Assembly (NCBI RefSeq): GCF_003002955.1 | Contig: NZ_PVTJ01000002.1 | Location: forward strand, 1-64,000 | Direction of reading: 5' to 3' | Origin: Glycomyces artemisiae | GTDB lineage: Bacteria; Actinomycetota; Actinomycetes; Mycobacteriales; Micromonosporaceae | Length of the DNA stretch: 64,000 nucleotides | In this document: piece after piece, positions 1-64,000 of the stretch | Layout: each line of letters opens with the position of its first letter | How positions within the stretch are numbered: the stretch's first letter is position 1 | Made by a program: the position numbers and the translations under genes | Notes under the pieces: model-generated | What the model was told of the DNA's origin: nothing | The model's database searches: none | Seen by the model: the letters and a program-made list of their open reading frames with translations, nothing else

Positions 1-213
1 GGTTCGGCGCCCGCAGACGAACCGCAGCCAGGGGTCGAAGGCCAAGGGAGCCGAGAACGCCAGGAGGGCCGACACGGCCGCACCGCGAAGGGAGGCGACA
101 CACCATGCGCACCACGACCACACCACACCCGCGCCCGCTATCGGCGCCGCGCCCCCGCAAGCAGGCCAGCGCCACCGGCACCCGAACCCGCCCCGCCCCG
201 GCAGTGCACGCCG

Positions 214-340
214 AACCAACTCTGCGCTCCGCCGTCGCTGATCGCCCGAACCCCGACCCGAACGCCGCCCCAGCCCGGCGACGCACCCCCAACCAATCCC
301 GCGCTCCGCCGTCGCTGCCCGCACGAACCCCGACCCGACA
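214..340. repeat. Imperfect 50-bp direct repeat (two copies)
   Basis: Copy 1 spans about 214-263 and copy 2 about 291-340. Both contain GCGCTCCGCCGTCGCTG followed by CGAACCCCGACCCGA, with a few mismatches between the copies. The 77-base offset is not a multiple of three, so the repeat is more likely a DNA-level duplication than a protein repeat. Confidence 0.6.
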
Positions 341-550
341 GCGACCCGGCCCCGGCAACGCAAGCCCGCATTCCCCTCCCCCTTTCTCTTCTCCCGTCCC
401 CGCCCTCCCTAACCAAGTGCTCGAACCTTGAACGAAATCGACCGCGCCCCTCGAAACGACAATCCGGCTCCTCGCGTCGACACCAACACCGGCACCGCCG
501 ATTCCTCTGCGGCTGCGGCCGATTCGACCACCAGTTGCGCCAGCGCAGAA

Positions 551-580
551 AGGCCCGGTCCCCCTGCCGGGACCGGGCCT
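551..580 (-). terminator. Rho-independent-type hairpin after the T7SS-like gene
   Basis: An 11-bp stem, AGGCCCGGTCC pairing with GGACCGGGCCT, encloses a short CCCTGCCG-type loop just beyond the stop codon of the minus-strand gene ending at 591. As is common in high-GC actinomycetes, the U-tract is poor. Confidence 0.7.
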
Positions 581-590
581 TCGCCGACGC

Positions 591-1724
591 CTACTCGTAC
601 AGGTCGTCGGCCGCCTTGCCGATGCCCCAGACGTCCTCGTCGGGGTCCTCGATGAGCGTCGACTCGCGCGCGTTCTCATCCTCGGGCCGCCCGCCGCCAC
701 CCCCGCGGCCGCCGCCCATCATGCCGCCCGCCCCACCCGCGCCAGAAGCGGCCGCCGCGGGCACGCCGCCCGGAGCACCGGTCGCGCCGACGGGAACCGA
801 GGAGCCGGCCGAGACGCCCGCAGCACCCGTCGAAAGCCCGCCGCCGAGACCGCCGCCCGCACCGCCGCCGAGGCCCGCGCCGGAGGCGAGGCCGCCGGAG
901 TAGTCCTCCGGGTCGAGTTCGGAGGCGTCCCAAGGGTTCTCAAGGTCGGGGGTCTCCGGCTGCGCGAGGTCCTCCATGCCCGAAGGGGTCTCAGGCGTGG
1001 TCGGCTGCTCCGCGCCCGGCTCCCCGGCCTGGTCCTCCTGGCCGGGCTGCTCCTCCTCCTGCTTCTCCTCGTCGGTCTGCTCCTCCTCGGACTCCTCGCC
1101 CTCGCCTCCGGAGGAGCCGTCGCCGCCGGTGCCGGAGTGGTCCTCCGCCATCTCGTTCATGCTGTGGTCGTCTCCGCCGGACGTCCTGTCCTCCAAGGGC
1201 TTCAGCAGGTCCGCCGCGGCTGTCAGCGCGGCGCCCGCAGTCGCGTCGGCGGCGTTGACGAGGGTCGTGAGCGTCTGGAGGCCGAGGGTCCCGGCGAGGG
1301 CCTGGGCCTGGAGCGCGGCCTCGATGATGCCGCCGAAGGGTCCGGCCGCCGCGATCGCGGCCCGCTGCGCCGCACCGAGGGTCACGAGGGGCGCGGGCTG
1401 GATGTCGAAGCCCACGGCCTTCAACGCGGTGTCGGCGGCCCGCAGGAGCGTGCACTCGGTGAGCATCTGCGACCCGGCCGCGGCGAGGCTCCCCGCGGTC
1501 GTGGTGATCTCGCCGATGACCTGGCCCAGGTGGGCGGTGACGGTGCCGACCTCCCCGTTGAAGGCGTCGTTCGCGGTGTCGCGCCAGTGCTGGTTGATCC
1601 CGGCGACGTTCTGGCCGTACTCGGTCTGCTGCGCGGCGAGATCGCTTGCGGCCGCGGCCATCTCGGAGGCGTACGTGATGAACTCGGTGGGCTGCGCCGC
1701 AAGGGCGTCCTGGTAGCTGGGCAT
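591..1724 (-). CDS. Type VII secretion-like substrate with Gly-rich tail
   Basis: The protein has 377 residues. ATG at 1724 is preceded by GGAGAGGAC on the minus strand, so I reject longer upstream starts. Residues about 1-170 are Ala-rich helices with a WXG-like turn (NQHWRDTANDAF near residue 47), as in WXG100/PPE-type substrates. An acidic Glu/Gln segment follows, then a Gly/Ala-rich disordered region and a conserved-looking end, DEDVWGIGKAADDLYE. The motif NPWDASELDPEDYSGGLASG recurs in similar form in the divergent gene at 2256, as does the VWG...D.Y ending. Eight bases separate it from the small helical protein upstream, so they are probably co-transcribed. The exact function is unknown. 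Secretion by an ESX-type system is inferred from fold features and layout, and no core ESX component is in the window. Confidence 0.75.
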   Translation of the reverse strand: MPSYQDALAAQPTEFITYASEMAAAASDLAAQQTEYGQNVAGINQHWRDTANDAFNGEVGTVTAHLGQVIGEITTTAGSLAAAGSQMLTECTLLRAADTALKAVGFDIQPAPLVTLGAAQRAAIAAAGPFGGIIEAALQAQALAGTLGLQTLTTLVNAADATAGAALTAAADLLKPLEDRTSGGDDHSMNEMAEDHSGTGGDGSSGGEGEESEEEQTDEEKQEEEQPGQEDQAGEPGAEQPTTPETPSGMEDLAQPETPDLENPWDASELDPEDYSGGLASGAGLGGGAGGGLGGGLSTGAAGVSAGSSVPVGATGAPGGVPAAAASGAGGAGGMMGGGRGGGGGRPEDENARESTLIEDPDEDVWGIGKAADDLYE

Positions 1725-1732
1725 GTCCTCTC

Positions 1733-2056
1733 CTATCGCCGCGGGCCGGTCGGGAGCTGGTTCTGGATGGCGGCGAAGCGGTTCCCCGTCTCCTGGTCGT
1801 TCGCCTCCGCGTCGTCGGCGCTGCCGACGACCTGGTCGCCCTGCCATGTGAGGCGCCGCTCGACGGCGCTCGCGACGGCATGGAGCGAGGTCTGCCAGCG
1901 CCGGCCCGCGTCGCCGGTCGCGAAGCCGCGGTTGCGGTCCGCGGCCGACGCCGCCGGGCGCTCCACCCGCCTGGGCGCGGCCTGGCTGTGCGAGGCCATT
2001 GCGCGCAGGCCGGTGCCGCCCGTTCGCACGCCTTCGACGTCCATGTGCACGGTCAT
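1733..2056 (-). CDS. Small helical EspC/WXG-like partner protein
   Basis: A 107-residue protein that begins MTVHMDVEGVRTGGTGLRAM and is predicted to form two amphipathic helices, the size and layout of EspC/WXG100-type secretion partners. No classical WXG motif is visible; the turn region carries GRRWQTSLHAV instead. It lies directly upstream of the larger Gly-rich protein (8-base gap), matching the usual order in which a small helical partner precedes a bigger substrate. The VDVEG-like start resembles EspC-family N termini, but the similarity is weak. A role as secretion partner or chaperone for the 377-residue neighbour is inference. Confidence 0.65.
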   Translation of the reverse strand: MTVHMDVEGVRTGGTGLRAMASHSQAAPRRVERPAASAADRNRGFATGDAGRRWQTSLHAVASAVERRLTWQGDQVVGSADDAEANDQETGNRFAAIQNQLPTGPRR

Positions 2057-2255
2057 GGGTTCCTCCTTCGAATCCGCACTCCCGGACGGGCGCCCGGCGG
2101 CGTTCCGAGCACTCTCCCGCCAGGGGCCACCGATCGGTCACCGCTGCGCCCGAATGGTCCGATGACGGATGTGTGACCGCCCGGTCTTCCATGGGCCGCA
2201 TGGATCCGAGACCGGGCCCGCCGGGGCCCGGGTCCGCCAGAGGAGGTGCGCTGCG

Positions 2256-3767
2256 ATGACCGACGACCTGTCCGCGACCGGCGAGGGGGCCGCCTGGTCG
2301 GTCGAGCTGCCGTCGTTCGAGTTCGCGATCGCGTTCGGGGACGCCGCGACCGGCGGTGAGCGGGCCGGGTGCTCGGCGGGGGACTGCCCGCACCCGGTGG
2401 CGCATCCGGCGGAGGAGGACTGGGTGCAGCTCGCCTCCGCGGTCCCCGTGGAGGGCCAGTCGGCGAGGTTGAAGCCGCGCTGCGAGGGCATGGCCTATCC
2501 GACCGAGGACGATTTCAGGGCGGCCGTGAACGCCGTCAGGCCGGAGGACCCCGACGCGTTCTCGTTGCAGCGTCTGCGCAGCGGCTGGACCGAGGAGGTC
2601 GGGGAGCGGATCGCGTCGTGGCCCGACCGGATGCGCTCGAAGCTCGCGTCGCTCGCCGAAGGCTGGGCGGGGGACGACTTCGACGCGCTCGCCGAGCAGG
2701 CCGACGCGGCGCGGGCGCTCGTCGAGGGCGTGCTCGACGACGTGGAGGCGGCGGCCGCGGAGCTGGAGCGGCGCGAGTCGGCGATCTACGCGCTCCAGGG
2801 CGGCGATTCCGGCGAGATCCCGTACCCCGCGCCGCTGGTGGGGGTCGAGGGCGAGTGGTCGGAGCTGGCGGCGCTGCACGTCCGGCCCGCGTGGTGGCAG
2901 GGCGACTGCATCCGCATGACCTGCGAGGAGGCCGAGCGGGCCATGGAGATCGCGGGTGCGGACGCGGCGCTGGCGACGGAGGTGCGGGAGTTCATCGAGG
3001 AGCGGGTGGGCGAGGGCCTGTCGGGCCTGGGCGCGCTGGTGGCCGACGTGCGGTCGACCGCGGGCCTGGAGGCGAAGGACGTCTTCGGGGAGCGGGTGGC
3101 GGCCGAGTTCGCGGCGTACGAGGAGCGGCAGGCGGCGATCGACGAGGCCATCGCGGCGAAGCGCGACGGCCAGAGCGAGGAGCTCGCGGCGGTGCGGGCG
3201 ACCGGTGAGGACCGGCCGTTCCCCGGTACCGCGGACGCGTCGTACATGGATCTCGCCGCGCCGGAGGCGGAGCGGCCCGCGGCGCCGGTCGCGCCGCAGA
3301 CCGTGCAGGACCCGAGCCCGGTCCCGCCCGGCGGCGACGGGTCGGTGCGGGAGCAGGAAAGCCCTTGGGAGGCGCCGGAAGACGACGAGCCGGTGTCCGG
3401 CGGCCTCGCGGGCGGCACCGGAGGAGGCGGCGGGCTCGGGCCCGGCGGCACGCAGGGCTCCGGGTTCGGGGGCCGGGGCGCGGCCGTCGCGGTCGCGGGC
3501 GGGCCGGGCGGGGCCCCGCAGGGGCTGTTCGGTCCGGCGGTGACGACGCCGACCACCGCGACCGCGAGCAGTCCGCGCGGCGGGGGCCTGTTCCACTCGC
3601 CCGCGGGGCAGCAGGTTGCGGCGCCGAAGGACCCGGACCGGAAGGGCAAGGGCGACAAGGAGACCGAGGACGGCGAGGGCTCCGAGGACGAAGCGCCGCA
3701 GCTGTCGCGGCGCGAGACCGGGAACGTGTGGGGCTACGTCAGGCCCACCGAGGACCCCTACAACTGA
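2256..3767 (+). CDS. WXG-containing type VII-like large substrate
   Basis: A 503-residue protein. ATG 2256 follows AGGAGG at 2241-2246. The N-terminal ~90 residues are not recognised. Residues ~110-300 are helical and include LASLAEGWAGDDFDALAEQA, a clear W-x-G turn, then further long helices (EVREFIEERVGEGLSGLG, AAYEERQAAIDEAIAAK). The C-terminal ~180 residues are Pro/Gly-rich, contain SPWEAPEDDEPVSGGLAGG, and end ETGNVWGYVRPTEDPYN. This tail is laid out like that of the divergent 377-residue protein, including the NPW/SPW element and the VWG ending. Four cysteines near the N terminus (residues ~39, 44, 77) are unusual for this class. I infer a secreted type VII substrate; any enzymatic activity is not apparent. 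Confidence 0.75.
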   Translation: MTDDLSATGEGAAWSVELPSFEFAIAFGDAATGGERAGCSAGDCPHPVAHPAEEDWVQLASAVPVEGQSARLKPRCEGMAYPTEDDFRAAVNAVRPEDPDAFSLQRLRSGWTEEVGERIASWPDRMRSKLASLAEGWAGDDFDALAEQADAARALVEGVLDDVEAAAAELERRESAIYALQGGDSGEIPYPAPLVGVEGEWSELAALHVRPAWWQGDCIRMTCEEAERAMEIAGADAALATEVREFIEERVGEGLSGLGALVADVRSTAGLEAKDVFGERVAAEFAAYEERQAAIDEAIAAKRDGQSEELAAVRATGEDRPFPGTADASYMDLAAPEAERPAAPVAPQTVQDPSPVPPGGDGSVREQESPWEAPEDDEPVSGGLAGGTGGGGGLGPGGTQGSGFGGRGAAVAVAGGPGGAPQGLFGPAVTTPTTATASSPRGGGLFHSPAGQQVAAPKDPDRKGKGDKETEDGEGSEDEAPQLSRRETGNVWGYVRPTEDPYN

Positions 3768-3793
3768 GCACCGAGAGCGAAGGAGCGAGACCC

Positions 3794-4090
3794 ATGGGCG
3801 AGCGCGTGTACGACCCGGCGGCGGTCGAGGAGTACCGGCTGTTCCTGCTGGAGCTGATCGGCGAACTGGAGGGCGGCGTCATTCCGGTGCTGGCGCAGGG
3901 GACGCTGAGCCGGGCGCCCGCGTTCGGGACCGCGCCGGGCGCGGCCGACGCCGCGTCCCGCTACCTGGAGTCCCATGCGGCGCTGTGGCGGAACCTCCAG
4001 TACCTGCGCGGGACCCTGCACGGCCTGGAGGCGGCGCTCGCCGGGTCCGAGGGCGGCGATGCGGGCTTCCACTTCACGTTCACCGTGTGA
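3794..4090 (+). CDS. Small helical partner of the WXG-containing protein
   Basis: A 98-residue protein (MGERVYDPAAVEEYRLFLLELIGELEGG...) with a predicted helix-turn-helix hairpin and a short beta-like end, FHFTFTV. GAAGGAG lies about 9 bases before the ATG, and the gene starts 26 bases after the large substrate, so the pair is likely one operon. Together with the divergent pair it gives a symmetrical arrangement: small plus large on one strand, large plus small on the other. No family was recognised with confidence. A WXG100/EspC-like secretion partner is the best guess from size and context. Confidence 0.65.
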   Translation: MGERVYDPAAVEEYRLFLLELIGELEGGVIPVLAQGTLSRAPAFGTAPGAADAASRYLESHAALWRNLQYLRGTLHGLEAALAGSEGGDAGFHFTFTV

Positions 4091-4102
4091 GGGAACGGGA
4101 GC

Positions 4103-4144
4103 GGCTCGCGCCGCGCACCCGGGAGCAGGTGCGCGGCGCGAGCC
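4103..4144. terminator. Strong bidirectional terminator hairpin
   Basis: A perfect 17-bp stem (left arm 4103-4119, right arm 4128-4144) with the loop CGGGAGCA sits between convergent genes ending at 4090 and 4172. There is no U-tract on either side. Confidence 0.75.
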
Positions 4145-4171
4145 GTCGCGGCGGGCTGGAACGTGCCGCTC

Positions 4172-6010
4172 TTAGAAGGCCCCGTCGGGGAGGTCCATCG
4201 GGACCAGGTCCGCGGCCTCGACGATCTTGCGGTCGGCGGTGATGCGCGGGAGCACCTCGTGGGCGAAGAACTTCGCGGCCGCGACCTTGCCGCGGTAGAA
4301 GTCGTCGTCCGCGCCGCCGTCGAGCTTGGCCTGGGCGACCTCGGCCTGGCGCAGCAGGAGCCAGCCGACCATGAGGTCGCCGACGGCCAGCAGCAGGCGC
4401 CGCGAGTGCAGCCCGGCCTTGTACAGCTCGCGGGGCTCGTCGCCCATCGCGGCCATGAGCGCGGGCTGGAGCGCCTCCAGGATGCCCTGCACGTCGCCGA
4501 GGGCGCGCAGCACGCGGCCGCGCACCTCCTCCAGCTCCGCGTGGCCGTCCTGGGTGGACTCCATGATCTCGCTCGCGACGGCCATGAGCGACTCGCCGTT
4601 GTCCTTGATGATCTTGCGGAACAGGAAGTCGAGGCTCTGGATGGCGGTGGTGCCCTCGTAGAGCGTGTCGATCTTCGCGTCGCGCACGTACTGCTCCAGC
4701 GGGTAGTCCTGGAGGTACCCGGAGCCGCCGAACGTCTGGAGGGACTCCGAGGACAGCAGGTCGTAGGCGCGCTCGGAGCCGCAGCCCTTGACGAGCGGCA
4801 GGAGCAGGTCGTTGATCTTCTTCGCGGTCTCGGCCGCGTCCGCGTCGCCGTCGGCCTCGGCGATGATGGCCTTGTCCTGCCACGAAGCGGTGTACGAGAC
4901 GAGCGCGCGCAGGCCCTCGGCGTAGGACTTCTGGAGCAGGAGCGAGCGGCGCACGTCCGGGTGCTTGATGATCGGCACGCGCGGCGCGGTCTTGTCGGTC
5001 GACTGGAGCAGGTCGGCGCCCTGGATGCGGCTCTTGGCGTAGTCGAGCGCGTTCAGGTAGCCGGTGGAGAGCGTCGCGATGGCCTTGGTGCCCACCATCA
5101 TCCGCGCGTACTCGATGATGAGGAACATCTGGCGGATGCCCTCGTGCTTGTCGCCGAGGAGCCAGCCCTTCGCGGGGGCCTTGTCGCCGAAGGTGAGCTC
5201 GGCGGTCGCCGAGACCTTCAGGCCCATCTTGTGCTCGATGTTGGTGACGTTCACGCCGTTGCGCTCGCCGAGCTCGCCGGTGGCCGGGTCGAACAGGTAC
5301 TTCGGCACGATGAACAGGCTCAGGCCCTTCGTGCCGGGGCCGCCCGCGCCCTCTTCGCCGACCGGGCGGGCGAGGACGTAGTGGATGATGTTCTCGGTCA
5401 TGTCCTGGTCGCCCGAGGTGATGAAGCGCTTGACGCCCTCGATGTGCCAGGAGCCGTCGGGCTGCTTGTACGCCTTGGTGAGGCCCGCGCCGACGTCGGA
5501 GCCCGCGTCGGGCTCGGTCAGGACCATCGTCGCGCCCCAGCCCTTCTCGACGAACAGCTTCGCCCACTCCTGCTGCTCGGGCGTGCCCTCGCGGTACGCG
5601 GAGTGCGCGAACGAGGAGCCGGCGGCGTACATCCACAGGGCCGGGTTGGAGCCGAGCACGAGTTCGGCCAGGGACCACCAGAGCATGCGCGGCGCGGAGG
5701 TGCCGCCGAGGACCTCGGGCAGGTCCAGGCGCCAGTACTCGGCGTCGATGAACGCGCGGTACGACTTCTTGAACGACTCGGGCAGCGTCACCGAGTGGTT
5801 CGCGGCGTCGAACACGGGCGGGTTGCGGTCGCCCTCGACGTAGCTGGAGGCCAGCTCGTTCTCGGCGAGCCGGGCCAGCTCCGCCAGGATCTCTCGGGCG
5901 GTGGCCTCGTCCAGGTCGGGATAGGCCTGGTGGTCGAGGATCTTGTCCGCTCCGAAGACCTCGAAGAGATTGAACTCCAGGTCCCGGAGGTTGTGGCGGA
6001 AGTGCGTCAT
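4172..6010 (-). CDS. Acyl-CoA dehydrogenase, FadE5-like long form
   Basis: A 612-residue flavoenzyme of fatty-acid beta-oxidation that would introduce the alpha-beta double bond in acyl-CoA. The length and C-terminal extension match mycobacterial FadE5/DmdC-type enzymes rather than the usual ~380 residues. Visible motifs include [10 protein letters not shown] and [10 protein letters not shown]-like segments (FAD/substrate region), [22 protein letters not shown], and [15 protein letters not shown], which carries the catalytic-loop Glu. The C-terminal part is helical, as in this subfamily. GGAGG precedes ATG 6010. Two tandem TTAC-N6-GTAA palindromes lie just upstream and suggest repression by a TetR-type fatty-acid regulator. 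The gene stands alone between a terminator and its own promoter. Confidence 0.93.
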
Positions 6011-6023
6011 TGCTGGTCCTCCA

Positions 6024-6062
6024 TTACTCGGTGGTAACCACCATCATATTACCCGTCAGTAA
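6024..6062 (-). promoter_or_regulatory. Tandem TTAC-N6-GTAA operators of the acyl-CoA dehydrogenase
   Basis: Two copies of the same spaced palindrome, TTACTCGGTGGTAA (6024-6037) and TTACCCGTCAGTAA (6049-6062), lie 25 bp apart and directly upstream of the acyl-CoA dehydrogenase start. The first overlaps a second palindrome, GGTGGTAACCACC (6030-6042). Repeated operator-like palindromes of this design are typical of TetR-family repressors. Which regulator binds is unknown. Confidence 0.65.
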
Positions 6063-6308
6063 TCTCTACAAGGATCCCGCGGTCCGCCGCAGGTCCGCCC
6101 GCGTGTCGCGGTCGGATACCCGACAGCGGCGTCGTTCGATCGGGTGATCGTGGAGGTCTCCGGCCGGGTGCCGTAACCGGCGCACTCGTGCCTCGTTGAA
6201 CCGTGCATCAGACCGCCTGTGCGATTCCCGCCGAAGCGCAGAGGCCGGTTCCGCCGCCGAGGACCGACCCGCCGCACCGCTGCGCCGCATCCACCAGGAG
6301 CACCCCAG

Positions 6309-6455
6309 ATGATCCGTGCCGTCGCCAACCAGATCGCCGCCCGCGTCGGGCCCGTCTACGTCGGGCGCCACCGCCGCGCCCGGCCCGTCCTGCACCGGGT
6401 CCTGCGGCTCGTCAGCGCCGCGCCCGAGGCCACCCTTGAGGAGGCCGTGCGATGA
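6309..6455 (+). CDS. Hypothetical 48-residue small protein
   Basis: A short frame beginning MIRAVANQIAARVGPVYVGRHRRA and rich in Arg, Val and Ala. AGGAG lies 8 bases before ATG 6309, which is the main support. It ends in TGA overlapping the ATG of a second tiny frame (ATGA). It falls in a gap between divergently arranged neighbours and has typical high-GC codon use. No family was recognised. It could be a real basic small protein or a chance frame. Confidence 0.35.
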   Translation: MIRAVANQIAARVGPVYVGRHRRARPVLHRVLRLVSAAPEATLEEAVR

Positions 6456-6556
6456 GCCGCCGCCTCCCCGTCCGCCTCACCAAGCGCCGCCGCAAGCGTC
6501 CGCGCCTGACCGCCCTGCGGCGCTGCCGGATCGGTCAATCCGCCTCCGGGCGGTAG
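6452..6556 (+). CDS. Hypothetical 34-residue basic peptide
   Basis: The frame starts at the ATG that overlaps the stop of the preceding 48-residue frame and encodes MSRRLPVRLTKRRRKRPRLT plus a short tail. About 40 percent of the residues are Arg or Lys. Its last 22 bases overlap the 3' end of the convergent PP2C gene. The ATGA junction suggests translational coupling, but nothing else confirms expression. A Lys/Arg-rich product this short could also be a coincidence of GC-rich sequence. Confidence 0.25.
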   Translation: MSRRLPVRLTKRRRKRPRLTALRRCRIGQSASGR

Positions 6557-7638
6557 TCCAGGAGCAGCAGCGCGATGTCGTCGGTCAGCGGGCCGCCGAC
6601 CCAGCGCCGCAGCGCCGTCTCCAGCGACGCCAGCCCGTCGCCGGTGTTGCCGTGCCCGATGAGGCTCCACGCGCGCTCGCGGATCGGGAAGAACTCGCCG
6701 TCCCGGCGGGCCTCCGCCAGGCCGTCGGTGTACAGCAGGATCCGGTCCCCCGGCTGGAGCCGCACCGTCAGCTCCTGCGCCGACGGGCTCAGGCCCAGCG
6801 GCGGCGCCATCGACTCGGGCTCCAGGTAGGTCGCCACGCCGTCGCGCACCAGCATCGGCGGCGGGTGCCCGCAGTTGAGGATCTCCAGGGTCCCGCCGCG
6901 CTCCTGGAGCAGGATCGCCGTCACGAAGTCCTCGTCGCCGCCGTTGCGCGCCACCGCGTGGTCGAGGTCGTCGATCATGCACCGCTGGTCCGGCCGCTCG
7001 AACGCCACGTGCCGGAACGAGCCGAGCACCGTGGACGACAGCCGCACCGCGTCCAGGCCCTTGCCGCGCACGTCGCCGATGACGATCCGCACCCCGTACT
7101 CGGTGTCGAGGGCCTCGTACAGGTCCCCGCCGATCTCCGCGCCCGACCGGGCCGACACGTACCGGGCCGCGATGTCGAAGGGCCCCAGGCGCTCCCCGAT
7201 CGGCCGCAGGATCGCCTGCTGCACCACCGAGGCGAGCTGCGTGAGCCGCCGCATCCGCTCGTCGTCCCGCTCGCGCACGACCGCCACGGCCGCGGCGATC
7301 ACCACGGCCACGGCCACCACCAGGAAGTCCACGCCGTGCTGCGAGACCGCCGAGATCGAGAAGTCCCGGAGGGTCCACAGGAACCCGAAGGCCGCGGCCA
7401 TGCTCGCCGCGCCGACCCCGGCGACCCAGCGCCACGGCAGGAACGCCGACGCCGCCAGCGGCGGCAGCGCCAGCCACGACACGGCGTGCGAGTCGCCGCG
7501 GGCGGTCAGGCGCAGCCCGACCAGGACGACCACCACCGCGAACGCGGCCGTGAACGCCGACCGCACGGACGGCGCGGCCCAGCCCTTCCACAGGTCCCCT
7601 CGGGCCTGGGCCGGACTGCGGCGCTGCGTAGTGCGCAT
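6535..7638 (-). CDS. Membrane-anchored PP2C-type (SpoIIE/RsbU) phosphatase
   Basis: A 367-residue protein. ATG 7638 is preceded by GGAGG on the minus strand; the longer upstream frame is low-complexity and rejected. The first ~130 residues hold about four hydrophobic segments. After a short coiled linker (RERDDERMRRLTQLASVVQQAIL) comes a SpoIIE-like PP2C domain with metal-binding acidic motifs EIGGDLYEA, IGDVRGKGLDA, YTDGLAEA and LTDDIALLLL. Such proteins dephosphorylate anti-sigma-factor antagonists and so activate alternative sigma factors, classically in stress signalling. No RsbV/RsbW partner is next door, so the target is unknown. Confidence 0.9.
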   Translation of the reverse strand: MRTTQRRSPAQARGDLWKGWAAPSVRSAFTAAFAVVVVLVGLRLTARGDSHAVSWLALPPLAASAFLPWRWVAGVGAASMAAAFGFLWTLRDFSISAVSQHGVDFLVVAVAVVIAAAVAVVRERDDERMRRLTQLASVVQQAILRPIGERLGPFDIAARYVSARSGAEIGGDLYEALDTEYGVRIVIGDVRGKGLDAVRLSSTVLGSFRHVAFERPDQRCMIDDLDHAVARNGGDEDFVTAILLQERGGTLEILNCGHPPPMLVRDGVATYLEPESMAPPLGLSPSAQELTVRLQPGDRILLYTDGLAEARRDGEFFPIRERAWSLIGHGNTGDGLASLETALRRWVGGPLTDDIALLLLDYRPEAD

Positions 7639-8120
7639 GTGGTGGCATGCCTCCTTCCCACCGGATCGCGGGCGCGTCCCGCACGCTCGGGACTCCGCTC
7701 GGGGTCCCCGGTTCCGGGCGCAGCGGGCCCTCGGCCCCGGACCGGGCCGGAGGGGTCGCGCCCTCGCACCGGCCGGGGGTGTCGTCAGCACCGGCCCCGG
7801 CCGGCGGCGGTGGGAAGCCCGGAGCGCCGGACCCGTTTCGACCATCGCCGATGTGAAGATCGTAATGGTCGGCGCAGCGCTACCGGGCGTGGAGGACGCC
7901 GCCGCTTCCGAGACGGCGAAGTCTGTGCGTTCGGGCGGACGAAACCGACGAACGGGCCTTCGCGACTCATCCGTTCGGACAGGGTTTCAGGCTTCTGAAC
8001 TGGGACGCCGCTTCATGTGCGATACGCCGCAGGGACGCCCGGCGCCGATTCGGAAGGCCCGTCGCAAACGTGACGAAAAGCGCTGGCACGGTGACCGCGC
8101 GTCGTGCGAATCTGGAACGC
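7639..8120. other. Intergenic region without supported gene
   Basis: About 480 bases separate the phosphatase start from the GNAT start. Frames here are Arg/Pro/Gly-rich and look like antisense shadows. A GTG at 8070 is in frame with the acetyltransferase and could extend it by 17 residues. No RNA gene or clear hairpin is evident. Confidence 0.5.
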
Positions 8121-8594
8121 GTGCAGTTCACGATCGCGAAGACCCCCTACTCCAGCCCCGCCGCGCGCCTCCTGTGCGAGGAGGTCCAGGCCGAGTACGT
8201 CGTGCGCTACGGCTCCGGCGACATGACCGAGATGAGCGACGCCGACTTCGAGCCGCCGAACGGCGAGTTCCTCGTCGTCTTCGACGAGTCCGGCGAGCCC
8301 GTCGGCTGCGGGGGCTGGCGCGCCCACGGCGACGGCGATGCGGAGATGAAGCGCGTCTACGTGCGCGCCGCCGCCCGCCGCCAGGGCCTCGCGAAGCGCA
8401 TCGTGGCCGCCGTCGAGGAGTCCGCCGCGGCCGCGGGCCGCAAGCGCGTGATCCTGGAGACCGGTCCGCGCCAGCCCGAGGCCGTCGCGATGTACGGCCT
8501 GCTCGGGTACACCCCGGTCGACACGTTCGGCTACTACAGCGCCGAGGACGGCTCGATCCACCTCGGCAAGGAGCTCGGAACCGACCTTCCATAG
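8121..8594 (+). CDS. GNAT-family N-acetyltransferase
   Basis: A 157-residue protein from the GTG at 8121 (MQFTIAKTPYSSPAARLLC...). It contains the GNAT core: AEMKRVYVRAAARRQGLAKRIV, where the Q/R-x-x-G-x-A/G acetyl-CoA pyrophosphate loop is RRQGLA, followed by ILETGPRQPEAVAMYGLLGYTPVDTFG, a typical motif B. The substrate is unknown; small-molecule amines or protein N termini are common in this family. An in-frame GTG at 8070 would add residues without similarity to the family, so I prefer 8121, although no clear ribosome-binding site is present. The protease gene downstream is in the same direction but 115 bases away. Confidence 0.82.
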   Translation: MQFTIAKTPYSSPAARLLCEEVQAEYVVRYGSGDMTEMSDADFEPPNGEFLVVFDESGEPVGCGGWRAHGDGDAEMKRVYVRAAARRQGLAKRIVAAVEESAAAAGRKRVILETGPRQPEAVAMYGLLGYTPVDTFGYYSAEDGSIHLGKELGTDLP

Positions 8595-8709
8595 TAATTC
8601 ACTGAATTGCGATCAGAAGCGGCACGCAACCACCAAAGCCGCTCATCGCGCCTTTCGGGTCAGGAAGGCCAAACGGCCTGATCCTCACCTCCACCCCGAA
8701 AGGATCAAA

Positions 8710-9552
8710 GTGGACATGAAGAGGAAGCAGCTGGTCCGCCTCGGCGCGGGCGTCGCCGCCGGGCTCGGCGCCGCGGCCATCGCCTGGGCCGGCGTCGCCG
8801 CCAACGCGCAGGACAACGCCGCGGACAACGACTTCGAGGCGCAGATCATCGGCGGCCAGCCCGCCGAGGAGGGCCAGTACCCCTGGCTCGTGGGCCTGGG
8901 CTCCGCGGGCGAGGGGACCCCCTGGGAGCGCCAGTTCTGCGGCGGCTCGCTCATCGCCCACGACGTCGTCCTCACCGCGGCGCACTGCGTCGAGGGCACC
9001 GAGGACGCCTCGGAGCTCGTCGTCTTCTCCGGCTCGGTGGACCTGGAGTCCGACGAGATCGTGGAGACCGCGGTGACGGACTTCCACATCGCGGAGGACT
9101 ACAACGACCCCATCGCGATGGCGAACGACTGGGCGCTGCTCAAGCTCGCCGAGGAGGTCGACCAGGAGCCGATCCCGCTCAACACCGACCCGGCGGCCGA
9201 GTTCGAGGTCCTGGAGACCGCGGGCTGGGGCAACACGGGCGAGGAGTACCCGACGGTGGCCGAGTGGGTCGAGGTGCCGTTCGTGAGCGACGCCGACTGC
9301 GAGGCGGCCTACCCGGGTGAGGTCGACGCGGCCTCGATGCTGTGCGCGGGCGACCTGGAGAACGGCGGGGTCGACTCGTGCCAGGGCGACTCGGGCGGCC
9401 CGATCATGGCCGACAACGAGGGCCTGACGCTCGTCGGCATCGTGAGCTGGGGCTACGGCTGCGCCGAGGCCGGCAACCCGGGCGTGTACGGCGAGGTCGC
9501 GGACTTCGACGACGCCATCGACGAGGTCCTCGCGGGCTGGTCCGTCGAGTAG
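8710..9552 (+). CDS. Secreted trypsin-like serine protease 1
   Basis: A 280-residue S1-family protease precursor. GAAAGGA lies 6 bases before GTG 8710; this start gives the same N-terminal length as the paralogue downstream. A signal peptide ([30 protein letters not shown]) and a short propeptide precede the mature-type N terminus IIGG at residue 46. Catalytic residues visible are H92 in LTAAHC, D140 in ANDWALL and S228 in GDSGGP. D222, six residues before the serine, predicts cleavage after Arg/Lys. Cysteines fit conserved disulphides. It is followed by a terminator and a tandem paralogue. The role is probably extracellular protein degradation. Confidence 0.95.
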   Translation: MDMKRKQLVRLGAGVAAGLGAAAIAWAGVAANAQDNAADNDFEAQIIGGQPAEEGQYPWLVGLGSAGEGTPWERQFCGGSLIAHDVVLTAAHCVEGTEDASELVVFSGSVDLESDEIVETAVTDFHIAEDYNDPIAMANDWALLKLAEEVDQEPIPLNTDPAAEFEVLETAGWGNTGEEYPTVAEWVEVPFVSDADCEAAYPGEVDAASMLCAGDLENGGVDSCQGDSGGPIMADNEGLTLVGIVSWGYGCAEAGNPGVYGEVADFDDAIDEVLAGWSVE

Positions 9553-9567
9553 ACCCCTTGATCCGTG

Positions 9568-9598
9568 AAGGCCGGGAGGGGCGGGCCCTCCCGGCCTT
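9568..9598 (+). terminator. Terminator after protease 1
   Basis: A perfect 13-bp stem, AAGGCCGGGAGGG with CCCTCCCGGCCTT, has the 5-base loop GCGGG and lies 15 bases beyond the stop. It separates the two protease genes into independent transcription units. Confidence 0.8.
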
Positions 9599-9790
9599 CC
9601 GCATTCCGGATGCAGTCCGGAATGGACTATTCGCAGGCGTCCGTCCCTATTGCTGAATACAGGCGTGTATACGCCGCTATTCACTGAAAAACAGCTTAGA
9701 TGTGGATTACTCAGATATGAGCGATATTCCCGTATGCTGCTTGCGGCAGGTGAACGCCTGGATCCACCCTCACCCGAAAGGATTTCTCGC

Positions 9791-10603
9791 GTGAAGCACA
9801 ACCGAAAGACCCTCGTCAAGATCGGCGCGGTCGTCGCCGCCGGACTCGGCGCCGCCGCGTTCGCGGTCGGCACCGTCGGCGCCAACGCGGACGAAGCCAC
9901 CACCGACGGCGACTTCGACGCCCAGATCATCGGCGGCCAGCCCGCCGCCGACGGCCAGTTCCCCTGGACCGTCGCCCTCGCCGACGCGGGCGACCCGTCG
10001 TTCAACTTCTGCGGCGGCTCCCTCATCGCCGAGGACGTCGTCCTCACCGCCGCCCACTGCACCGAGGGCTCCGCCGCCGGGGACATCGTGGTCCGCCACG
10101 GCGACACCGACATCACCCAGACCGACGTCTACGACGTCAGCGAGATCGTCGTCGCCGACGGCTTCAACGGCTCGACCATGGTCAACGACTGGTCGCTCAT
10201 CAAGCTCGCCGAGCCGATCAGCGGCGCCGAGACCCTCCCGCTCACCGAGGAGGACACCAAGGACTGGGGCACCCTCACCGTGATCGGCTGGGGCACCACC
10301 GAGTCCGGCTCGATGTCGCAGGACCTCCTGTACGTCGACGTCCCCTACATCAGCGACGGCGACTGCTCCGGCGCCTACGGCTCCGAGTTCGACGCCGCCA
10401 CGATGATCTGCGCGGGCGACCTGGAGAACGGCGGCGTGGACTCCTGCCAGGGCGACTCCGGCGGCCCGCTGATCTCCGAGGACGGCGTCCTCGTCGGCAT
10501 CGTGAGCTGGGGCTACGGCTGCGCCGAGGCGGGCAACCCCGGCGTGTACGCCAACGTCGGCCTCCTCTACGACGACATCACCGCCGCCCTCGCGACCCTG
10601 TAG
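9791..10603 (+). CDS. Secreted trypsin-like serine protease 2 (tandem paralogue)
   Basis: A 270-residue S1 protease precursor. AAAGGA lies 8 bases before GTG 9791. The layout matches protease 1: signal peptide ([31 protein letters not shown]), short propeptide ending DAQ, then IIGG. The triad is H89 (LTAAHC), D133 (VNDWSLIKL) and S223 (GDSGGP), with D217 setting trypsin specificity. The C-terminal block LENGGVDSCQGDSGGP...VSWGYGCAEAGNPGVY is nearly identical to protease 1, whereas middle loops differ, consistent with duplication followed by divergence. Both genes share CCCGAAAGGAT in the leader. A unique AT-richer stretch (about 9650-9740) lies upstream and may hold its own promoter. Confidence 0.95.
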   Translation: MKHNRKTLVKIGAVVAAGLGAAAFAVGTVGANADEATTDGDFDAQIIGGQPAADGQFPWTVALADAGDPSFNFCGGSLIAEDVVLTAAHCTEGSAAGDIVVRHGDTDITQTDVYDVSEIVVADGFNGSTMVNDWSLIKLAEPISGAETLPLTEEDTKDWGTLTVIGWGTTESGSMSQDLLYVDVPYISDGDCSGAYGSEFDAATMICAGDLENGGVDSCQGDSGGPLISEDGVLVGIVSWGYGCAEAGNPGVYANVGLLYDDITAALATL

Positions 10604-10682
10604 CGGCACACCTCCTCCGGGGCACCGTGCGGCCCTCCGCGGGCTTTTGTATACTCGGTGCGGCTCCGTTCAGGCGGAGTTC

Positions 10683-10753
10683 GCGGGTGTAGTTCATTGG
10701 TAGAATGCGACCTTCCCAAGGTTGAGAGGCGAGTTCGATTCTCGTCACCCGCT
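10683..10753 (+). tRNA. tRNA-Gly, anticodon CCC
   Basis: The 71-base cloverleaf starts GCGGGTG, which pairs perfectly with the 3' CACCCGC (acceptor stem), with T as discriminator. The anticodon stem CGACC/GGTTG encloses TTCCCAA, so the anticodon is CCC and reads GGG. The T-loop GTTCGATTC is present. The gene is followed by CCG, so CCA is not fully encoded. A GTATACT box (about 10649-10655) upstream may be its -10 element. Confidence 0.95.
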
Positions 10754-10766
10754 CCGCGAGGATTTC

Positions 10767-10799
10767 ACGGCCGTCCGGTTCCACCGGGCGGCCGTTTTC
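10767..10799 (+). terminator. Terminator of the tRNA-Gly transcript
   Basis: ACGGCCGTCCGG pairs with CCGGGCGGCCGT (one G-U pair) around the loop TTCCA, followed by a TTTT tail. This is one of the few canonical U-tailed hairpins in the window. Confidence 0.85.
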
Positions 10800-10966
10800 A
10801 TGTGCCCAGCCGTGTGCTCAGCCGTGCGCGCCGCGGGCACGTGTTCGATTTCGTTCGATTGAGCTGTTCCGGGCCTCCGATTCCGACACCGGTTGACCGT
10901 ATTACGCCTGTGAACTGCGATGTTATCGGTCTCTCTTGGGGCGCATGATGACGAATAGAGACCCCC

Positions 10967-11035
10967 TTCACTTTCCGGGTGGGCGCAGGTACCATGATCG
11001 CATCGAAAGTTTCCGATACTTCTTCTGAAACTTTC
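10967..11035 (+). promoter_or_regulatory. Sugar ABC operon promoter with two GAAASTTTC operators
   Basis: A plausible sigma-70-type promoter, TTCACT (10967-10972), 17-bp spacer, TACCAT (10990-10995), places the start site near 11002. Two short palindromes follow at once: GAAAGTTTC (11005-11013) and GAAACTTTC (11027-11035), 22 bp or two helical turns apart. The CGAAA-N-TTTCG box is known from xylanase-gene regulation in Streptomyces lividans. A LacI-type repressor is therefore likely, with xylan/xylose-related induction as a possibility. Confidence 0.7.
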
Positions 11036-11074
11036 GGACGGACGAACCCTCATCCCTCGAAAGGAACGCGCCCG

Positions 11075-12355
11075 ATGCGAAATCCCCTTCTCCGGCCCCG
11101 CGCGCTCGTGGCGGCCGGTGCGGCCGCCGCGCTCGCGCTGACCGCCGCCGCGTGCGGCGACAGCGGCGAGAGCGACGCCGACATCACCTGGTGGCACATC
11201 CAGAACCAGGACCCGCTCATGTCCACGTGGCAGGAGTTCGCCGACGACTTCGGGGCCGAGCACGACGTCACCTTCGACGTGCAGCCCATCGAGAACCAGG
11301 CGTTCAAGGACCGCATGGGCACCGCCTCGCAGTCGGGCGACGTCCCCGACATCTTCCACACCTGGGGCGGCGGCGTGCTCGCCGAGCAGGTCGAGGCCGG
11401 CCTCGTGCAGGACCTCACCGGCAAGCTCGACTGCATCGACCAGATCAACCCGATCGCCTTGGAGCCCTATACGATCGACGGCAAGCTCTACGGCATGCCG
11501 TTCGACGCCGGGGTCGTCGGGTTCTGGTACAACATGGACCTGTTCGCCGAGGCCGGCATCGACGCGCCGCCCGCCACCTGGGACGAGTTCCTCGCCGACG
11601 TCCAGGCCCTCAAGGACGCCGGGATCGCGCCGATCGCCCTCGCGGGCGCCGACCAGTGGCCCGGCCACTACTACTGGACCTACCTCGCCATGCGCACCGT
11701 CGGCCTCGACGGCCTCGAAGCGGCGGCCGAGGCCGGGGACTTCTCCGGCGACGGCTTCGTCCAGGCCGGTCAGATGGTCGCCGACCTCGCCGCCCTGGAG
11801 CCGTTCCAGCCCGGCTTCGAGTCCGCGACCTACGGCGAGGCCGACGGCCAGTCCGCGGTCATGGGCGAAGGGCTCGCCGCCATGGAGCTGATGGGCCAGT
11901 GGGCTCCGCAGGCCCAGCGCGACAACTCCGGCACCGACGGGCCCGAGAACCTCGGGTTCTTCCCATTCCCCACGGTCGAAGGCGGCGTCGGGACCACCAC
12001 CGAGTGGCTCGGCGGCGGCAACGGCTACGCGGTCGCCGCGGACGCGCCCGACGAGGCCCTCGACTTCCTGTGCTACTTCATGGAGCCCGAGAACTACTCG
12101 CGCGCGATCACCGAGGGCAACCTCACCCCGGTCGCCGTCGACACCGCGGCCGTCGCGCCGGACCTGAACGAGGACACCCAGAAGGTCGTCGACGCGCTCG
12201 CCACCGCCACCGGCACGCAGCTGTACCTCGACCAGGCGTACCCGCCGGCCATCGGCGGCGTCATCAACGAGGCCACCGAAGGGCTCATCCTGGGCCAGCT
12301 GACCCCCGACGACTTCGTGTCGATGGTCAACGAGGCGTGGGCGGCCGAGGAGTGA
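11075..12355 (+). CDS. Sugar ABC transporter substrate-binding lipoprotein (CUT1)
   Basis: A 426-residue extracellular binding protein of family 1. ATG 11075 follows AAAGGAAC. The signal sequence ends in the lipobox TAAAC with Cys ~26, so the protein is anchored to the outer membrane face by lipid. The mature part has ITWWHIQNQDPLMSTWQEFADDF and FEAEAGIDAPPATWDEFLADVQALKDAG, typical of carbohydrate-binding type I folds. The stop overlaps the GTG of the first permease (GTGA). No ATPase is encoded nearby, as usual for actinomycete importers that share an MsiK-type ATPase. The operator type hints at a xylan-derived sugar, but the ligand is not certain. Confidence 0.93.
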   Translation: MRNPLLRPRALVAAGAAAALALTAAACGDSGESDADITWWHIQNQDPLMSTWQEFADDFGAEHDVTFDVQPIENQAFKDRMGTASQSGDVPDIFHTWGGGVLAEQVEAGLVQDLTGKLDCIDQINPIALEPYTIDGKLYGMPFDAGVVGFWYNMDLFAEAGIDAPPATWDEFLADVQALKDAGIAPIALAGADQWPGHYYWTYLAMRTVGLDGLEAAAEAGDFSGDGFVQAGQMVADLAALEPFQPGFESATYGEADGQSAVMGEGLAAMELMGQWAPQAQRDNSGTDGPENLGFFPFPTVEGGVGTTTEWLGGGNGYAVAADAPDEALDFLCYFMEPENYSRAITEGNLTPVAVDTAAVAPDLNEDTQKVVDALATATGTQLYLDQAYPPAIGGVINEATEGLILGQLTPDDFVSMVNEAWAAEE

Positions 12356-13332
12356 CGACCACGGAGTCCCCCCGGGTCTCCCCGGGGCGCCCGGACCGCC
12401 GCGAGGGCAAGAGCCCCCGCAAGCGGTCCGGGCGCCCCGGCGCGGGGACCCTCGCGACGTTCATCGCGCCCGGCCTGGTCCTGTTCCTGCTCTTCGTGAT
12501 CCTGCCGGTCCTGTTCGCCGCGTACGTCGCGTTCTTCCGCTGGAACGGGCTCGGCGGCGTCCCCACCGACTTCGTGGGCCTGGAGAACTTCCGCAACCTC
12601 CTCCAGGACGAGGTGTTCCTCGGGGACCTGTGGCGCCTGGGGCTCATCGTGGTCCTCTCGCTGCTGGTGCAGCTGCCGATCTCCTTCGGCCTGGCTATGC
12701 TCCTGCACCAGCGGTTCCCCGGGCGCACCGCGTTCCGGCTCCTGTTCTTCGTGCCCTACGTGCTCACCGAGGCCGTCACCGCGGTCCTGTTCCGGCTCGT
12801 GTTCTCGCCGCGGCGCGGCTTCGCCGACTCGCTCCTGGCGAACCTCGGCGTCGACTCGCAGGTCGGGTGGCTCTCCGACCGCGAGATCGTCATGTTCGTC
12901 ATCTTCGGGATCCTCACCTGGAAGTTCTTCGGCTTCCACATGATCCTGTTCCTCGCCGGGCGCCAGAACATCCCCGACGAGCTGTACGAGGCCGCCGCCA
13001 TCGACGGCGCCACCGGCGCGCAGGCGTTCCGCTCGATCACGCTGCCGCTCATGGGCCCCACGGTCCGCATGATCGTGTTCCTGTCCGTGATCGGCACGGT
13101 CCAGCTGTTCGACCTGGTGTACGTGCTCACCGGCGGCGGGCCGTTCCACGCCTCCGAGACCCTCGCGATCACCATGTACGAGCAGGGCTTCCAGCGCAAC
13201 CAGATCGGGTACGCGTCGGCGCTGTCCATCGCGATGTTCCTCATCAGCCTCGTGTTCGCGCTGTTCTACCAGCGCTTCGTCCTCAACCGCGACCTCCAGG
13301 GGTCGATCACCACCGCCGGGAACCGCTCATGA
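12352..13332 (+). CDS. Sugar ABC transporter permease, subunit 1
   Basis: A 326-residue MalF-like inner-membrane subunit with six predicted membrane segments, beginning after a ~40-residue basic, Pro/Arg-rich cytoplasmic tail. The cytoplasmic coupling loop EAAAIDGATGAQAFRSITLPLMGP (EAA motif) is clear. GTG 12352 overlaps the TGA of the binding-protein gene, which indicates translational coupling. It forms the channel together with the next permease and would be powered by an ATPase encoded elsewhere. The N-terminal start is fixed by the overlap rather than by a distinct ribosome-binding site. Confidence 0.93.
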   Translation: MTTTESPRVSPGRPDRREGKSPRKRSGRPGAGTLATFIAPGLVLFLLFVILPVLFAAYVAFFRWNGLGGVPTDFVGLENFRNLLQDEVFLGDLWRLGLIVVLSLLVQLPISFGLAMLLHQRFPGRTAFRLLFFVPYVLTEAVTAVLFRLVFSPRRGFADSLLANLGVDSQVGWLSDREIVMFVIFGILTWKFFGFHMILFLAGRQNIPDELYEAAAIDGATGAQAFRSITLPLMGPTVRMIVFLSVIGTVQLFDLVYVLTGGGPFHASETLAITMYEQGFQRNQIGYASALSIAMFLISLVFALFYQRFVLNRDLQGSITTAGNRS

Positions 13333-14171
13333 AGGTCACGACGCGCCGCGCGCGCCTGCTGCGGCACACCGGGTTCTACATCGCCGCGTTCGTCACCACC
13401 GCGTTCGTGGCGACGCCGATCCTGTTCGCGCTCCTGGGCGGCTTCAAGGACAACCAGCAGCTGCGCGAGAACGCCCTGGGCCTGCCGAGCCCGTGGAACA
13501 CCCAGAACTACACCGACGTGCTCGCCTCGGGCGCGTTCTGGCAGCAGGTCTTCTCCTCGGTGTTCATCGCGCTCATCACCACGTTCATCGTCGTCGCGTG
13601 CTCGGCGATGGTCGCGTTCGTGTTCGCGCGCTACGCGTTCCGCGGCCGCGAGGGCCTGTTCACGCTGTTCGCGGCGGGCATGATGTTCCCGTTCGCGGTG
13701 GCGGTGCTGCCGCTGTTCATCATCCTGCGCACGTTCGAGCTGCTCAACAGCCCGCTCGGGGTGATCCTCCCGCAGGCCGCGTTCGGCCTGCCGCTGACGA
13801 TCATCATCCTGCGCACGTTCTTCCGCTCGATCCCCGCCGAGGTCGAGGAGGCCGCGACGATCGACGGCGCCGGGCCGTGGCTGTTCTTCTCGCGCATCCT
13901 CCTGCCGATGGCGCGGCCGGTGCTCGCGACCGTGTCGGTGCTCGCGCTCGTCGGGTCGTGGAACTCGTTCCTGCTGCCGCTGGTGGTGCTCCAGAAGTCG
14001 ACGTGGTGGACGCTCCCGCTGGGCGTCACCCAGTTCAGCGGCCAGTACGCGTCCGACACGGCGAAGGTCCTCGCGTTCGTCATGCTCGCGATGCTCCCGG
14101 CGCTCGTGTTCTACGCGTTCGCCGAGCGGCACCTCATCAGCGGGCTGACCTCGGGCGGCACGAAGGGTTGA
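13329..14171 (+). CDS. Sugar ABC transporter permease, subunit 2
   Basis: A 280-residue MalG-like permease with six membrane segments and the EAA coupling loop EVEEAATIDGAGPWLFFSRILLPMARP. ATG 13329 overlaps the stop of the first permease (ATGA). The C-terminal RHLISGLTSGGTKG ending is typical of CUT1 second permeases. A U-tailed terminator follows at once, so the operon is binding protein, permease, permease. Confidence 0.93.
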   Translation: MKVTTRRARLLRHTGFYIAAFVTTAFVATPILFALLGGFKDNQQLRENALGLPSPWNTQNYTDVLASGAFWQQVFSSVFIALITTFIVVACSAMVAFVFARYAFRGREGLFTLFAAGMMFPFAVAVLPLFIILRTFELLNSPLGVILPQAAFGLPLTIIILRTFFRSIPAEVEEAATIDGAGPWLFFSRILLPMARPVLATVSVLALVGSWNSFLLPLVVLQKSTWWTLPLGVTQFSGQYASDTAKVLAFVMLAMLPALVFYAFAERHLISGLTSGGTKG

Positions 14172-14188
14172 GACGGCCCGTCCGAGCC

Positions 14189-14225
14189 GGGCCCGGGAGC
14201 TTTCGAAGCGCCCGGGCCCTTTTTC
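14189..14225 (+). terminator. Terminator of the sugar ABC operon
   Basis: GGGCCCGGG (14189-14197) pairs with CCCGGGCCC (14211-14219), with an additional AGC/GCG inner region, and a run of T follows (14220-14225). Confidence 0.85.
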
Positions 14226-14268
14226 TGCTCCACGGGAACCGCCGGGCCGCGGGCGGCGTCCCACCGGC

Positions 14269-16197
14269 ATGAAAGCGAAACTCCTCACCGCACTCGCGGG
14301 CGCGGCCGCCCTCGCCGCCGCCGGGTGCACCTCCTCCTCAGACGGGGGCGACCCCGACGTCGAGGCCGTCCCGTGGGTGCCCGCCTCCGCGCAGCTCGCC
14401 TCCTACGGCGGCTGCGACGAAGCGCTCGAAGGCATCCAGGACGCGGCCGCCGCGATGATGGCCCAGTGGCAGTCCGGCGGGTACTTCGCGAACGGCTTCG
14501 CCGAGGACGGCGTGGCCCGCGAGGAAGGCGACATGGCCGCCGGGTCCGACAGCGCCGAGGCGCCGACCGCCGCGGCCTCGGACGCCTACTCCCAGACCAA
14601 CAACGCGGTCGCCGGGGTCGACGAGCCCGACATCGTCAAGACCGACGGCGCGTTCGTCTACAGCGTCGTCCAGAACGAACTGCGCGTCGTCGACACCCGC
14701 TCCGGCGAGGTCGTGGCCGAGCACCGCTACGACGACATGTCGTGGGACCACGAGCTGTTCCTCGGCGACGACGAACTCCTCGTCATGTACACGCAGGACC
14801 GCCAGGACGGCGAGACCTACTACAGCGAGTTCACGATCGACCGGCTCGACCCGGCGAGCCTCGACGTGCTCGACACGTTCTCCATGGACGGGTCCATGGT
14901 GGACGCGCGGATGGTCGGCGGCGAGGTGCGCCTCGCGGTGTCCTCGCAGCCGAGCATCCAACCGGTGCAGGACGTCCTGTACGACGCCGACGCCGACCTG
15001 GAGGACCTCAAGGCCGCCATCGCTGCCACCGAGCTTGAGGACTGGGTGCCGGGCTTCAGCGTCAACGGCGAGGACGGCGAGATCGACTGCCGCGACATCG
15101 CCCACCCCGACCGGTTCTCCGGCTCCGCCGTGACCGTGTTCGGGCTCGCCGCCGACGGCGGCTGGGAGGACGTGGAGCCGCACACGGTCATGGCCGACGG
15201 CGACACCGTCCACGGCACCACCGAGAGCCTCTACCTCGCGCACTACGACTACGGCTGGGGCGCGGCCGAAGACGAGCAGCCGCAGTCGGAGACCGAGCTG
15301 TACCGGTTCCACTTCGAGGACGGCGAGCCGCGCCTCGCGGGCGAGGCCACCGTCCCCGGGTCGCTGCTCAACCAGTACTCGCTCAGCGAGTACGACGGGC
15401 ACCTGCGGGTCGCCACCACCGAGAACGACTCGGTGTGGGGCTGGTGGGGCGGCGGCTGCGGCCCGGCCGACGACTGCGCTTGGGAGGGCGCCGAAGTCGC
15501 GCCCGCCGAACCGGAGCCCTCGAAGTCCACGGTGACGGTGTTCGCCGTCGGGGACGACGCCCTCACCGAGACCGGCTCGGTCACCGACCTCGGCGTCACC
15601 GAGCAGATCTACGCCGTCCGCTTCATCGCCGACACCGCGTACATCGTCACGTTCCGCCAGACCGACCCGCTGTACACAGTGGACCTCTCTGACCCGGCGA
15701 ACCTCGCCGTCACCGGCGAGCTGAAGATCACCGGCTACTCCGGCTACCTCCACCCCGTGGGGGCCGACCGGCTCCTGGGCATCGGCCAGGAGGCCACCGA
15801 GGACGGCGTCACCACCGGCCTCCAGGCGAGCCTGTTCGACACGGCCGCACCGGAGGCCGCGGTCCTCGACCAGTACTTCCGCGAGAACTCGGACTCCGCC
15901 GTCCAGTGGGACCCGCACGCGTTCCTGTACTGGGACGACGCCGGGATCGCCGTCCTGCCCGTCACCGACTGGGGCCCCGACTACTCCAACTACCGCTCCG
16001 GCGCGGTCGTCCTCGCGATCGGCGCCGACACGGTCGACCAGGCCGCCTGGATCGAGCAGGAGGCCTCCGACCCGTACAGCGAGGGCATCCTCCGCACCCT
16101 CGTCATCGGCGACCAGCTCTGGACCCTCTCCGCAGCGGGCCTGCAGTCCAACGAACTCGGCGGCGGCTACGCCCAGACCGCCTGGATCGGGTTCTAA
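14269..16197 (+). CDS. Beta-propeller domain lipoprotein
   Basis: A 642-residue exported lipoprotein. The signal peptide KAKLLTALAGAAALAAAGC has a lipobox with Cys 20. The family hallmark TNNAVAGVDEPDIVKTDG (residues ~106-123) identifies the secreted beta-propeller family (Pfam Beta_propel, PF09826), which is followed by blade-like repeats such as VYSVVQNELRVVDTRSGEVV and IYAVRFIADTAYIVTFRQTDPLYTVDLSDP. Function is unknown in this family; extracytoplasmic scaffold or enzyme-like roles have been suggested only by fold. No clear ribosome-binding site precedes ATG 14269. It converges with the family-5 binding protein gene, and the two 3' ends overlap by 95 bases. Confidence 0.9.
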   Translation: MKAKLLTALAGAAALAAAGCTSSSDGGDPDVEAVPWVPASAQLASYGGCDEALEGIQDAAAAMMAQWQSGGYFANGFAEDGVAREEGDMAAGSDSAEAPTAAASDAYSQTNNAVAGVDEPDIVKTDGAFVYSVVQNELRVVDTRSGEVVAEHRYDDMSWDHELFLGDDELLVMYTQDRQDGETYYSEFTIDRLDPASLDVLDTFSMDGSMVDARMVGGEVRLAVSSQPSIQPVQDVLYDADADLEDLKAAIAATELEDWVPGFSVNGEDGEIDCRDIAHPDRFSGSAVTVFGLAADGGWEDVEPHTVMADGDTVHGTTESLYLAHYDYGWGAAEDEQPQSETELYRFHFEDGEPRLAGEATVPGSLLNQYSLSEYDGHLRVATTENDSVWGWWGGGCGPADDCAWEGAEVAPAEPEPSKSTVTVFAVGDDALTETGSVTDLGVTEQIYAVRFIADTAYIVTFRQTDPLYTVDLSDPANLAVTGELKITGYSGYLHPVGADRLLGIGQEATEDGVTTGLQASLFDTAAPEAAVLDQYFRENSDSAVQWDPHAFLYWDDAGIAVLPVTDWGPDYSNYRSGAVVLAIGADTVDQAAWIEQEASDPYSEGILRTLVIGDQLWTLSAAGLQSNELGGGYAQTAWIGF

Positions 16198-17986
16198 GGG
16201 ACCGGGGGGATGAAAGAGGGCCCGCGCCGCCTTTCGGGTGGCGGCGCGGGCCCGTTTCCTTGCGCCGTAACTCGACCGGGGTGATGCCGGTGAGCATGCG
16301 GACGGCGCCGAAGCCCCACATCTCGTCCCAGGCGCTGGCGTAGACCGCGCCGTCGTCGGCGGTGGGCCAGCCGGTCCAGACGGCGTTGCTGGCCTGGGAC
16401 CAGGCGCCGTTGTACCAGACGGGGATCGCGGGGAGGTCGCGGAGCGCGAAGCGCTCCAGCTCGGCGATGATCTCCATGTAGCGGGGGTCGTCGGAGGCCA
16501 CAGTGGAGAGTTCTTGGGTGAGCTCCCAGGCGTCCTCGTTCTCCCAGCGGGAGTAGTTGCCGGTGAGCTGCGCGTCGGCGACGGGCAGCTGGAAGAGGTA
16601 CCGGAAGTGGCTCCACGGCGAGTTGGTGAGGCGGCTGTCGTTGTTGACGAGCAGGTCGAAGTCGCCGCCGGCGCGGGCGGCGTCGACGTCGGCGGCGTCC
16701 ACCGACTCGGCGGTGACGTTGATGCCGGCGTCCACGAGGTCGGAGGCGATGGAGCGGGCGGCGTCCTCCCAGTCGGTCCAGCCGGTGGGGACGATGAGCC
16801 GCAGGGAGAACGGCTCGCCGTCCAGGTTCTCCACGAACCCGTCGCCGTCCTCGTCCTTGTACCCGGCGGCGCCGAGGAGGGCCACGGCCTGGGACGGCTC
16901 GAAGACGAACCCGTCCTCCTCGACGATCCCGGCGTCGTAGTAGCGCTCCCAGACCGGCAGGAGCCCGGTCGGGTGGGCCTCGGTGACCATGCCGCCGTAG
17001 ACGGCGTCGACGATCTGCCCGGGGCTGACCGCGAAGGCCATGGCGCGCCGGAACTCCGGGTCGTCGAGGGGCTTGCGGGTGGTGTTGGGGATGAGCATCG
17101 CGGTGTTCGCGGGCGCCATGAACGGCGGCTTGTCGTAGTACGTGGTGAGCGCGGGGTCCCCGGAGATGAAGTCGGCGACGCCGGGCATGAAGTTGTTCGC
17201 CAGGTCCAGGCGGCCCTCGATGAGCATGTTGAGGATGTCGGCGTTCGAGGGCGTCACGAGGTCGACGATGAAGCGGGGCCGCACGTCGAGGCCGAGCGCC
17301 TCGGTGGCCCACCAGCCGTCGCGCTTGACCCAGGCGATGCGCGTCTCGTCGAAGGAGTGGACGCGGTAGGGACCGGTGACGACCGGGTCCGGGCCGAGGG
17401 CGCCGGTGAGGACCTCCTCGGGCGCGTACGCTTCGAAGACGTGCTTGGGCACGATCTCGTTGGTGTACAGGAAGTTGTCCCATTCCTGGTGGCGCGCTTC
17501 GGTGAAGGTGAACCGGAGGGTGAGCTCGTCGACGACCTCCACGGCTTCGAGCCAGTCCCAGACCCCGGCGAAGGGGACGCCGTCGGTCTTGCCGAGCTCG
17601 AACGTGTACGCGACGTCGTCGGCGGTGAACGACTCGCCGTCGCTCCAGTCGATCCCGGCGCGCAGCTTGAGCTCGAACTCGCGCTCGCCGGTCCACGTCC
17701 CGGACTCGGCGAGCCAGGGGGTGAGGGCCTGCTCCTCGACGTCGTAGAGGAAGAGGTACTCGTAGCCGAGCCCGTTGAGGCCGGTGACGCCGCCCGCGGT
17801 GACCGGGTTGAAGTCGCCGGGCGGTCCCCACGCCGTGCCGGTCGTGTACAGGGTCTCGCCGCGGGGGAACTCGTCGATCACGAGGCCGTCCGCGTCCGTC
17901 TCGGCGGGGGGCTCGTCGTCGCTGCACGCGGCGGTCGCCAGCACCGCGGTGGCGGCGAGCGCGGGGAGGTGTCTCCTCTTGGTCAT
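16103..17986 (-). CDS. Family 5 extracellular solute-binding lipoprotein, extended C terminus
   Basis: 627 residues from ATG 17986. The signal peptide ends in a lipobox (LATAACSDDE). Domain features match SBP_bac_5: TGTAWGPPGDFNPVTAGG, KLRAGIDWSDGESFTADDVAYTFELGK, PVVTGPYRV and MAFAVSPGQIVDAVYGG. The AWGPP-type N terminus resembles cellobiose/oligosaccharide-binding members as much as peptide binders. No permease genes are adjacent, so this is an orphan binding protein. The expected family end is near LTGITPVEL; beyond it an Arg-rich tail of about 50 residues runs through the terminator hairpin and into the convergent gene. That suggests loss of the native stop or a small frameshift. A LacI-type AGCGCT operator lies upstream. 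Confidence 0.85.
   Translation of the reverse strand: MTKRRHLPALAATAVLATAACSDDEPPAETDADGLVIDEFPRGETLYTTGTAWGPPGDFNPVTAGGVTGLNGLGYEYLFLYDVEEQALTPWLAESGTWTGEREFELKLRAGIDWSDGESFTADDVAYTFELGKTDGVPFAGVWDWLEAVEVVDELTLRFTFTEARHQEWDNFLYTNEIVPKHVFEAYAPEEVLTGALGPDPVVTGPYRVHSFDETRIAWVKRDGWWATEALGLDVRPRFIVDLVTPSNADILNMLIEGRLDLANNFMPGVADFISGDPALTTYYDKPPFMAPANTAMLIPNTTRKPLDDPEFRRAMAFAVSPGQIVDAVYGGMVTEAHPTGLLPVWERYYDAGIVEEDGFVFEPSQAVALLGAAGYKDEDGDGFVENLDGEPFSLRLIVPTGWTDWEDAARSIASDLVDAGINVTAESVDAADVDAARAGGDFDLLVNNDSRLTNSPWSHFRYLFQLPVADAQLTGNYSRWENEDAWELTQELSTVASDDPRYMEIIAELERFALRDLPAIPVWYNGAWSQASNAVWTGWPTADDGAVYASAWDEMWGFGAVRMLTGITPVELRRKETGPRRHPKGGAGPLSSPRSLRTRSRRSGRSRRRVRWTAGPLRRGSRAGRR
16218..16253. terminator. 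Bidirectional terminator inside the extended reading frame
   Basis: A perfect 14-bp stem, GGGCCCGCGCCGCC with GGCGGCGCGGGCCC, has the loop TTTCGGGT and is followed by GTTTCC on the plus strand. It lies within the C-terminal extension of the minus-strand binding protein, which is odd for a coding region. Confidence 0.75.
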
Positions 17987-18079
17987 GTCGGTTCTGCTTT
18001 CCGTCGAGGGATGACCGGGCGCCGGGTGCGCGAGGCCGAGGTGAGGGAAGCCTCGCGGTGGAAGAACGTTAGCGCAGAC

Positions 18080-18093
18080 TGGAAGCGCTGTCA
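18080..18093 (-). promoter_or_regulatory. Putative LacI-family operator (CebR-like)
   Basis: On the minus strand the site reads TGACAGCGCTTCCA, with the central AGCGCT core of LacI-family operators; the CebR/CelR consensus is TGGGAGCGCTCCCA. It lies about 95 bases upstream of the family-5 binding-protein start. It would fit control by beta-glucan oligosaccharides, but several half-site positions differ from the consensus. Confidence 0.5.
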
Positions 18094-18227
18094 GTCCGGG
18101 CGATTCGCTGATTCGCCGGAATTGCACGGATAAATACAGCGATTGCGCAACCGTCTTCGCAAACGCTCCCATGGAATTGCGCGATATCGGTGCGAAATCG
18201 ATACCGATCGAACTCGAAACATTCGGC

Positions 18228-18255
18228 GGGCCCGCGCCGGGTGCGGCGCGGGCCC
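18228..18255 (-). terminator. Terminator of the ABC exporter operon
   Basis: GGGCCCGCGCC (18228-18238) pairs with GGCGCGGGCCC (18245-18255) around GGGTGC; it lies 33 bases beyond the stop of the permease on the minus strand. Confidence 0.75.
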
Positions 18256-18287
18256 TTCCTGGTTCCCTTCAGGTCGTCGGCCGGGTG

Positions 18288-19127
18288 CTAGCGGCCGAGG
18301 TTGCTGAAGCGGCGCACGCCGAGCGGGAGGAACACCGCGGTGATGACGAGCGGCCACGCGATCGCGGCGAGGAGGGCGTGCTGCTCGGGCCAGGCCGTCC
18401 CGGCGGCGACGGGGTTGCCGAAGAGCTCGCGGATGGCGGTCGCGGTGGCGGACACGGGGTTCCAGGCGGCGATGGCGCCGAGCCAGCCGGGCATGAGCTC
18501 GGGCGGGGTGAACACGGAGGAGACCATGCCGAAGGGGAAGGCGAGGGCGAAGAGGGTCCCGGCCTGCTCGACGTTCTTGACGAGGAGGCCGAGCCAGACG
18601 CCGATCCAGATGAGCGCGAAGCGCAGCCACAGCAGGAGCGCGAACGCGCCGAGCGTCTCCCACATCGTTCCCCCTGAGCGCCAGCCGATGGCGAGGGCGA
18701 TGAGGCTGAGCACGAGCAGGTCGACGGCGGCCTGCACGGTGTCGGCGATGTTGCGGCCCACCACGACCGCGGAGGAGGCCATGGGCATGGACCTGACGCG
18801 GTCGATGAAGCCCTTCTCCTTGGCGTAGGCGACGGCGGTGGCGGTGTTCATGAACCCGAAGGCCATGGTCATGGCGAACATGCCGGGCATGGCGTAGGCG
18901 ACGTAGTCGACGCCGGCGCCCTGGCCGGTGACGTCCATGGCGGACCCGAAGACGTACACGAACAGCAGGACCATGACGATCGGGAAGCCGAGGGCCCACG
19001 CGAAGTTCGCGGGCTGGCGCAGCACGTGGGTGAACTCCTGGCCGACGATGGCGCGGTAGTCGTGGAGCGTCCACTTGATCCGCCCGGCGAGGGTCTCGCC
19101 GGGGAGCGGTGCGGTCGAGGTGGTCAC
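18288..19127 (-). CDS. ABC-2 type multidrug exporter permease (DrrB-like)
   Basis: A 279-residue membrane protein of the ABC-2/DrrB class: a cytoplasmic N terminus, then about six hydrophobic segments (for example [22 protein letters not shown] and [16 protein letters not shown]). The loop [17 protein letters not shown] is characteristic of the amphipathic coupling helix. GTG 19127 overlaps the TGA of the ATPase gene. It is the pore of a drug or metabolite exporter, and the substrate is unknown. The operon is divergent from a TetR regulator that probably controls it. Confidence 0.92.
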
Positions 19128-20065
19128 TGGTTCTCCTTGTCGCCGATGAGGTCGAGGAAGGCCTCGTCGAGGGTGGGGCGGCGCAGGCCGATGTCGGCGA
19201 CGGTGATCGCCCGCTCCTGCACGGCGGTGGCGGCGGCGGTGAGGGCCGCGACGGGGTCTTTGACGGCGGCGGAGACGCCCGCGGCGCCGACGGCGACGTC
19301 CCCGTCGGCGACCTGCTCGGCGATCGCCTGCAGCGCGGGCAGGTCGGCCGGGTCGGTGGCGGCGATCTCCAGGCGGTCGGCGCCCATGCGCCGCTTGAGC
19401 CCGGCGGGGGTGTCGTCGACGAGGTTGCGGCCGTGGTCGATGACGGCGATCCGGTCGCAGAGGCGGTCGGCCTCGTCGAGGTAGTGGGTGGTGAGGACGA
19501 CGGTGGTGCCGTCGGCGGCGAGGCCGGAGACGGCGTCCCAGACCTCGCGGCGCCCGCCGGGGTCGAGGCCCGTCGTCGGCTCGTCGAGGAACAGGACCTG
19601 CGGGGCGAGGATCATGCTCGCGGCGAGGTCGAGGCGGCGCTTCATGCCGCCGGAGAAGTGCTTGGCCTGGCGGTCGGCGGCCTCGCCGAGCCCGAACTGG
19701 TCGAGCAGCTGCCCGGCGCGCTCGCGGGCGCGGGTCTTGCTCAGCCGGTACAGCTTCCCGAAGAGGACGAGGTTCTGGCGGGCGGTGAGGAGGTCGTCGA
19801 CGGCGGTCTGCTGTCCGGTGAGGCCGATGCGGCGGCGCACCTGGCGGGCGTCCTTCGCGACGTCGAACCCGGCGACGGCCGCGCGCCCGGTGTCGAAGCG
19901 CAGCAGGGTGGTGAGGATGCGGACGGTGGTGGTCTTCCCGGCGCCGTTGGGGCCGAGGAGGCCGAGGACGGTGCCGGACTCGGCGGCGAGGTCGAAGCCG
20001 TCGAGCGCGGCGGTGTCCTTGAATCGTTTGCCGAGGCCCGATGCCTCGACGGTCGTGGTGGTCAT
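19124..20065 (-). CDS. ABC exporter ATPase (DrrA-like)
   Basis: A 313-residue daunorubicin-resistance-type ATPase. Walker A is [10 protein letters not shown], the signature is [13 protein letters not shown], Walker B is [13 protein letters not shown], and the switch histidine is in TTHYLDEAD. The C-terminal ~90 residues ([20 protein letters not shown]...) form the DrrA-type accessory domain. ATG 20065 is preceded by GGGAGA on the minus strand; a longer upstream frame would run through the operator. It pairs with the overlapping ABC-2 permease. Confidence 0.93.
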
Positions 20066-20084
20066 TGCCTGGTCTCCCTGAATC

Positions 20085-20121
20085 GGGTACGTTGTACCCA
20101 GTAATAGCATACGATGTACCC
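20085..20121. promoter_or_regulatory. Two TetR-type operators between exporter and regulator
   Basis: GGGTACGTTGTACCC (20085-20099) is a perfect spaced palindrome. A second copy, GCATACGATGTACCC (20107-20121), matches it at 11 of 15 positions. The centres are 22 bp apart, two helical turns. The location, in the 86-base divergent gap, fits autoregulation by the adjacent TetR protein. Confidence 0.75.
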
Positions 20122-20151
20122 GGTTAGCAAGCGCGATATCATGAGGCCCCT

Positions 20152-20925
20152 ATGGCGACACCACAGACGGGGGCGGGCGACCCCACACGAAGCCTGGAGC
20201 TGCTCTGGCGCGACCTGAGCCCTGCGCAGAGCAAGCCCGGGCCCAAGCCGCGGCTCACGGTGGACCGGATCGTGGAGGCCGCGATCGCGGTCGCCGACCG
20301 CGAGGGCTCGTGCTTCGGGATGCGCAGCGTCTCGGCCGAGCTGGGCGTGGGCGCCATGACGATCTACCGGTACGTCCCGGGCAAGCGGGAGCTCATCGAC
20401 CTCATGGTGGACCGGGTCGGCCGCAACGACGGCGACGAGTCGCTCCTGGAGGGCCTGGACTGGCGGGCCCGGCTGGAGCTGCTCGCGGAGGGCACGTGGG
20501 AGGTGTACGACGCGCACCCGTGGCTGCTGGAGATCAACCAGCGGCGGCCGGTGTTCGGCCCGGACTCGATGGCGGGCTACGACTTCGCGATCAGCGCGTT
20601 CGAGGGCCACGACCTGCCCGACCGGGAGATCAACCTCGTCATCACGTCGATCATGAACCTCGTCACCGGCACGGCCCGCCAGTACCTGATGCGCGACAGC
20701 GCGGAAGAAGCGCCGCTCGCCGACGAGCGCGAGTGGTGGGCGATCCAGGAGCCGTACCTCAAGCGCGCCTTCGAATCCGGCAGGTTCCGGCACGTCCAGC
20801 GGTTCTCCGACGAGTCCGCGTGGGACGCGACGGCCCACCAGGCGATGCGCTACGCCCTGGAGCGGTTCCTCGACGGCCTGGCGCCCCGCATGGAGGCGGT
20901 GCGCCGCAAGGGCTCAGAGGCTTAG
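20152..20925 (+). CDS. TetR-family transcriptional regulator
   Basis: A 257-residue regulator with an N-terminal extension. The helix-turn-helix lies near residues 35-85: LTVDRIVEAAIAVADREGSCFGMRSVSAELGVGAMTIYRYVPGKRELIDLMVD. The ligand-binding half (ARLELLAEGTWEVYDAHPWLLEI...) resembles the TetR_C class found beside DrrAB-type exporters. Its divergent position and the two palindromes in between suggest that it represses the exporter and itself until a drug or metabolite binds. The stop codon interlocks with that of the convergent DUF4253 gene. Confidence 0.92.
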   Translation: MATPQTGAGDPTRSLELLWRDLSPAQSKPGPKPRLTVDRIVEAAIAVADREGSCFGMRSVSAELGVGAMTIYRYVPGKRELIDLMVDRVGRNDGDESLLEGLDWRARLELLAEGTWEVYDAHPWLLEINQRRPVFGPDSMAGYDFAISAFEGHDLPDREINLVITSIMNLVTGTARQYLMRDSAEEAPLADEREWWAIQEPYLKRAFESGRFRHVQRFSDESAWDATAHQAMRYALERFLDGLAPRMEAVRRKGSEA

Positions 20926-22058
20926 GCCCAGCGGAAGTACCACGCCTTCGACCGGATCATGTGCTCGGCGAGGTCCTCCAGGGTGGGCACGCCGGAGTCG
21001 AGGAGGTCGGGGCAGTACGCGTAGGCCTCCCCGGCGACGGCAATGGCCTCCTCGGGTGCGGGCGGGCGGGGCACGTACAGCTCGATCACGTCGTAGGTCA
21101 TGGCGACGAGTTCGGCCTCGAAGCGGCGGTTCCAGCTGCGCAGGACCGCTGCGTGCTCGGCGCCGTACAGCTCCCAGTTCGTGGAGCCCTTCCACGGGAA
21201 CATGGCGGGGATCTTCCAGCCCGCGTCGGTGCGCACGAGGCCGAGCAGGCCCTCCGACTGCGGAGTGGCGAAGTCGGAGTCGCCGCGCCGGGGCAGGATC
21301 GGGACGCCGCGGGCGGGCTCCCCGGCCTCGGCGCCCTTCTCGTGGAGCAGTTCGGCGGCGTCGATCTCGTCGGCGCGGGCGAGCTCGTCGTCGCCTTCGT
21401 GGACGATCGCCTCGCCGTTGTCGCGCCATTCGCCGGGCGCGCCGAGGAGCACGGGCATCCACCCGGTCTGCTCGGCGGACTGGCGGATGTCGAGCCACCA
21501 GCGCAGGGCCTCGGAGGCGCGGACCCCGAACGCCCACATGGCGGTGTCGCCACGGCGCACGAGCTGGTGCATCTTGGGGACGGCGAGCCCGGCGGCGCGC
21601 AGGTCGGCGCGCGGGGACCCGGCGATGTCGAGGTCCTCGGAGTCGATGCGCGGCATCATCTCGTCGCGGCCGGTGCCCTGCCGGGGCGGCTCGGGCTTGT
21701 CCAGTGTGAGCAGTTCGCGGCGGGGCCGTTCGGGCACGAAGATCTCATCGGAGGAGTCGGGCGCGGGGGCCGCGTGCGGCTCCGCGGCGTCGGTCACGGG
21801 CTCGGGATCGGGTTCGGGCGCGAGGTCGGGCACGAGCCGGAGTGCGGTCACGGACGTTGCGGCGGTGATGCTGTCCTCCTCCTGGGCGGCCGGGGAGGGG
21901 TCCGGGCCGGTCTCGGGGGCGGCATCGCCGAGCGCGCCGGAGGACGCGCCGGGCTCTGGCGCGCTCTCGGGCTCGGAGGCAGGTTCGGGTTGGGCGGCGG
22001 GATCTGGCACTGAATCAGGTGTGTCCCGGCGCCCCAACAGACGCTGGAGGAGTCCCAC
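20922..22058 (-). CDS. DUF4253-domain protein
   Basis: A 378-residue protein. Residues ~1-150 are Pro/Glu/Ala-rich and disordered. The C-terminal ~200 residues match DUF4253: AGWKIPAMFPWKGSTNWE, LRSWNRRFEAELVAMTYDVIELYVPRPP, EAYAYCPDLLDSGVPTLEDLAEHMIRSKAWYFRWA. The function of the domain is unknown. GTG 22058 (MGLLQRLLGRRD) gives an amphipathic basic start, and no strong ribosome-binding site is visible. The 3' end overlaps that of the TetR gene by four bases. Confidence 0.85.
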   Translation of the reverse strand: MGLLQRLLGRRDTPDSVPDPAAQPEPASEPESAPEPGASSGALGDAAPETGPDPSPAAQEEDSITAATSVTALRLVPDLAPEPDPEPVTDAAEPHAAPAPDSSDEIFVPERPRRELLTLDKPEPPRQGTGRDEMMPRIDSEDLDIAGSPRADLRAAGLAVPKMHQLVRRGDTAMWAFGVRASEALRWWLDIRQSAEQTGWMPVLLGAPGEWRDNGEAIVHEGDDELARADEIDAAELLHEKGAEAGEPARGVPILPRRGDSDFATPQSEGLLGLVRTDAGWKIPAMFPWKGSTNWELYGAEHAAVLRSWNRRFEAELVAMTYDVIELYVPRPPAPEEAIAVAGEAYAYCPDLLDSGVPTLEDLAEHMIRSKAWYFRWA

Positions 22059-22143
22059 AATGAACCATGATGCCCTGTCTCCGCCGGAAGCGCCACGCCC
22101 ACCCCCGAAGAGGGGCAGGCGAATCGGCCGAGCAGGGCTCGCG

Positions 22144-22248
22144 TCAGCGGTCCCGGCCCTTCTTGAACAGCAGCCCGAAGAAGAACGCGCAGGTCAGGAT
22201 CACGACCATGATCGCGAGGAGTTTGAACATGATGGCCATGGCGGTCAC
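22144..22248 (-). CDS. 34-residue single-pass membrane miniprotein
   Basis: From GTG 22248 (overlapping the stop of the SGNH gene as GTGA) the frame encodes MTAMAIMFKLLAIMVVILTC followed by AFFFGLLFKKGRDR. It is one hydrophobic helix of about 20 residues with a positive C terminus, so the C terminus is probably cytoplasmic. ATG 22239 is an alternative start. The overlap suggests translational coupling to the hydrolase. No family is recognised. Confidence 0.6.
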   Translation of the reverse strand: MTAMAIMFKLLAIMVVILTCAFFFGLLFKKGRDR

Positions 22249-23006
22249 TTCACCTTGGTGAGGTCGGGGCGCTTGGGGGTGACGGCGTCCCCTGAGGACT
22301 TGCCGGTGAGGCGGCGCTTGACCCAGGGGGCCAGGTGCCTGCCGGCCCACTGGACGCCGTTCATCTCGCGGCGGGGCCGCGGGAGGTCGGGGAGGGGGTC
22401 GAGCCATGCCGGGTCGGGCTCGATGCCCAGGGCCTGGCACACGTCGGCGGCGACGCGGCGGTGGCCGAGGGTGTTCATGTGGAGGCGGTCGACGGCCCAC
22501 AGGCGCGGGTCGTCGAACGCGCGGTCCTCCCACAGGTCGACCAGGACGGCGTCGTGCCGCTTCGCGACTTTGCGGTAGGCCTCGTTCATGTCGGTGAAGC
22601 GCTTGCGGAGCATGCGCATCCCGGGGATGTGGGGGGTGACGTCGGCGCAGGTGAAGAGGACGACCTGGGCGCCGGAGGCCTTGAGGAGCCGGACGACCTC
22701 GTGCGCGCGGGTCGCGAGGGGCACGTGGTTGTAGCCGGGGCGGAGGGCGTCGTTGGCGCCGGCCGCGAACGACACGAGGTCGGGGCGCTGCCGGATCGCG
22801 GGGACGACCTGCTCGTCGACGATGCGGTCGAAGAGCCTGCCGCGGACGGCGAGGTTCGCGTAGGCGAACCCGGGCCACTCCTCGGCGGCCCGTTCTGCGA
22901 AGAGGTCGGCCCAGCCGCGGTCGCGGCCGCCTCGGGGGTCCGGATCGCCGACCCCTTCGGTGAAACTGTCGCCGATGGCCACGAAACTCGTATACGCCGC
23001 CGCCAC
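22245..23006 (-). CDS. SGNH/GDSL-type hydrolase
   Basis: A 253-residue hydrolase with the four SGNH blocks: AIGDSFTEG (nucleophile Ser), a block-II Gly in NLAVRGRLFD, GANDALRPG (Asn) and DRLHMNTLGH (Asp and His). The family hydrolyses esters or lipids, often acyl groups on sugars. No signal peptide is evident, so it is probably cytoplasmic. GTG 23006 is preceded by GGAGG 9 bases upstream; longer frames lack similarity. It precedes a membrane miniprotein with a 4-base overlap. Confidence 0.9.
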   Translation of the reverse strand: MAAAYTSFVAIGDSFTEGVGDPDPRGGRDRGWADLFAERAAEEWPGFAYANLAVRGRLFDRIVDEQVVPAIRQRPDLVSFAAGANDALRPGYNHVPLATRAHEVVRLLKASGAQVVLFTCADVTPHIPGMRMLRKRFTDMNEAYRKVAKRHDAVLVDLWEDRAFDDPRLWAVDRLHMNTLGHRRVAADVCQALGIEPDPAWLDPLPDLPRPRREMNGVQWAGRHLAPWVKRRLTGKSSGDAVTPKRPDLTKVK

Positions 23007-23209
23007 TGCCCGCCACCTCCATGTTCGCCGTGCGCCGGGTCTCGCACCCCGCGCTGCTCTCGCAAGAACGCTGCCTTGTGGGCGCTGACCAGCATGCCTC
23101 ACCTAGATAACGATCGGATTTCGATCAGGTGGCGAGGTCGGGCACAGCGGTCGATACGACGCAGGAGGCCGCACCGCTCACGGAGCGTTCCCGTTCGGCC
23201 GCTTGGGGT

Positions 23210-25452
<2,243 letters not shown>

Positions 25453-25464
25453 CGTTTCGTCTGG

Positions 25465-25488
25465 AGGGGGCGCCCGCGGGCGCCCCCT
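25465..25488 (+). terminator. Terminator of purA
   Basis: AGGGGGCGCCC pairs with GGGCGCCCCCT across a 2-base GC gap, followed by TT. It starts 13 bases after the purA stop. Confidence 0.8.
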
Positions 25489-25533
25489 TTCGGCGTCCCC
25501 GGGGGCCGCGCCGGGACGGAGTACCCTGCCCTC

Positions 25534-26976
25534 ATGCCCGAGCACGCCGCCCCCGAACCGGGTTTCACGGTCAACGACCCGCGGGTCCACAACCTCATCC
25601 AGGGGCAGGAGGTGCAGCTTCACATGCACCAGCCGGTCCAGGCGGCGGTGCACTCGTTCGCCGACGGGCCGCTCCTGGTGGGCCGCATCCCGAACGCCGC
25701 CCCCGCGCGGATCGCCCGGTACGGCCTGATCGCCGCGGAGGGCCCGACTGTTCTCACGGGCCTGACGGGCGCAGGCAAGACAGAGGTCGCGGCGGAGCAC
25801 GCCCGGAGGCAGTGGAACGCAGGCGAACTCGACCTCCTCGTCTGGGCGGACGCGGCCACCCGCGAGGGCATCGCGGCGGCGTTCGCGGCAGCCGCGGCGG
25901 CGGTGCGCGGCGACGACCCGGCTGATGAGGAGGCCGCGGCCGTCCGCTTCCTCACCTGGCTCGACCGGCCCAACGCGCCGCGGTGGCTCGTCGTCCTCGA
26001 CGGCGTGACCGATCCCGGCCATCTCGCGGGGCTATGGCCCCCTGAGACCTCCCGCGGACAGACGATCCTGACCACCCAGATTCGCAGCACTGCGATCGAC
26101 GGACACCGCGTTCACCTCGGCCCCTTCACTTCCGATTGGTCCGCGACGTACCTGGAGTGGCGCCTCGGCGCCGGCTCGCGCGCCCTGGACGGCGCGGCCG
26201 AACTGGCCGCCGCGCTCGGGCACCTGCCGCGCGCGCTCGCTCTCGCCGCCGCGCACCTCCTCGACCGGCCCGGAACGACCTGCCGCGGCTACCTCGCGTC
26301 CCTCCCCGACGCCGGCGCGCCCGTCACGGCCGCGATCCATCCGGTGATCGCCGCGGCCGCCAGCGACGACCTGCCCAGGCTCGCGTCCTCGGTCCTGGAG
26401 CTGGCGTGCCGCCTCGACCCCGCGGGCATCCCCCTCGCGCTGTTCACCTCCGATCGCGCCCTCCGGACGTTCGCGGACGTCTCCAGCGGCCGCTCCGACA
26501 CGCCGCCGACCCGCGCCGACGTCGAGGACGCGCTCGCGGCCCTGCACCGGCTGTCGCTCGTCGACATCGACGGCGACGCGGTCAGCGTCCACCCGCTCGT
26601 GCAGCGCGCGGCAGGGGAGATCCTGGAGGCGAGGGGCCGGGAAGCGACGATCCGCATCGCGGGGTACATCTTCCACGACATCTGGCCGGGGGAAGACGAC
26701 CCGCGCATGCCGCTCTTCATCGCCAATGTCGAACGGATGCTTGCGAACACGGACGGATCGCTGTTCGCCGACGGGTTCGCGGCCAAGGTCCTGTTCGACG
26801 CGGTCCGGCACATCGGCACGACCCGGCCGATCGGCGACGCCGTCGCCTACGCCGAGCGGTTCGCGGCCGCGTGCGAGACCCATCTCGGCGCCGACCACGC
26901 CGACACGATGGACGCGCTGGCGTGGGTCGACCACTGGCGCGCGAGGACCGGAGAGACCTTCGCCGAGGACGAGTAG
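25534..26976 (+). CDS. STAND (NB-ARC-like) ATPase with reduced TPR end
   Basis: A 480-residue signal-transduction ATPase. The N terminus (NDPRVHNLIQGQEVQLHMHQPV) looks like the short repeat-type adaptor seen in bacterial NB-ARC proteins. Walker A is TGLTGAGKTEVA (Lys 82) and Walker B WLVVLDGVTD (Asp 156); ILTTQIRS fits sensor 1 and LPRALALAAAHL the GxP motif. A winged-helix-like region follows. The C-terminal LGADHADTMDALAWVDHWRARTG is a single degenerate tetratricopeptide-like unit, where relatives have many. It is probably leaderless: TACCCT lies 6 bases before ATG. Related proteins act in regulation or phage defence, but no effector domain is visible here. Confidence 0.82.
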   Translation: MPEHAAPEPGFTVNDPRVHNLIQGQEVQLHMHQPVQAAVHSFADGPLLVGRIPNAAPARIARYGLIAAEGPTVLTGLTGAGKTEVAAEHARRQWNAGELDLLVWADAATREGIAAAFAAAAAAVRGDDPADEEAAAVRFLTWLDRPNAPRWLVVLDGVTDPGHLAGLWPPETSRGQTILTTQIRSTAIDGHRVHLGPFTSDWSATYLEWRLGAGSRALDGAAELAAALGHLPRALALAAAHLLDRPGTTCRGYLASLPDAGAPVTAAIHPVIAAAASDDLPRLASSVLELACRLDPAGIPLALFTSDRALRTFADVSSGRSDTPPTRADVEDALAALHRLSLVDIDGDAVSVHPLVQRAAGEILEARGREATIRIAGYIFHDIWPGEDDPRMPLFIANVERMLANTDGSLFADGFAAKVLFDAVRHIGTTRPIGDAVAYAERFAAACETHLGADHADTMDALAWVDHWRARTGETFAEDE

Positions 26977-26982
26977 CGCCGT

Positions 26983-27501
26983 CTAGCGCTTCGAAGACGG
27001 CTTGCGGCGGGGCGCGGCCGACCGCGGGGGCTCCTCGCGGATGTGGTCGCGGACGCGGGCCATGGTGTCGCCGAGCCGGTCGAGGTCGTCGGCGGAGACC
27101 GCTTCGTACAACAGGCGCCGGGTGACCTCGATGTGCCCGGGGAGGACCTTCCCGACGGTCGCTCGGCCGCGGTCGGTGATGGCGACGAGGGTGGCGCGCT
27201 CGTCGTCGGGGCTGGGGCGGCGGGTGACGAGTCCGGCCTTCTCCAGCTGCGCGGCCTGGTAGGTGAGTCCGGAGCGGCTGTAGACGACGCCGTCGGCGAT
27301 CTGGGTCATGGTGAGCTGCTCGACCCCGTTGAGGGCCATGAGGATCTGGAACTGGACCGTGCTGATGCCGCCTTCGGCGCGGAGCTGCTGCTCCACGTGG
27401 TGCTGGAGGAGGCTCACGGCCTCGGTCAGCGCGAAGTAGGCCTCCAGCTGCCGCGGCTCGGGCAGCCGGACGCCGCCGAGGTCGATGTCGGGACCGGTCA
27501 C
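26983..27501 (-). CDS. MarR-family transcriptional regulator
   Basis: A 172-residue winged-helix regulator: QLTMTQIADGVVYSRSGLTYQAAQLEKAGLVTRRPSPDDERATLVAITDRG, with the DxR wing. GTG 27501 has TAGGAT six bases upstream on the minus strand, which suggests a leaderless message. Three copies of an 18-bp palindrome lie between it and the divergent oxidoreductase gene, one directly upstream of its -10 box. It probably represses both genes and responds to an electrophile or oxidant. Confidence 0.93.
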   Translation of the reverse strand: MTGPDIDLGGVRLPEPRQLEAYFALTEAVSLLQHHVEQQLRAEGGISTVQFQILMALNGVEQLTMTQIADGVVYSRSGLTYQAAQLEKAGLVTRRPSPDDERATLVAITDRGRATVGKVLPGHIEVTRRLLYEAVSADDLDRLGDTMARVRDHIREEPPRSAAPRRKPSSKR

Positions 27502-27515
27502 CCCCGAATCCTACC

Positions 27516-27619
27516 TGCTTCGAATTCAAAGCAATGTGCCGACCATCACGCACCCCGACCCTTGTGCTTCGAATTCAAAGCAGTCTAAGCTCGAACACAG
27601 ATGCTTCGAACTCGAAGCA
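27516..27619. promoter_or_regulatory. Three MarR-type operators in the divergent promoter
   Basis: TGCTTCGAATTCAAAGCA occurs at 27516-27533 and identically at 27565-27582, and TGCTTCGAACTCGAAGCA (a perfect spaced palindrome) at 27602-27619. Spacing is 49 and 37 bp. The first overlaps the MarR promoter and the third lies 20 bases before the quinone oxidoreductase start. Confidence 0.85.
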
Positions 27620-27639
27620 CAATCTGAAGGAGTCGCAAT

Positions 27640-28566
27640 ATGAAAGCCATCCGCTACCACTCCTACGGTGACAGCCGCGTCCTCGCCCTCGAAGAGACCG
27701 ACCGCCCCACCGCGGGCCCCGGCCAGGTCGTCGTCAAGGTCGCCGGCACCTCGTTCAACCTCCTCGACGCGGCCATCCGCGTCGGGATCATGCAGGAAGC
27801 CATGCCGATCGACTTCCCGCACACGCCCGGCGTCGACGTCTCCGGCACCATCGCCGAGACCGGCGAAGGCGTCACCGGCTGGAGCACCGGCGACCCCGTG
27901 ATCGCCTTCCTCCCGCCCACCGCGCCCGGCGCCGCCGCCGAGTACGTCGCCGTCCCGGCCGACCTCCTCGCCGCCGCCCCCGCCACGGTCCCGCTCCCCG
28001 ACGCCGCGGCCCTGCCCACGGTCGGCCTCACCGCCCGCCAGGCCCTCTTCGACCACCTCGACCTCAAACCCGGCCAGCGCCTCCTCATCAACGGCGCCGG
28101 AGGCGCCGTCGGCGGCTACGCGATCCAGCTCGCCAAGCGCGCGGGAGCACACGTCACCGCGACCGCCAGCCCGCGCAGCCTCGACCGCGTCAAGGCCGCG
28201 GGCGCCGACCGGATCGTCGACTACACGGCGGAACCGGTGGTGAAGACCCTCGCCGGTGAGCACTTCGACGCGGTCCTGCAACTGGTCCGCGACACCCCCG
28301 AGGAGACCGCGGCCCTCGCCGACCTCGCCGCCGACGGCGGCGCCTTCACCAGCACCACCATCCCGGGGCCGCAGACCGCCCGGATCAGGGTCGAGCACGT
28401 CTACGTGGCGAACGACCCCGCCCGCCTCGCCGACCTGGTCGCCCTCGTCGACGCGGGCGAACTCCGCATCGACGTCGCCGAGCGCCTCCCGCTCGCCGAC
28501 CTCCCCTCCGTCCACGACCGCGCCGTCGAAGGGAGGCTCCTCGGCAAGACGGTCCTCACACCGTGA
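27640..28566 (+). CDS. Zinc-less NADPH:quinone oxidoreductase (MDR family)
   Basis: A 308-residue medium-chain reductase (MKAIRYHSYGDSRVLALEETDRP...). The Rossmann motif LINGAGGAVGGYAIQLAKRAG binds NADPH; PHTPGVDVSGTIAETGEGV and AAALPTVGLTARQAL are typical of quinone oxidoreductases. The structural zinc cysteines are absent. GAAGGAG lies before ATG 27640. The divergent MarR regulator and three operators make this a classic MarR-controlled detoxification pair for quinones or other electrophiles. Confidence 0.93.
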   Translation: MKAIRYHSYGDSRVLALEETDRPTAGPGQVVVKVAGTSFNLLDAAIRVGIMQEAMPIDFPHTPGVDVSGTIAETGEGVTGWSTGDPVIAFLPPTAPGAAAEYVAVPADLLAAAPATVPLPDAAALPTVGLTARQALFDHLDLKPGQRLLINGAGGAVGGYAIQLAKRAGAHVTATASPRSLDRVKAAGADRIVDYTAEPVVKTLAGEHFDAVLQLVRDTPEETAALADLAADGGAFTSTTIPGPQTARIRVEHVYVANDPARLADLVALVDAGELRIDVAERLPLADLPSVHDRAVEGRLLGKTVLTP

Positions 28567-28600
28567 CCGCCGACCCGCCCGGGTGCGCTTAGATTGCCGG

Positions 28601-29572
28601 GTGGCAACCGTTGAAGGACCGTCGGGTCAGGACGCACCGGCACCGGAACGACCGGCCCGGGACACCCCGGACCGGCCGGCACCGGAACCGTCACCGGTAC
28701 CCGGTGACGACCCCGGGCTCGAAGCGGCCATGGCCGAATTCACCGCAGTGAGGCCGCGACTGTTCGGGATCGCCTACCGGATGCTCGGCAGCGCGAGCGA
28801 AGCCGAGGACCTCGTCCAGGAAGTGTGGCTGCGCTGGCAGGCGTACGACCGGGCGTCGGTGGCCGAACCCGGGGCGTTCCTGGCGACGATCGCGACCCGG
28901 CTGTCGATCAACGTGCTGCAGTCGGCGCGGGTGCGCCGCGAGACCTACATCGGTCCGTGGCTCCCCGAGCCGGTCGACACCGCGGCCGACCCGCACCTGG
29001 GCGCTGAGCGGGGCGAGGCCCTGGAGTACGCGACGCTGCTGCTGATGGAGCGGCTGTCGCCCAACGAACGGGCCGCGTACGTGCTCCGCGAGGCGTTCGA
29101 CTACCCGTACGGTCAGATCGCGGAGGTCCTCGGCACGACCCCGGCGGCGGCTCGCCAGCTGGCGAGCCGGGCCCGGCGCCACATCGCCGACGGCCGGCGC
29201 TCCCGACCGGCACCGCACGGGCAGCGCGAGCTCCTGGAGGCGTTCATGACGGCGGCCCGCTCCGGCGACATGCAGGGCCTGGAACGGCTCTTCGCAGCCG
29301 ACGTCGTGAACATCTCCGACGGCAACGGCGCCGTCAAGGTGGCCCGCAAACCGCTCGTCGGCGCCACCCGCGTGGCGAAGTTCCTCAACTCCATCACCTG
29401 GCTCTGGGACGACGTCACGATCGAATGGAAGGACCTCGGCGGCCGGACCTGGGCGGTCCTGCACCAGAACGGCGGCGTCTACGCGGCCCTCACCGTCGAC
29501 GCGAACAGCACCGGCATCGACCAGGTCCTATGGCTGGTAGCCCCCGAAAAACTAGGCGCCTTCCAGCCCTGA
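28601..29572 (+). CDS. ECF sigma factor, SigJ type with SnoaL-like tail
   Basis: 323 residues from GTG 28601; TTAGAT lies six bases upstream, so a leaderless start is likely (ATG 28730 is an alternative that trims a Pro-rich tail). Region 2 reads RLFGIAYRMLGSASEAEDLVQEVWLRW and region 4 SPNERAAYVLREAFDYPYGQIAEVLGTTPAAARQLASRARRHI. The C-terminal SnoaL-like domain (ELLEAFMTAARSGDMQGLERLFAADVV...) is characteristic of SigJ-type (ECF41) factors and modulates activity without a classical anti-sigma factor. ECF41 genes are commonly paired with an oxidoreductase, and an NmrA-like gene lies close by on the opposite strand. Confidence 0.92.
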   Translation: MATVEGPSGQDAPAPERPARDTPDRPAPEPSPVPGDDPGLEAAMAEFTAVRPRLFGIAYRMLGSASEAEDLVQEVWLRWQAYDRASVAEPGAFLATIATRLSINVLQSARVRRETYIGPWLPEPVDTAADPHLGAERGEALEYATLLLMERLSPNERAAYVLREAFDYPYGQIAEVLGTTPAAARQLASRARRHIADGRRSRPAPHGQRELLEAFMTAARSGDMQGLERLFAADVVNISDGNGAVKVARKPLVGATRVAKFLNSITWLWDDVTIEWKDLGGRTWAVLHQNGGVYAALTVDANSTGIDQVLWLVAPEKLGAFQP

Positions 29573-29790
29573 TGCGCGATCCGGCGGCGGATCGGCAGCA
29601 GGGCGATGCCCGTGGCCTTCGTGCGGGCCAGCGATGCCTCGATGATCCCGCGGGTCTCCGCGAGAGTCGGCCTCCCGTCGCCGCGCTCTGCATGCAGGTC
29701 GCGGAGCCAGGCCGCGTCGTTCTCGATCCACGGCCGCATGACCAGCCGGTCGGTCGCGAGATGGCATTCCATGGGCGCAAAGGCGGTCAT
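29573..29790 (-). pseudogene. Truncated GNAT acetyltransferase remnant
   Basis: From ATG 29790 the frame reads MTAFAPMECHLATDRLVMRP and continues through NDAAWLRDLHAERGDGRPTLAETRGIIEASL to TGIALLPIRRR, the start of a RimJ-type GNAT. The similarity stops abruptly at the sigma-factor stop codon; the frame continues antisense into that gene without family character. The acetyl-CoA-binding half is missing. It is probably a relic of a deletion that brought the sigma factor next to the remnant. Confidence 0.7.
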
Positions 29791-29861
29791 GCCGCAACTA
29801 TGCCCCTCCGCGCGCCGGGCCCCGGGCGGCGCAGCCGCCCGGAGCCCGGCGGCCCGGTGCA

Positions 29862-30596
29862 CTAGCGCGCCAGCCACTCCCGGTACGTGGTGGTCGACAG
29901 GACGGCGTCGTCTCCGGCGATGAGGGCGTCGCCCTTCACCGCCGGGAACATGCCGGCCGTGTCGTCGACGAGCACGGTCCGCTTGTCGCCCTTCGCTTCG
30001 AGCGTGATCCGGCCGAGCTCGTCGAGCGTGAACACCTCGGGCCCGGCGACATTGCGCGTCCCGCCCAGCGGCGCCCCGGCCGCGACGTCCGCGACCGCCC
30101 GCGCGATGTCCGCCGAGGCGATCGGCTGCACGCGAGTCGCGGGCAGCCGCACCGTGTGCTCGTCCGAAGTCCACGAGAGGACCGCGTCCATGAACTCGAA
30201 GAACTGCGTCGACCGCACGATCGAGTAAGGCACCGGCCCGGCCTTCAGCACGTCCTCCTGGAGCGTCTTCGCCCGGTAGTAGTCCAGCTCCGGCACCTGG
30301 TCGACCCCGACGATCGACAGGATCACCGCGTGCCCGACCTCCGCGTCGCGCGCCCCGGCGAGCAGGTTGTCCATGCTCGTCTGGAAGAACGCGGGCGACT
30401 GCTCGTCGAACGTCGGCGAGTTCGTCAGGTTGACGACCGCCCCCGCCCCCGCGAGCGCCTCCGCGATCCCCGCGCCGCTGAGCAGGTCCACGCCCGTGGA
30501 CGGCGAGTGCGGCACCGCCTCGTGCCCGCCCTCGTTCAGGATCCTGACGACCTGCGATCCGATGAGCCCGGTACCGCCGATGACAGCGATCTTCAT
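29862..30596 (-). CDS. NmrA-like NAD(P)-binding oxidoreductase
   Basis: A 244-residue atypical short-chain dehydrogenase: MKIAVIGGTGLIGSQVVRIL gives the N-terminal GxxGxxG. The family motif LSIVGVDQVPELDYYRAKTLQEDVLKA lies mid-protein, with Tyr and Lys in the YYxxK arrangement, and IVRSTQFFEFM follows. GGAGGTG precedes ATG 30596. Proteins of this class are typical partners of ECF41/SigJ-like sigma factors and may be controlled by the sigma factor at 28601. The substrate is unknown. Confidence 0.88.
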   Translation of the reverse strand: MKIAVIGGTGLIGSQVVRILNEGGHEAVPHSPSTGVDLLSGAGIAEALAGAGAVVNLTNSPTFDEQSPAFFQTSMDNLLAGARDAEVGHAVILSIVGVDQVPELDYYRAKTLQEDVLKAGPVPYSIVRSTQFFEFMDAVLSWTSDEHTVRLPATRVQPIASADIARAVADVAAGAPLGGTRNVAGPEVFTLDELGRITLEAKGDKRTVLVDDTAGMFPAVKGDALIAGDDAVLSTTTYREWLAR

Positions 30597-30741
30597 TGCA
30601 CACCTCCGGTTCCGCGGGACGGCCCCTGCCGCCCCGTCGACAGCTCAGACAAGACGCGCCCCGGATCTGTGACATCCTCCCGCGCCCGCCCGCCGAAAAC
30701 GCCCGTTCCGGCCCCGCCCGCCGCTTGATAGCGTTTGCGCC

Positions 30742-31761
30742 ATGAGCGAGCCGACCGCCTTCCCGCTGCGACTGCCGGACATGCCCCTGCACGACCCGTA
30801 CGTCGTCGCCGACGCCGCGACCGGCCTGTACCACCTCTTCACCTCGAACCTCGACCTTTCAGGCACCCCCGGCACCGGCACCATGGCCTACCGCTCGCGC
30901 AACCTCCGCGACTGGGCCGAGCCCGTCCCGGTCTTCCTCGTCGCCGACGAGGAGCAGCCGTGGGCGCGCCACGGCGCCTGGGCCCCCGAGGTCCACCGCT
31001 GGAACGGCCGCTGGTACCTGTTCACCACGCTCCACAACGCCGACGCGCCCCTGCCGGTCCCGCAGCCCGGCGAGTACGGCACGCCGTTCCCCGTCGCGAA
31101 CTACCGCCGCTCCACGATCGTCGCCGCCGCCGACGACCTCACCGGCCCCTACCGGATGCTGCGCCCCGGCGAGCCGATCCTCCCCGCCGAGCTCATGACC
31201 CTCGACGGGACGCTCTACACGGACGACGCCGGGAAGCCGTGGATGGTGTACGCCAACGAATGGCTCCAGCGCATCGACGGCACCATCGAGGCGTTCCCCC
31301 TCACCGACACCCTCGACGCGGTCGCGGGCGACCCCGTCGTCCTCTTCCGCGGCTCCGACGCCTCCTGGCTCACCCGCGAACTCCCCGCCGGAGTCCCCCA
31401 CCAGATCGCGCCCTACGTCACCGACGGCCCGCAGCTCTACCGCGCCCCCGGCGGCGCCCTCGTCTGCCTGTGGTCCACGTACGAGAAGAACCGCCTCACC
31501 GCGGGCGGCATCGACGGCGACTACGTCCAGACCTGGGCCGTCTCCCCTTCCGGCCGCCTCGAAGGCCCTTGGGAGCAGCGCGAACCGCTCGTGCGCGCCG
31601 ACTCCGGCCACGGCATGCTCTTCACCGCCTTCGACGGCACCCTCATGCTCATCCTCCACCGCCCCTTCACCAACGCCCGCGGCAAGCTCTACGAGATGGC
31701 ATGGGACGGCGACGAACTCAAGATCGTCCGCCACCGCACCGACCTCGACGGCGACCGGTAG
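30742..31761 (+). CDS. Glycoside hydrolase family 43-like protein
   Basis: A 339-residue five-bladed beta-propeller hydrolase of the GH43 type, acting on arabinose- or xylose-containing glycans. The HDPYVVADAATGLYHLFTS start holds the likely base Asp 18; Asp 155 in TLDGTLY is the second conserved acid. The position usually held by the general-acid Glu reads VTDGP (Asp 228). No signal peptide is present, so it is probably cytoplasmic and works on imported oligosaccharides. TAGCGT lies seven bases before ATG 30742, suggesting a leaderless transcript. Confidence 0.88.
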   Translation: MSEPTAFPLRLPDMPLHDPYVVADAATGLYHLFTSNLDLSGTPGTGTMAYRSRNLRDWAEPVPVFLVADEEQPWARHGAWAPEVHRWNGRWYLFTTLHNADAPLPVPQPGEYGTPFPVANYRRSTIVAAADDLTGPYRMLRPGEPILPAELMTLDGTLYTDDAGKPWMVYANEWLQRIDGTIEAFPLTDTLDAVAGDPVVLFRGSDASWLTRELPAGVPHQIAPYVTDGPQLYRAPGGALVCLWSTYEKNRLTAGGIDGDYVQTWAVSPSGRLEGPWEQREPLVRADSGHGMLFTAFDGTLMLILHRPFTNARGKLYEMAWDGDELKIVRHRTDLDGDR

Positions 31762-31905
31762 CCGACATCGGCCGCGCGCAGACTACCTGCGCGCGTGGAC
31801 GATCGGTGTACCCTGCGTACATCGGTCCTTCCCGTGCAGCGCCGCACCGAAGCGCCCGTTTCCGACCCCGACGACACCAGTCCTGTCTGGATGAGGAAGG
31901 TCTGC

Positions 31906-31971
31906 ATGCTCGGAGAAGACCAGATCGCGGAGTTGTCGGCCGCGCCGAACGAACCCCGCGGGAGTCGATGA
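31906..31971 (+). CDS. 21-residue upstream peptide of the toxin locus
   Basis: ATG 31906 is preceded by GAGGAAGG. The frame reads MLGEDQIAELSAAPNEPRGS plus Arg, then TGA at 31969-31971, two bases before the ATG of the EspC-like gene. It could be a regulatory leader peptide that couples translation or a remnant of a longer gene. No homologue is recognised. Confidence 0.35.
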   Translation: MLGEDQIAELSAAPNEPRGSR

Positions 31972-31973
31972 CC

Positions 31974-32303
31974 ATGCCCGGATTCAACGTCGATCCCGAA
32001 TCGATGCGGCGCTCCGCCGACGAACTCGACGCGGCCACCACCGAAGTGCAGTCACTGCTGGACGAGTTCACGGCGGCCGTCGAGCAGTTCGCCGACGCTT
32101 TCGGGGGCGACATGATCGGCTCGCTCGCGGGGGTCGGGCACCAGATCTGCGTGGACGCGCTCACCGAGACCCTGACCCTCGACGTCGAGGAGCTGACCGG
32201 CCTGGCCGCGGCCGTCCGCGAGATGGCCGACGACCACGAGACGGTCGACGGCGAGATCGCCGCCTCCTTCACCACCCTCGGCAAGGACCTCGGCCCCGCC
32301 TGA
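31974..32303 (+). CDS. EspC-like type VII secretion protein
   Basis: A 109-residue helical hairpin protein: MPGFNVDPESMRRSADELDAATTEVQSLLDEF..., with the xVDPxxLRxxAxxLD start typical of EspC-family (PF10824) proteins. GGGAG lies nine bases before ATG 31974; ATG 31968 is too close to it. It is the first gene of a cassette that goes on to a WXG-like delivery domain, a deaminase toxin and an immunity protein. It probably serves as secretion partner for the toxin. Confidence 0.8.
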   Translation: MPGFNVDPESMRRSADELDAATTEVQSLLDEFTAAVEQFADAFGGDMIGSLAGVGHQICVDALTETLTLDVEELTGLAAAVREMADDHETVDGEIAASFTTLGKDLGPA

Positions 32304-32348
32304 CCGCCCGTCCGGCTCCACTATCGACTCGACGAGGAGAACACCCCC

Positions 32349-32843
32349 ATGGGCATGCAACTACCCTCGGAACTCATCACTCTGCTGGGCATGCTCGGCT
32401 TCGAGTGGCCCGAGTCCGACGAGGAGAAGATCTTCAACCTCGCCGGTGAATGGACCGGCCTGGCGGACCGGATCGACGGCCGGGTCGAAGCACTCAACGC
32501 GGCCGCGAGGACCCTGCTGGACAACAACTCCGGCCGCCAGATCGACTCGTTCAGGGACGAGTGGGAAGGCTCCGATTCCGCGGTCGCGAGCATCAGCGAC
32601 GCCGTGGACCCGAACAACAAGGTCAACATCTCGCTGACCATCGTGGCCGGCCTGGTGCTGGCATTGAAGATCCAGGTGATCATCCAACTGGCGATCCTGG
32701 CCGTCCAGATCGCCTGGGCCCTCGCGACCGCCGCGGTGACCTTCGGCGCCTCCCTCGTGCAGATCCCCATCTTCAAGAAGATCACCGGGATGATCATCGA
32801 CCAGCTGATGGACATGGCGATCGGGAGACTGCTCAATGGTTGA
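32349..32843 (+). CDS. WXG100-like toxin delivery domain protein (detached)
   Basis: A 164-residue protein: LPSELITLLGMLGFEWPESDEEKIFNLAGEWTGLADRIDGRVEALN is the N-terminal helix pattern typical of actinobacterial polymorphic toxins exported by type VII systems, with the DEW.GSDSA turn later. The C-terminal half has a long hydrophobic segment (SLTIVAGLVLALKIQVIIQLAIL...). In related proteins this domain is fused to a C-terminal toxin. Here the gene stops and overlaps by eight bases the separate toxin gene, so delivery and toxin parts are encoded as two polypeptides. GAGGAG lies upstream of ATG 32349. Confidence 0.8.
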   Translation: MGMQLPSELITLLGMLGFEWPESDEEKIFNLAGEWTGLADRIDGRVEALNAAARTLLDNNSGRQIDSFRDEWEGSDSAVASISDAVDPNNKVNISLTIVAGLVLALKIQVIIQLAILAVQIAWALATAAVTFGASLVQIPIFKKITGMIIDQLMDMAIGRLLNG

Positions 32844-33576
32844 CAAGGGCAAGGGACCATCCGTCAGCGCCGATGGCAACGCCGCCAAGATATTCAAGGA
32901 AGTCGCTCAGGAGTTCAAGCCGGCCAGGAGGCGGAACCGACGCCGCGGCAAAGGCGGAGGCGGGGGCGACCAGCCCAATCCCGACACCACCCCCACGCCC
33001 GGCCCCTCCAACGAGTTCAAGCCGAAGGCCCCGGAACACCTGGAGCCGAGCGATGACAAGGTGGCGGACCGGCAGAGACTGCGGCAGGCCCTCCACGACA
33101 AGATCGACGACGTGCGGAACCCGAACAACCCCAACCAGTACCCCAAGGGCGGCGAGCCGTGCGTGAGCGCCGTGTGGGACCGCAAGTCCGGTCGGGTCTA
33201 CTACGACCACAACGTCAAGGAACAACCCAACCGGGACGACTTCGATCCGATCCTCCAGGAGCGGATGGACAGGTTCGGGAGGGGCGAATGGGACGAGCGG
33301 GGGCTCAAGCCCGGCATGATCACGAACTACGGCGTCCCCGGTCAGCACTCCGAGTCCCGAGCGACCAACAACGCGCTCAAGGACGCCCGCGCAGAAGGGC
33401 GCGACCCGAGCATGGACGACTTCTGGGTCGAGAACGCCAACGCCAAGACCAAGAAGCCGATGAAGTGCTGCATTCAGTGCACGCAGATGGTCGACGGCGT
33501 CGACGGCAGTTCGAGCGGCTGGAACATTCATGGCGGCAAGCGCAGCGAAGACAAAGGCTGGGATGGAAACTTCTAA
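32836..33576 (+). CDS. YwqJ-like deaminase toxin
   Basis: A 246-residue protein. After a basic, Gly/Pro-rich linker (to ~residue 65), the C-terminal ~150 residues resemble the YwqJ-type nucleic-acid deaminase family: VPGQHSESRATNNALKDARAEG supplies the zinc-binding His 171 and Glu 173 (HxE), and KCCIQCTQM supplies Cys 212 and Cys 215 (CxxC). Such toxins deaminate bases in nucleic acids of rivals. ATG 32836 overlaps the WXG-like gene by eight bases. The next gene resembles YwqK-type immunity proteins. The product and activity are inferred from motifs only. Confidence 0.78.
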   Translation: MVDKGKGPSVSADGNAAKIFKEVAQEFKPARRRNRRRGKGGGGGDQPNPDTTPTPGPSNEFKPKAPEHLEPSDDKVADRQRLRQALHDKIDDVRNPNNPNQYPKGGEPCVSAVWDRKSGRVYYDHNVKEQPNRDDFDPILQERMDRFGRGEWDERGLKPGMITNYGVPGQHSESRATNNALKDARAEGRDPSMDDFWVENANAKTKKPMKCCIQCTQMVDGVDGSSSGWNIHGGKRSEDKGWDGNF

Positions 33577-33591
33577 CGGTAAGGTGGCCGC

Positions 33592-34062
33592 GTGAAACCA
33601 AATTACGATCCCGTCGCCTTGACGGTGCCCGATGACGAAGTCGAGATCGACGACGAACTGGTGTACCGGCGCGGCTCCGAGCGGTTCACGGGATTCACCG
33701 GCCGGACGAGGTACGGCGGCAACTACGAGTTCCAGAGCTTCAAGGACGGCTTGCTCGACGGACCCAGCGGGGAGATCACACCTGAGGGCGATCTGGTCGT
33801 CGAGGAGTGGTACCGGGGGAACTTCCTGTACGGGATCACCAGGAAGTTCCGGCAGGACGGGACACTGGCCACGGCGATCGGGTACGAGTACGGATTCGTC
33901 GTCTGGACGGTGAAGTTCGACTTCGACGGGAGTTCCGTCACGTCGACCGAGCTCGCGGAGTTCGATGAGACGCAGATGAAGACCCTCGGCATGTTCCGCC
34001 GCGAGCTGCCGATGCCCCCGGTGCCCGGCCCCGAGTACGCGGGCGACCTCCAGAAGCACTGA
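33592..34062 (+). CDS. YwqK-like (MORN-type) immunity protein
   Basis: 156 residues from GTG 33592. The centre has MORN/YwqK-like units: NYEFQSFKDGLLDGPSGEIT and LVVEEWYRGNFLYGITRKFRQDGTLATA. In Bacillus, YwqK is the antitoxin of the YwqJ toxin, and here the pair follows the toxin gene by 15 bases, as expected for immunity. The base composition is lower in GC than in neighbours, which suggests horizontal acquisition. No catalytic motifs are seen. Confidence 0.75.
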   Translation: MKPNYDPVALTVPDDEVEIDDELVYRRGSERFTGFTGRTRYGGNYEFQSFKDGLLDGPSGEITPEGDLVVEEWYRGNFLYGITRKFRQDGTLATAIGYEYGFVVWTVKFDFDGSSVTSTELAEFDETQMKTLGMFRRELPMPPVPGPEYAGDLQKH

Positions 34063-34233
34063 TCCCCGAAACGACCGCCAGGGCGGTGGTGTCACCGCCA
34101 CCGCCACCGCCACCGCCCCAAGCGTTACATGAGACTCCGACGAAAACGTTCTTCAACACGCCGTGTCGCGCATTCCTTTGCGATGACACCGGGTTGGCAC
34201 GCACGCAGGGGTACCGTTCGACCACACCCGGCC

Positions 34234-34239
34234 GCTATA
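34234..34239 (+). promoter_or_regulatory. -10 element of the alpha-glucoside operon
   Basis: TATAGT lies 47 bases before the ATG of the binding-protein gene in an otherwise GC-rich region, and AT-richer sequence with AACGTT (about 34146-34151) is upstream. No convincing -35 box at 16-18 bp spacing is seen. The nearby (CCACCG)n run at about 34099-34118 could pair with GGCGGTGG just before it. Confidence 0.5.
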
Positions 34240-34286
34240 GTGCGGATTGGATGCTGTTAGCGCCGATTCGCCCCTTAGGAGCGGCT

Positions 34287-35660
34287 ATGAGGACAATGAC
34301 GACCTGCATGGCGGCGGCGGTGCTGCTGCTCGCCGGATCCGCTTGCAGCCCGGAGGAGTCTGAGGAGGGCGACGGGTCGATCACCTTCTGGACGCCGTAC
34401 ACGACGCCGGAGCGGATCGCCGCGCAGCAGCCCGTGATCGACGCGTTCACAGAGGAGACCGGGATCGACGTCGAGATGGTCCCGTTGGAGCCCGACCAGA
34501 TGGGGCAGACGCTCGTCACCGGCGCGGCCTCGGGCGAAGTACCGGACGTGATCGCGCACAACCCGTCGAGCACGGCCGCGTGGGCCGCGCAGGGCCTGCT
34601 CGACGACGAGGCGCCGCAGGAGGTCGTGGACGAACTCGGCGCCGACACGTTCTCGCAGGCCGCGCTCGACATGGTGACCGTCGGCGGGGCGCTGAACGCG
34701 GTGCCGTCGGACGGGTGGGGGCACATGATCGCGTTCCGCACCGACCTGTTCGCCGACGCCGGGCTGGAGCCGCCCGAGTCGGTCGCCGACCTCGTGGCCG
34801 CCGCGGAGGCGCTCCAGTCGGACGGCTTGGCGGGCATCGCGATCGGCACCACCCCGGGCGACGTGTACACGCAGGAGGGCATCGAGTCGATGCTCCTGCC
34901 GTTCGGGTGCCGGCTCGCGGAGGACGGTGAGGTCGCGATCGACTCGCCCGAGTGCGTCGAGGGCCTCGCGAACTACCAGCGGCTCGCGGCGGCGGCCGGG
35001 CCCGCGCAGATGGACGTGGAGGCCGCGCGGGCGGCGTACCTGTCGGGGTCTGCGGCGATGGTGCTGTTCTCCTCGCACTTCGTGGACGAGGCGGCCGGGC
35101 TCGACGTCGACAACCCGGTGACGTGCGCCGAGTGCGCGGAGGACCCGCGGTTCCTCGCCGAGCACACCGCGTACCTGACTACGTTCACCGGCAACGGGTC
35201 CGAGACCCCGGCCGTGTACGGGCAGACCACGAACTACGGGATTCCGGCGGGCGCGAACACCGCCGACGCGAAGGCGTTCATCGAGTACATGCTCACCGAC
35301 GGGTACGTGGAGAACCTCGCCTCGGCCACGGAGGGCCGCATCCCGGTGCGCCCCGGCCCCGAGGCCGGGTCCACGGAGTACCTGGACGCGTGGGCGGAGC
35401 TGCCGTTCGGGAACGACCAGACGCAGGAGGTGTCGATCGCGCAGGTCTACGGGCCCGAGCTGGTCGACCGGATGGCCGCGGGCGCCGAGGAGTTCACCCG
35501 CTGGGGCTGGGGCACCGACGACGCCGAGCTGGCCGGGATCGTGTTCTCCCAGACGATCCTCGCCACCGAGGCCGAAGCCCTCTTCGAAGGCGGCGACCCC
35601 GCCGAGGTCGCCGCCGCGATGGCGGCCGCGGTCGAGGCGGCGCAGCAGGACCTGGGCTGA
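34287..35660 (+). CDS. Alpha-glucoside-type ABC substrate-binding lipoprotein
   Basis: 457 residues from ATG 34287, preceded by TAGGAGC. The signal peptide ends in the lipobox LLAGSAC (Cys ~20). GSITFWTPYTTPERIAAQQPVIDAFTEETGIDVEMV and SDGWGHMIAFRTDLFADAGLEPP match family 1 carbohydrate-binding proteins. It heads an operon with two permeases, a Gfo/Idh/MocA oxidoreductase and a GH13 enzyme, so the ligand is likely an alpha-linked glucoside. Its TGA overlaps a possible ATG for the first permease (TGATG). Cysteines in VTCAECAEDP form an unusual CxxC. Confidence 0.92.
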   Translation: MRTMTTCMAAAVLLLAGSACSPEESEEGDGSITFWTPYTTPERIAAQQPVIDAFTEETGIDVEMVPLEPDQMGQTLVTGAASGEVPDVIAHNPSSTAAWAAQGLLDDEAPQEVVDELGADTFSQAALDMVTVGGALNAVPSDGWGHMIAFRTDLFADAGLEPPESVADLVAAAEALQSDGLAGIAIGTTPGDVYTQEGIESMLLPFGCRLAEDGEVAIDSPECVEGLANYQRLAAAAGPAQMDVEAARAAYLSGSAAMVLFSSHFVDEAAGLDVDNPVTCAECAEDPRFLAEHTAYLTTFTGNGSETPAVYGQTTNYGIPAGANTADAKAFIEYMLTDGYVENLASATEGRIPVRPGPEAGSTEYLDAWAELPFGNDQTQEVSIAQVYGPELVDRMAAGAEEFTRWGWGTDDAELAGIVFSQTILATEAEALFEGGDPAEVAAAMAAAVEAAQQDLG

Positions 35661-36847
35661 TGGCATCGCCCGACCCGACTGGCGACCCGCCGCGTTCGAA
35701 CACCGGCTCCGATCCGGTGTCGGACCCCGGTGTCACCGTTGAAACCGGGGGGCCTTCCCCAGCGCCGGGCCGGGCCGCGAGCGCGCCCGAAAACCACTCG
35801 CCGCCAAGCCCGCGTTCGAACACCGGCGCCCGAGCAGTGTCAGACCCCCGTGGCACGCTTGCGACCGGGGGCCCAACCCCGAGGCATCCAAAGGCCCCTG
35901 GTGTGCCCGGGCACCGTGGGCCCCGCAGGCCGCTCACGATGTCCCGCCGCGAGGACCGCGACGGGCGGCTCCTCGTCGCTCCCACGATGCTCGTGGTGCT
36001 CGCGTTCGCGGTGCTGCCGTTCCTCGCGGTCGTGCTGTTCGCGTTCCTCGACGTCCGCCTGGTCGACATCCCGCGCCTGTACCTCGACGAGCTCGACTTC
36101 ACCGGCGAGAACCTCGCGGGCGTCTGGGCCTCGCCGCGGTTCTGGTCCGCCGCAACTACAACGGTGGTGTACGCCGCCGCGTCGTCGGCCGGGGCGATCG
36201 TCGCCGGCCTCGTCGTCGCGCTCGCGCTGCGCCGCCCCTTCCGGGGCCGCGGGCTGATCCGCGCGCTCGTGCTCGTCCCCTACATCCTGCCCGTGGTCGC
36301 GGCGACCACGATCTGGAAGACGCTCCTCAACCCCGGGTACGGCCTGGTCAACGCCGTCGGCACCGAATGGCTCGGCTGGGCCGGGCCGGTCGCGTTCCTC
36401 ACCACGACCAGCCGCGACGTCGGCCCGTTCACCGTGCCCGTCGCCCTGTGCACCGTGATCGCGTTCGAGGTGTGGAAGACCGCGCCGCTCGCGTTCCTGT
36501 TCATCACCGCGCGCCTCCAGGTGATCCCCGGCGACATCGAGGAGGCCGCGCAGATCGACGGCGCCGGGAAGACCCGGATCTTCCGCCACCTGCTCCTCCC
36601 CGAGCTCGCCGGGGTCATGGCGCTCCTGGCGGTCCTGCGGTTCCTGTGGTCGTTCCAGAACTTCAACGACATCTACCTGCTCACCGGCGGCGCCGGAGGC
36701 ACCGAGGTCCTCGCCGTGCGCGTCTACACCGAGCTCGTGGTGCGCGCGAACATCGGCACGGCTTCGGCGACGGGCCTGCTCATGACCGGGATGCTTCTGG
36801 TCGTCGTGGCCGTGTACGCGTGGATGCTGAAGCGGGGGAAGGCATGA
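35660..36847 (+). CDS. Sugar ABC permease 1 with repeat-filled N-terminal extension
   Basis: 395 residues from ATG 35660 (TGATG with the binding-protein stop), or 302 from ATG 35939, where similarity to MalF-type permeases begins (SRREDRDGRLLVAPTMLVVLAFAVLPFLAVV). The first ~90 residues are encoded by two 65-bp repeat units, giving the peptide pattern PRSNTG...VSDP...TGGP twice. Six membrane segments follow, with the coupling loop EEAAQIDGAGKTRIFRHLLLPE. The repeats either expanded the cytoplasmic tail or sit in the leader of a gene starting at 35939; neither start has a strong ribosome-binding site. It pairs with the next permease. Confidence 0.85.
   Translation: MASPDPTGDPPRSNTGSDPVSDPGVTVETGGPSPAPGRAASAPENHSPPSPRSNTGARAVSDPRGTLATGGPTPRHPKAPGVPGHRGPRRPLTMSRREDRDGRLLVAPTMLVVLAFAVLPFLAVVLFAFLDVRLVDIPRLYLDELDFTGENLAGVWASPRFWSAATTTVVYAAASSAGAIVAGLVVALALRRPFRGRGLIRALVLVPYILPVVAATTIWKTLLNPGYGLVNAVGTEWLGWAGPVAFLTTTSRDVGPFTVPVALCTVIAFEVWKTAPLAFLFITARLQVIPGDIEEAAQIDGAGKTRIFRHLLLPELAGVMALLAVLRFLWSFQNFNDIYLLTGGAGGTEVLAVRVYTELVVRANIGTASATGLLMTGMLLVVVAVYAWMLKRGKA
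35690..35874. repeat. Two 65-bp hairpin-containing repeats, 120-bp period
   Basis: Units at 35690-35754 and 35810-35874 each begin CCGCGTTCGAACACCGG and carry TGTCGGACCCC/TGTCAGACCCCC followed by a run ending ACCGGGGG and GCC. GGACCCC and GGGG...CC arms can fold back. Related copies lie at 43506-43543 and 43600-43637 between other genes. Confidence 0.8.
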
Positions 36848-37686
36848 GGAGCGCAGAGGACCGCGTGCTCGGCGTGCTGCGCTGGGCCGTCATCGCCGTG
36901 GCGGTGGTCATGACGGCGGGACCGCTGCTGTACGGCATGCTCCTGTCGGTGCGGCCGTACCAGTCCGTGGTGTCCGAGCCGCTCGACCTGCTCCCCGCGC
37001 CGAGCGAGTTCACTGTGGACTCGTATCCGACGGCGATGGGCGAGTTCGGGCTCGGCGGGAACATGTGGAACTCGCTCCAGGTCGCGCTCGTCACGGCGGG
37101 CCTGGCGATCGTCCTGAGCATCCTCGGCGCGTACGCGGCGGTGCGGCTGCGGTTCTTCGGGCGCGACACGGTGAACGTCGTGTTCCTGGGCGTGTACCTG
37201 CTCCCGGGGATCGTGCTCGCCGTGCCGCTGTTCGTGCTGCTCAGCCGGATCGGGCTCACCGGGAGCCTGGTCGGCCTCGTGTTCGTGTACACGGCGCAGA
37301 CGGTCCCGGTGGCGCTGTACATGCTCCGCACCTACCTCGCCGCCGTGCCGTCCTCAGTGGAGGAAGCTGCGATGATCGACGGGTGCGGGCGGATCGGGGT
37401 GATCCGGCGGGTGGTCCTGCCGATGGCGCTCCCGGGCGTCGCGGCGACCGCCCTGTACGTGTTCATGATCGCCTGGAACGAGTACCTGTTCGCGCTGCTG
37501 TTCCTCGTCGCCGACCGGGACCGGTGGACGGTGTCGCTCGGCATCGCGCAGCTCACCGAGTTCTCGGTGTCCACGACGGTGCTCATGGCGGGCTCGATCG
37601 CGATCACCGTCCCGGTGGTCGCCGGTTTCTTCCTGGCGCAGCGGCTCCTGGTGACGGGGCTGACGTCGGGGGCGGAGAAGGGGTGA
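36844..37686 (+). CDS. Sugar ABC permease 2
   Basis: A 280-residue MalG-like subunit starting at ATG 36844, which overlaps the TGA of permease 1 (ATGA). Six membrane segments and the EAA loop SVEEAAMIDGCGRIGVIRRVVLPMALPG are present; the protein ends QRLLVTGLTSGAEKG. Together with the preceding permease and binding protein it forms a CUT1 importer that must borrow an ATPase from elsewhere. Confidence 0.93.
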   Translation: MRSAEDRVLGVLRWAVIAVAVVMTAGPLLYGMLLSVRPYQSVVSEPLDLLPAPSEFTVDSYPTAMGEFGLGGNMWNSLQVALVTAGLAIVLSILGAYAAVRLRFFGRDTVNVVFLGVYLLPGIVLAVPLFVLLSRIGLTGSLVGLVFVYTAQTVPVALYMLRTYLAAVPSSVEEAAMIDGCGRIGVIRRVVLPMALPGVAATALYVFMIAWNEYLFALLFLVADRDRWTVSLGIAQLTEFSVSTTVLMAGSIAITVPVVAGFFLAQRLLVTGLTSGAEKG

Positions 37687-37691
37687 GGGGC

Positions 37692-39032
37692 ATGGCGGTC
37701 CGGTTGGGGATCATGGGGGCCGGGGCGAGGGGCTCGGACACATACGGGCGGTGGGCGATCGAGCGGCCCGGCCGGGCGCGGGTGGCGGCCGTCGCCGACC
37801 CGGACGCGCACCGGCGGGACCGGTTCGGGGACGCCGCGGGCGTCGACCCCGCGCGGCGGTACGCGGACTGGCGCGGCCTCGTCGCCGACGCCGACGCGAA
37901 CGGCCTGGACGCGATCGTGATCGCCCTCCCCGACCGGCTCCACGTCGAGGCCGCCCTCGCGGCGGCGGGCACGGGGCTGCCGATCCTGCTGGAGAAGCCC
38001 GCCGCGACCACCGAGGACGACCTCGACCGGCTCGCGGCGGCGGCTCGGGAGCGCAAGGCGCGCATATGGATCGGGCACGTCATGCGCTACCAGCCGTTCT
38101 GGCGGACGATCCGCCGCGTCGTCGACTCCGGCGCCGTCGGCCGCCTCGTGACCATCCGCATCGAGGAGAACATCGGGTTCTGGCACTACGCGCACTCGTA
38201 CGTGCGCGGGAACTGGCGGAACCTCGCCACGTCGAGCCCGATGGTCCTCGCGAAGACCTGCCACGACCTCGACATCATCCGCTGGTTCGCGGGCGAAGCG
38301 CCGTCCGCTGTGTCCTCGATCGGGTCGCTCTCGTACTTCAAGGCCGAGAACGCCCCCGAAGGCGCGCCCGGGCACTGCCTCGACGGGTGCCCGGTGGCCG
38401 ATTCCTGCCCGTTCTACGCCCCCAGGTACTACGCGGAGGCCCTCGCCGACCGGGACGGCTGGCCCGTGGCGCTCCTCGGCGACGACCTGTCCCCGGAGGG
38501 CCGCCTCGCCGCCCTGCGCGACGGGCCGTACGGGCGCTGCGTCTTCCACTGCGACAACGACGTCGTCGACCACCAGCAGACCGTCGCCGAGTTCCCCGGC
38601 GGCCTCACCGCCGTCCTGTCGACCTCGGCGTTCACCGGCCAGAACACCCGGACCGCGCGCCTCACCGGGACCGCGGGCGAGATCGCCGGGAACCTGCGCA
38701 CCGGGTCCCTCGAAGTCGACCTGTTCTCCCCGGCCGCCGCACTCCCCGACCTGCCGGAGGCCCGGCAGGTGCAGGCGTTCACGCGGGAGCCCATGGGGCA
38801 CAGGGTGTTCGAGCTGCACGCCGGGCCCGTGACCGCCACGGGGGAACCGGACCACCGCGGGCACTCCGGGGGCGACGAGGCGCTCATCGACGCGTTCATC
38901 TCCTCCCTTGAGGACGGCGACGGCGGCGACGCCGCACCCGACCTGGAGGCGTCGATCGACAGCCACCGCATGGCGTTCGCCGCCGAGCGCTCCCGGCACG
39001 GCGCGGCCGTCGTCCACTGGGGTCGGTCGTGA
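37692..39032 (+). CDS. Gfo/Idh/MocA-family oxidoreductase
   Basis: 446 residues from ATG 37692 (GTG 37683 overlapping the permease stop is an alternative). The N-terminal Rossmann motif RLGIMGAGARGSDTY binds NAD(P); ILLEKPAATTEDDLDRL holds the EKP motif with the catalytic Lys, and KTCHDLDIIRW supplies the conserved His/Asp. A four-cysteine insertion (CLDGCPVADSCPFYAP) recalls members that bind extra metal. The probable role is oxidation or epimerisation of an imported sugar. It is embedded in the transporter and alpha-glucosidase operon. Confidence 0.9.
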   Translation: MAVRLGIMGAGARGSDTYGRWAIERPGRARVAAVADPDAHRRDRFGDAAGVDPARRYADWRGLVADADANGLDAIVIALPDRLHVEAALAAAGTGLPILLEKPAATTEDDLDRLAAAARERKARIWIGHVMRYQPFWRTIRRVVDSGAVGRLVTIRIEENIGFWHYAHSYVRGNWRNLATSSPMVLAKTCHDLDIIRWFAGEAPSAVSSIGSLSYFKAENAPEGAPGHCLDGCPVADSCPFYAPRYYAEALADRDGWPVALLGDDLSPEGRLAALRDGPYGRCVFHCDNDVVDHQQTVAEFPGGLTAVLSTSAFTGQNTRTARLTGTAGEIAGNLRTGSLEVDLFSPAAALPDLPEARQVQAFTREPMGHRVFELHAGPVTATGEPDHRGHSGGDEALIDAFISSLEDGDGGDAAPDLEASIDSHRMAFAAERSRHGAAVVHWGRS

Positions 39033-40666
39033 CCTGGTGGCGGGGCGCGGCCGTCTACCAGGTGTACCCGCGCAGCTTCGCCGACGCGGACGGCGACGGC
39101 GTCGGGGACCTCGCCGGGATCGAGTCGCGCCTGCCGTACCTGCGCGACCTCGGCGTCGACGCGGTGTGGATCAGCCCCTGGTACGCCTCGCCCATGGCCG
39201 ACGGCGGCTACGACGTCGCCGACTACCGGGCGATCGACCCGCGCTTCGGGACCCTCTGGGACGCCGAGCGGCTCATCGCCGCCGCGCACGCCCACGGCCT
39301 CAAGGTCATCATCGACATCGTCCCCAACCACACCTCCGACCGGCACCCGTGGTTCCAGGCGGCCCTCGCCGCCGCCCCGAGCTCGCCCGAGCGGGCCCGC
39401 TACCACTTCCGCGACGCCCCGAACAACTGGCGGTCCCGCTTCGGCGGCCCCGCCTGGACCCGCGTCGACGACGGCCAGTACTACCTGCACCTGTTCGACA
39501 CCGCGCAGCCGGACCTCAACTGGGACAACGCGGACGTGCGCGCGGAGTTCCTCTCGATCCTGCGGTTCTGGCTCGACCGCGGCGTCGACGGCTTCCGCAT
39601 CGACGTCGCCGACCGCCTCGCCAAGCAGGCGGGCCTGCCCGACCGCGTCGCCCCGACCCGCGCCGCGCCCGACGCCGTCGCCTCTGAGCCCGGTGCCGCC
39701 GAGGCGAGCGTCCCCACCTTCGCGGGCGAAGGGCCGCAACCGGACAAGGACCAGCCCGAAGTCCACGGGATCTACCGCGAATGGCGGCGCGTCCTCGACG
39801 AGTACCCCGACCGGGCGTTCGTCGGCGAGATCTGGGTCCCCGACCCCGAGCGGTTCGCCATGTACCTGCGGCCCGACGAGCTCCACACCGCGTTCAACTT
39901 CGCGTTCCTCAAGTGCGCGTGGGAGGCTAGGGCACTCCGCGGCGTCATCGACCGCACCCTCGCCGCGCACGCGCCCGTCGGCGCCGCCCCGACCTGGGTG
40001 CTCTCCAACCACGACGTCACCCGCCACGCCACCAGGTACGGCCGCGCGGACACCCGCTTCACGAAGCGCGTGCACGACGTCCCGAGCGACCCGCAGCTGG
40101 GGCTGCGGCGGGCCCGCGCCGCGGCGCTGCTGTCGATGGCCCTGCCCGGCAGCGTGTACGTCTACCAGGGCGACGAACTCGGCCTCCCCGAAGTGTTCGA
40201 CCTGCCCGACGAGTCCCGGGAGGACCCCGTGTTCCGGCGCACCGGCGGCGCGGACCTCGGCCGCGACGGCTGCCGCGTGCCCCTCCCCTGGGGCGGCGAC
40301 GCCCCGCCGTTCGAGTTCGGCGACGGCGGCGCCTGGCTCCCCCAGCCCCCGGAATGGCGCGACCGCACCGCCGCCCGCCAGCTCGCCGACCCCGCCTCCA
40401 TGCTCTCCCTCTACCGCCTCGCCCTGCGCCTGCGCCGCGACGACCCCGCCCTCGGCGACGGCCCCATGCAGTGGCTCGACGCCCCCGACGGCGTCCTCGC
40501 CTTCACCCGCGGCCCCCGCTTCACCTGCACCGTCAACCTCACCGACCGCCCGATCCCGCTCCCCGCAGGCAAACCCCTCATCGCCAGCGCCCCGCTCGAA
40601 CCCGCCCCGGACAGCGGCGGCGCCCCCGCCCTCCCGCCCGACGCGGCGGCCTGGCTCCGCACCTGA
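39029..40666 (+). CDS. GH13 alpha-glucosidase
   Basis: 545 residues. GTG 39029 overlaps the oxidoreductase stop. All four GH13 regions are visible: DIVPNHTS (I), DGFRIDVAD with the nucleophile Asp (II), FVGEIWVPD with the acid Glu (III), and LSNHDVTRH with the transition-state Asp (IV). GAAVYQVYPRSFADADGDGVGDLAGI at the N terminus matches oligo-1,6-glucosidase/alpha-glucosidase types. No signal peptide, so it works in the cytoplasm on imported maltose-, isomaltose- or trehalulose-like sugars. It ends the operon. Confidence 0.95.
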   Translation: MTWWRGAAVYQVYPRSFADADGDGVGDLAGIESRLPYLRDLGVDAVWISPWYASPMADGGYDVADYRAIDPRFGTLWDAERLIAAAHAHGLKVIIDIVPNHTSDRHPWFQAALAAAPSSPERARYHFRDAPNNWRSRFGGPAWTRVDDGQYYLHLFDTAQPDLNWDNADVRAEFLSILRFWLDRGVDGFRIDVADRLAKQAGLPDRVAPTRAAPDAVASEPGAAEASVPTFAGEGPQPDKDQPEVHGIYREWRRVLDEYPDRAFVGEIWVPDPERFAMYLRPDELHTAFNFAFLKCAWEARALRGVIDRTLAAHAPVGAAPTWVLSNHDVTRHATRYGRADTRFTKRVHDVPSDPQLGLRRARAAALLSMALPGSVYVYQGDELGLPEVFDLPDESREDPVFRRTGGADLGRDGCRVPLPWGGDAPPFEFGDGGAWLPQPPEWRDRTAARQLADPASMLSLYRLALRLRRDDPALGDGPMQWLDAPDGVLAFTRGPRFTCTVNLTDRPIPLPAGKPLIASAPLEPAPDSGGAPALPPDAAAWLRT

Positions 40667-40837
40667 CCCGCCTCGCCCTGTCGTACCCGCCGGGCACCAT
40701 AGGCACCGGGGGCCCAGCGGGTCCGTCCGCATCCGCGTGCCCGCGAACCGCTTCGCCCGTTCGGCCGTGGCGCGGTTCGACGGGTCTGGTTAGAGTTGCG
40801 GCGGACCGGAGTGGCGCAGGCGGGTCGGAGGTGAGGC

Positions 40838-41431
40838 GTGGGCAGGAGCTCGGAATGGGTCGTCGTCGAGCGCAGCTCACCCACCCGCCGGATCTCGTCG
40901 CTGGCGCTGTACGCCGCCGCGTGCGCGGCGGGCATCGGCGCGCTCGTCGGGCTGGTGCGCACCGAGCCGTCGATCCTCGACTCCGGGGAGCCGAACCCCG
41001 TCGCGGCCCTGCCGGGGTTCTTCACCGTGATGGCGCTCCTCGGCGCCGCGTGCTTCCTCGTGCCGCTCGTGCGGCCCCCGAAGCTCATGGTCAACCACTT
41101 CGGGCTGCGGGTCCGCCCGAGCTTCGGGAAGGCGCTGCTCATCCCCTGGAGCAACGTCGAGGAGCTGGCCGCGATCCACGTCGGGTCGAAGCGGCGCGGC
41201 ACCTCGTACCTCCTGTTCGCCGCCGACGTGTACCTGGGGCGCGGCGGCTCGGACCGGCCCGGGTTCCTCGGCCGGTCGGTGCTGCGGGAGGCGAACCGGG
41301 CAACTGAAGGCCTCGTCGCCGGGTTCGACCTGGCCGTGCGGTGCAAGGACTTCGCGACCGAGCCGCAGCAGCTGCTCGCACGGCTCGCATCGTTCGCGCC
41401 CGGGCACGTGCAGGTCGTCGACCGCCTCTGA
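40838..41431 (+). CDS. Two-span membrane protein with PH-like domain
   Basis: A 197-residue protein. GTG 40838 is preceded by GGAGGTGAG. Two hydrophobic segments lie at residues ~20-42 and ~60-80, followed by a soluble beta-rich part (KLMVNHFGLRVRPSFGKALLIPWSNVEELAAIHV...) that resembles bacterial PH-like/DUF domains. Function unknown. A hairpin follows at 41456. It is upstream of disA but separated by a terminator, so not an operon partner. Confidence 0.75.
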   Translation: MGRSSEWVVVERSSPTRRISSLALYAAACAAGIGALVGLVRTEPSILDSGEPNPVAALPGFFTVMALLGAACFLVPLVRPPKLMVNHFGLRVRPSFGKALLIPWSNVEELAAIHVGSKRRGTSYLLFAADVYLGRGGSDRPGFLGRSVLREANRATEGLVAGFDLAVRCKDFATEPQQLLARLASFAPGHVQVVDRL

Positions 41432-41455
41432 GACACGCCGCCCCCGGGCCCGCGC

Positions 41456-41481
41456 GGGGTGTTCGCCGCCGGCGAAACCCC
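41456..41481 (+). terminator. Hairpin after the PH-like membrane protein
   Basis: GGGGTGTTCGCC pairs with GGCGAAACCCC (one bulge) around GCC, 25 bases after the stop. No U-tract. Confidence 0.6.
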
Positions 41482-41690
41482 GTCGGCGCCACCGGAACCG
41501 GCCGGGAGTGGCCCGTTCCACCAGCCGTGATGCGAGGCTTGCCCCAAATGCCGGTCCCTGCCTCGCGCGGCCGATCCGTACACTGGAGGCGACCCGACCG
41601 CTCCGGCCACCCGAGCAGGCCGTGAACCGGCTCGGCCGCGCGGTCGCCTCACCCGACCGGCGTGCCGGTCCGTCAGCATCGGAGGTACCC

Positions 41691-42758
41691 GTGGCGTCGA
41701 TCCCGGACGAGGGCCTGCGCGCGACCCTGGCCACCATGGCGCCCGGCACCGCGCTGCGCGACGGCCTCGAACGCATCCTCCGCGGCCGCACCGGCGCGCT
41801 CATCGTCGTCGGCTGCGACGGCGTCGTCGAGCGGATCTGCACCGGCGGCTTCGAGATCGACATCGAGTTCTCCGCGACCCGACTGCGCGAGCTGTGCAAG
41901 ATGGACGGCGCGGTGGTCCTCACCACCGACGGGTCCCGGATCGTGCGCGCGGGCGTCCACCTCATGCCCGACCCGTCCATACACTCCAACGAGTCGGGGA
42001 CGCGGCACCGCACCGCCGAGCGCGTCGCCATCCAGACCGGGTTCCCGGTGATCTCCGTCAGCCAGTCGATGCACACGATCGGCCTGTACATGGGCGACAT
42101 CCACCACTTGGTGGAGCCGTCGACGCAGATCCTCTCCCGCGCCAACCAGGCGCTCGCCACCCTGGAGCGGTACAAGCAGCGCCTCGACGAGGTCGCCGCG
42201 AGCCTCTCCAGCCTGGAGATCGAGGACCTCGTGACGGTGCGCGACGCCGTCACCGTCCTCCAGCGCCTGGAGATGGCGCGCCACATCGCCGATGAGGTCG
42301 AGGGCCACGTGATCGAGCTGGGCACGGACGGGCGGCTGCTCGCCCTCCAGCTCGACGAGCTCATGGCCGGGGTGGACGCCGACAGGGAGCTGGTCGTGCG
42401 CGACTACCTGCCCGACGACGTCGACTACCGCAAGGCCCTGCACGCGGTCGACCAGATGAGCTCCCCGGAGCTGCTCGACCTCATCGCGGTCGCGCGGTCG
42501 CTGGGCTACCCGAACTCGCCCGACGTGCTCGACCGGCGGGTGTCGCCGCGCGGGTACCGGATGCTCGCGAAGGTGCCGCGGCTGCCGGAGGCGGTCATCG
42601 AGCGGGTCGTGGACCGGTTCGGGGCGCTCCCGGAGCTGCTCGGGGTCACGGTGGAGGAGCTTCAGGACGTCGACGGGGTCGGTCCCGGTCGGGCGCAGTC
42701 CATCCGCGAGTCGCTGACGCGGCTCGCGGAGGTGTCGATCCTCGACCGGTACCTGTAG
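41691..42758 (+). CDS. disA: DNA integrity scanning diadenylate cyclase
   Basis: 355 residues from GTG 41691, preceded by GGAGG. The N-terminal DAC domain carries DGA (residues 72-74, MDGAVVLTTDG) and RHR (105-107, TRHRTAERVAIQ), which form the c-di-AMP synthase site. A helical spine follows, and the C-terminal helix-hairpin-helix (ELQDVDGVGPGRAQSIRESLTRL) binds branched DNA. DisA makes c-di-AMP from two ATP and pauses on DNA lesions. The mutY DNA-repair gene lies close by. radA, a common neighbour, is not here. Confidence 0.97.
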   Translation: MASIPDEGLRATLATMAPGTALRDGLERILRGRTGALIVVGCDGVVERICTGGFEIDIEFSATRLRELCKMDGAVVLTTDGSRIVRAGVHLMPDPSIHSNESGTRHRTAERVAIQTGFPVISVSQSMHTIGLYMGDIHHLVEPSTQILSRANQALATLERYKQRLDEVAASLSSLEIEDLVTVRDAVTVLQRLEMARHIADEVEGHVIELGTDGRLLALQLDELMAGVDADRELVVRDYLPDDVDYRKALHAVDQMSSPELLDLIAVARSLGYPNSPDVLDRRVSPRGYRMLAKVPRLPEAVIERVVDRFGALPELLGVTVEELQDVDGVGPGRAQSIRESLTRLAEVSILDRYL

Positions 42759-42764
42759 TCGACC

Positions 42765-43433
42765 CTAGGTGAGGCGGAGCTTCGCGGGGGACGAGGCGGC
42801 GTCGCCGAGGACGGCGCGCAGCTCGTAGTCGCCCGCGGGGAGCTCCCGGCGGGCGCCGCGGCAGCCCTCTTCGGAGGCGAGGCCGTCGACGGTGAACTCG
42901 ACGGTCTGGCCCGCGCCGTCGCTCAGCTCGACCTCTTCGCCTTTGGGTGTCTCGCAGTGGGCGGTCGAGTAGACGACGTCGGACTCGGCGGCGAGCTCCA
43001 CGGCGACCTCGCGGAGGTCGACGGTGCAGGGCGTGTCGGCGCCGGAGGCGACGAGGACGCTCACGGGCACCTCGGCGCCGGACCGGACCTCGTCGAACGC
43101 GGCGACGACCTGGAGCATGAGGTCCTCGGCGGTGCACGCCTCGACAGGAGGCACGGACGGGGACGGCGACGCGCTCGGCGAGGGGGCCTCGGACGACGGC
43201 TCGGGGATGTAGGGCCGCTGGGCGCTCCCGGAGGGCTGCGGGGCGGTCCACTCCTGCTGGGCCGCATCGGCTTCGCCGCTCGCGTCGGGCTCACCGCCGC
43301 CGCCGAGCGCGCTCAGGCCCACGATGGCGAGGACGACGAGGACGAGCACGACCCCGGCCACGATCCCCCGCCGTTTCCAGTAGACCGACTCCGGCTCCGA
43401 GCCCTTCACGAACCTGCCTTTGAATCCCTGCAC
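42765..43433 (-). CDS. Membrane-anchored Ser/Pro-rich protein of unknown function
   Basis: A 222-residue protein: cytoplasmic basic start (MQGFKGRFVKGSEPESVYWKRRG), one membrane helix (IVAGVVLVLVVLAIVGLSAL), a Ser/Pro/Glu-rich linker and a C-terminal extracytoplasmic beta domain with four cysteines (ACTAEDLML, DTPCTVDL, AHCETPKG, EEGCRGARR). Proteins of this design are commonly found between disA and mutY in actinomycetes. GTG 43433 has TAGCGT six bases upstream, suggesting a leaderless transcript. The 3' end is seven bases from disA. Confidence 0.8.
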   Translation of the reverse strand: MQGFKGRFVKGSEPESVYWKRRGIVAGVVLVLVVLAIVGLSALGGGGEPDASGEADAAQQEWTAPQPSGSAQRPYIPEPSSEAPSPSASPSPSVPPVEACTAEDLMLQVVAAFDEVRSGAEVPVSVLVASGADTPCTVDLREVAVELAAESDVVYSTAHCETPKGEEVELSDGAGQTVEFTVDGLASEEGCRGARRELPAGDYELRAVLGDAASSPAKLRLT

Positions 43434-43505
43434 GCGGGGACGCTAACGCAGCCCGGCCCCACGAGAGCGGAATTACACGCGCCCCGGCCGCCGCGGTCCG
43501 GCGAT

Positions 43506-43637
43506 TGTCGGACCCCCATGTCAGGGTTTTGAACCGGGGGCCCGCAAGACCGCCTCCTTAGGCTCCGCCCCTGCCCGGAAACTCCCGGCCGCACCCGGAT
43601 GTCGGACCTTCGTGTCAGGGTGTTGAACCGGGGGCCC
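43506..43637. repeat. Two copies of the TGTCGGACC...GAACCGGGGGCCC hairpin repeat
   Basis: Copies at 43506-43543 and 43600-43637, 94 bp apart, each run TGTCGGACC, a GTCAGGG centre, TTGAACCGGGGGCCC. GGACCCCC can pair with the terminal GGGGGCCC (one mismatch). The family also occurs at 35718-35754 and 35838-35874. Confidence 0.8.
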
Positions 43638-43705
43638 GCGATCCGCCGGTGCCCGGCTCTGCGGGTGCCCGCCGGGCGGCGCCGCGCCCCGACCCGCCTC
43701 GCCCG

Positions 43706-43734
43706 TTGTCGGACCCCGCGCCGACAATGGGGGG
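43706..43734 (+). promoter_or_regulatory. Inverted repeat over the mutY promoter
   Basis: TTGTCGG (43706-43712) and CCGACAA (43721-43727) form a perfect 7-bp inverted repeat. GACAAT at its end may act as a -10 box six bases before ATG 43735, so mutY may be leaderless. The left half shares TGTCGGACCCC with the repeat family nearby. Confidence 0.55.
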
Positions 43735-44646
43735 ATGCGTGCCGCGAGCGAGACCCCGACCGAACCGGCCCTGCCCTCCCCCGAGCTGCTCGCCGAGCGG
43801 CTGCTGCCGTGGTTCGACGCCAACAACCGCACCGAGCTGCCGTGGCGCCGCCCCGGGACCACCGCGTGGGGCGTGCTCGTCTCCGAGGTGATGAGCCAGC
43901 AGACGCAGGTCGCGCGGGTCGCACCCGTGTGGGAGGCGTGGATGGAGCGGTGGCCGACGCCCGCTGACCTCGCCGCCGCGCCGACCGCCGACGTGCTCCG
44001 CGAATGGGGCCGCATGGGCTACCCGCGGCGGGCCCTGCGCCTCCAGGAGTGCGCGCGCGCCATCGCCGAGGACCACGGCGGGACCGTCCCCGCCGACCCG
44101 GCCGAGCTCGAAAAGCTCCCCGGCATCGGCAACTACACCGCCGCCGCGGTCGCCGTGTTCCACTACGGGGGCCGCCACGCCGTCGTCGACACGAACGTGC
44201 GCCGCGTCGTCGCCCGCCTCGGCGGCCGCGCCGACGCCGGGACGGCCACCACCCGCGCCGACCTCGCCGCGACCGCGTCGCTCCTGCCCGAGGACGCCCC
44301 CACCGCGGCCCGGGTGTCCTTGGCGCTCATGGAACTCGGCGCGCTCGTGTGCACCGCCCGCAAGACCGAGTGCGCCGCCTGCCCGCTCAGCGACGCGTGC
44401 GGGTTCTCCGGCCAGGAGGTCCCGGCCGGGCCCAGCCGCAAGCGCCAGCGCTACAAGGGCACGAACCGGCACGTGCGCGGCGAGGTCATGGCGCTGCTGC
44501 GGGACGCCGACGGTCCCGTCGAGCGGGCCCGGATCGACGCGGTCTGGCACGATGCGCGCATGGTCAACGAGGCCGTGGCGCAGCTGATCGAGGACGGCCT
44601 GATCGGCACCGACGAGGCGGGGCGATTCGAACTCCCGAGTCGGTGA
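43735..44646 (+). CDS. mutY: A/G-specific adenine DNA glycosylase
   Basis: 303 residues. MutY removes adenine mispaired with 8-oxoguanine. Visible are the catalytic Glu 51 in GVLVSEVMSQQTQV, the helix-hairpin-helix LPGIGNYTAAAVAVF with catalytic Asp 152 in VVDTNVRRV, and the iron-sulphur ligands C206-X6-C213-X2-C216-X5-C222 (CTARKTECAACPLSDAC). The C-terminal domain is short, as in many actinomycetes, without the full MutT-like part. The start at ATG 43735 follows GGGGGG directly, so a leaderless message is likely. It lies near disA, another DNA-damage gene. Confidence 0.96.
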   Translation: MRAASETPTEPALPSPELLAERLLPWFDANNRTELPWRRPGTTAWGVLVSEVMSQQTQVARVAPVWEAWMERWPTPADLAAAPTADVLREWGRMGYPRRALRLQECARAIAEDHGGTVPADPAELEKLPGIGNYTAAAVAVFHYGGRHAVVDTNVRRVVARLGGRADAGTATTRADLAATASLLPEDAPTAARVSLALMELGALVCTARKTECAACPLSDACGFSGQEVPAGPSRKRQRYKGTNRHVRGEVMALLRDADGPVERARIDAVWHDARMVNEAVAQLIEDGLIGTDEAGRFELPSR

Positions 44647-45003
44647 CAAACGGGCGGGCCGCTGCTAGCGTGGGAGTTGAGAGAACTTCACGATGCTCGG
44701 TCGGCACCGATCCGCAGGATCGGCGGCCCCGGGTCCAACCCCGCCGGTCACCGCGGCGGGGCACCGGACGGACCTCCGGGTCCGGCTCACCACCGGTGCC
44801 GGGACCGATCGCCTACCGCGCGGCCGCCCCCGAGCGGCCGGCCAGGAACACGACGACGCGGCTCGCGCCATCTACCGTCGCGTCGACCGCGGACCGGCCG
44901 CACGTCAAGCGGGCCGCGCAGGAGCGGACGCCTCCAGCGGCGGACGCGACCGAGCGGATGCAATGCCGTCGGGGTACCGCGCGCTCAGACCCGGGCGGCA
45001 TTG
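44647..45003. other. Intergenic region, no supported gene
   Basis: About 350 bases between mutY and the PrsW-like gene. Frames are Arg/Ala/Gly-rich. An ATG at 44693 opens a frame that runs antisense to the PrsW gene and lacks family character. Several imperfect GC-rich inverted repeats occur, none convincing as a terminator. Confidence 0.5.
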
Positions 45004-45873
45004 CTACGCATCGGGGACCGCGGCCGCCACGGGCGCCTCGGCCCGCTTCGCCCAGCGGACCAGCCACCACACGACGAGCACCGCGGGCAGGCCCTTGAGC
45101 ATGATCCCGCCGAGCACCCCGAGCGACCCGAGCCCCAGCCCGTCGCGCAGCAGCGGCGAGTTCCACACCGCGTGCAGGACGATGACGGCGCCGACCGCGG
45201 CCGCGGCGATCCACGCCGACCGGGCGGTGCGGCGGGTCGCGGCGTAGGCGATGCCCGCCCCGGCGATGGCGGTGAAGATCGCGTGGCTCCACAGCCCCGC
45301 GAGGACGCCGCGGACGATGAAGACGGCGACGACCGGTTCGACGACGTCCCCGGCCCGGTTGATGACCGTGTTCGACATCGCGAACGCGTAGCCCTCGACG
45401 ATCTGGAAGCCCACGCCGCAGAACGCGCCCAGGACGATCCCGTCGAGGACCCCGTGGAGGCGGCCCCAGAAGATCGCGACGACCAGGACCACGCCTGCGG
45501 TCTTGACGACCTCCTCGACGACCGGCGCGGCCAGGACCGGAGCCCACCGCTCGGCCCACGCCGGGCCCCACGCGGTCGCGAACAGGCCGTGGAGGGCGCG
45601 GGACCCGAACAGGGACGTCATGACCGCGACGGTGGCGCCCCAGGCGAGGCCGATCGCCAGGCCCGCGCCCGGCAGGGCGAGGTGCCCGGCGAGGCGGCGG
45701 CGCATCACCAGGAACGGGACGGCGAACAGCGAGAACAGGACGAGCGCGGTCGTCCCGGCGCGCGGATAGGCCAGGGCGACGGGGAGCGTGTTGTACAGCA
45801 GCAGGATCGCGGCCGCGCCGATGAGGAGCGCGGCCGTCCACTGCACGGGGGAGGCGGGGTCGGGGCGCGGCAT
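45004..45873 (-). CDS. PrsW-family intramembrane protease-like protein
   Basis: A 289-residue protein with about eight hydrophobic segments. APVVEEVVKTAGVVLVVAIF carries the EExxK motif of PrsW/CPBP-type intramembrane metalloproteases, and LWSHAIFTAIAG and LHAVWNSPLL supply the conserved histidines. PrsW cleaves the anti-sigma factor RsiW in Bacillus; actinomycete homologues have unknown targets. ATG 45873 overlaps the stop of the gene upstream (TGATG), so the two are translationally coupled. Confidence 0.9.
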   Translation of the reverse strand: MPRPDPASPVQWTAALLIGAAAILLLYNTLPVALAYPRAGTTALVLFSLFAVPFLVMRRRLAGHLALPGAGLAIGLAWGATVAVMTSLFGSRALHGLFATAWGPAWAERWAPVLAAPVVEEVVKTAGVVLVVAIFWGRLHGVLDGIVLGAFCGVGFQIVEGYAFAMSNTVINRAGDVVEPVVAVFIVRGVLAGLWSHAIFTAIAGAGIAYAATRRTARSAWIAAAAVGAVIVLHAVWNSPLLRDGLGLGSLGVLGGIMLKGLPAVLVVWWLVRWAKRAEAPVAAAVPDA

Positions 45874-46400
45874 CAGGCGGCCCCGAAGGAGAGCTGTGCG
45901 ATGAGCGCGTCGATGCGCTCGACGGTGTGCGCGTCGAGGGACGCGCCGCGGGCGGTGACCTCGGCCCTGGTGTCCCCGTGGACGAACGCGCACGCGAACC
46001 CGGCACCGGTCTCGGTGGTGAAGGAGCGCCCGGCGCCCTCGACGCCGTCGGCGGCGCAGTCGCGCGGCTCGGTGAGGCGCACGCCCGGCTGGACTTCGAG
46101 GAGGCGGGCCATCTCGGCGGCCAGGTACTCGGCGTCGAAGCCGTAGGGACCGGCGACGGCGATGTCGACCTCCGCGTCGCCGACGATGAACTCGGCGCGG
46201 CCGGACTCGGGCCGGTAGTAGCCGGGGCGCATCCGGGTGTCCTCGGGGGCGGTGAGGGTGACGCCCGCGAGCGCGAACTGCTCCCCGCCGACGTCGACGG
46301 TGGGTGAGACGGCCTTGTTGAGCAGGGGGACCCCGAGTGCGAACACCAGGACCGCGGCGGCGACGGCAGCGGCGACGGCGAGGCTCCTCAAACGGGACAC
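45873..46400 (-). CDS. Exported protein of unknown function, coupled to PrsW
   Basis: 175 residues from GTG 46400, starting MSRLRSLAVAAAVAAAVLVFALGVPLL, an N-terminal membrane anchor or signal sequence. The remainder is a small extracytoplasmic domain (VDVGGEQFALAGVTLTAPEDTRMRPGYYRPESG...) with two cysteines (RDCAADG, GFACAF). Its stop shares a base with the PrsW start. It may be the partner or substrate of the protease, but no family was recognised. Longer upstream starts add residues without a signal character. Confidence 0.72.
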   Translation of the reverse strand: MSRLRSLAVAAAVAAAVLVFALGVPLLNKAVSPTVDVGGEQFALAGVTLTAPEDTRMRPGYYRPESGRAEFIVGDAEVDIAVAGPYGFDAEYLAAEMARLLEVQPGVRLTEPRDCAADGVEGAGRSFTTETGAGFACAFVHGDTRAEVTARGASLDAHTVERIDALIAQLSFGAA

Positions 46401-46578
46401 ACCGCAAGCGTCCCATGTGATCCAGGCGAATGCATCCGTAATGCCCGGGGAAGACACGGGCGGGGCCGGAGCGAAAGCAGCGAACGCCGGGGCGGGCGCG
46501 AGACGGGCGGGGACCTGCCGGCCGGGACCTGGTTCAGGGGTCCTGCGGCCGGCGTCTCCGCGGTGCGGTCGCGCGGGC

Positions 46579-46601
46579 GCGGGCCCTGAGGGAGGGCCCG
46601 C
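46579..46601 (-). terminator. Hairpin downstream of bldC
   Basis: GCGGGCCC (46579-46586) pairs with GGGCCCGC (46594-46601) around TGAGGGA. The 280-base gap between bldC and the next gene contains no supported coding frame besides this. Confidence 0.55.
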
Positions 46602-46742
46602 TTCCCGACCGGCTGAGGGCCGGCGAGCCGGCGACTGCGGCTTCGATGGGGCGGCGGCCGGAAGGGTGGTCCGGCCTCGGACTGGTTCCTCATGCCTCGT
46701 CGCCCGGTCGGTGGCGGGAGGCGGTCGTACTCGGTGCTGCGG

Positions 46743-46964
46743 CTACTCCGCGGCTTCGCGCTGCACGGGGATGTCCCCGTTGATGAGCGCGCGGATCTCG
46801 GACTCGCGGTAGCGGCGGTGGCCGCCGAGGGTGCGGATCGCGGAGATCTTGCCGGCCTTGGCCCAGCGCGTCACGGTCTTGGGGTCGACGCGGAACATCG
46901 CGGCGACCTCAGAAGGGGTGAGCAGGGCCTCGGATTCCACCGGAAGGTTCAGCTCTGTCGTCAT
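46743..46964 (-). CDS. bldC: BldC-like MerR-type DNA-binding regulator
   Basis: A 73-residue protein: LLTPSEVAAMFRVDPKTVTRWAKAGKISAIRTLGGHRRYRESEIRALI is the winged helix-turn-helix of BldC, which in Streptomyces keeps the vegetative programme going and delays sporulation. It lacks an effector domain. GGAGGAG precedes ATG 46964. In Streptomyces coelicolor bldC lies near vdh; the same arrangement is found here (vdh at 49528), so orthology is likely. The upstream 110 bases hold its promoter region. Confidence 0.95.
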   Translation of the reverse strand: MTTELNLPVESEALLTPSEVAAMFRVDPKTVTRWAKAGKISAIRTLGGHRRYRESEIRALINGDIPVQREAAE

Positions 46965-47172
46965 CGTTCGTTCTCCTCCACACACGGGCTGCGAATCACC
47001 GGCTGCCGAGCCTTGATTCGTTCCTTCTGCAATCGTCCGGCCTGTCGTAGATGTCCGACATAGGCCGAACGGCCGATTTTGCTTGGACTTTCCGCTCGGT
47101 CCGCTCATCCGAGTGATCACTCCACAAGCGAACGACCTGGTCGCGGGGCCGGCGGCCGCGCGGGACGCGAGG

Positions 47173-48006
47173 TCAGTTCAGGCGTTCCGCGAGACGACGA
47201 TCACGCCATCGGTCGACAAGGCGCGCATAGCATTCCTGCGCGTCCTCGGGCTCGGAGGCGCCCAGGTGGTCGAGGGCCTGCCAGGTGAGGTCGACGGAGT
47301 CCTCGTCGCGGAGCTCGTCCGCGTCCATCCTGGAGGCGATCCCGCCGTAGTCGAGCTCGACGACGGAGTCGCGGTGGAACCCGTCGAGCCAGTGCCCGGT
47401 CTCGGCGAGGGCCTCGGCGAGCTCGGCGCCGTCGCCGAACTCGGCGCGCACCAGGTTGCGGGCGACGGCGAGGCCGCTGCGGGACTTCGCGATCGGGGTG
47501 CGGTAGCGCAGCTGCACGAGGCCCGGCTGGATGACCAGCTCGCGGTCCTCGGGGCGCACGCACGCGAACCAGCGCAGCGGGACCGACCAGGTCGCGACGT
47601 GCTCGTGGGCGTCGGCGGGGGCCTCGCGGCGGTCGGCGCCCTCGTCGAGCGCGACGACCTCGGCGGCGGAGGCGAGGAACTCCGCGGGGAACAGGGCCTC
47701 GGCGACGGCCTCGGGGGTCAGGCGCCGCACCTCCAGTGCGGCCGAGGCGATCCGGTAGCGCAGGTTCCACGGGCACACGAGCGGATCGGCGTCGCCCCGG
47801 TCGATGACGTAGGCGTCGCGCCCGAAGGAGGGGACGCCCCGCCAGGGCCATCCGATGCGCTCGTACAGTGCTTCCCGTCGGACCCTCGGGCCGTCGAGCG
47901 GGTCGACCGCGCGCCCCGACGCGGCGTACGCGCGCCAGTACCCGGCGTCGGCGAACGCCGCGGCGGGCTCGTAGACGCGCAGATAGGACGCGCTCGGTGC
48001 GTACAC
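47173..48006 (-). CDS. Conserved protein between bldC and vdh
   Basis: 277 residues from GTG 48006 (MVYAPSASYLRVYEPAAAFADA...). It is cytoplasmic, with SASYLRVYEP at the start and VPLRWFACVRPEDRELV and LVQLRYRTPIAKSRSGLAVARNLVR in the middle, which are shared with actinomycete proteins encoded between bldC and vdh. No domain function is known. Its start lies 23 bases from the right end of a TnpB element, so the native promoter was probably displaced. GGAAG lies 13 bases upstream. Confidence 0.78.
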   Translation of the reverse strand: MYAPSASYLRVYEPAAAFADAGYWRAYAASGRAVDPLDGPRVRREALYERIGWPWRGVPSFGRDAYVIDRGDADPLVCPWNLRYRIASAALEVRRLTPEAVAEALFPAEFLASAAEVVALDEGADRREAPADAHEHVATWSVPLRWFACVRPEDRELVIQPGLVQLRYRTPIAKSRSGLAVARNLVRAEFGDGAELAEALAETGHWLDGFHRDSVVELDYGGIASRMDADELRDEDSVDLTWQALDHLGASEPEDAQECYARLVDRWRDRRLAERLN

Positions 48007-48008
48007 GA

Positions 48009-48160
48009 GCCAGATACTTCCATATCGGCATCCTGCCTGCCTTGAAGGGCAGGGCTCCCGGCTCACGGTCGGACGGCGCCTACCGCTCACGGACGGGTTC
48101 CTCGTTCCTCCGCTATCGCGGGTTCCGGGCCGCGCCGGGCACGCCCGGTCTCACCGGCCC
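48009..48160 (-). ncRNA. Putative omega RNA (reRNA) of TnpB
   Basis: In TnpB elements the guide RNA scaffold derives from the tnpB 3' end and right end, and the guide is the sequence just beyond the element. Here the scaffold would cover about 48029-48160 with the terminal hairpin at 48036-48053. The guide would begin CCGATATGGAAGTATCTGGC (48009-48028), next to the start of the downstream gene. This is inferred from family knowledge. Confidence 0.4.
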
Positions 48161-49416
48161 TCCGGAGGCGTTTCGGGTCTCCGCATGCCTTGCGGCGACC
48201 AGTCGTCTTCCTTCGTTCCTGATGTTGGCCTCGGCGTTCCTGTCGCGGTCATGGACCGCACCGCACCCGCACGCCCACCGCCGCACCGGCAGGCCCGCCT
48301 GCCCTCGCGGGCCGGTGAGCGCCCCGCAGGCGGAGCACAGCTGAGTCGAGGGGAACCAGCGGTCGACCCGCACGAACGTCCTTCCCGTGCGCCGGGCCTT
48401 CGATTCGAGCAGGACGAGGAACCTGCCGAGCGCGGCGTCGAAGACCGACTTCGCCGCCCGGCCGCGGGCGAGGCCGTGCACCGGCAGGTCTTCGACGTAC
48501 ACCGCTTGGTTCTCGCGGAGGATGCCGATGACCTGCTTGTGCAGCCAGTCGTCCCGTCGGTTCCCGATCGCCTCATGCACCCGTGCCACGGCGATACGGG
48601 CCTTCTCTGCGTTGCGGCTTCCCTTCTGCTTGCGGGCGAGCGTGCGCTGCGCCTTCTTGAGCCTGCGCTCCATCGCTCTGAAGAACCGCGGATTCTCGAC
48701 GGCCCTGCCGCCGCGGAGGACCGCGAAGTCCTTCAACCCGAGATCGATGCCGGTCTCCTGGTCGACCGGATCGAGGAGTTCGGCGCCGTCGTCGACCGCT
48801 ACGACGAAGCTCGCAAAGTACCTGCCGGCGGCCGTCTTGACGATCGTCACCGAGCTGGGCTCGGCGGGAAGCTCCCGCGACCAGGCGACCCGGATCTCGC
48901 CGATTTTGGCGAGGTAGAGCCGCCCGGTGTCGCGCAGCACGAACCCATTGCGGGTGAAACGGGCCGCCTGCCGGTTCGACCGGCGCTTGAACCTCGGCGG
49001 CCCCGTCCGCGCACCCGCGCGCGTTCCCTTGAGCGAGTCGAAGAAGTTCCGGTATGCCCGGTCGCAGTCCCGGACCGCCTGCTGGAGCGGGATGTTGGAG
49101 ACCTCGGTCAGCCAGGCTCGCCGTTCGGTGCGCTTCGCCTCGGTGATGAGCTGCCGCTGGAGCAGGGAGCCGGTGGGGTACGGTTCGCCGGTCTCGTGCG
49201 CGCGCTTCCTCGCGGCGACCGCGTCGTTGTACACCACACGGACGCATCCGAACAGCCGCGCAAGCGCGGAGCGCTGCGGGGCGGTCGGATACAGCCGGAA
49301 CCGGTAGCGGAGTTGCACCGGGCGAAGGCTACGGGAGGGGTGCGACATCTGGCCGCCGCTCGCGGAGCCGGGCCTGGCCCGCGGGCCGCCGGTCATATGC
49401 TGGTGGCGTAGGCATA
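48029..49416 (-). mobile_element. Solo TnpB element (IS200/IS605-like, no TnpA)
   Basis: The right end shows the typical hairpin CCTGCC/GGCAGG (48036-48053) followed, on the minus strand, by CAGGATG at 48029-48035. The left side has TATGC...GCATA (49396-49416), a small subterminal hairpin. One gene, tnpB, is inside. No TnpA transposase is present, so movement would need one in trans. The element separates the conserved gene at 47173 from vdh. Exact boundaries are uncertain by some bases at the left. Confidence 0.7.
48113..49318 (-). CDS. tnpB: TnpB RNA-guided endonuclease
   Basis: 401 residues from GTG 49318 (MQLRYRFRLYPTAPQRSAL); ATG 49348 is an alternative. The RuvC-like nuclease is intact: Asp 192 in GIDLGLKDFAVLRGG, Glu 276 in AVYVEDLPVHGLA and Asp 358 in AVHDRDRNAEANI. 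The zinc finger ligands are C327-S-A-C330 and C349-G-C351, an unusual CxC second pair. TnpB cuts DNA that matches the guide RNA next to a short motif and keeps the element in place. It is closest in layout to IS605/OrfB proteins of actinomycetes. Confidence 0.92.
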   Translation of the reverse strand: MQLRYRFRLYPTAPQRSALARLFGCVRVVYNDAVAARKRAHETGEPYPTGSLLQRQLITEAKRTERRAWLTEVSNIPLQQAVRDCDRAYRNFFDSLKGTRAGARTGPPRFKRRSNRQAARFTRNGFVLRDTGRLYLAKIGEIRVAWSRELPAEPSSVTIVKTAAGRYFASFVVAVDDGAELLDPVDQETGIDLGLKDFAVLRGGRAVENPRFFRAMERRLKKAQRTLARKQKGSRNAEKARIAVARVHEAIGNRRDDWLHKQVIGILRENQAVYVEDLPVHGLARGRAAKSVFDAALGRFLVLLESKARRTGRTFVRVDRWFPSTQLCSACGALTGPRGQAGLPVRRWACGCGAVHDRDRNAEANIRNEGRRLVAARHAETRNASGGPVRPGVPGAARNPR

Positions 49417-49527
49417 CCCGCGCTACGACGAGGAAGCGGCCGCGACCCGGCCGCGCCCCTGGGGCGCCGCCCGGCGCGCACCGCGCTCCGGGGCCCGAAC
49501 CCCTAGAGAAGAACTGGAGAGCAAGCC

Positions 49528-50598
49528 ATGAGCATCTTCGACGCGACCGGCCACGAACAGGTCGTGTTCTGCCACGACCCGGACACCGGGCTCCGGGCGA
49601 TCATCGCGGTGTACTCCACCGCGCTGGGCCCGGCCCTGGGCGGCACCCGCTTCTACCCCTACGCCTCCGAGGAGGAGGCCCTCACCGACGTGCTGCACCT
49701 GTCGGAGGGCATGGCGTACAAGAACGCGATCGCCGGGCTCGACCACGGCGGCGGCAAGGCCGTCATCTGGGGCGACCCCGCGACCCTGAAGAGCGAGGCG
49801 CTGCTGCGGGCGTACGGCCGGTTCGTCGAGTCGCTCGGCGGGCGGTACGTGACCGCGTGCGACGTCGGCACGTACGTCGAGGACATGGACCACATCGCGC
49901 GCGAGACGCGGCACGTGTCGGGCCGCAGCCCCGAGGCCGGCGGCGCCGGCGACTCCTCGATCCTCACCGCGTTCGGGGTGTTCCAGGCGATGCGCTCGGC
50001 GGCGCAGCACCGGTGGGGCGCCGTGGACCTGACCGGCCGCACCGTGGGCGTGGCCGGGCTCGGCAAGGTCGGGCGCCACCTCGTCCCCCACCTCGTGGAG
50101 GCCGGGGCGCAGGTCGTCGCGTGCGACGTGAACGACGCGGCGATCCGCTGGACCCAGGAGCACTTCCCGCAGGTGCGGATCGTCGCCGACGCCGACGAGC
50201 TCATCGCGTCGGGCATCCACGTGTACGCCCCGTGCGCGCTCGGCGGGGTCCTCGACGAGGACGCGCTGAAGACCCTCGACGCCGAGATCGTCTGCGGCGC
50301 CGCGAACAACCAGCTGGCCGCGCCGCACATCGCCGACGAGCTGGAGCGCGCCGGAATCCTCTACTGCCCCGACTACGTCGTCAACTCCGGCGGGGTCATC
50401 CAGGTCGCCGACGAGTACGACGGCGCGTTCGACTTCAAGCGGGCCGAGCGGCGCACCGCCGGGATCTTCGAGACCACCGGCCGCATCCTCGACCGCGCCA
50501 AGGGCGAGGGCACCACGCCCGTGGCCGCGGCGAACGCCCTGGCCGAGGAGCGCATGGCCGCCGTCGGGCGGCTCCAGCGGCTGCGCCTGTTCCGCTGA
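49528..50598 (+). CDS. vdh: Valine/leucine dehydrogenase (Glu/Leu/Phe/Val family)
   Basis: 356 residues. It catalyses NAD-dependent oxidative deamination of branched-chain amino acids to 2-oxoacids. The catalytic Lys 77 is in [12 protein letters not shown], the NAD-binding motif is [14 protein letters not shown], and [11 protein letters not shown] and [15 protein letters not shown] are typical of this branch. Its position near bldC matches Streptomyces vdh. GAGAGCAAG-type purines precede ATG 49528. It feeds valine into acyl-CoA precursors. A long AT-rich palindrome follows. Confidence 0.95.
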
Positions 50599-50616
50599 CC
50601 CGCGCCCCCGCCGCAC

Positions 50617-50653
50617 GGATCCTATAGGATATAGGAAATATCCTATAGGATCC
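50617..50653. repeat. Perfect 16-bp AT-rich inverted repeat after vdh
   Basis: GGATCCTATAGGATAT (50617-50632) and ATATCCTATAGGATCC (50638-50653) flank AGGAA. Each arm contains the palindrome CCTATAGG, and the two CCTATAGG boxes are 21 bp apart. It may be a terminator for vdh or a double operator. The remaining gap up to 50896 shows no gene. Confidence 0.75.
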
Positions 50654-50896
50654 GCCTTCGCGGTGCGCGCACAGCGTCATCGCGTCCATCCGGACAGTGA
50701 GAACGAATCTCGCGATTCGGGCGGATGTTCGTCCCCGTCTGGTGGTCATCGCCGGTAATCTGTGGCATCCAACTCACGGCCCGGGATGCAGTCGGGCGCT
50801 GCGAGCCTGTACCGTAGGAGCCACGAAGAGATTGCAAGCATTCCGGGGCGCCGCAATGGCTGCCCCGATGATTTCTGTGCGAGGGGGTCGAGCCAT

Positions 50897-51196
50897 ATGG
50901 GGCGCGGCCGAGCTAAGGCAAAGCAGACCAAAGTGGCCCGGAAGCTCAAGTACCATGCTCCGAACACCGACCTGCGCGCGCTGGAGCGCGAGCTAGGGAG
51001 CGGTCGTGAGGACGAGGTCGACATTGAGCCTCCTTCTGAAGAGGAGGAGCCGGACCCTTATGCCGCTTATGCCGACGATCGGTACGACGGAGACGAAGAC
51101 GATCTCCGCGAGGATGACTGGCTCCCGCCGAAGAAGCAGTTAGCGCTGCGGCCCACGGGGACGCCGCCGGATCGTGCGAGCACGACGAGGCGCTGA
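50897..51196 (+). CDS. DUF3073 protein
   Basis: 99 residues from ATG 50897 with GAGGGGG upstream. The start GRGRAKAKQTKVARKLKYHAPNTDLRALERELG is the DUF3073 signature, followed by an acidic tail (DIEPPSEEEEPDPYAAY...). The basic N terminus suggests nucleic-acid binding, but the function is unknown. In actinomycetes it is commonly encoded near vdh and bldC, as here. A strong hairpin follows 177 bases later. Confidence 0.9.
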   Translation: MGRGRAKAKQTKVARKLKYHAPNTDLRALERELGSGREDEVDIEPPSEEEEPDPYAAYADDRYDGDEDDLREDDWLPPKKQLALRPTGTPPDRASTTRR

Positions 51197-51373
51197 ACCA
51201 GGGCAAGGCGGGCCCGCCCGACCGATCTCCGCAATCTCCATATCCAGAACGGGCAGGCGCCTCCACTGCGCCCGCCCGGCTCCCGCACCCGCCGCGAGGC
51301 CAGGGCAGGGGGCGGCCCTGGAGCAAAGACTCGGATGTCGGCGCGGACGACGCGATATCCAATATGCACGAAG

Positions 51374-51422
51374 AGAGGCGGCGCGACCGCGATCTTGTAG
51401 GAGATCCGGTCGCGCCGCCTCT
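51374..51422. terminator. Bidirectional terminator hairpin
   Basis: AGAGGCGGCGCGACCG (51374-51389) pairs perfectly with CGGTCGCGCCGCCTCT (51407-51422) around a 17-base loop. It is between the DUF3073 gene and the minus-strand membrane protein ending at 51441. The core GGCGGCGCGACC recurs in the hairpin at 54939. Confidence 0.75.
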
Positions 51423-51440
51423 TCGGCTGCCCGGGGGCCG

Positions 51441-52112
51441 CTACTGCTGCGGCGCCTGGGGCCACTGGTTCTGCTGGGTCTGCGGCGCGGCGGCCGGCGG
51501 GACCGCGGGCTGCTGACCGGTCGGGTACGCCGGGGGCGCGGCGGGCGCCGCGGCGGGGACGGCCTTCCCGGGGACCAGCAGCGCACCGGCGGTGAACAAG
51601 GCGTACGCGCCGACCAGCAGGAGCGCGCCGATCCACGCGGACGCGTCCGAACCGGACGAGCCGTCGGGCAGCGACAGCAGGTCGTACAGGAACCCGGCGA
51701 GGAACACGCCCGTCCCGGCCACCGTCAACGACTTCCACAGGGAGCGCAGCTTCTCGCCGCCGAACAGGGCCAGCGCGAACATGACGATCACCGCGGTCAG
51801 GACCGACGGGAGCCCGAACAGGCTCGCGGCGACGTCGACCTGGAGGTCGGTGCCGTCGCTGGTGCCGGTGATGAGGCCGGACAGGGCCAGGGCGCCCAGG
51901 CCGGAGAGGCCGAGGATCGCGGGGACCGAGGGGACGCCGAGCTTGTCGAACAGCGACGGGGCCGGCGGGGCGTAGGCCGCGTACTGCTGCTGGGCCTGGT
52001 ACTGCGCCTGGGGCGAGGCGTAGGGGGCCTGGGGGTAGGGCTGCTGCGGCTGGCCGGGCTGGCCGGAGACGGGCTGCTGCGGGTACCCCGCACCTGATTG
52101 CTGTTCACTCAT
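51441..52112 (-). CDS. Pro/Gln-rich membrane protein
   Basis: 223 residues from ATG 52112 (GAGGGC upstream). An N-terminal Gln/Pro/Tyr-rich cytoplasmic tail (MSEQQSGAGYPQQPVSGQPG...QYAAYAPPAPSLFDKLG) leads to about four hydrophobic segments (VPAILGLSGLGALALSGLITG, SVLTAVIVMFALALFGG, SLTVAGTGVFLAGFLYDLLSL, AWIGALLLVGAYALFTAGALLV) and a Pro/Gln/Ala-rich end. No enzymatic motifs. Function unknown; such tails are common in actinomycete membrane proteins linked to cell envelope growth. Confidence 0.8.
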   Translation of the reverse strand: MSEQQSGAGYPQQPVSGQPGQPQQPYPQAPYASPQAQYQAQQQYAAYAPPAPSLFDKLGVPSVPAILGLSGLGALALSGLITGTSDGTDLQVDVAASLFGLPSVLTAVIVMFALALFGGEKLRSLWKSLTVAGTGVFLAGFLYDLLSLPDGSSGSDASAWIGALLLVGAYALFTAGALLVPGKAVPAAAPAAPPAYPTGQQPAVPPAAAPQTQQNQWPQAPQQ

Positions 52113-52245
52113 GCCCTCATCATGCCCTGAGCGGGCAAATGGGCGCACCCGGGTTGCGGAGCCCGGAAGGTCCGGGGCGGGTCCGGCGCGGATTCGCGGG
52201 CCCCAACGGCAGCGGCCGCCGCGGCGGAACCCGTAGGCTGGAGCC

Positions 52246-53691
52246 ATGTCGCAGCGTCTCCGTCCCGTTTCGCCCATCTGGGTGGCGGGACGTCCCCAGC
52301 ACGGCGAGGAGGAGTTCTTCGTCACCCACCCCTTCGACGATTCCCCGGTGGGCGCCACCTCATGGGCGACCGCCGGGCAGGTGGAGGCGGCCGTGGCCGC
52401 CGCCTCGGGAGCCGCGGCTGAGTGCGCGGCGCTGCCCGCGCACGTGCGGGCCGAGGCCCTGGACCACGTGCGGCGGCGCCTCGACGAGGAGGCGGAGACG
52501 TGCGCGGAGCTCATCACCGCGGAGTCGGGGAAGCCGATCGCGTGGGCGCGCATCGAGGTGCGCCGGGCCGTGTCGGTGTTCCGGTGGGCCGCAGAAGAAG
52601 CGCGGCGGTTCGGCGGCGAGGTCCAGCGCCTCGACACGGACGCGTCCGCGGAGGGCCGCATGGCCCTGGTGCGGCGGTTCCCGCGCGGCCCGGTCCTGGG
52701 GATCACGCCGTTCAACTTCCCGCTGAACCTGGTGGCGCACAAGGTGGCCCCGGCCGTGGCGGCGGGCTGCCCGATCGTCCTCAAGCCGGCGCCCGCGACG
52801 CCGCTGTCCTCGCTCCACCTGGGGGCCCTGTTCTCGGAGACGGACCTGCCCCCGGCGATGCTGTCGGTGCTGCCGGTGCCGAACCACCGGGCCGACCAGC
52901 TCGTGGAGGACCCGCGGCTGCCGGTCGTGTCGTTCACCGGCTCGGGGCCGGTGGGGCACCAGATCCGGCAGAAGGTCCCCGGGAAGCACGTGACGCTCGA
53001 ACTCGGCGGGAACGGGGCGGCCCTGGTCGCCGCCGACTACCCGAAGCGGGACTGGGCGGCCGAGCGGATCGCGGTGTTCGGGAACTACCAGGCCGGGCAG
53101 TCGTGCATCGCGGTGCAGCGGGTGTTCATCGAGGCGCCCGCTTATGCGGACATGGCGGCGCGGATCGTCGAGCAGGTGAAGGCGCTGCCGTCGGGGGACC
53201 CGAACGACCCGTCGTGCAAGGTGGGGCCGCTGATCTCCGCGGAGGCGGCCGAGCGCGTCCAGTCGTGGATCGAGGAGGCCGTGGACGAGGGCGCGAAGGT
53301 CCTGTGCGGGGGTGGGCCGCGGCGGGGCGCGCTGGTCGAGCCGACGGTGCTCGCCGATGTGCGCGCGGACGCGAAGGTGCTGCGCGAGGAGGTGTTCGGG
53401 CCGGTGCTCGTGCTGGCGAGCGTCGACAGCTTCGAGGTGGGGCTGGCGGCGGTGAACGACTCGCGGTTCGGGCTCCAGGCGGGCGTGTTCACCGACCGGC
53501 TGCCGCAGGCGATGCTCGCGCACCGGACCCTGGACGTGGGGGGCGTGGTGATCGGGGACGTGCCGTCGTTCCGGGCCGACCAGATGCCGTACGGGGGCGC
53601 GAAGGCCTCGGGGACGGGCCGGGAGGGCGTGCGGTCGGCGATGCTGGACTACACGGTCGAGCGGGTGCTGGTGCTGCCGGACGTGCTCTGA
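52246..53691 (+). CDS. NAD(P)-dependent aldehyde dehydrogenase
   Basis: 481 residues. The fold motifs are GITPFNFPLNLVAHKVAPAVAAGCPIVLKPAPATP (coenzyme binding), SFTGSGPVGHQI, LELGGNGAALV with the general-base Glu, and YQAGQSCIAVQR with the catalytic Cys. It oxidises aldehydes to acids; the substrate is open. TAGGCT lies six bases before ATG 52246, so the transcript is likely leaderless. It stands alone. The missing usual FxxxGQxC Phe (here NYQAGQSC) is seen in succinate-semialdehyde- and related non-classical groups. Confidence 0.93.
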   Translation: MSQRLRPVSPIWVAGRPQHGEEEFFVTHPFDDSPVGATSWATAGQVEAAVAAASGAAAECAALPAHVRAEALDHVRRRLDEEAETCAELITAESGKPIAWARIEVRRAVSVFRWAAEEARRFGGEVQRLDTDASAEGRMALVRRFPRGPVLGITPFNFPLNLVAHKVAPAVAAGCPIVLKPAPATPLSSLHLGALFSETDLPPAMLSVLPVPNHRADQLVEDPRLPVVSFTGSGPVGHQIRQKVPGKHVTLELGGNGAALVAADYPKRDWAAERIAVFGNYQAGQSCIAVQRVFIEAPAYADMAARIVEQVKALPSGDPNDPSCKVGPLISAEAAERVQSWIEEAVDEGAKVLCGGGPRRGALVEPTVLADVRADAKVLREEVFGPVLVLASVDSFEVGLAAVNDSRFGLQAGVFTDRLPQAMLAHRTLDVGGVVIGDVPSFRADQMPYGGAKASGTGREGVRSAMLDYTVERVLVLPDVL

Positions 53692-53850
53692 TCCGGGTGC
53701 GGGGGCGGCAAGCGCCCGCGAGGTGCGTCACCTCGCACCGGTGACGGGCCGGGCCGTCCGGTGCGGTTCCACCGCCTGCGCTGCGAGTTTCCTTCACAGG
53801 TTTGGCCCTCCGCGCGACGGCTGTTGACAAAGCGCTATAGCGTGGCTTGC

Positions 53851-54840
53851 ATGACGGTCCCTCCCAATTACGGCCCACCGCCTGACCAGCCGCAGACGCC
53901 CGGGTACGGCTACCAGTCGCCGTACAACGGCGGCCAGAGCCCGTACGGGGGCCAGCCGCAGCAGCCTCCGCAGTACGGCTCCGCACCGCAGTTCAGCGCC
54001 GGGCAGGCGGGCGGGGGCGGGCAGCCGCCGTACGAGCCGCCGACGTCGTTCGGGCCGCCGCTGCCGCCGCCCGAGCCGCCGAAGCGCAACTACGCGCTCA
54101 TCGGCGGCGTCATCGTCGGGGCGCTCGTGCTGATCCTGGGCGGGGCGCTGCTGGTCGTGATGAACCTGAACAAGGACGACGACCCGGTGGCGGGCGGCGA
54201 CGAGACCACGCAGGAGGAGTCGCCGTCGGACGACGCGAGCCCCAGCGAGGAGGCCACGACCGAGGAGGAGCAGACCGACTCCGAGGTCGGGATGTGCCTG
54301 CCGTACGAGCCGGTGATCGCCGACGGCGGGTACGGCGACGGCCTGGAGCTGGTCGACTGCTCCGACGCGACGGCGTTCTGGGAGATCACCGCCCAGTCGT
54401 ACGACGTCACCGACGTGCCGGTCGACGACGAGGGGAACCTGACGGACTTCACGGCCGCGAAGGCGCTGTGCGGCGACGACTGGGCCGTGCTCCACCCCGG
54501 CGAGCTGTGGACGAACTGGCACTACGTGTACTCGTCGGGGACGCTCGACTCGCTGTACTGCATCAAGGCGACCGGCGCGGCCGACCCGAGCGAGCCCGAG
54601 AACACGCCGTACGTGCCCGCCGAGGGCGACTGCTTCTACGACGCCGACTCGTGGTGGACCGTGGACTGCTCCTCGTCGCTGGCGCAGTACGTGGTCGTCG
54701 GCGTCGTCAACATCGACGAGCCCGTCGCGATGACCACCGACGAGGCCGCCGACCAGGCGACCTGCGGCGGCTCCTGGTACTGGCAGGTCACCGACCCGGA
54801 GGGCCGCACGTCCGCGATCCTCTGCGGCGACGACGTCTAG
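53851..54840 (+). CDS. Single-pass membrane protein with Cys-rich outer domain
   Basis: 329 residues from ATG 53851 (TAGCGT seven bases upstream; leaderless type). Residues 1-75 are Pro/Gln/Gly/Tyr-rich. A membrane helix (YALIGGVIVGALVLILGGALLVVMNL) and an acidic Thr/Glu linker lead to an outer domain with seven cysteines (VGMCLPYEP, LVDCSDAT, ALCGDDW, LYCIKAT, GDCFYDA, VDCSSSL, ATCGGSW). It resembles the septum-formation/LppU-like proteins of actinomycetes and the 460-residue protein at 59606 in layout. Function unknown. Confidence 0.82.
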   Translation: MTVPPNYGPPPDQPQTPGYGYQSPYNGGQSPYGGQPQQPPQYGSAPQFSAGQAGGGGQPPYEPPTSFGPPLPPPEPPKRNYALIGGVIVGALVLILGGALLVVMNLNKDDDPVAGGDETTQEESPSDDASPSEEATTEEEQTDSEVGMCLPYEPVIADGGYGDGLELVDCSDATAFWEITAQSYDVTDVPVDDEGNLTDFTAAKALCGDDWAVLHPGELWTNWHYVYSSGTLDSLYCIKATGAADPSEPENTPYVPAEGDCFYDADSWWTVDCSSSLAQYVVVGVVNIDEPVAMTTDEAADQATCGGSWYWQVTDPEGRTSAILCGDDV

Positions 54841-54878
54841 ACGCCGTCAAGATGATCTAGGCACTGGCAAGACGGACG

Positions 54879-54900
54879 GGGGCGGCCTGCGGGCCGCCCC
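54879..54900 (+). terminator. Terminator after the Cys-rich membrane protein
   Basis: GGGGCGGCC (54879-54887) pairs with GGCCGCCCC (54892-54900) around TGCG, 39 bases after the stop. Confidence 0.7.
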
Positions 54901-54938
54901 CGCTCCGCTTCCCGGCTCCGCTTCCCAGACATGGAACG

Positions 54939-54972
54939 ACGGCGGCGCGACCGTTTCCGGTCGCGCCGCCGT
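54939..54972 (-). terminator. Terminator of pstB
   Basis: ACGGCGGCGCGACC (54939-54952) pairs perfectly with GGTCGCGCCGCCGT (54959-54972) around GTTTCC, 16 bases past the pstB stop. The stem core is the same as in the hairpin at 51374. Confidence 0.75.
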
Positions 54973-54987
54973 CGGCGTCGATGGGGA

Positions 54988-55848
54988 CTAGCCGAAGCGG
55001 CCGGTGATGTAGTCCTCGGTGCGCGGGTCCGCCGGGTTGGAGAACAGCCGCTGCGTCTCGTCGAACTCGACGAGGAAGCCGAACCGCTCGCCCGCCTCGT
55101 CGACGTCCGCGGAGTAGAACGCCGTCGCGTCGGAGACGCGCGCCGCCTGCTGCATGTTGTGCGTGACGATGACGATCGTGTAGTCCTTGACGAGCTCGTT
55201 CATGAGCTCCTCGATGCGGGCCGTCGCGATCGGGTCGAGCGCCGAGCACGGCTCGTCCATGAGCAGGACCTCCGGCTGCACGGCGATCGCGCGCGCGATG
55301 CACAGGCGCTGCTGCTGACCGCCCGAGAGCGCCAGCGCGGACTTCTTCAGGTTGTCCTTGACCTCGTCCCACAGGGCCGCGCCCCGCAGCGCCTGCTCGA
55401 CCCGGTCGGCCAGGCCGTCCTTCATGCCGTTGATGCGCAGGCCGTACGCGACGTTGTCGAAGATCGACTTCGGGAACGGGTTGGCCTTCTGGAACACCAT
55501 GCCGATGTGGCGGCGCACCGCGATCGGGTCGACCCCCGAGCCGTACACGTTCGTGCCGTGGAAGGTGATCTCGCCGGAGACCTTCGCGCCGGGGATGAGG
55601 TCGTTCATGCGGTTGATCGACCGCAGGACCGTGGACTTGCCGCAGCCCGACGGGCCGATCATCGCGGTGATCTGGTTGCGGGCGACCGGCAGGGAGACGT
55701 CGCGGACCGCGTGCGCCTTCCCGTAGTGCACGCCCACGCCCTTGAGCTCGATGACGGTCTCGGTGGCGACCGGGGAGGCCGCCCGGCCCTGGGCGGCGAG
55801 GCCCGCGATGGGGGCCTTGGCCCTGGTGCCAGTCTCGTTCACGGTCAC
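54988..55848 (-). CDS. pstB: Phosphate ABC transporter ATPase
   Basis: 286 residues from GTG 55848 (AGGAG five bases upstream; GTG 55842 and 55863 also possible). Walker A is [13 protein letters not shown], the signature [17 protein letters not shown], Walker [16 protein letters not shown] and the H-loop [35 protein letters not shown] is typical of PstB. It powers high-affinity phosphate uptake with PstSCA. Those genes are not in the window; pstB stands alone with its own PHO box, which is unusual. Confidence 0.96.
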
Positions 55849-55935
55849 GCGTGCTCCTATCACCGATCGTCAACCGCCGTTAACGTGTCCTGCCCTCATG
55901 GTTCGCCATCGAGGTGCACGACGGGGGGCCAACAG

Positions 55936-55952
55936 GTGAACTGGCAGTGAAC
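55936..55952 (-). promoter_or_regulatory. PHO box upstream of pstB
   Basis: On the minus strand GTTCACTGCCAGTTCACCTG contains two GTTCAC units 11 bp apart (55952-55947 and 55941-55936), the direct-repeat arrangement bound by actinomycete PhoP. It lies about 90 bases upstream of the pstB start and downstream of the unrelated gene at 56000. Confidence 0.8.
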
Positions 55953-55999
55953 GGGACTGCGTCGGCGGTCACTCCGCCGACGCTCGGCGCAGGCGCGGC

Positions 56000-56851
56000 T
56001 CAGGCGTGCTCGGGCGGCAGCAGCTCGTCGTTCGGGTACCCGCCGAGCAGGTCGTCGGAGGCGGTGAGCGTGAACGTGTCGCCGACCGGGACGGCGCCCA
56101 GGTCGACCGAGCCCGCGACGTCGCCGTCCTCGGCGAGCTCCATGAGCATCCCGCGGATCACCGGCGCCGGGACGCCCGCGTCCTCGGCGAGCGCCGCGAG
56201 CGACACGTCCACCGTGGCGGACTTCGCGTTCCCGGGCAGCACGAACCGGCCCTCGTCGTCGAACTCGTAGTCGACGCCGCCGACGCGCCTGATCGCGATC
56301 GCCGTGAGCTCTTCGAGGTCGCCGCGCTGGTCGGCGGCCTCCTCGATCGCTTCGAGCTTGTCGAAGGAGAGCACGTCGAACGGGTTGATGTACAGCTGCG
56401 GGGCGACGTACAGGCCGCCGTCGCGCTGCTCGGACCGGTACAGGCCCAGGGCGAGGAGGAATTCGAGGAGGTCGCGCACGGTGTGGGGGACGGGCAGTCC
56501 GGCGCGGCGGCAGTGGGTGGTGAACGTGTCGATGCGCTCGCTGCGCTCGGCGGTGGCCCGGTCGTACTCCTCGCGGGCCTCCTTCTCGACGACCTCGGGG
56601 GAGGCGCCCAGGTGGTGCTCGGAGGCCTCGGCGATCCAGTCGTCGACGTCGCCCGGGTCGCACCAGACGGGCTCGTTCCAGATGTCGTCCTCGGGGAAGG
56701 CGTCGGCCCACCATCCGGCGGGGAACGGGTTGAGGGAGGGGACGGTGCGGAACAGCTCGATGCTGCACGGCATGATGCGGATCCACGCGGGGTGCATCGG
56801 GGCTTGGACCGGGCCGGACTCGTCGCCGAAGGGCCGCTCGAAAGATTCCAC
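56000..56851 (-). CDS. Hypothetical cytoplasmic protein, 283 residues
   Basis: From GTG 56851 (TACGGT six bases upstream; leaderless type). It is acidic, with a Trp/Pro-rich N-terminal part (FPAGWWADAFPEDDIWNEPVWCDPGDVDDWIAEA) and a C-terminal segment that looks like a winged-helix fold (VDVSLAALAEDAGVPAPVIRGMLMELAEDGDV). No membrane segment or catalytic motif. No family recognised with confidence. It precedes pstB on the same strand, but the PHO box and a 150-base gap suggest separate transcription. Confidence 0.72.
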   Translation of the reverse strand: MESFERPFGDESGPVQAPMHPAWIRIMPCSIELFRTVPSLNPFPAGWWADAFPEDDIWNEPVWCDPGDVDDWIAEASEHHLGASPEVVEKEAREEYDRATAERSERIDTFTTHCRRAGLPVPHTVRDLLEFLLALGLYRSEQRDGGLYVAPQLYINPFDVLSFDKLEAIEEAADQRGDLEELTAIAIRRVGGVDYEFDDEGRFVLPGNAKSATVDVSLAALAEDAGVPAPVIRGMLMELAEDGDVAGSVDLGAVPVGDTFTLTASDDLLGGYPNDELLPPEHA

Positions 56852-57181
56852 GCATCGACCGTATCAGCGCAGGGCGACGGCGCTGAACCTCCGGGACGCG
56901 ACTTCGCTTTCAGCGTAGCGGCGGGTTCAGGGGCCGTCCCGGCGCGGTGATGCCAGGTGTTGCTCAGTGCCCGTTGAGTGCCCGTTCGACGGCCCGCCCC
57001 CGCTCGGTTCGCCCTCGCGGGCGGACCCGGGGGCGCGCCGGCGCCGGGACGGCCCTCGCGCGTCGGGCTTGCCGGCTCCGGTGCGGGCCATGCCCGCTGC
57101 CGGAGGGACGCCGCCTGCCGCGTCCGGGCCGACGTTACTCCGATCGATACGGGTGGATATCGACCGATCGGCCGGGTCCGG
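56852..57181. other. Intergenic region with imperfect palindromes
   Basis: No supported gene. The stretch 57138-57170 has CCGATCGATA and TATCGACCGATCGG as an imperfect inverted repeat that may be a terminator or operator for the small gene ending at 57182. GC-rich inverted repeats near 56990-57040 are also present. Confidence 0.45.
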
Positions 57182-57373
57182 CTATCCGTTCGATCGAATA
57201 CCGGAGAGGTCCGGTTCGAAGGCGGCGAGCGAGGCGACGTGGTCGGGGGTGAGGTATTCGAGGGTGCGGACCTGCTGCTCCAGCATGCGGCCCACGGTGA
57301 CGATCTGGTCGGCGGCGTTCAGCACCAGCCAGTGCTCGTATTCGGCGTAGCGCTCCTCGACGTCGGCGATCAC
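57182..57373 (-). CDS. Small hypothetical protein, 63 residues
   Basis: GTG 57373 is preceded by GGGAGG on the minus strand, a strong ribosome-binding site. The protein (MIADVEERYAEYEHWLVLNAADQIVTVGRMLEQQVRTLEYL...) is a single helical domain with acidic and hydrophobic repeats, possibly a coiled coil. No family is recognised. It lies between an unknown gene and the NHL/thioredoxin gene without close coupling. Confidence 0.65.
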   Translation of the reverse strand: MIADVEERYAEYEHWLVLNAADQIVTVGRMLEQQVRTLEYLTPDHVASLAAFEPDLSGIRSNG

Positions 57374-57500
57374 TGAACAGTCCTCCCTGATGTGCCCTGT
57401 GGATGGTGCGATCCGGAACAACCTATTGCGCCGCGAGCCGTCCGCGGATTCATGACACACCCGCGGCGGCGGAAATAGCGGCGTCCCCGGACCGCCCTGT

Positions 57501-59405
57501 TCAGGATCGCAGCACGAGTTTCAGCGTCGACACCCCGTCCCCCGTGATCTCCACGGGCACGCCCCAGTCCTGGCGGGTGAGGTGGCACGCGGGGTGCTCG
57601 GCCTCGGCGTCGCAGGTCGCGGCCTGCGCGACGACCTGGAGGACGCCCTTCTCGATGCCGTCGGCGAGGACGAGCTCGCGCGTGAGGTCCTCCGTGCGGC
57701 CCGCGCCTTCGGCGAGGAGCTGCGGCGGGTCGGCGGACACGGTCACCTGGACGGGCGAGCCGTACGTGTAGTCGAGCTTCTGCCCCTGGGCGGGCTCGAA
57801 GAGCACGTCGAGGCGGAGCCTGCCGGGCGCGACCCTGGTGCGCTTGCGGGTGACGCGGTGGTGCTGCCCGGAGACGGCGGCTTCGGAGAGGTCGGGCACG
57901 GCGAGGCGGTGCGCCGCGGACTCGACCACGACCACCTTGCCCCCCGAGGCGAGCACGTCGCTGGGCTCGGCGAGGCCGGACGCGAGGGTCGCGACCTCCC
58001 CGGTGCGCGGGTCGTAGGCGCGCAGGGCGCCGTTGTAGGTGTCGGCGACGGCGACGCGGCCGTCGGGGAGGACGGCGACGCCGAGGGGGTGCTGCATGAG
58101 GGCGTCGGCGGCGGGGCCGTCGACGTGCCCGAAGTCGAACAGGCCCTGGCCGACGACGGTGTGCATGGCGCCGTCCTCGACGTACCGGAGCGCCGAGGTC
58201 TCGGAGTCGGCGACCCACAGGCGGGCGCCGTCGGCGGCGAGCCCGGAGGGCTGGGCCATCCACACCTGGTCGAGCGGGCCGTCCTTGAGGGACTCGACGG
58301 TGGTCCCGGCGTAGGGGGCGACGGTGCAGGCGACCGGGTCGAAGACCCACAGCTGGTGGATCCCGGCCATGGCGACGACGACTTTGCCGTCGTACCAGGC
58401 GAGGTCCCAAGGGGAGGACAGGTCGACGTCGAGTGCGGCGTCGGTGCCGTTGTCCATGCGCCACTGGCTTCCCGTGCCCGCGACGGTGGTGGTGAAGCCG
58501 GTGGCGAGGTCGACGCCGCGCAGGAGGTGGTTGACGGTGTCGGCGACGACGAGGTCGTACCCGGCCGCGGCGGCGACGTCGGCGGGGAGGAGCACGAGGC
58601 CCTGCGGCTCGTTGAACTCGGGGGCGGCGCCGTCGGCGCGGCCCCGCTCGCCGGTCCCGATCACCGTCTTGACGGTGGAAAGATCGGGGGCGAGGCGCAC
58701 GAGGCGGTGGCGGGCAGTGTCGCTGACGAGCACGTCGCCGCCGGGGAGGGCGATCGCCTTGCCGGGGAAGCGGAGTGCGGTCTCGGCGGGCGGGGCGGCC
58801 ACGTAGGGGCTGCCCTCGGGGTCGAGGGTGCCCTTGGCGGCGTGGGTCTCGACGAGGCCGCCGATGATGCGGTCGAGGGCTTCGGCGTGGCCCTCACCGG
58901 CCATGGTGGAGACGACGTAGCCCTCGGGGTCGACGACGACGAGGGTCGGCCAGGCGCGCGCGGCGTAGGCGTCCCAGGTCTTCAAGTCGGGGTCGTCGAG
59001 GACGGGATGCTCGACGCCGTACCGCTCGACGGCGGCGGCGAGGGCCTGCGGGTCGCGCTCGTGCTCGAACTTCGGGGAGTGGACGCCGACGACGACCACC
59101 GCGTCGCCGTACTTCGCTTCGAGGGGGCGCAGCTCGTCGAGGACGTGGAGGCAGTTGATGCAGCAGAACGTCCAGAAGTCGAGGACGACGATCTTGCCCT
59201 TGAGGCTGTCGAGGTCGAGCGCCGCACCGCCGGTGTTGAGCCAGCCGCGGCCTTCGAGCCGAGCCGCGCGCACGCGCGACTGCGCATTCGGAACCGATGC
59301 CTTCGAAGCCGCCGCCTTCGGAGCGGGCTTCGTGGCGGCGGCCTGCGGGGACGCGCCGTCCGGGGTCGCGGCGGCGGAGGGCTGAGCACTGGAGGACTCG
59401 GTCAC
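57501..59405 (-). CDS. Thioredoxin-like/NHL-repeat protein (NHLRC2 type)
   Basis: 634 residues. A disordered Ala/Pro-rich start precedes a thioredoxin-like domain, residues ~50-190, with LDFWTFCCINCLHVLDELRPL (CCINC active site) and AWPTLVVVDPEGYVVSTMAGEG. NHL beta-propeller blades follow (ALPGGDVLVSDTARHRLVRLAPD, VLPDGRVAVADTYNGALRAYDPRTG) and a C-terminal beta domain with CDAEAEHPACHL. The arrangement matches the NHLRC2 family, whose bacterial function is unclear. GTG 59405 has TAGGCT six bases upstream, so a leaderless message is likely. No export signal is obvious. Confidence 0.93.
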   Translation of the reverse strand: MTESSSAQPSAAATPDGASPQAAATKPAPKAAASKASVPNAQSRVRAARLEGRGWLNTGGAALDLDSLKGKIVVLDFWTFCCINCLHVLDELRPLEAKYGDAVVVVGVHSPKFEHERDPQALAAAVERYGVEHPVLDDPDLKTWDAYAARAWPTLVVVDPEGYVVSTMAGEGHAEALDRIIGGLVETHAAKGTLDPEGSPYVAAPPAETALRFPGKAIALPGGDVLVSDTARHRLVRLAPDLSTVKTVIGTGERGRADGAAPEFNEPQGLVLLPADVAAAAGYDLVVADTVNHLLRGVDLATGFTTTVAGTGSQWRMDNGTDAALDVDLSSPWDLAWYDGKVVVAMAGIHQLWVFDPVACTVAPYAGTTVESLKDGPLDQVWMAQPSGLAADGARLWVADSETSALRYVEDGAMHTVVGQGLFDFGHVDGPAADALMQHPLGVAVLPDGRVAVADTYNGALRAYDPRTGEVATLASGLAEPSDVLASGGKVVVVESAAHRLAVPDLSEAAVSGQHHRVTRKRTRVAPGRLRLDVLFEPAQGQKLDYTYGSPVQVTVSADPPQLLAEGAGRTEDLTRELVLADGIEKGVLQVVAQAATCDAEAEHPACHLTRQDWGVPVEITGDGVSTLKLVLRS

Positions 59406-59477
59406 GGCCCGAGCCTAGCTCGCGCGCACGTCCCAGCTCCCCTGCTCGGCCTGTTCCCGAACGAGACTCACATACAG

Positions 59478-59513
59478 CGGCGAGGGCCGGTGGATTCCCA
59501 CCGGCCCTCGCCG
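59478..59513 (-). terminator. Terminator of the 460-residue membrane protein gene
   Basis: A perfect 16-bp stem, CGGCGAGGGCCGGTGG (59478-59493) with CCACCGGCCCTCGCCG (59498-59513), loop ATTC. It lies about 90 bases after the stop at 59606. The bases in between are AT-rich for this genome. Confidence 0.75.
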
Positions 59514-59605
59514 TGATGTCATATCCCCGCGGTATTTTTGCACCAGGGGTCCCTTAGACCGGATTTATCGCCATAAAGCGGGATATCAGCCGGTTTGCCG
59601 GGGTG

Positions 59606-60988
59606 TTATTCGTCGGCCGGAGACTCGGTGGCCTCGCCGCCGCCGTCGCCTTCGTCGGTGCCGCCGAGGAGGCTCAGGCAGTAGACGTCGTCGCCGACGG
59701 TGAGGGTCTCGCGGCCCGCGTCGGCGCATTCCTGGCCGTCGCCGACCTTGTCGACGATCTCGTAGTCCTCGCCGTCCACGGCGTCGGCGCAGTCGACGGC
59801 CTCGGCCTGGTCGCCGGAGGTGTGGCGGACGCAGCCGCCCTCCTCGAACTTCGGGGCCGCGAACAGCAGGAAGTAGACGCCCACGGCGGCCGCGATCACG
59901 ACCAGCGCGCCCACGGCGGCGAGGATCGGCACCAGGCCCTTCTTGCGGCCTCCGCCGCCGCTGGCGGCGGCGGGCGCGGGCGGGTACTGGCCGGCCGGCG
60001 GCACGGCGCCGGTGCCCGGCTGCGAGTACTGCGGGGCCGCCTGCGGCTGCGAGGGCTGCGCGGGCGAGCCGTACGCCGACGGCGGGGCCGGCGGCTCGCT
60101 GTACGGGTTGTGCGCGCCGATGATGAGCTTCTGCGTGTCGTCCGACTGGGTCGGCGGCGGGCCGGCCGGCGGCTGGTACGCCGACGGGGGCTGCTGCTGG
60201 TACGGCTGCTGCGGCTGCTGGTAGGGCTGCTGCACCGGGGGCGGCGGCGGGACGGCCGCCGGGCCCGGCTGCTGGGCCTGGTTCGCGAGCGGGTTCGGCG
60301 GGGGCGAGGGCCACGCCGCCGGATTCGCAGGAGGCTGGGCCGCGGGCGAGGGGCTCGGCGCGGCCTGCTCGCCGTACGGGGCCGGGGCGTTGAAGCCCGA
60401 GATGCCCTGCGGCGGCAGCACCTGGGTGCTCTCCTCGACCGGGTCGGTGACCGGCTGCTGCGGCTGCGACGGGCCCAGGCGCAGGATCTGCGTGCCGTCC
60501 TCGTCGAACTGCGGGCCCGGAGGCGGCGACTGGGACGCGGGGGCCTCGTACGCGGGCGGCGGGACCTGCGCGGGGGCGTCGGCCGCCGGCGCGGGCGGGA
60601 CGTCCGCTTCAGGGGACGCCGGGATCGTCTGGGTCGCGCCCTCGTCGACCGAAGGGGCCCCGGGGGCCGCCTGCGGCGCTTCGGGTTCCGGTGCGGCCTC
60701 GGCCGCCGGCGCCTCGGCGGGGGCCTCGGACGCGGACTCGGGAGCGGGAGCCGGAGCGGCCTCGGCCGCGGGACTCTCCGGTTCGGCGGGCGCCGGGTCG
60801 GCCGGGCCCGCGTCGGCGGCGCTCGCAGGAGCGTCGCCCTCGGCGGGACTGCTCTCGGCCGCGCTGCTCGCTGCGGCGCCGCCCTCGGCAGCGCTCTGCT
60901 CTGCGGCGCCCGTTTCGACAGCGTCCTTATCGACAGCGCCCTCGTCGTCGGGGCCCTTTGCTGGCGGGTTGCCTTGCTCGGAGGTCAC
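59606..60988 (-). CDS. Disordered Pro/Gln/Ala-rich membrane protein with TQ motifs
   Basis: 460 residues from GTG 60988 (GAGGAGC upstream). Residues 1-350 are disordered and contain four acidic-TQ-hydrophobic motifs: DEGATQTI (T119), DEDGTQIL (T166), EESTQVL (T188) and DDTQKLI (T285). A membrane helix (GLVPILAAVGALVVIAAAVGVYFLLF) precedes a short outer domain with five cysteines (GGCVRHTSGD, VDCADAV, QECADAG, VYCLSL). The layout matches LppU-type actinomycete proteins. The TQ motifs would suit phosphorylation by a Ser/Thr kinase and binding of FHA domains; this is inference. Confidence 0.8.
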   Translation of the reverse strand: MTSEQGNPPAKGPDDEGAVDKDAVETGAAEQSAAEGGAAASSAAESSPAEGDAPASAADAGPADPAPAEPESPAAEAAPAPAPESASEAPAEAPAAEAAPEPEAPQAAPGAPSVDEGATQTIPASPEADVPPAPAADAPAQVPPPAYEAPASQSPPPGPQFDEDGTQILRLGPSQPQQPVTDPVEESTQVLPPQGISGFNAPAPYGEQAAPSPSPAAQPPANPAAWPSPPPNPLANQAQQPGPAAVPPPPPVQQPYQQPQQPYQQQPPSAYQPPAGPPPTQSDDTQKLIIGAHNPYSEPPAPPSAYGSPAQPSQPQAAPQYSQPGTGAVPPAGQYPPAPAAASGGGGRKKGLVPILAAVGALVVIAAAVGVYFLLFAAPKFEEGGCVRHTSGDQAEAVDCADAVDGEDYEIVDKVGDGQECADAGRETLTVGDDVYCLSLLGGTDEGDGGGEATESPADE

Positions 60989-61155
60989 GGCTGCTCCTCA
61001 ATGCTGCTTCCGGCCTGGCGTCTTGGGGGCACGCCAGACGGCAACACGGTACCGCAGCGGCGCCAACGATCACTCGACAGGGTTAAGCGGGCACGGGAAA
61101 CGCGGCCGTGCGGCAGAACGGGAGGAAAGGGAAAGCGCCCGGAGGGCAGAGAAAA

Positions 61156-61206
61156 GGCCGGGCGCCAGCTGTTGCCCACCCCTCATGGCAATAGCGGCGC
61201 CCGGCC
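61156..61206. terminator. Long two-tier hairpin between convergent or adjacent units
   Basis: GGCCGGGCGCC (61156-61166) pairs with GGCGCCCGGCC (61196-61206), and inside it TTGCC pairs with GGCAA around CACCCCTCAT. It lies between the E2 gene (ending 61437) and the start of the 460-residue gene on the same strand, so it is probably the terminator of the 2-oxoacid dehydrogenase operon. Confidence 0.6.
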
Positions 61207-61436
61207 GGTGTGAGAACCCCCTGGAGAGGGTCTCCGCGGTGTGGCGACTCGGCGCTGTCATCCACACCAATGGGAGGAGATAAAGTTCGCGGTCCCTGTG
61301 CCCCTTCGGCGCCCGGCTTGCGAGCTCCGTCGGAACTGAGACGCGGAAACTTCGAAGTTATGTTTCCTCGTTGTTTCCGTGCCTCAATTACAACACCGAA
61401 CGGTAAGATCCGCCAACGAATCGCTGGTGCGCTTGG
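61207..61436. other. Intergenic region after the E2 gene
   Basis: No gene is supported. A perfect 12-bp palindrome AACTTCGAAGTT (61348-61359) is flanked by GGAAAC and GTTTCC. The composition is AT-richer than the neighbours. It could be an operator or the upper part of a hairpin. Confidence 0.45.
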
Positions 61437-62810
61437 TCACGTCCAGGCGAGCAGCGTTTCCCCAGGGTGCGATAGGAACGCGCCCACGTCGGCGAGGAAC
61501 TGCGAGCCGAGCTCCCCGTCGATGAGGCGGTGGTCGAACGACAGCCCGAGCGTCGTCACCTGGCGCACGGCGATCTCGCCCTCGTGGACCCACGGCTGCG
61601 GCCGGACCGCGCCGAACACGAGGATCGCCGACTCGCCGGGCGGCAGGATCGGGGTGCCCGTGTCGACGCCGAAGACGCCGACGTTGGAGATCGAGATCGT
61701 CCCGCCCATCATGTCGGCCGGAGTGGTCCGCCCCTCGCGCGCGGTGCGGGCGAGCGAGCCGATGGCGTCGGCCAGACCGACCAGGCTCAGGTCCTGGGCG
61801 GCCTTGATGTTCGGGACGACCAGGCCGCGCGGGGTGGCGGCGGCGATGCCGAGGTTCACGTCGTGCTTGACGACGATCTCCTGGGCGGCCTCGTCCCAGC
61901 GGGCGTTGATCATCGGGTGGCGGCGCGCGGCCAGCAGGACCGCCTTGGCCACGAACAGGAGCGGCGTGACCTTGACGTCCGCGAACTCCTTGCGCGCCTT
62001 GAACTCCTTGACCGTGTCCATCATGCCGGTGACGTCGCAGGTGAGGAACACCGTGACGTGCGGGGCGGTGAACGCCGACGCGACCATGTTCTGCGCGGTC
62101 AGCTTCCGCACGCCCTTGATGGGGATGCGCTGGTCCTCCGCGGCGACGGCGGCCCGCTGCGGCGCGGCGGGGGCCGGGGCCGCGACGGCCGCCTCGACGT
62201 CGGCGCGCGAGACCGTCCCGTTCGGGCCGGTCGGCACGACCGACGCGAGGTCGACGCCGAGGTCCTTGGCGAGCTTGCGGACCGGCGGCTTGGCGAGCAC
62301 CGGGCCGCCGGGCGCCGCGCCGTTCGGCGCCGGGACGGCGGGGACCGGCGGGGCGGCCTCCACCGGGGGCGGCGTGAACGACGGCGTGATCACCGACGGC
62401 GGCGTCACCGGGGCGAGCGACTGCGGCGCGGGCGGCGCCGGCGTCTCCGCGGCGGGCGCGGCGCCCTTGCGCTTGCGGCGCTTGGACCCCGCCTCGCGGG
62501 CGCCGTAGCCCACGAGGTTCGGGGTGCGCTCCTCCTGCTTCGCGGCCTCGGGCGGCGCGTCGGCCCCCTCGACCTCGAAGGTGGCGAGGGGCTTGCCGAC
62601 GTCGACGGTCTCCCCGGCTTCGGCGTGGTGCTGCGCGAGCACCCCGTCGTAGGGGCTGGGCACCTCGACGAGCGCCTTCGCGGTTTCGACCTCGACGAAC
62701 GGCTGGTTGAGCTTGACCTCGCCGCCGGGCTCCACGAGCCACGCGGCGACCTCGCCCTCGGTGAGGCCCTCACCGAGGTCGGGCAGGTTGAACGTGATCT
62801 TCTGTCCCAT
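61437..62810 (-). CDS. 2-oxoacid dehydrogenase E2 (dihydrolipoyl acyltransferase)
   Basis: 457 residues. The lipoyl domain (residues 1-80) carries the lipoylated Lys in VEVETAKALVEVPSP. A Pro/Ala-rich linker leads to the peripheral-subunit-binding domain (VRKLAKDLGVDLASVVPTGPNGTVSRADV) and the catalytic domain, which ends with LGLSFDHRLIDGELGSQFL (active-site His and Asp). GAGGAGGCG precedes ATG 62810. It follows E1beta by 10 bases in an E1alpha-E1beta-E2 operon. This could be a branched-chain (BkdC) or a pyruvate-type complex; the two-gene E1 favours the branched-chain or PdhABC type. Confidence 0.95.
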   Translation of the reverse strand: MGQKITFNLPDLGEGLTEGEVAAWLVEPGGEVKLNQPFVEVETAKALVEVPSPYDGVLAQHHAEAGETVDVGKPLATFEVEGADAPPEAAKQEERTPNLVGYGAREAGSKRRKRKGAAPAAETPAPPAPQSLAPVTPPSVITPSFTPPPVEAAPPVPAVPAPNGAAPGGPVLAKPPVRKLAKDLGVDLASVVPTGPNGTVSRADVEAAVAAPAPAAPQRAAVAAEDQRIPIKGVRKLTAQNMVASAFTAPHVTVFLTCDVTGMMDTVKEFKARKEFADVKVTPLLFVAKAVLLAARRHPMINARWDEAAQEIVVKHDVNLGIAAATPRGLVVPNIKAAQDLSLVGLADAIGSLARTAREGRTTPADMMGGTISISNVGVFGVDTGTPILPPGESAILVFGAVRPQPWVHEGEIAVRQVTTLGLSFDHRLIDGELGSQFLADVGAFLSHPGETLLAWT

Positions 62811-62820
62811 GTTCGCCTCC

Positions 62821-63795
62821 TCAGTGCTCCAGGGACCGGTCGACGGCGTCGAGGACGCGGTCCAGGTTCGGAAGGTAGTCGTCTTCGAGGCGGCTCGCGG
62901 GATAAGGCACGTCGTAGCCGGTCACCCGCAGCACGGGCGCCTCCAGGGAGTAGAAGCACTCCTCGGTGAGGCGGGCGGCGACCTCCGCGCCGATGCCGAC
63001 GTTCCCGGGGGCCTCGTGGACGACCACGGCCCGGCCGGTCTTGCGGACCGACGCGAACAGCGGCTCCCAGTCGATCGGAGACAGCGACCGCAGGTCGACG
63101 ACCTCCAGGTCGAGGCCCTCCTCGGCGGCGGCCTTCGCGGCGTTCTCGGCGACGTCCACGGTGGGGCCGTAGGCGATGAGCGTCGCGGTGCGGCCCTCGC
63201 GGACGGTGCGCGCCCGGTGCAGGTCGAGGCCTGGCTTCTCGGTGTCGACCTCGCCCTTGCCGTGGTAGCGGCGCTTCGGCTCGAAGAAGATCACCGGGTC
63301 GTCCCCGGCGGCGGCCTGCTGGATCATCCAGTACGCGTCGGCGGGGTTGGAGCAGGTGACGACCTTCAGGCCCGCGGTGTGCGCGAAGTACGCCTCGGGG
63401 GACTCGGAGTGGTGCTCGATCGCGCCGATGCCGCCGCCGTAGGGGATGCGGACGACGACGGGGAGGCGGATGCGGCCCCCGGAGCGGTTGGGGATCTTCG
63501 CGAGCTGCGAGACGAGCTGGTCGAACGCGGGGTAGACGAAGCCGTCGAACTGGATCTCGCAGATCGGCCGGTAGCCGCGCATGGCGAGGCCGATCGCGGT
63601 GCCGATGATCCCCGACTCGGCGAGCGGGGTGTCGATGATGCGGTCGGAGCCGAAGTCCTTCTGGAGGCCGTCGGTCACGCGGAACACGCCGCCGAGGCGG
63701 CCCACGTCCTCGCCCATCACCAGCGACTTCGGCTGGTCTTCGAGCACGCGGCGGAGGCCCTCGTTGAGGCCCTTGATCATGGACATGGTCGTCAT
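62821..63795 (-). CDS. 2-oxoacid dehydrogenase E1 beta subunit
   Basis: 324 residues. MGEDVGRLGGVFRVTDGLQKDFG, DTPLAESGIIGTAIGLAMRGYRPICEIQFDGFVYPAFDQLVSQLAK and RIPYGGGIGAIEHHSESPEAYFAHTAGLKVV are hallmarks of the thiamine-diphosphate E1beta fold. ATG 63795 overlaps the stop of E1alpha (ATGA), which indicates coupling. It forms an alpha2beta2 heterotetramer that decarboxylates a 2-oxoacid and passes the acyl group to E2. Confidence 0.96.
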   Translation of the reverse strand: MTTMSMIKGLNEGLRRVLEDQPKSLVMGEDVGRLGGVFRVTDGLQKDFGSDRIIDTPLAESGIIGTAIGLAMRGYRPICEIQFDGFVYPAFDQLVSQLAKIPNRSGGRIRLPVVVRIPYGGGIGAIEHHSESPEAYFAHTAGLKVVTCSNPADAYWMIQQAAAGDDPVIFFEPKRRYHGKGEVDTEKPGLDLHRARTVREGRTATLIAYGPTVDVAENAAKAAAEEGLDLEVVDLRSLSPIDWEPLFASVRKTGRAVVVHEAPGNVGIGAEVAARLTEECFYSLEAPVLRVTGYDVPYPASRLEDDYLPNLDRVLDAVDRSLEH

Positions 63796-64000
63796 CGGAC
63801 GTCGCTCCCCGCTCCGGTGGAAGGCTCAGCGAGCGAGGCCTGGAACTCGACGGCCTCGGCGCGCTGGGCCGCGATGCCCGCGGGCATCTGGGCGTACACG
63901 TTGTCGAACATCTCGGACACCTCCGGGTCGGTCAGGGCCATGACCCGGGCGCGCAGCGCCCGGACCTGCTCGCCGGCCTCGGTGTCGATGGCGGCGAAGT
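63792..64000 (-). CDS. 2-oxoacid dehydrogenase E1 alpha subunit, C-terminal part
   Basis: Only the last ~69 residues are in the window; the 5' end lies beyond base 64000. The frame reads FAAIDTEAGEQVRALRARVM, then LTDPEVSEMFDNVYAQMPAGIAAQR and ends STGAGSDVR. FDNVYAQMP followed by a helical tail is typical of E1alpha C termini. TGA at 63794-63792 overlaps the ATG of E1beta. Confidence 0.85.
   Translation of the reverse strand, partial: FAAIDTEAGEQVRALRARVMALTDPEVSEMFDNVYAQMPAGIAAQRAEAVEFQASLAEPSTGAGSDVR

What the first reader, a model, noticed from the sequence alone, without database searches (positions are those of the whole stretch)
591..4090. Divergent type VII-like substrate locus with paired small/large proteins and shared C-terminal tails
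Seen: two large proteins (377 and 503 residues) on opposite strands each have a ~100-residue helical neighbour. Both large proteins have a helical WXG-type part, then a Pro/Gly-rich tail with NPW or SPW plus acidic residues, then SGGLA-Gly-rich sequence, then a VWG...D.Y ending. Known: WXG/EspC-type hairpins are ESX substrates. Inference: a symmetrical pair of substrates whose common tails could be a shared secretion or assembly signal. No family name is known to me.
Basis: partly seen in the sequence, partly recalled or inferred. Interest (0 to 1): 0.72.

Follow-up and report, generated by a model that had tools for sequence, protein, structure and literature searches.

The report
Twin ESX substrate pairs, shared tail
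Two neighbouring pairs of small and large proteins in a Glycomyces-type soil bacterium look like cargo of its type VII (ESX) secretion machine, and their large members end in a short tail that recurs next to ESX machinery genes in other actinomycetes, which makes that tail a good candidate for a docking signal.

Summary
Window 591-4090 has four genes: P2 (107 aa) + P1 (377 aa) on the minus strand and, divergently, P3 (503 aa) + P5 (98 aa). P1 and P3 differ in their N-terminal halves but share a C-terminal module: acidic/Gly-rich linker, then [WF]L-x-E-D-x-D-V-W-G...DDPY (hhalign probability 96.8%, E=2.7e-10). The genome has an ESX core on another contig. The four-gene order is kept in 24 of 26 Glycomyces P1 loci; in the other two P3 is cut at a contig end. 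P3 has a P5 in 66 of 66, P1 a P2 in 26 of 26. The tail is in 50 of 394 class genomes; all 50 carry EccB, against 147 of 394 overall. Of 34 tail places sharing a contig with a listed EccB, 30 lie within 10 kb. The P5 profile's five best distant hits are genes just upstream of tail genes. The P2+P1 N-module carries toxin domains elsewhere. Best reading: two ESX small/large substrate pairs whose common tail probably docks on the machinery; secretion and docking are inferred. A new variant of a known kind.

The parts
591..1724 (-). P1: large WXG-type protein (377 aa); helical N-terminal domain about 1-177, low-confidence acidic/Gly-rich linker, C-terminal tail
   Evidence: WXG100 21.9 bits, below cut-off 27.3; 25 of 25 homologues match at E<=0.1; AlphaFold block means 83-95 for residues 1-170, then mostly <50
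591..680 (-). C-terminal tail of P1 (ARESTLIEDPDEDVWGIGKAADDLYE) and stop codon
   Evidence: (own-genome tail profile, E=3.9e-10; this tail is one of the profile's rows)
1733..2056 (-). P2: small partner (107 aa), ending 8 bp before the start of P1, with an invariant WQG
   Evidence: W71 Q72 G73 invariant in 25 of 25; P1 with P2 in 26 of 26
2057..2255 (.). divergent intergenic region; blocks conserved over 24 cassettes of both types, possibly a shared control region
   Evidence: no sigma-70 consensus promoter found
2256..3767 (+). P3: large protein (503 aa); folded core about 35-350 with three invariant Cys (C39, C44, C218) and a WxG (W137-G139), Pro/Gly-rich linker, C-terminal tail
3684..3767 (+). 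C-terminal tail of P3 (...RRETGNVWGYVRPTEDPYN) and stop codon
   Evidence: (E=4.6e-12; this tail is one of the profile's rows)
3794..4090 (+). P5: small partner (98 aa) of P3; related to small proteins encoded just upstream of tail proteins in other actinomycetes
   Evidence: P3 with P5 in 66 of 66; five best distant hits

Best explanation
The locus encodes two small/large protein pairs of PE/PPE or WXG type that are exported by the genome's ESX (type VII) system, most likely as folded heterodimers P2-P1 and P5-P3. The N-terminal helical halves and the small partners form the export-competent dimer. The common C-terminal tail is a short linear motif on a flexible acidic/Gly-rich arm that docks on a conserved part of the ESX machinery, or on another exported pair passing through it, and so acts in recognition or co-secretion rather than as a toxin. 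Shown here: the shared tail, strict gene pairing, conserved four-gene order, ESX linkage of the tail and of P5-like partners elsewhere, and use of the P2+P1 N-terminal module to carry toxin domains elsewhere. Inferred: dimer formation, secretion, and what the tail binds.
For: (1) Shared tail: hhalign probability 96.8%, E=2.7e-10. In the own genome the tail profile hits 9 places with E<1e-4, the 7 P3 and 2 P1 paralogues (8 of these 9 tails are rows of the profile); the next hit, E=0.011, is unrelated. (2) Strict pairs: P3 with P5 66 of 66, P1 with P2 26 of 26, divergent P3 beside P1 24 of 26, the other two cut at contig ends. (3) ESX linkage elsewhere: 50 of 394 class genomes have the tail at E<=0.01 and all 50 have EccB, against a base of 147 of 394 (hypergeometric 8e-25, ignoring relatedness). 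With the Glycomyces-only tail profile, the 10 other genomes hit (of 296) all have EccB. 30 of 34 assessable tail places lie within 10 kb of EccB. 15 of 17 fetched tail regions, picked by me from the hits, hold relatives of this genome's ESX proteins. (4) P5 profile (39 of 67 sequences): its five best hits among the ORFs of 18 distant regions are all the gene directly upstream of a tail gene, best E=1.4e-9. P3 core without tail: tail proteins of other genera are 5 of its 6 best-ranked ORFs, best E=6.5e-6. (5) P2-like gene + P1-like N-domain precede Pfam toxin domains (ADP-ribosyltransferase, YwqJ deaminase, GH-E nuclease) in five Glycomyces genes. (6) Foldseek's first-ranked PDB entries for both models are PPE proteins. 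(7) Precedent: removing the last 10 residues of the acidic PPE68 C-terminus stops EspE secretion in M. marinum (PMC9765416, passages and section 7).
Against: No direct evidence of secretion. The four genes are not in the ESX locus of this genome, and no tail protein was found there. 62 of 112 EccB-bearing genomes outside family f8, and all 35 within f8, gave no tail hit at E<=0.01, so the tail is not a general need of ESX. The canonical YxxxD/E signal is missing: 3 of 73 P5 and 0 of 26 P2 have it after residue 70. P2 and P5 match no Pfam family convincingly. Window P1 and P3 are below the WXG100 cut-off. The P1 N-domain picks no tail protein in the distant regions, so only its tail links P1 to them; the P5 profile found partners of only 5 of 20 distant tail genes, and 5 of 10 distant tail proteins scanned match no Pfam family. 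Fold matches are weak: no Foldseek E<=0.001, and unrelated BAR or designed proteins score within 1 Z of PPE41 for both models. 2 of 17 tail regions hold no ESX gene, and 4 of 34 tail places are over 10 kb from EccB, though one of these is at 17 kb and one has a mycosin-like gene next door. The Glycomyces ending (DDPYA) differs from the PPVIG-type ending elsewhere.
Confidence: 0.6

Rival explanations
1. The pairs are secreted ESX substrates, but the tail acts after export: an extracellular or cell-wall binding or polymer-assembly tag (surface display), not a machinery-docking signal.
For: The tail is followed by about 34-75 further residues in six distant proteins and by about 40 in the second-cassette P1 proteins, so it need not be the free C-terminus; Gly-rich linkers suit a surface arm; P3 has three invariant cysteines, compatible with disulfides outside the cell.
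Against: One short motif is kept across genera and lies next to ESX core genes, which is easier to explain by a partner inside the ESX machinery.
Confidence: 0.2
2. The four proteins are ESX accessory factors (chaperone, adaptor or gatekeeper) that stay inside or at the membrane and help other cargo out, rather than cargo themselves.
For: Elsewhere the tail protein is encoded near EccB and a mycosin-like gene, like a core part; 10 tail proteins scanned by Pfam have no toxin domain; PPE68 has such a helper role (PMC9765416).
Against: The P2+P1-type module also carries toxins, as a cargo carrier would; in Glycomyces the pairs are dispersed and in several copies, unlike a core part.
Confidence: 0.14
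3. The tail resemblance is convergent low complexity: Gly- and acid-rich C-termini with a chance WG.
For: The linker is low-complexity; the profile match of the P3 family to EspB covers the linker and ends at about the WG, so composition does drive some matches.
Against: Column shuffles reach at most half the score; a strict (post hoc) tail pattern is in 0 of 1111 other ORFs; all 50 tail genomes have EccB.
Confidence: 0.03
4. P1 and P3 are polymorphic toxins whose C-termini are unrecognised toxin domains, with P2 and P5 as immunity proteins.
For: P1-type N-domains carry real toxin domains in other Glycomyces genes.
Against: The C-terminal halves of P1 and P3 are predicted with low confidence, as expected of disorder, and share a module; P2-like genes also pair with versions that bear three different toxin domains, so P2 follows the N-domain and not the toxin.
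Confidence: 0.02

Closest known systems
PE/PPE pairs of mycobacterial ESX systems (PF00823; PPE68/PE35, PPE41/PE25)
   Same: Small/large gene pairs; large member with a helical N-domain and variable C-terminus; PPE proteins rank first in Foldseek for both P1 and P3; PPE68 also ends in a conserved acidic stretch needed for EspE secretion.
   Different: Window proteins do not match PF00823; the tail was not found in 35 EccB-bearing genomes of family f8, which I take to be the mycobacterial family (inference); EspG dependence is untested.
Large WXG100/PPE-like protein plus small partner encoded near EccB and a mycosin-like gene in other actinomycetes (unnamed; this report)
   Same: Same tail core; P5-like small partner in five cases; WXG100 or PPE match in 5 of 10 scanned; ESX neighbourhood in 15 of 17 regions.
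   Different: Glycomyces copies are dispersed away from the ESX core, number 9 tail proteins in this genome, and end in DDPYA instead of PPVIG/PAVIG.
WXG polymorphic toxins of type VII systems (PMC3482391, passages read)
   Same: The P2-like gene + P1-like N-domain is the carrier of ART, YwqJ deaminase and GH-E domains in other Glycomyces genes.
   Different: P1 has the tail in place of a toxin domain.
EspB / EspC family
   Same: Helical N-domain plus long disordered C-terminus in EspB; small helical EspC (both recalled).
   Different: P2: 0 of 25 match EspC at E<=0.1; P5: 1 of 39 at E=0.052. The EspB sequence match of the P3 profile (E=5.7e-4, profile 332-493 of 504) lies in the low-complexity linker.

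Membership tests
WXG100 (PF06013) | score above Pfam cut-off (27.3 bits) | tested here: not met
   P1 21.9, P3 15.5 bits; family-wide 25 of 25 P1 and 29 of 60 P3 homologues match at E<=0.1
WXG100 (PF06013) | helical hairpin with W-x-G in the turn | tested here: inconclusive
   P3 W137/G139 invariant in 60 of 60; P1 has W-x-D (W47/D49 invariant in 25 of 25); P1 model residues 14-80 match EsxEF at Z 11.2, 1.1 A over 67 residues
PPE (PF00823) | match to the PPE model | tested here: not met
   No match at E<=1 for window P1 or P3; 2 of 25 P1 homologues, best E=0.042; one distant tail protein is above cut-off (33.6 vs 26 bits, L195)
PPE (PF00823) | heterodimer with a PE protein and EspG recognition of the helical tip | not testable with these tools
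   no complex prediction available
PPE (PF00823) | PPE fold | tested here: inconclusive
   PPE entries rank first in Foldseek for both but E 0.05 and 0.15; Z 9.6 and 8.5, within 1 of BAR or designed proteins
ESX/T7SS substrate | YxxxD/E signal after helix 2 of one partner | tested here: not met
   Y...[DE] after residue 70 in 3 of 73 P5 and 0 of 26 P2
ESX/T7SS substrate | ESX core in the same genome | tested here: met
   EccB, EccD, EccE and two WXG100 above cut-off, an FtsK/SpoIIIE EccC-like ATPase and a subtilase on contig C15
ESX/T7SS substrate | ESX-dependent export | not testable with these tools
   needs experiment
EspC (PF10824) | match of the small partners to the EspC model | tested here: not met
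   P2 0 of 25 at E<=0.1; P5 1 of 39 at E=0.052
WXG polymorphic toxin | C-terminal toxin domain | tested here: not met
   no toxin domain among the Pfam or NCBIfam matches of P1 or P3 at E<=1; C-terminal halves of low predicted confidence

The most novel reading that the evidence does not exclude
The motif [WFY]-L-x-E-[DE]-x(1,3)-[VI]-W-G near the C-terminus of a large WXG/PPE-like protein is an ESX docking signal used by many non-mycobacterial actinomycetes. The small/large pair that carries it is a main partner pair of their ESX-4-class systems, for which a 2016 survey (PMC4791881) lists two Esx proteins but no PE/PPE pair. Glycomyces has moved this pair out of the ESX locus, multiplied it, and put the same tail on a second, toxin-carrier-type module (P2-P1).
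Probability: 0.38. Interest if true: 0.78.

Novelty: new variant of a known kind. Interest (0 to 1): 0.6.

Why it matters
ESX systems outside mycobacteria are widespread, but what they export and how they pick it is largely open (general knowledge). A 2016 survey gives ESX-4 of non-Mycolata EccB, EccC, EccD, MycP and two WXG proteins (its summary adds rv3446c), notes common insertions and rearrangements, and puts pe/ppe genes in later clusters of the Mycolata (PMC4791881, section 5 and passages). A tail that marks a small/large pair near the ESX core in several genera gives a handle to find such cargo by sequence, and a short element whose mutation can be tested at once. Two unlike carriers in one locus that share only the tail separate 'which pair' from 'which machine' in a natural experiment.

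Tried and rejected
Considered and dropped: (a) symmetrical duplication of one pair: BLASTP of P1 vs P3 and P2 vs P5 shows nothing significant. (b) Toxin/immunity pairs: no toxin domain found in the C-termini. (c) YxxxD/E in the Glycomyces small partners: nearly absent; of 8 distant small partners checked 4 have Y...[DE] somewhere, in L194 and L197 near the C-terminal part. (d) [WFY]xxx[DE] inside the tail as a substitute signal: 43 of 66 P3 and 16 of 26 P1 have it, but acidic composition makes it uninformative. (e) EspB match of the P3 profile: it falls in the low-complexity linker; I did not print that alignment. (f) A tenth weak tail hit in the own genome (C18, E=0.011) lies inside a protein of another type (reads as a NADAR-like domain, recalled) and is chance. 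(g) A palindrome in the divergent promoter: only in the window and one relative; the alignment shows other conserved blocks. (h) Sigma-70 promoter and terminator scan: nothing. (i) Sequence search of solved structures with P1, P5 and P2 alignments: only chance or low-complexity hits. In the VIA second look an absent family is no evidence of absence.

Literature: nine searches, (Glycomyces with type VII secretion, 0 papers; VWG with type VII secretion, 2 papers, listing seen only; letters WLTED or LTEDE: 208 papers, 15 listed, all off topic; the other 193 not seen). Read: passages and section 5 of PMC4791881; passages of PMC3482391, PMC1779556 and PMC1660551; passages and section 7 of PMC9765416; outline with abstract of PMC10653861. 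I saw no description of this tail in these; the library lacks most subscription journals, so this is weak evidence of novelty.

Rows dropped and biases: loci were chosen by a P3 match. 7 of 69 loci (L055, L057, L061, L077, L081, L082, L088) gave no complete P3 ORF and are outside the 66. Two partial P1 fragments (L051, L054) were left out of the 26. Alignment A8 holds 39 of 67 P5 sequences. 8 of 16 rows of tail profile A5 are from the own genome; A10 holds rows from G185, G395 and G028, so these and G000 match by construction; without them 46 of 46 tail genomes have EccB. With a cut of E<=0.01 over 394 genomes a few chance hits are expected. For 22 of 56 tail places the EccB position was on another contig or not printed. 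Genomes are related, so the hypergeometric value overstates independence.


Full report
What is there. The window is the first 64 kb of contig C2 of an unnamed 5.79 Mb genome. Its relatives in a named collection, found with the P3 family, are all Glycomyces (63 of 63 loci). Four genes lie at 591-4090. P2 (1733-2056, -) and P1 (591-1724, -) are 8 bp apart; P3 (2256-3767, +) and P5 (3794-4090, +) run the other way across a 199-bp gap. It is not a tidy mirror image: the small gene comes before P1 but after P3, and BLASTP finds no significant similarity between P1 and P3 or P2 and P5.

Paralogues. The same genome holds seven P3-type proteins, each with a P5-type gene near it. One more place, on contig C4, has the full divergent four-gene cassette, with P1 and P2 copies at 44% and 51% identity. 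In 69 loci (window, five own stretches, 63 Glycomyces loci) a complete P3 ORF was found 66 times, always with a P5; P1 has a P2 in 26 of 26. The four-gene order stands in 24 of 26 P1 loci; in the other two (L055, L057) the P3 match runs to near the end of the contig. In 31 other loci the order is P5-P3 without P1/P2. Among relatives, full-length P1 is in 19 of 22 genomes of the genus and 0 of 19 others; P5 is in 22 of 22, with one weak hit outside the genus. The divergent gap has conserved blocks over 24 cassettes of both types, as a shared control region would.

The tail. P1 and P3 families share PW + acid, SGGLA-Gly, and an end of the form WL-x-ED-x-D-V-W-G...DDPYA. A profile of P1 tails against one of P3 tails gives hhalign probability 96.8%, E=2.7e-10, score 35.1; 30 column-shuffled versions reach at most 17.9. 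A strict pattern, written after seeing the tails, is in 62 of 66 P3, 15 of 26 P1 and 0 of 1111 other ORFs. The second-cassette P1 proteins continue about 40 residues beyond it, so it is not always the very end. In the own genome the tail profile finds the seven P3 and two P1 proteins (8 of these 9 tails are rows of the profile); the next hit (E=0.011) is chance.

Beyond the genus. A tail profile made from Glycomyces only hits 10 other genomes of 296 in the class; all 10 have EccB. A wider profile hits 50 of 394 genomes at E<=0.01. EccB (PF05108) is in 147 of 394, and all 50 tail genomes are among them (46 of 46 without the four that supplied rows); hypergeometric 8e-25 if genomes were independent, which they are not. 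The reverse does not hold: 62 of 112 EccB genomes outside family f8 and all 35 in f8 show no tail. Of 56 tail places outside the own genome, 34 share a contig with a listed EccB; 30 are within 10 kb and 31 within 20 kb. Of 17 tail regions that I chose and fetched, 15 hold relatives of this genome's EccB, EccC, EccD, EccE or MycP; two (L193, L195) do not. The tail core is the same there, but the end is mostly APPVIG, PAVIGR or similar. That f8 is the mycobacterial family is my inference.

The partners elsewhere. For 16 of 20 distant tail genes a GC3-plausible ORF of 123-206 aa (longest start) lies directly upstream (my reading); for three (L181, L182, L183) none was seen. The P5 profile, run on all ORFs of 18 distant regions, has as its five best hits exactly such upstream genes (E 1.4e-9, 4.2e-4, 0.0041, 0.026, 0.029); the other partners were not picked up. 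The P3 N-terminal core, tail left out, ranks tail proteins of other genera as its four best ORFs (E 6.5e-6 to 8.3e-4) and as the sixth. So the P3-P5 pair is related to an ESX-linked pair of other actinomycetes by all three of its parts. P1 is linked to them by the tail only: its N-domain picks no tail protein there. Pfam gives 5 of 10 distant large proteins a WXG100 or PPE match, one above the PPE cut-off (33.6 vs 26 bits, L195), and the other 5 none.

The P2-P1 module. The P1 N-domain occurs without the tail in other Glycomyces genes. Ten regions were fetched; they hold 12 tail-less N-domain ORFs besides one full P1 and one fragment. Of 8 scanned, five join it to a Pfam toxin domain: ADP-ribosyltransferase (E=3.5e-15), YwqJ-like deaminase (two genes), GH-E nuclease (two genes); three do not. 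A P2-like gene lies upstream of each of the five. Polymorphic toxins of type VII systems are built this way (PMC3482391, passages). P2 + P1-N is thus a carrier that in the window bears the tail instead of a toxin.

Structure. AlphaFold gives P1 a confident helical core at about 1-177 and P3 a folded core at about 35-350; most of the rest is below pLDDT 50, the last 20 residues of P3 about 63. Foldseek's first PDB entries are PPE proteins for both, but with E 0.05 and 0.15. VIA Z to PPE41 is 9.6 (158 residues, 3.2 A) for P1 and 8.5 (169 residues, 5.3 A) for P3; BAR domains and, for P3, a designed protein score within 1 of that, so the fold match is only suggestive. P3 has three cysteines kept in 60 of 60.

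How it probably works. P2-P1 and P5-P3 form heterodimers, are recognised by the ESX ATPase complex, and the flexible arm brings the W-L-x-E-D..V-W-G element to a fixed partner in the machine. Precedent, not homology: PPE68 of M. marinum ends in a conserved acidic stretch, and removal of its last 10 residues stops EspE secretion while EsxA is still secreted (PMC9765416, section 7 and passages). Shown: gene pairing, shared tail, ESX linkage, toxin-carrier use of the P2-P1 module. Inferred: dimers, export, docking and its partner.

Comparison with print. [quoted passage not shown] PMC4791881 (2016, section 5 and passages) gives non-Mycolata ESX-4 EccB, EccC, EccD, MycP and two Esx proteins, notes common insertions, and places pe/ppe in later Mycolata clusters; PMC1779556 (2006, passages) lists PE and PPE in actinobacterial clusters. 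I found no account of this tail in nine searches of a limited library. By formal tests the window proteins are not PPE, WXG100 or EspC members at cut-off, though they look built to work like a PE/PPE-type pair; hence a new variant of a known kind.

Noticed in passing
L214, L215, L216, L219, L220 (other Glycomyces-genus genomes): P1-type N-domains with P2-like upstream genes carry ADP-ribosyltransferase, YwqJ-like deaminase and GH-E nuclease domains; one genome (G528) has many such N-domain copies, several with stop codons.
   Followed up: partly
L010 (own contig C2, 468000-485000): Two P3/P5 pairs lie a few kb from a 1046-aa protein that reads as a VirB4/TraC-like ATPase (recalled, no family search) and two small membrane-type proteins, perhaps a conjugation element.
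   Followed up: no
L028, L029, L010 (own genome): A lipoprotein-like gene of 236-268 aa lies between the P5-type and the P3-type gene in these dispersed pairs; the copy scanned (L029) had no Pfam match at E<=0.01.
   Followed up: partly
L009:7330-8004 and L009:12652-13317 (own contig C4): Two similar proteins of 224 and 221 aa flank the second four-gene cassette; the first is a sub-threshold YbaB/EbfC match (21.8 vs 25.5 bits).
   Followed up: partly
L051:9626-9919 and L054:9626-11635: ORFs covering only the middle of the P1 N-domain near the second cassette, possibly decayed copies.
   Followed up: no
L009 about 12300-12600: Short tandem repeats read as (SETR)n in one frame, downstream of the P5 copy on contig C4.
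   Followed up: no
L011/L033 (own contig C15): The ESX core of this genome has two WXG100 genes, one with a YADTE (YxxxE) end, and no tail protein; a second gene with three FtsK/SpoIIIE matches in one frame is on contig C13.
   Followed up: partly
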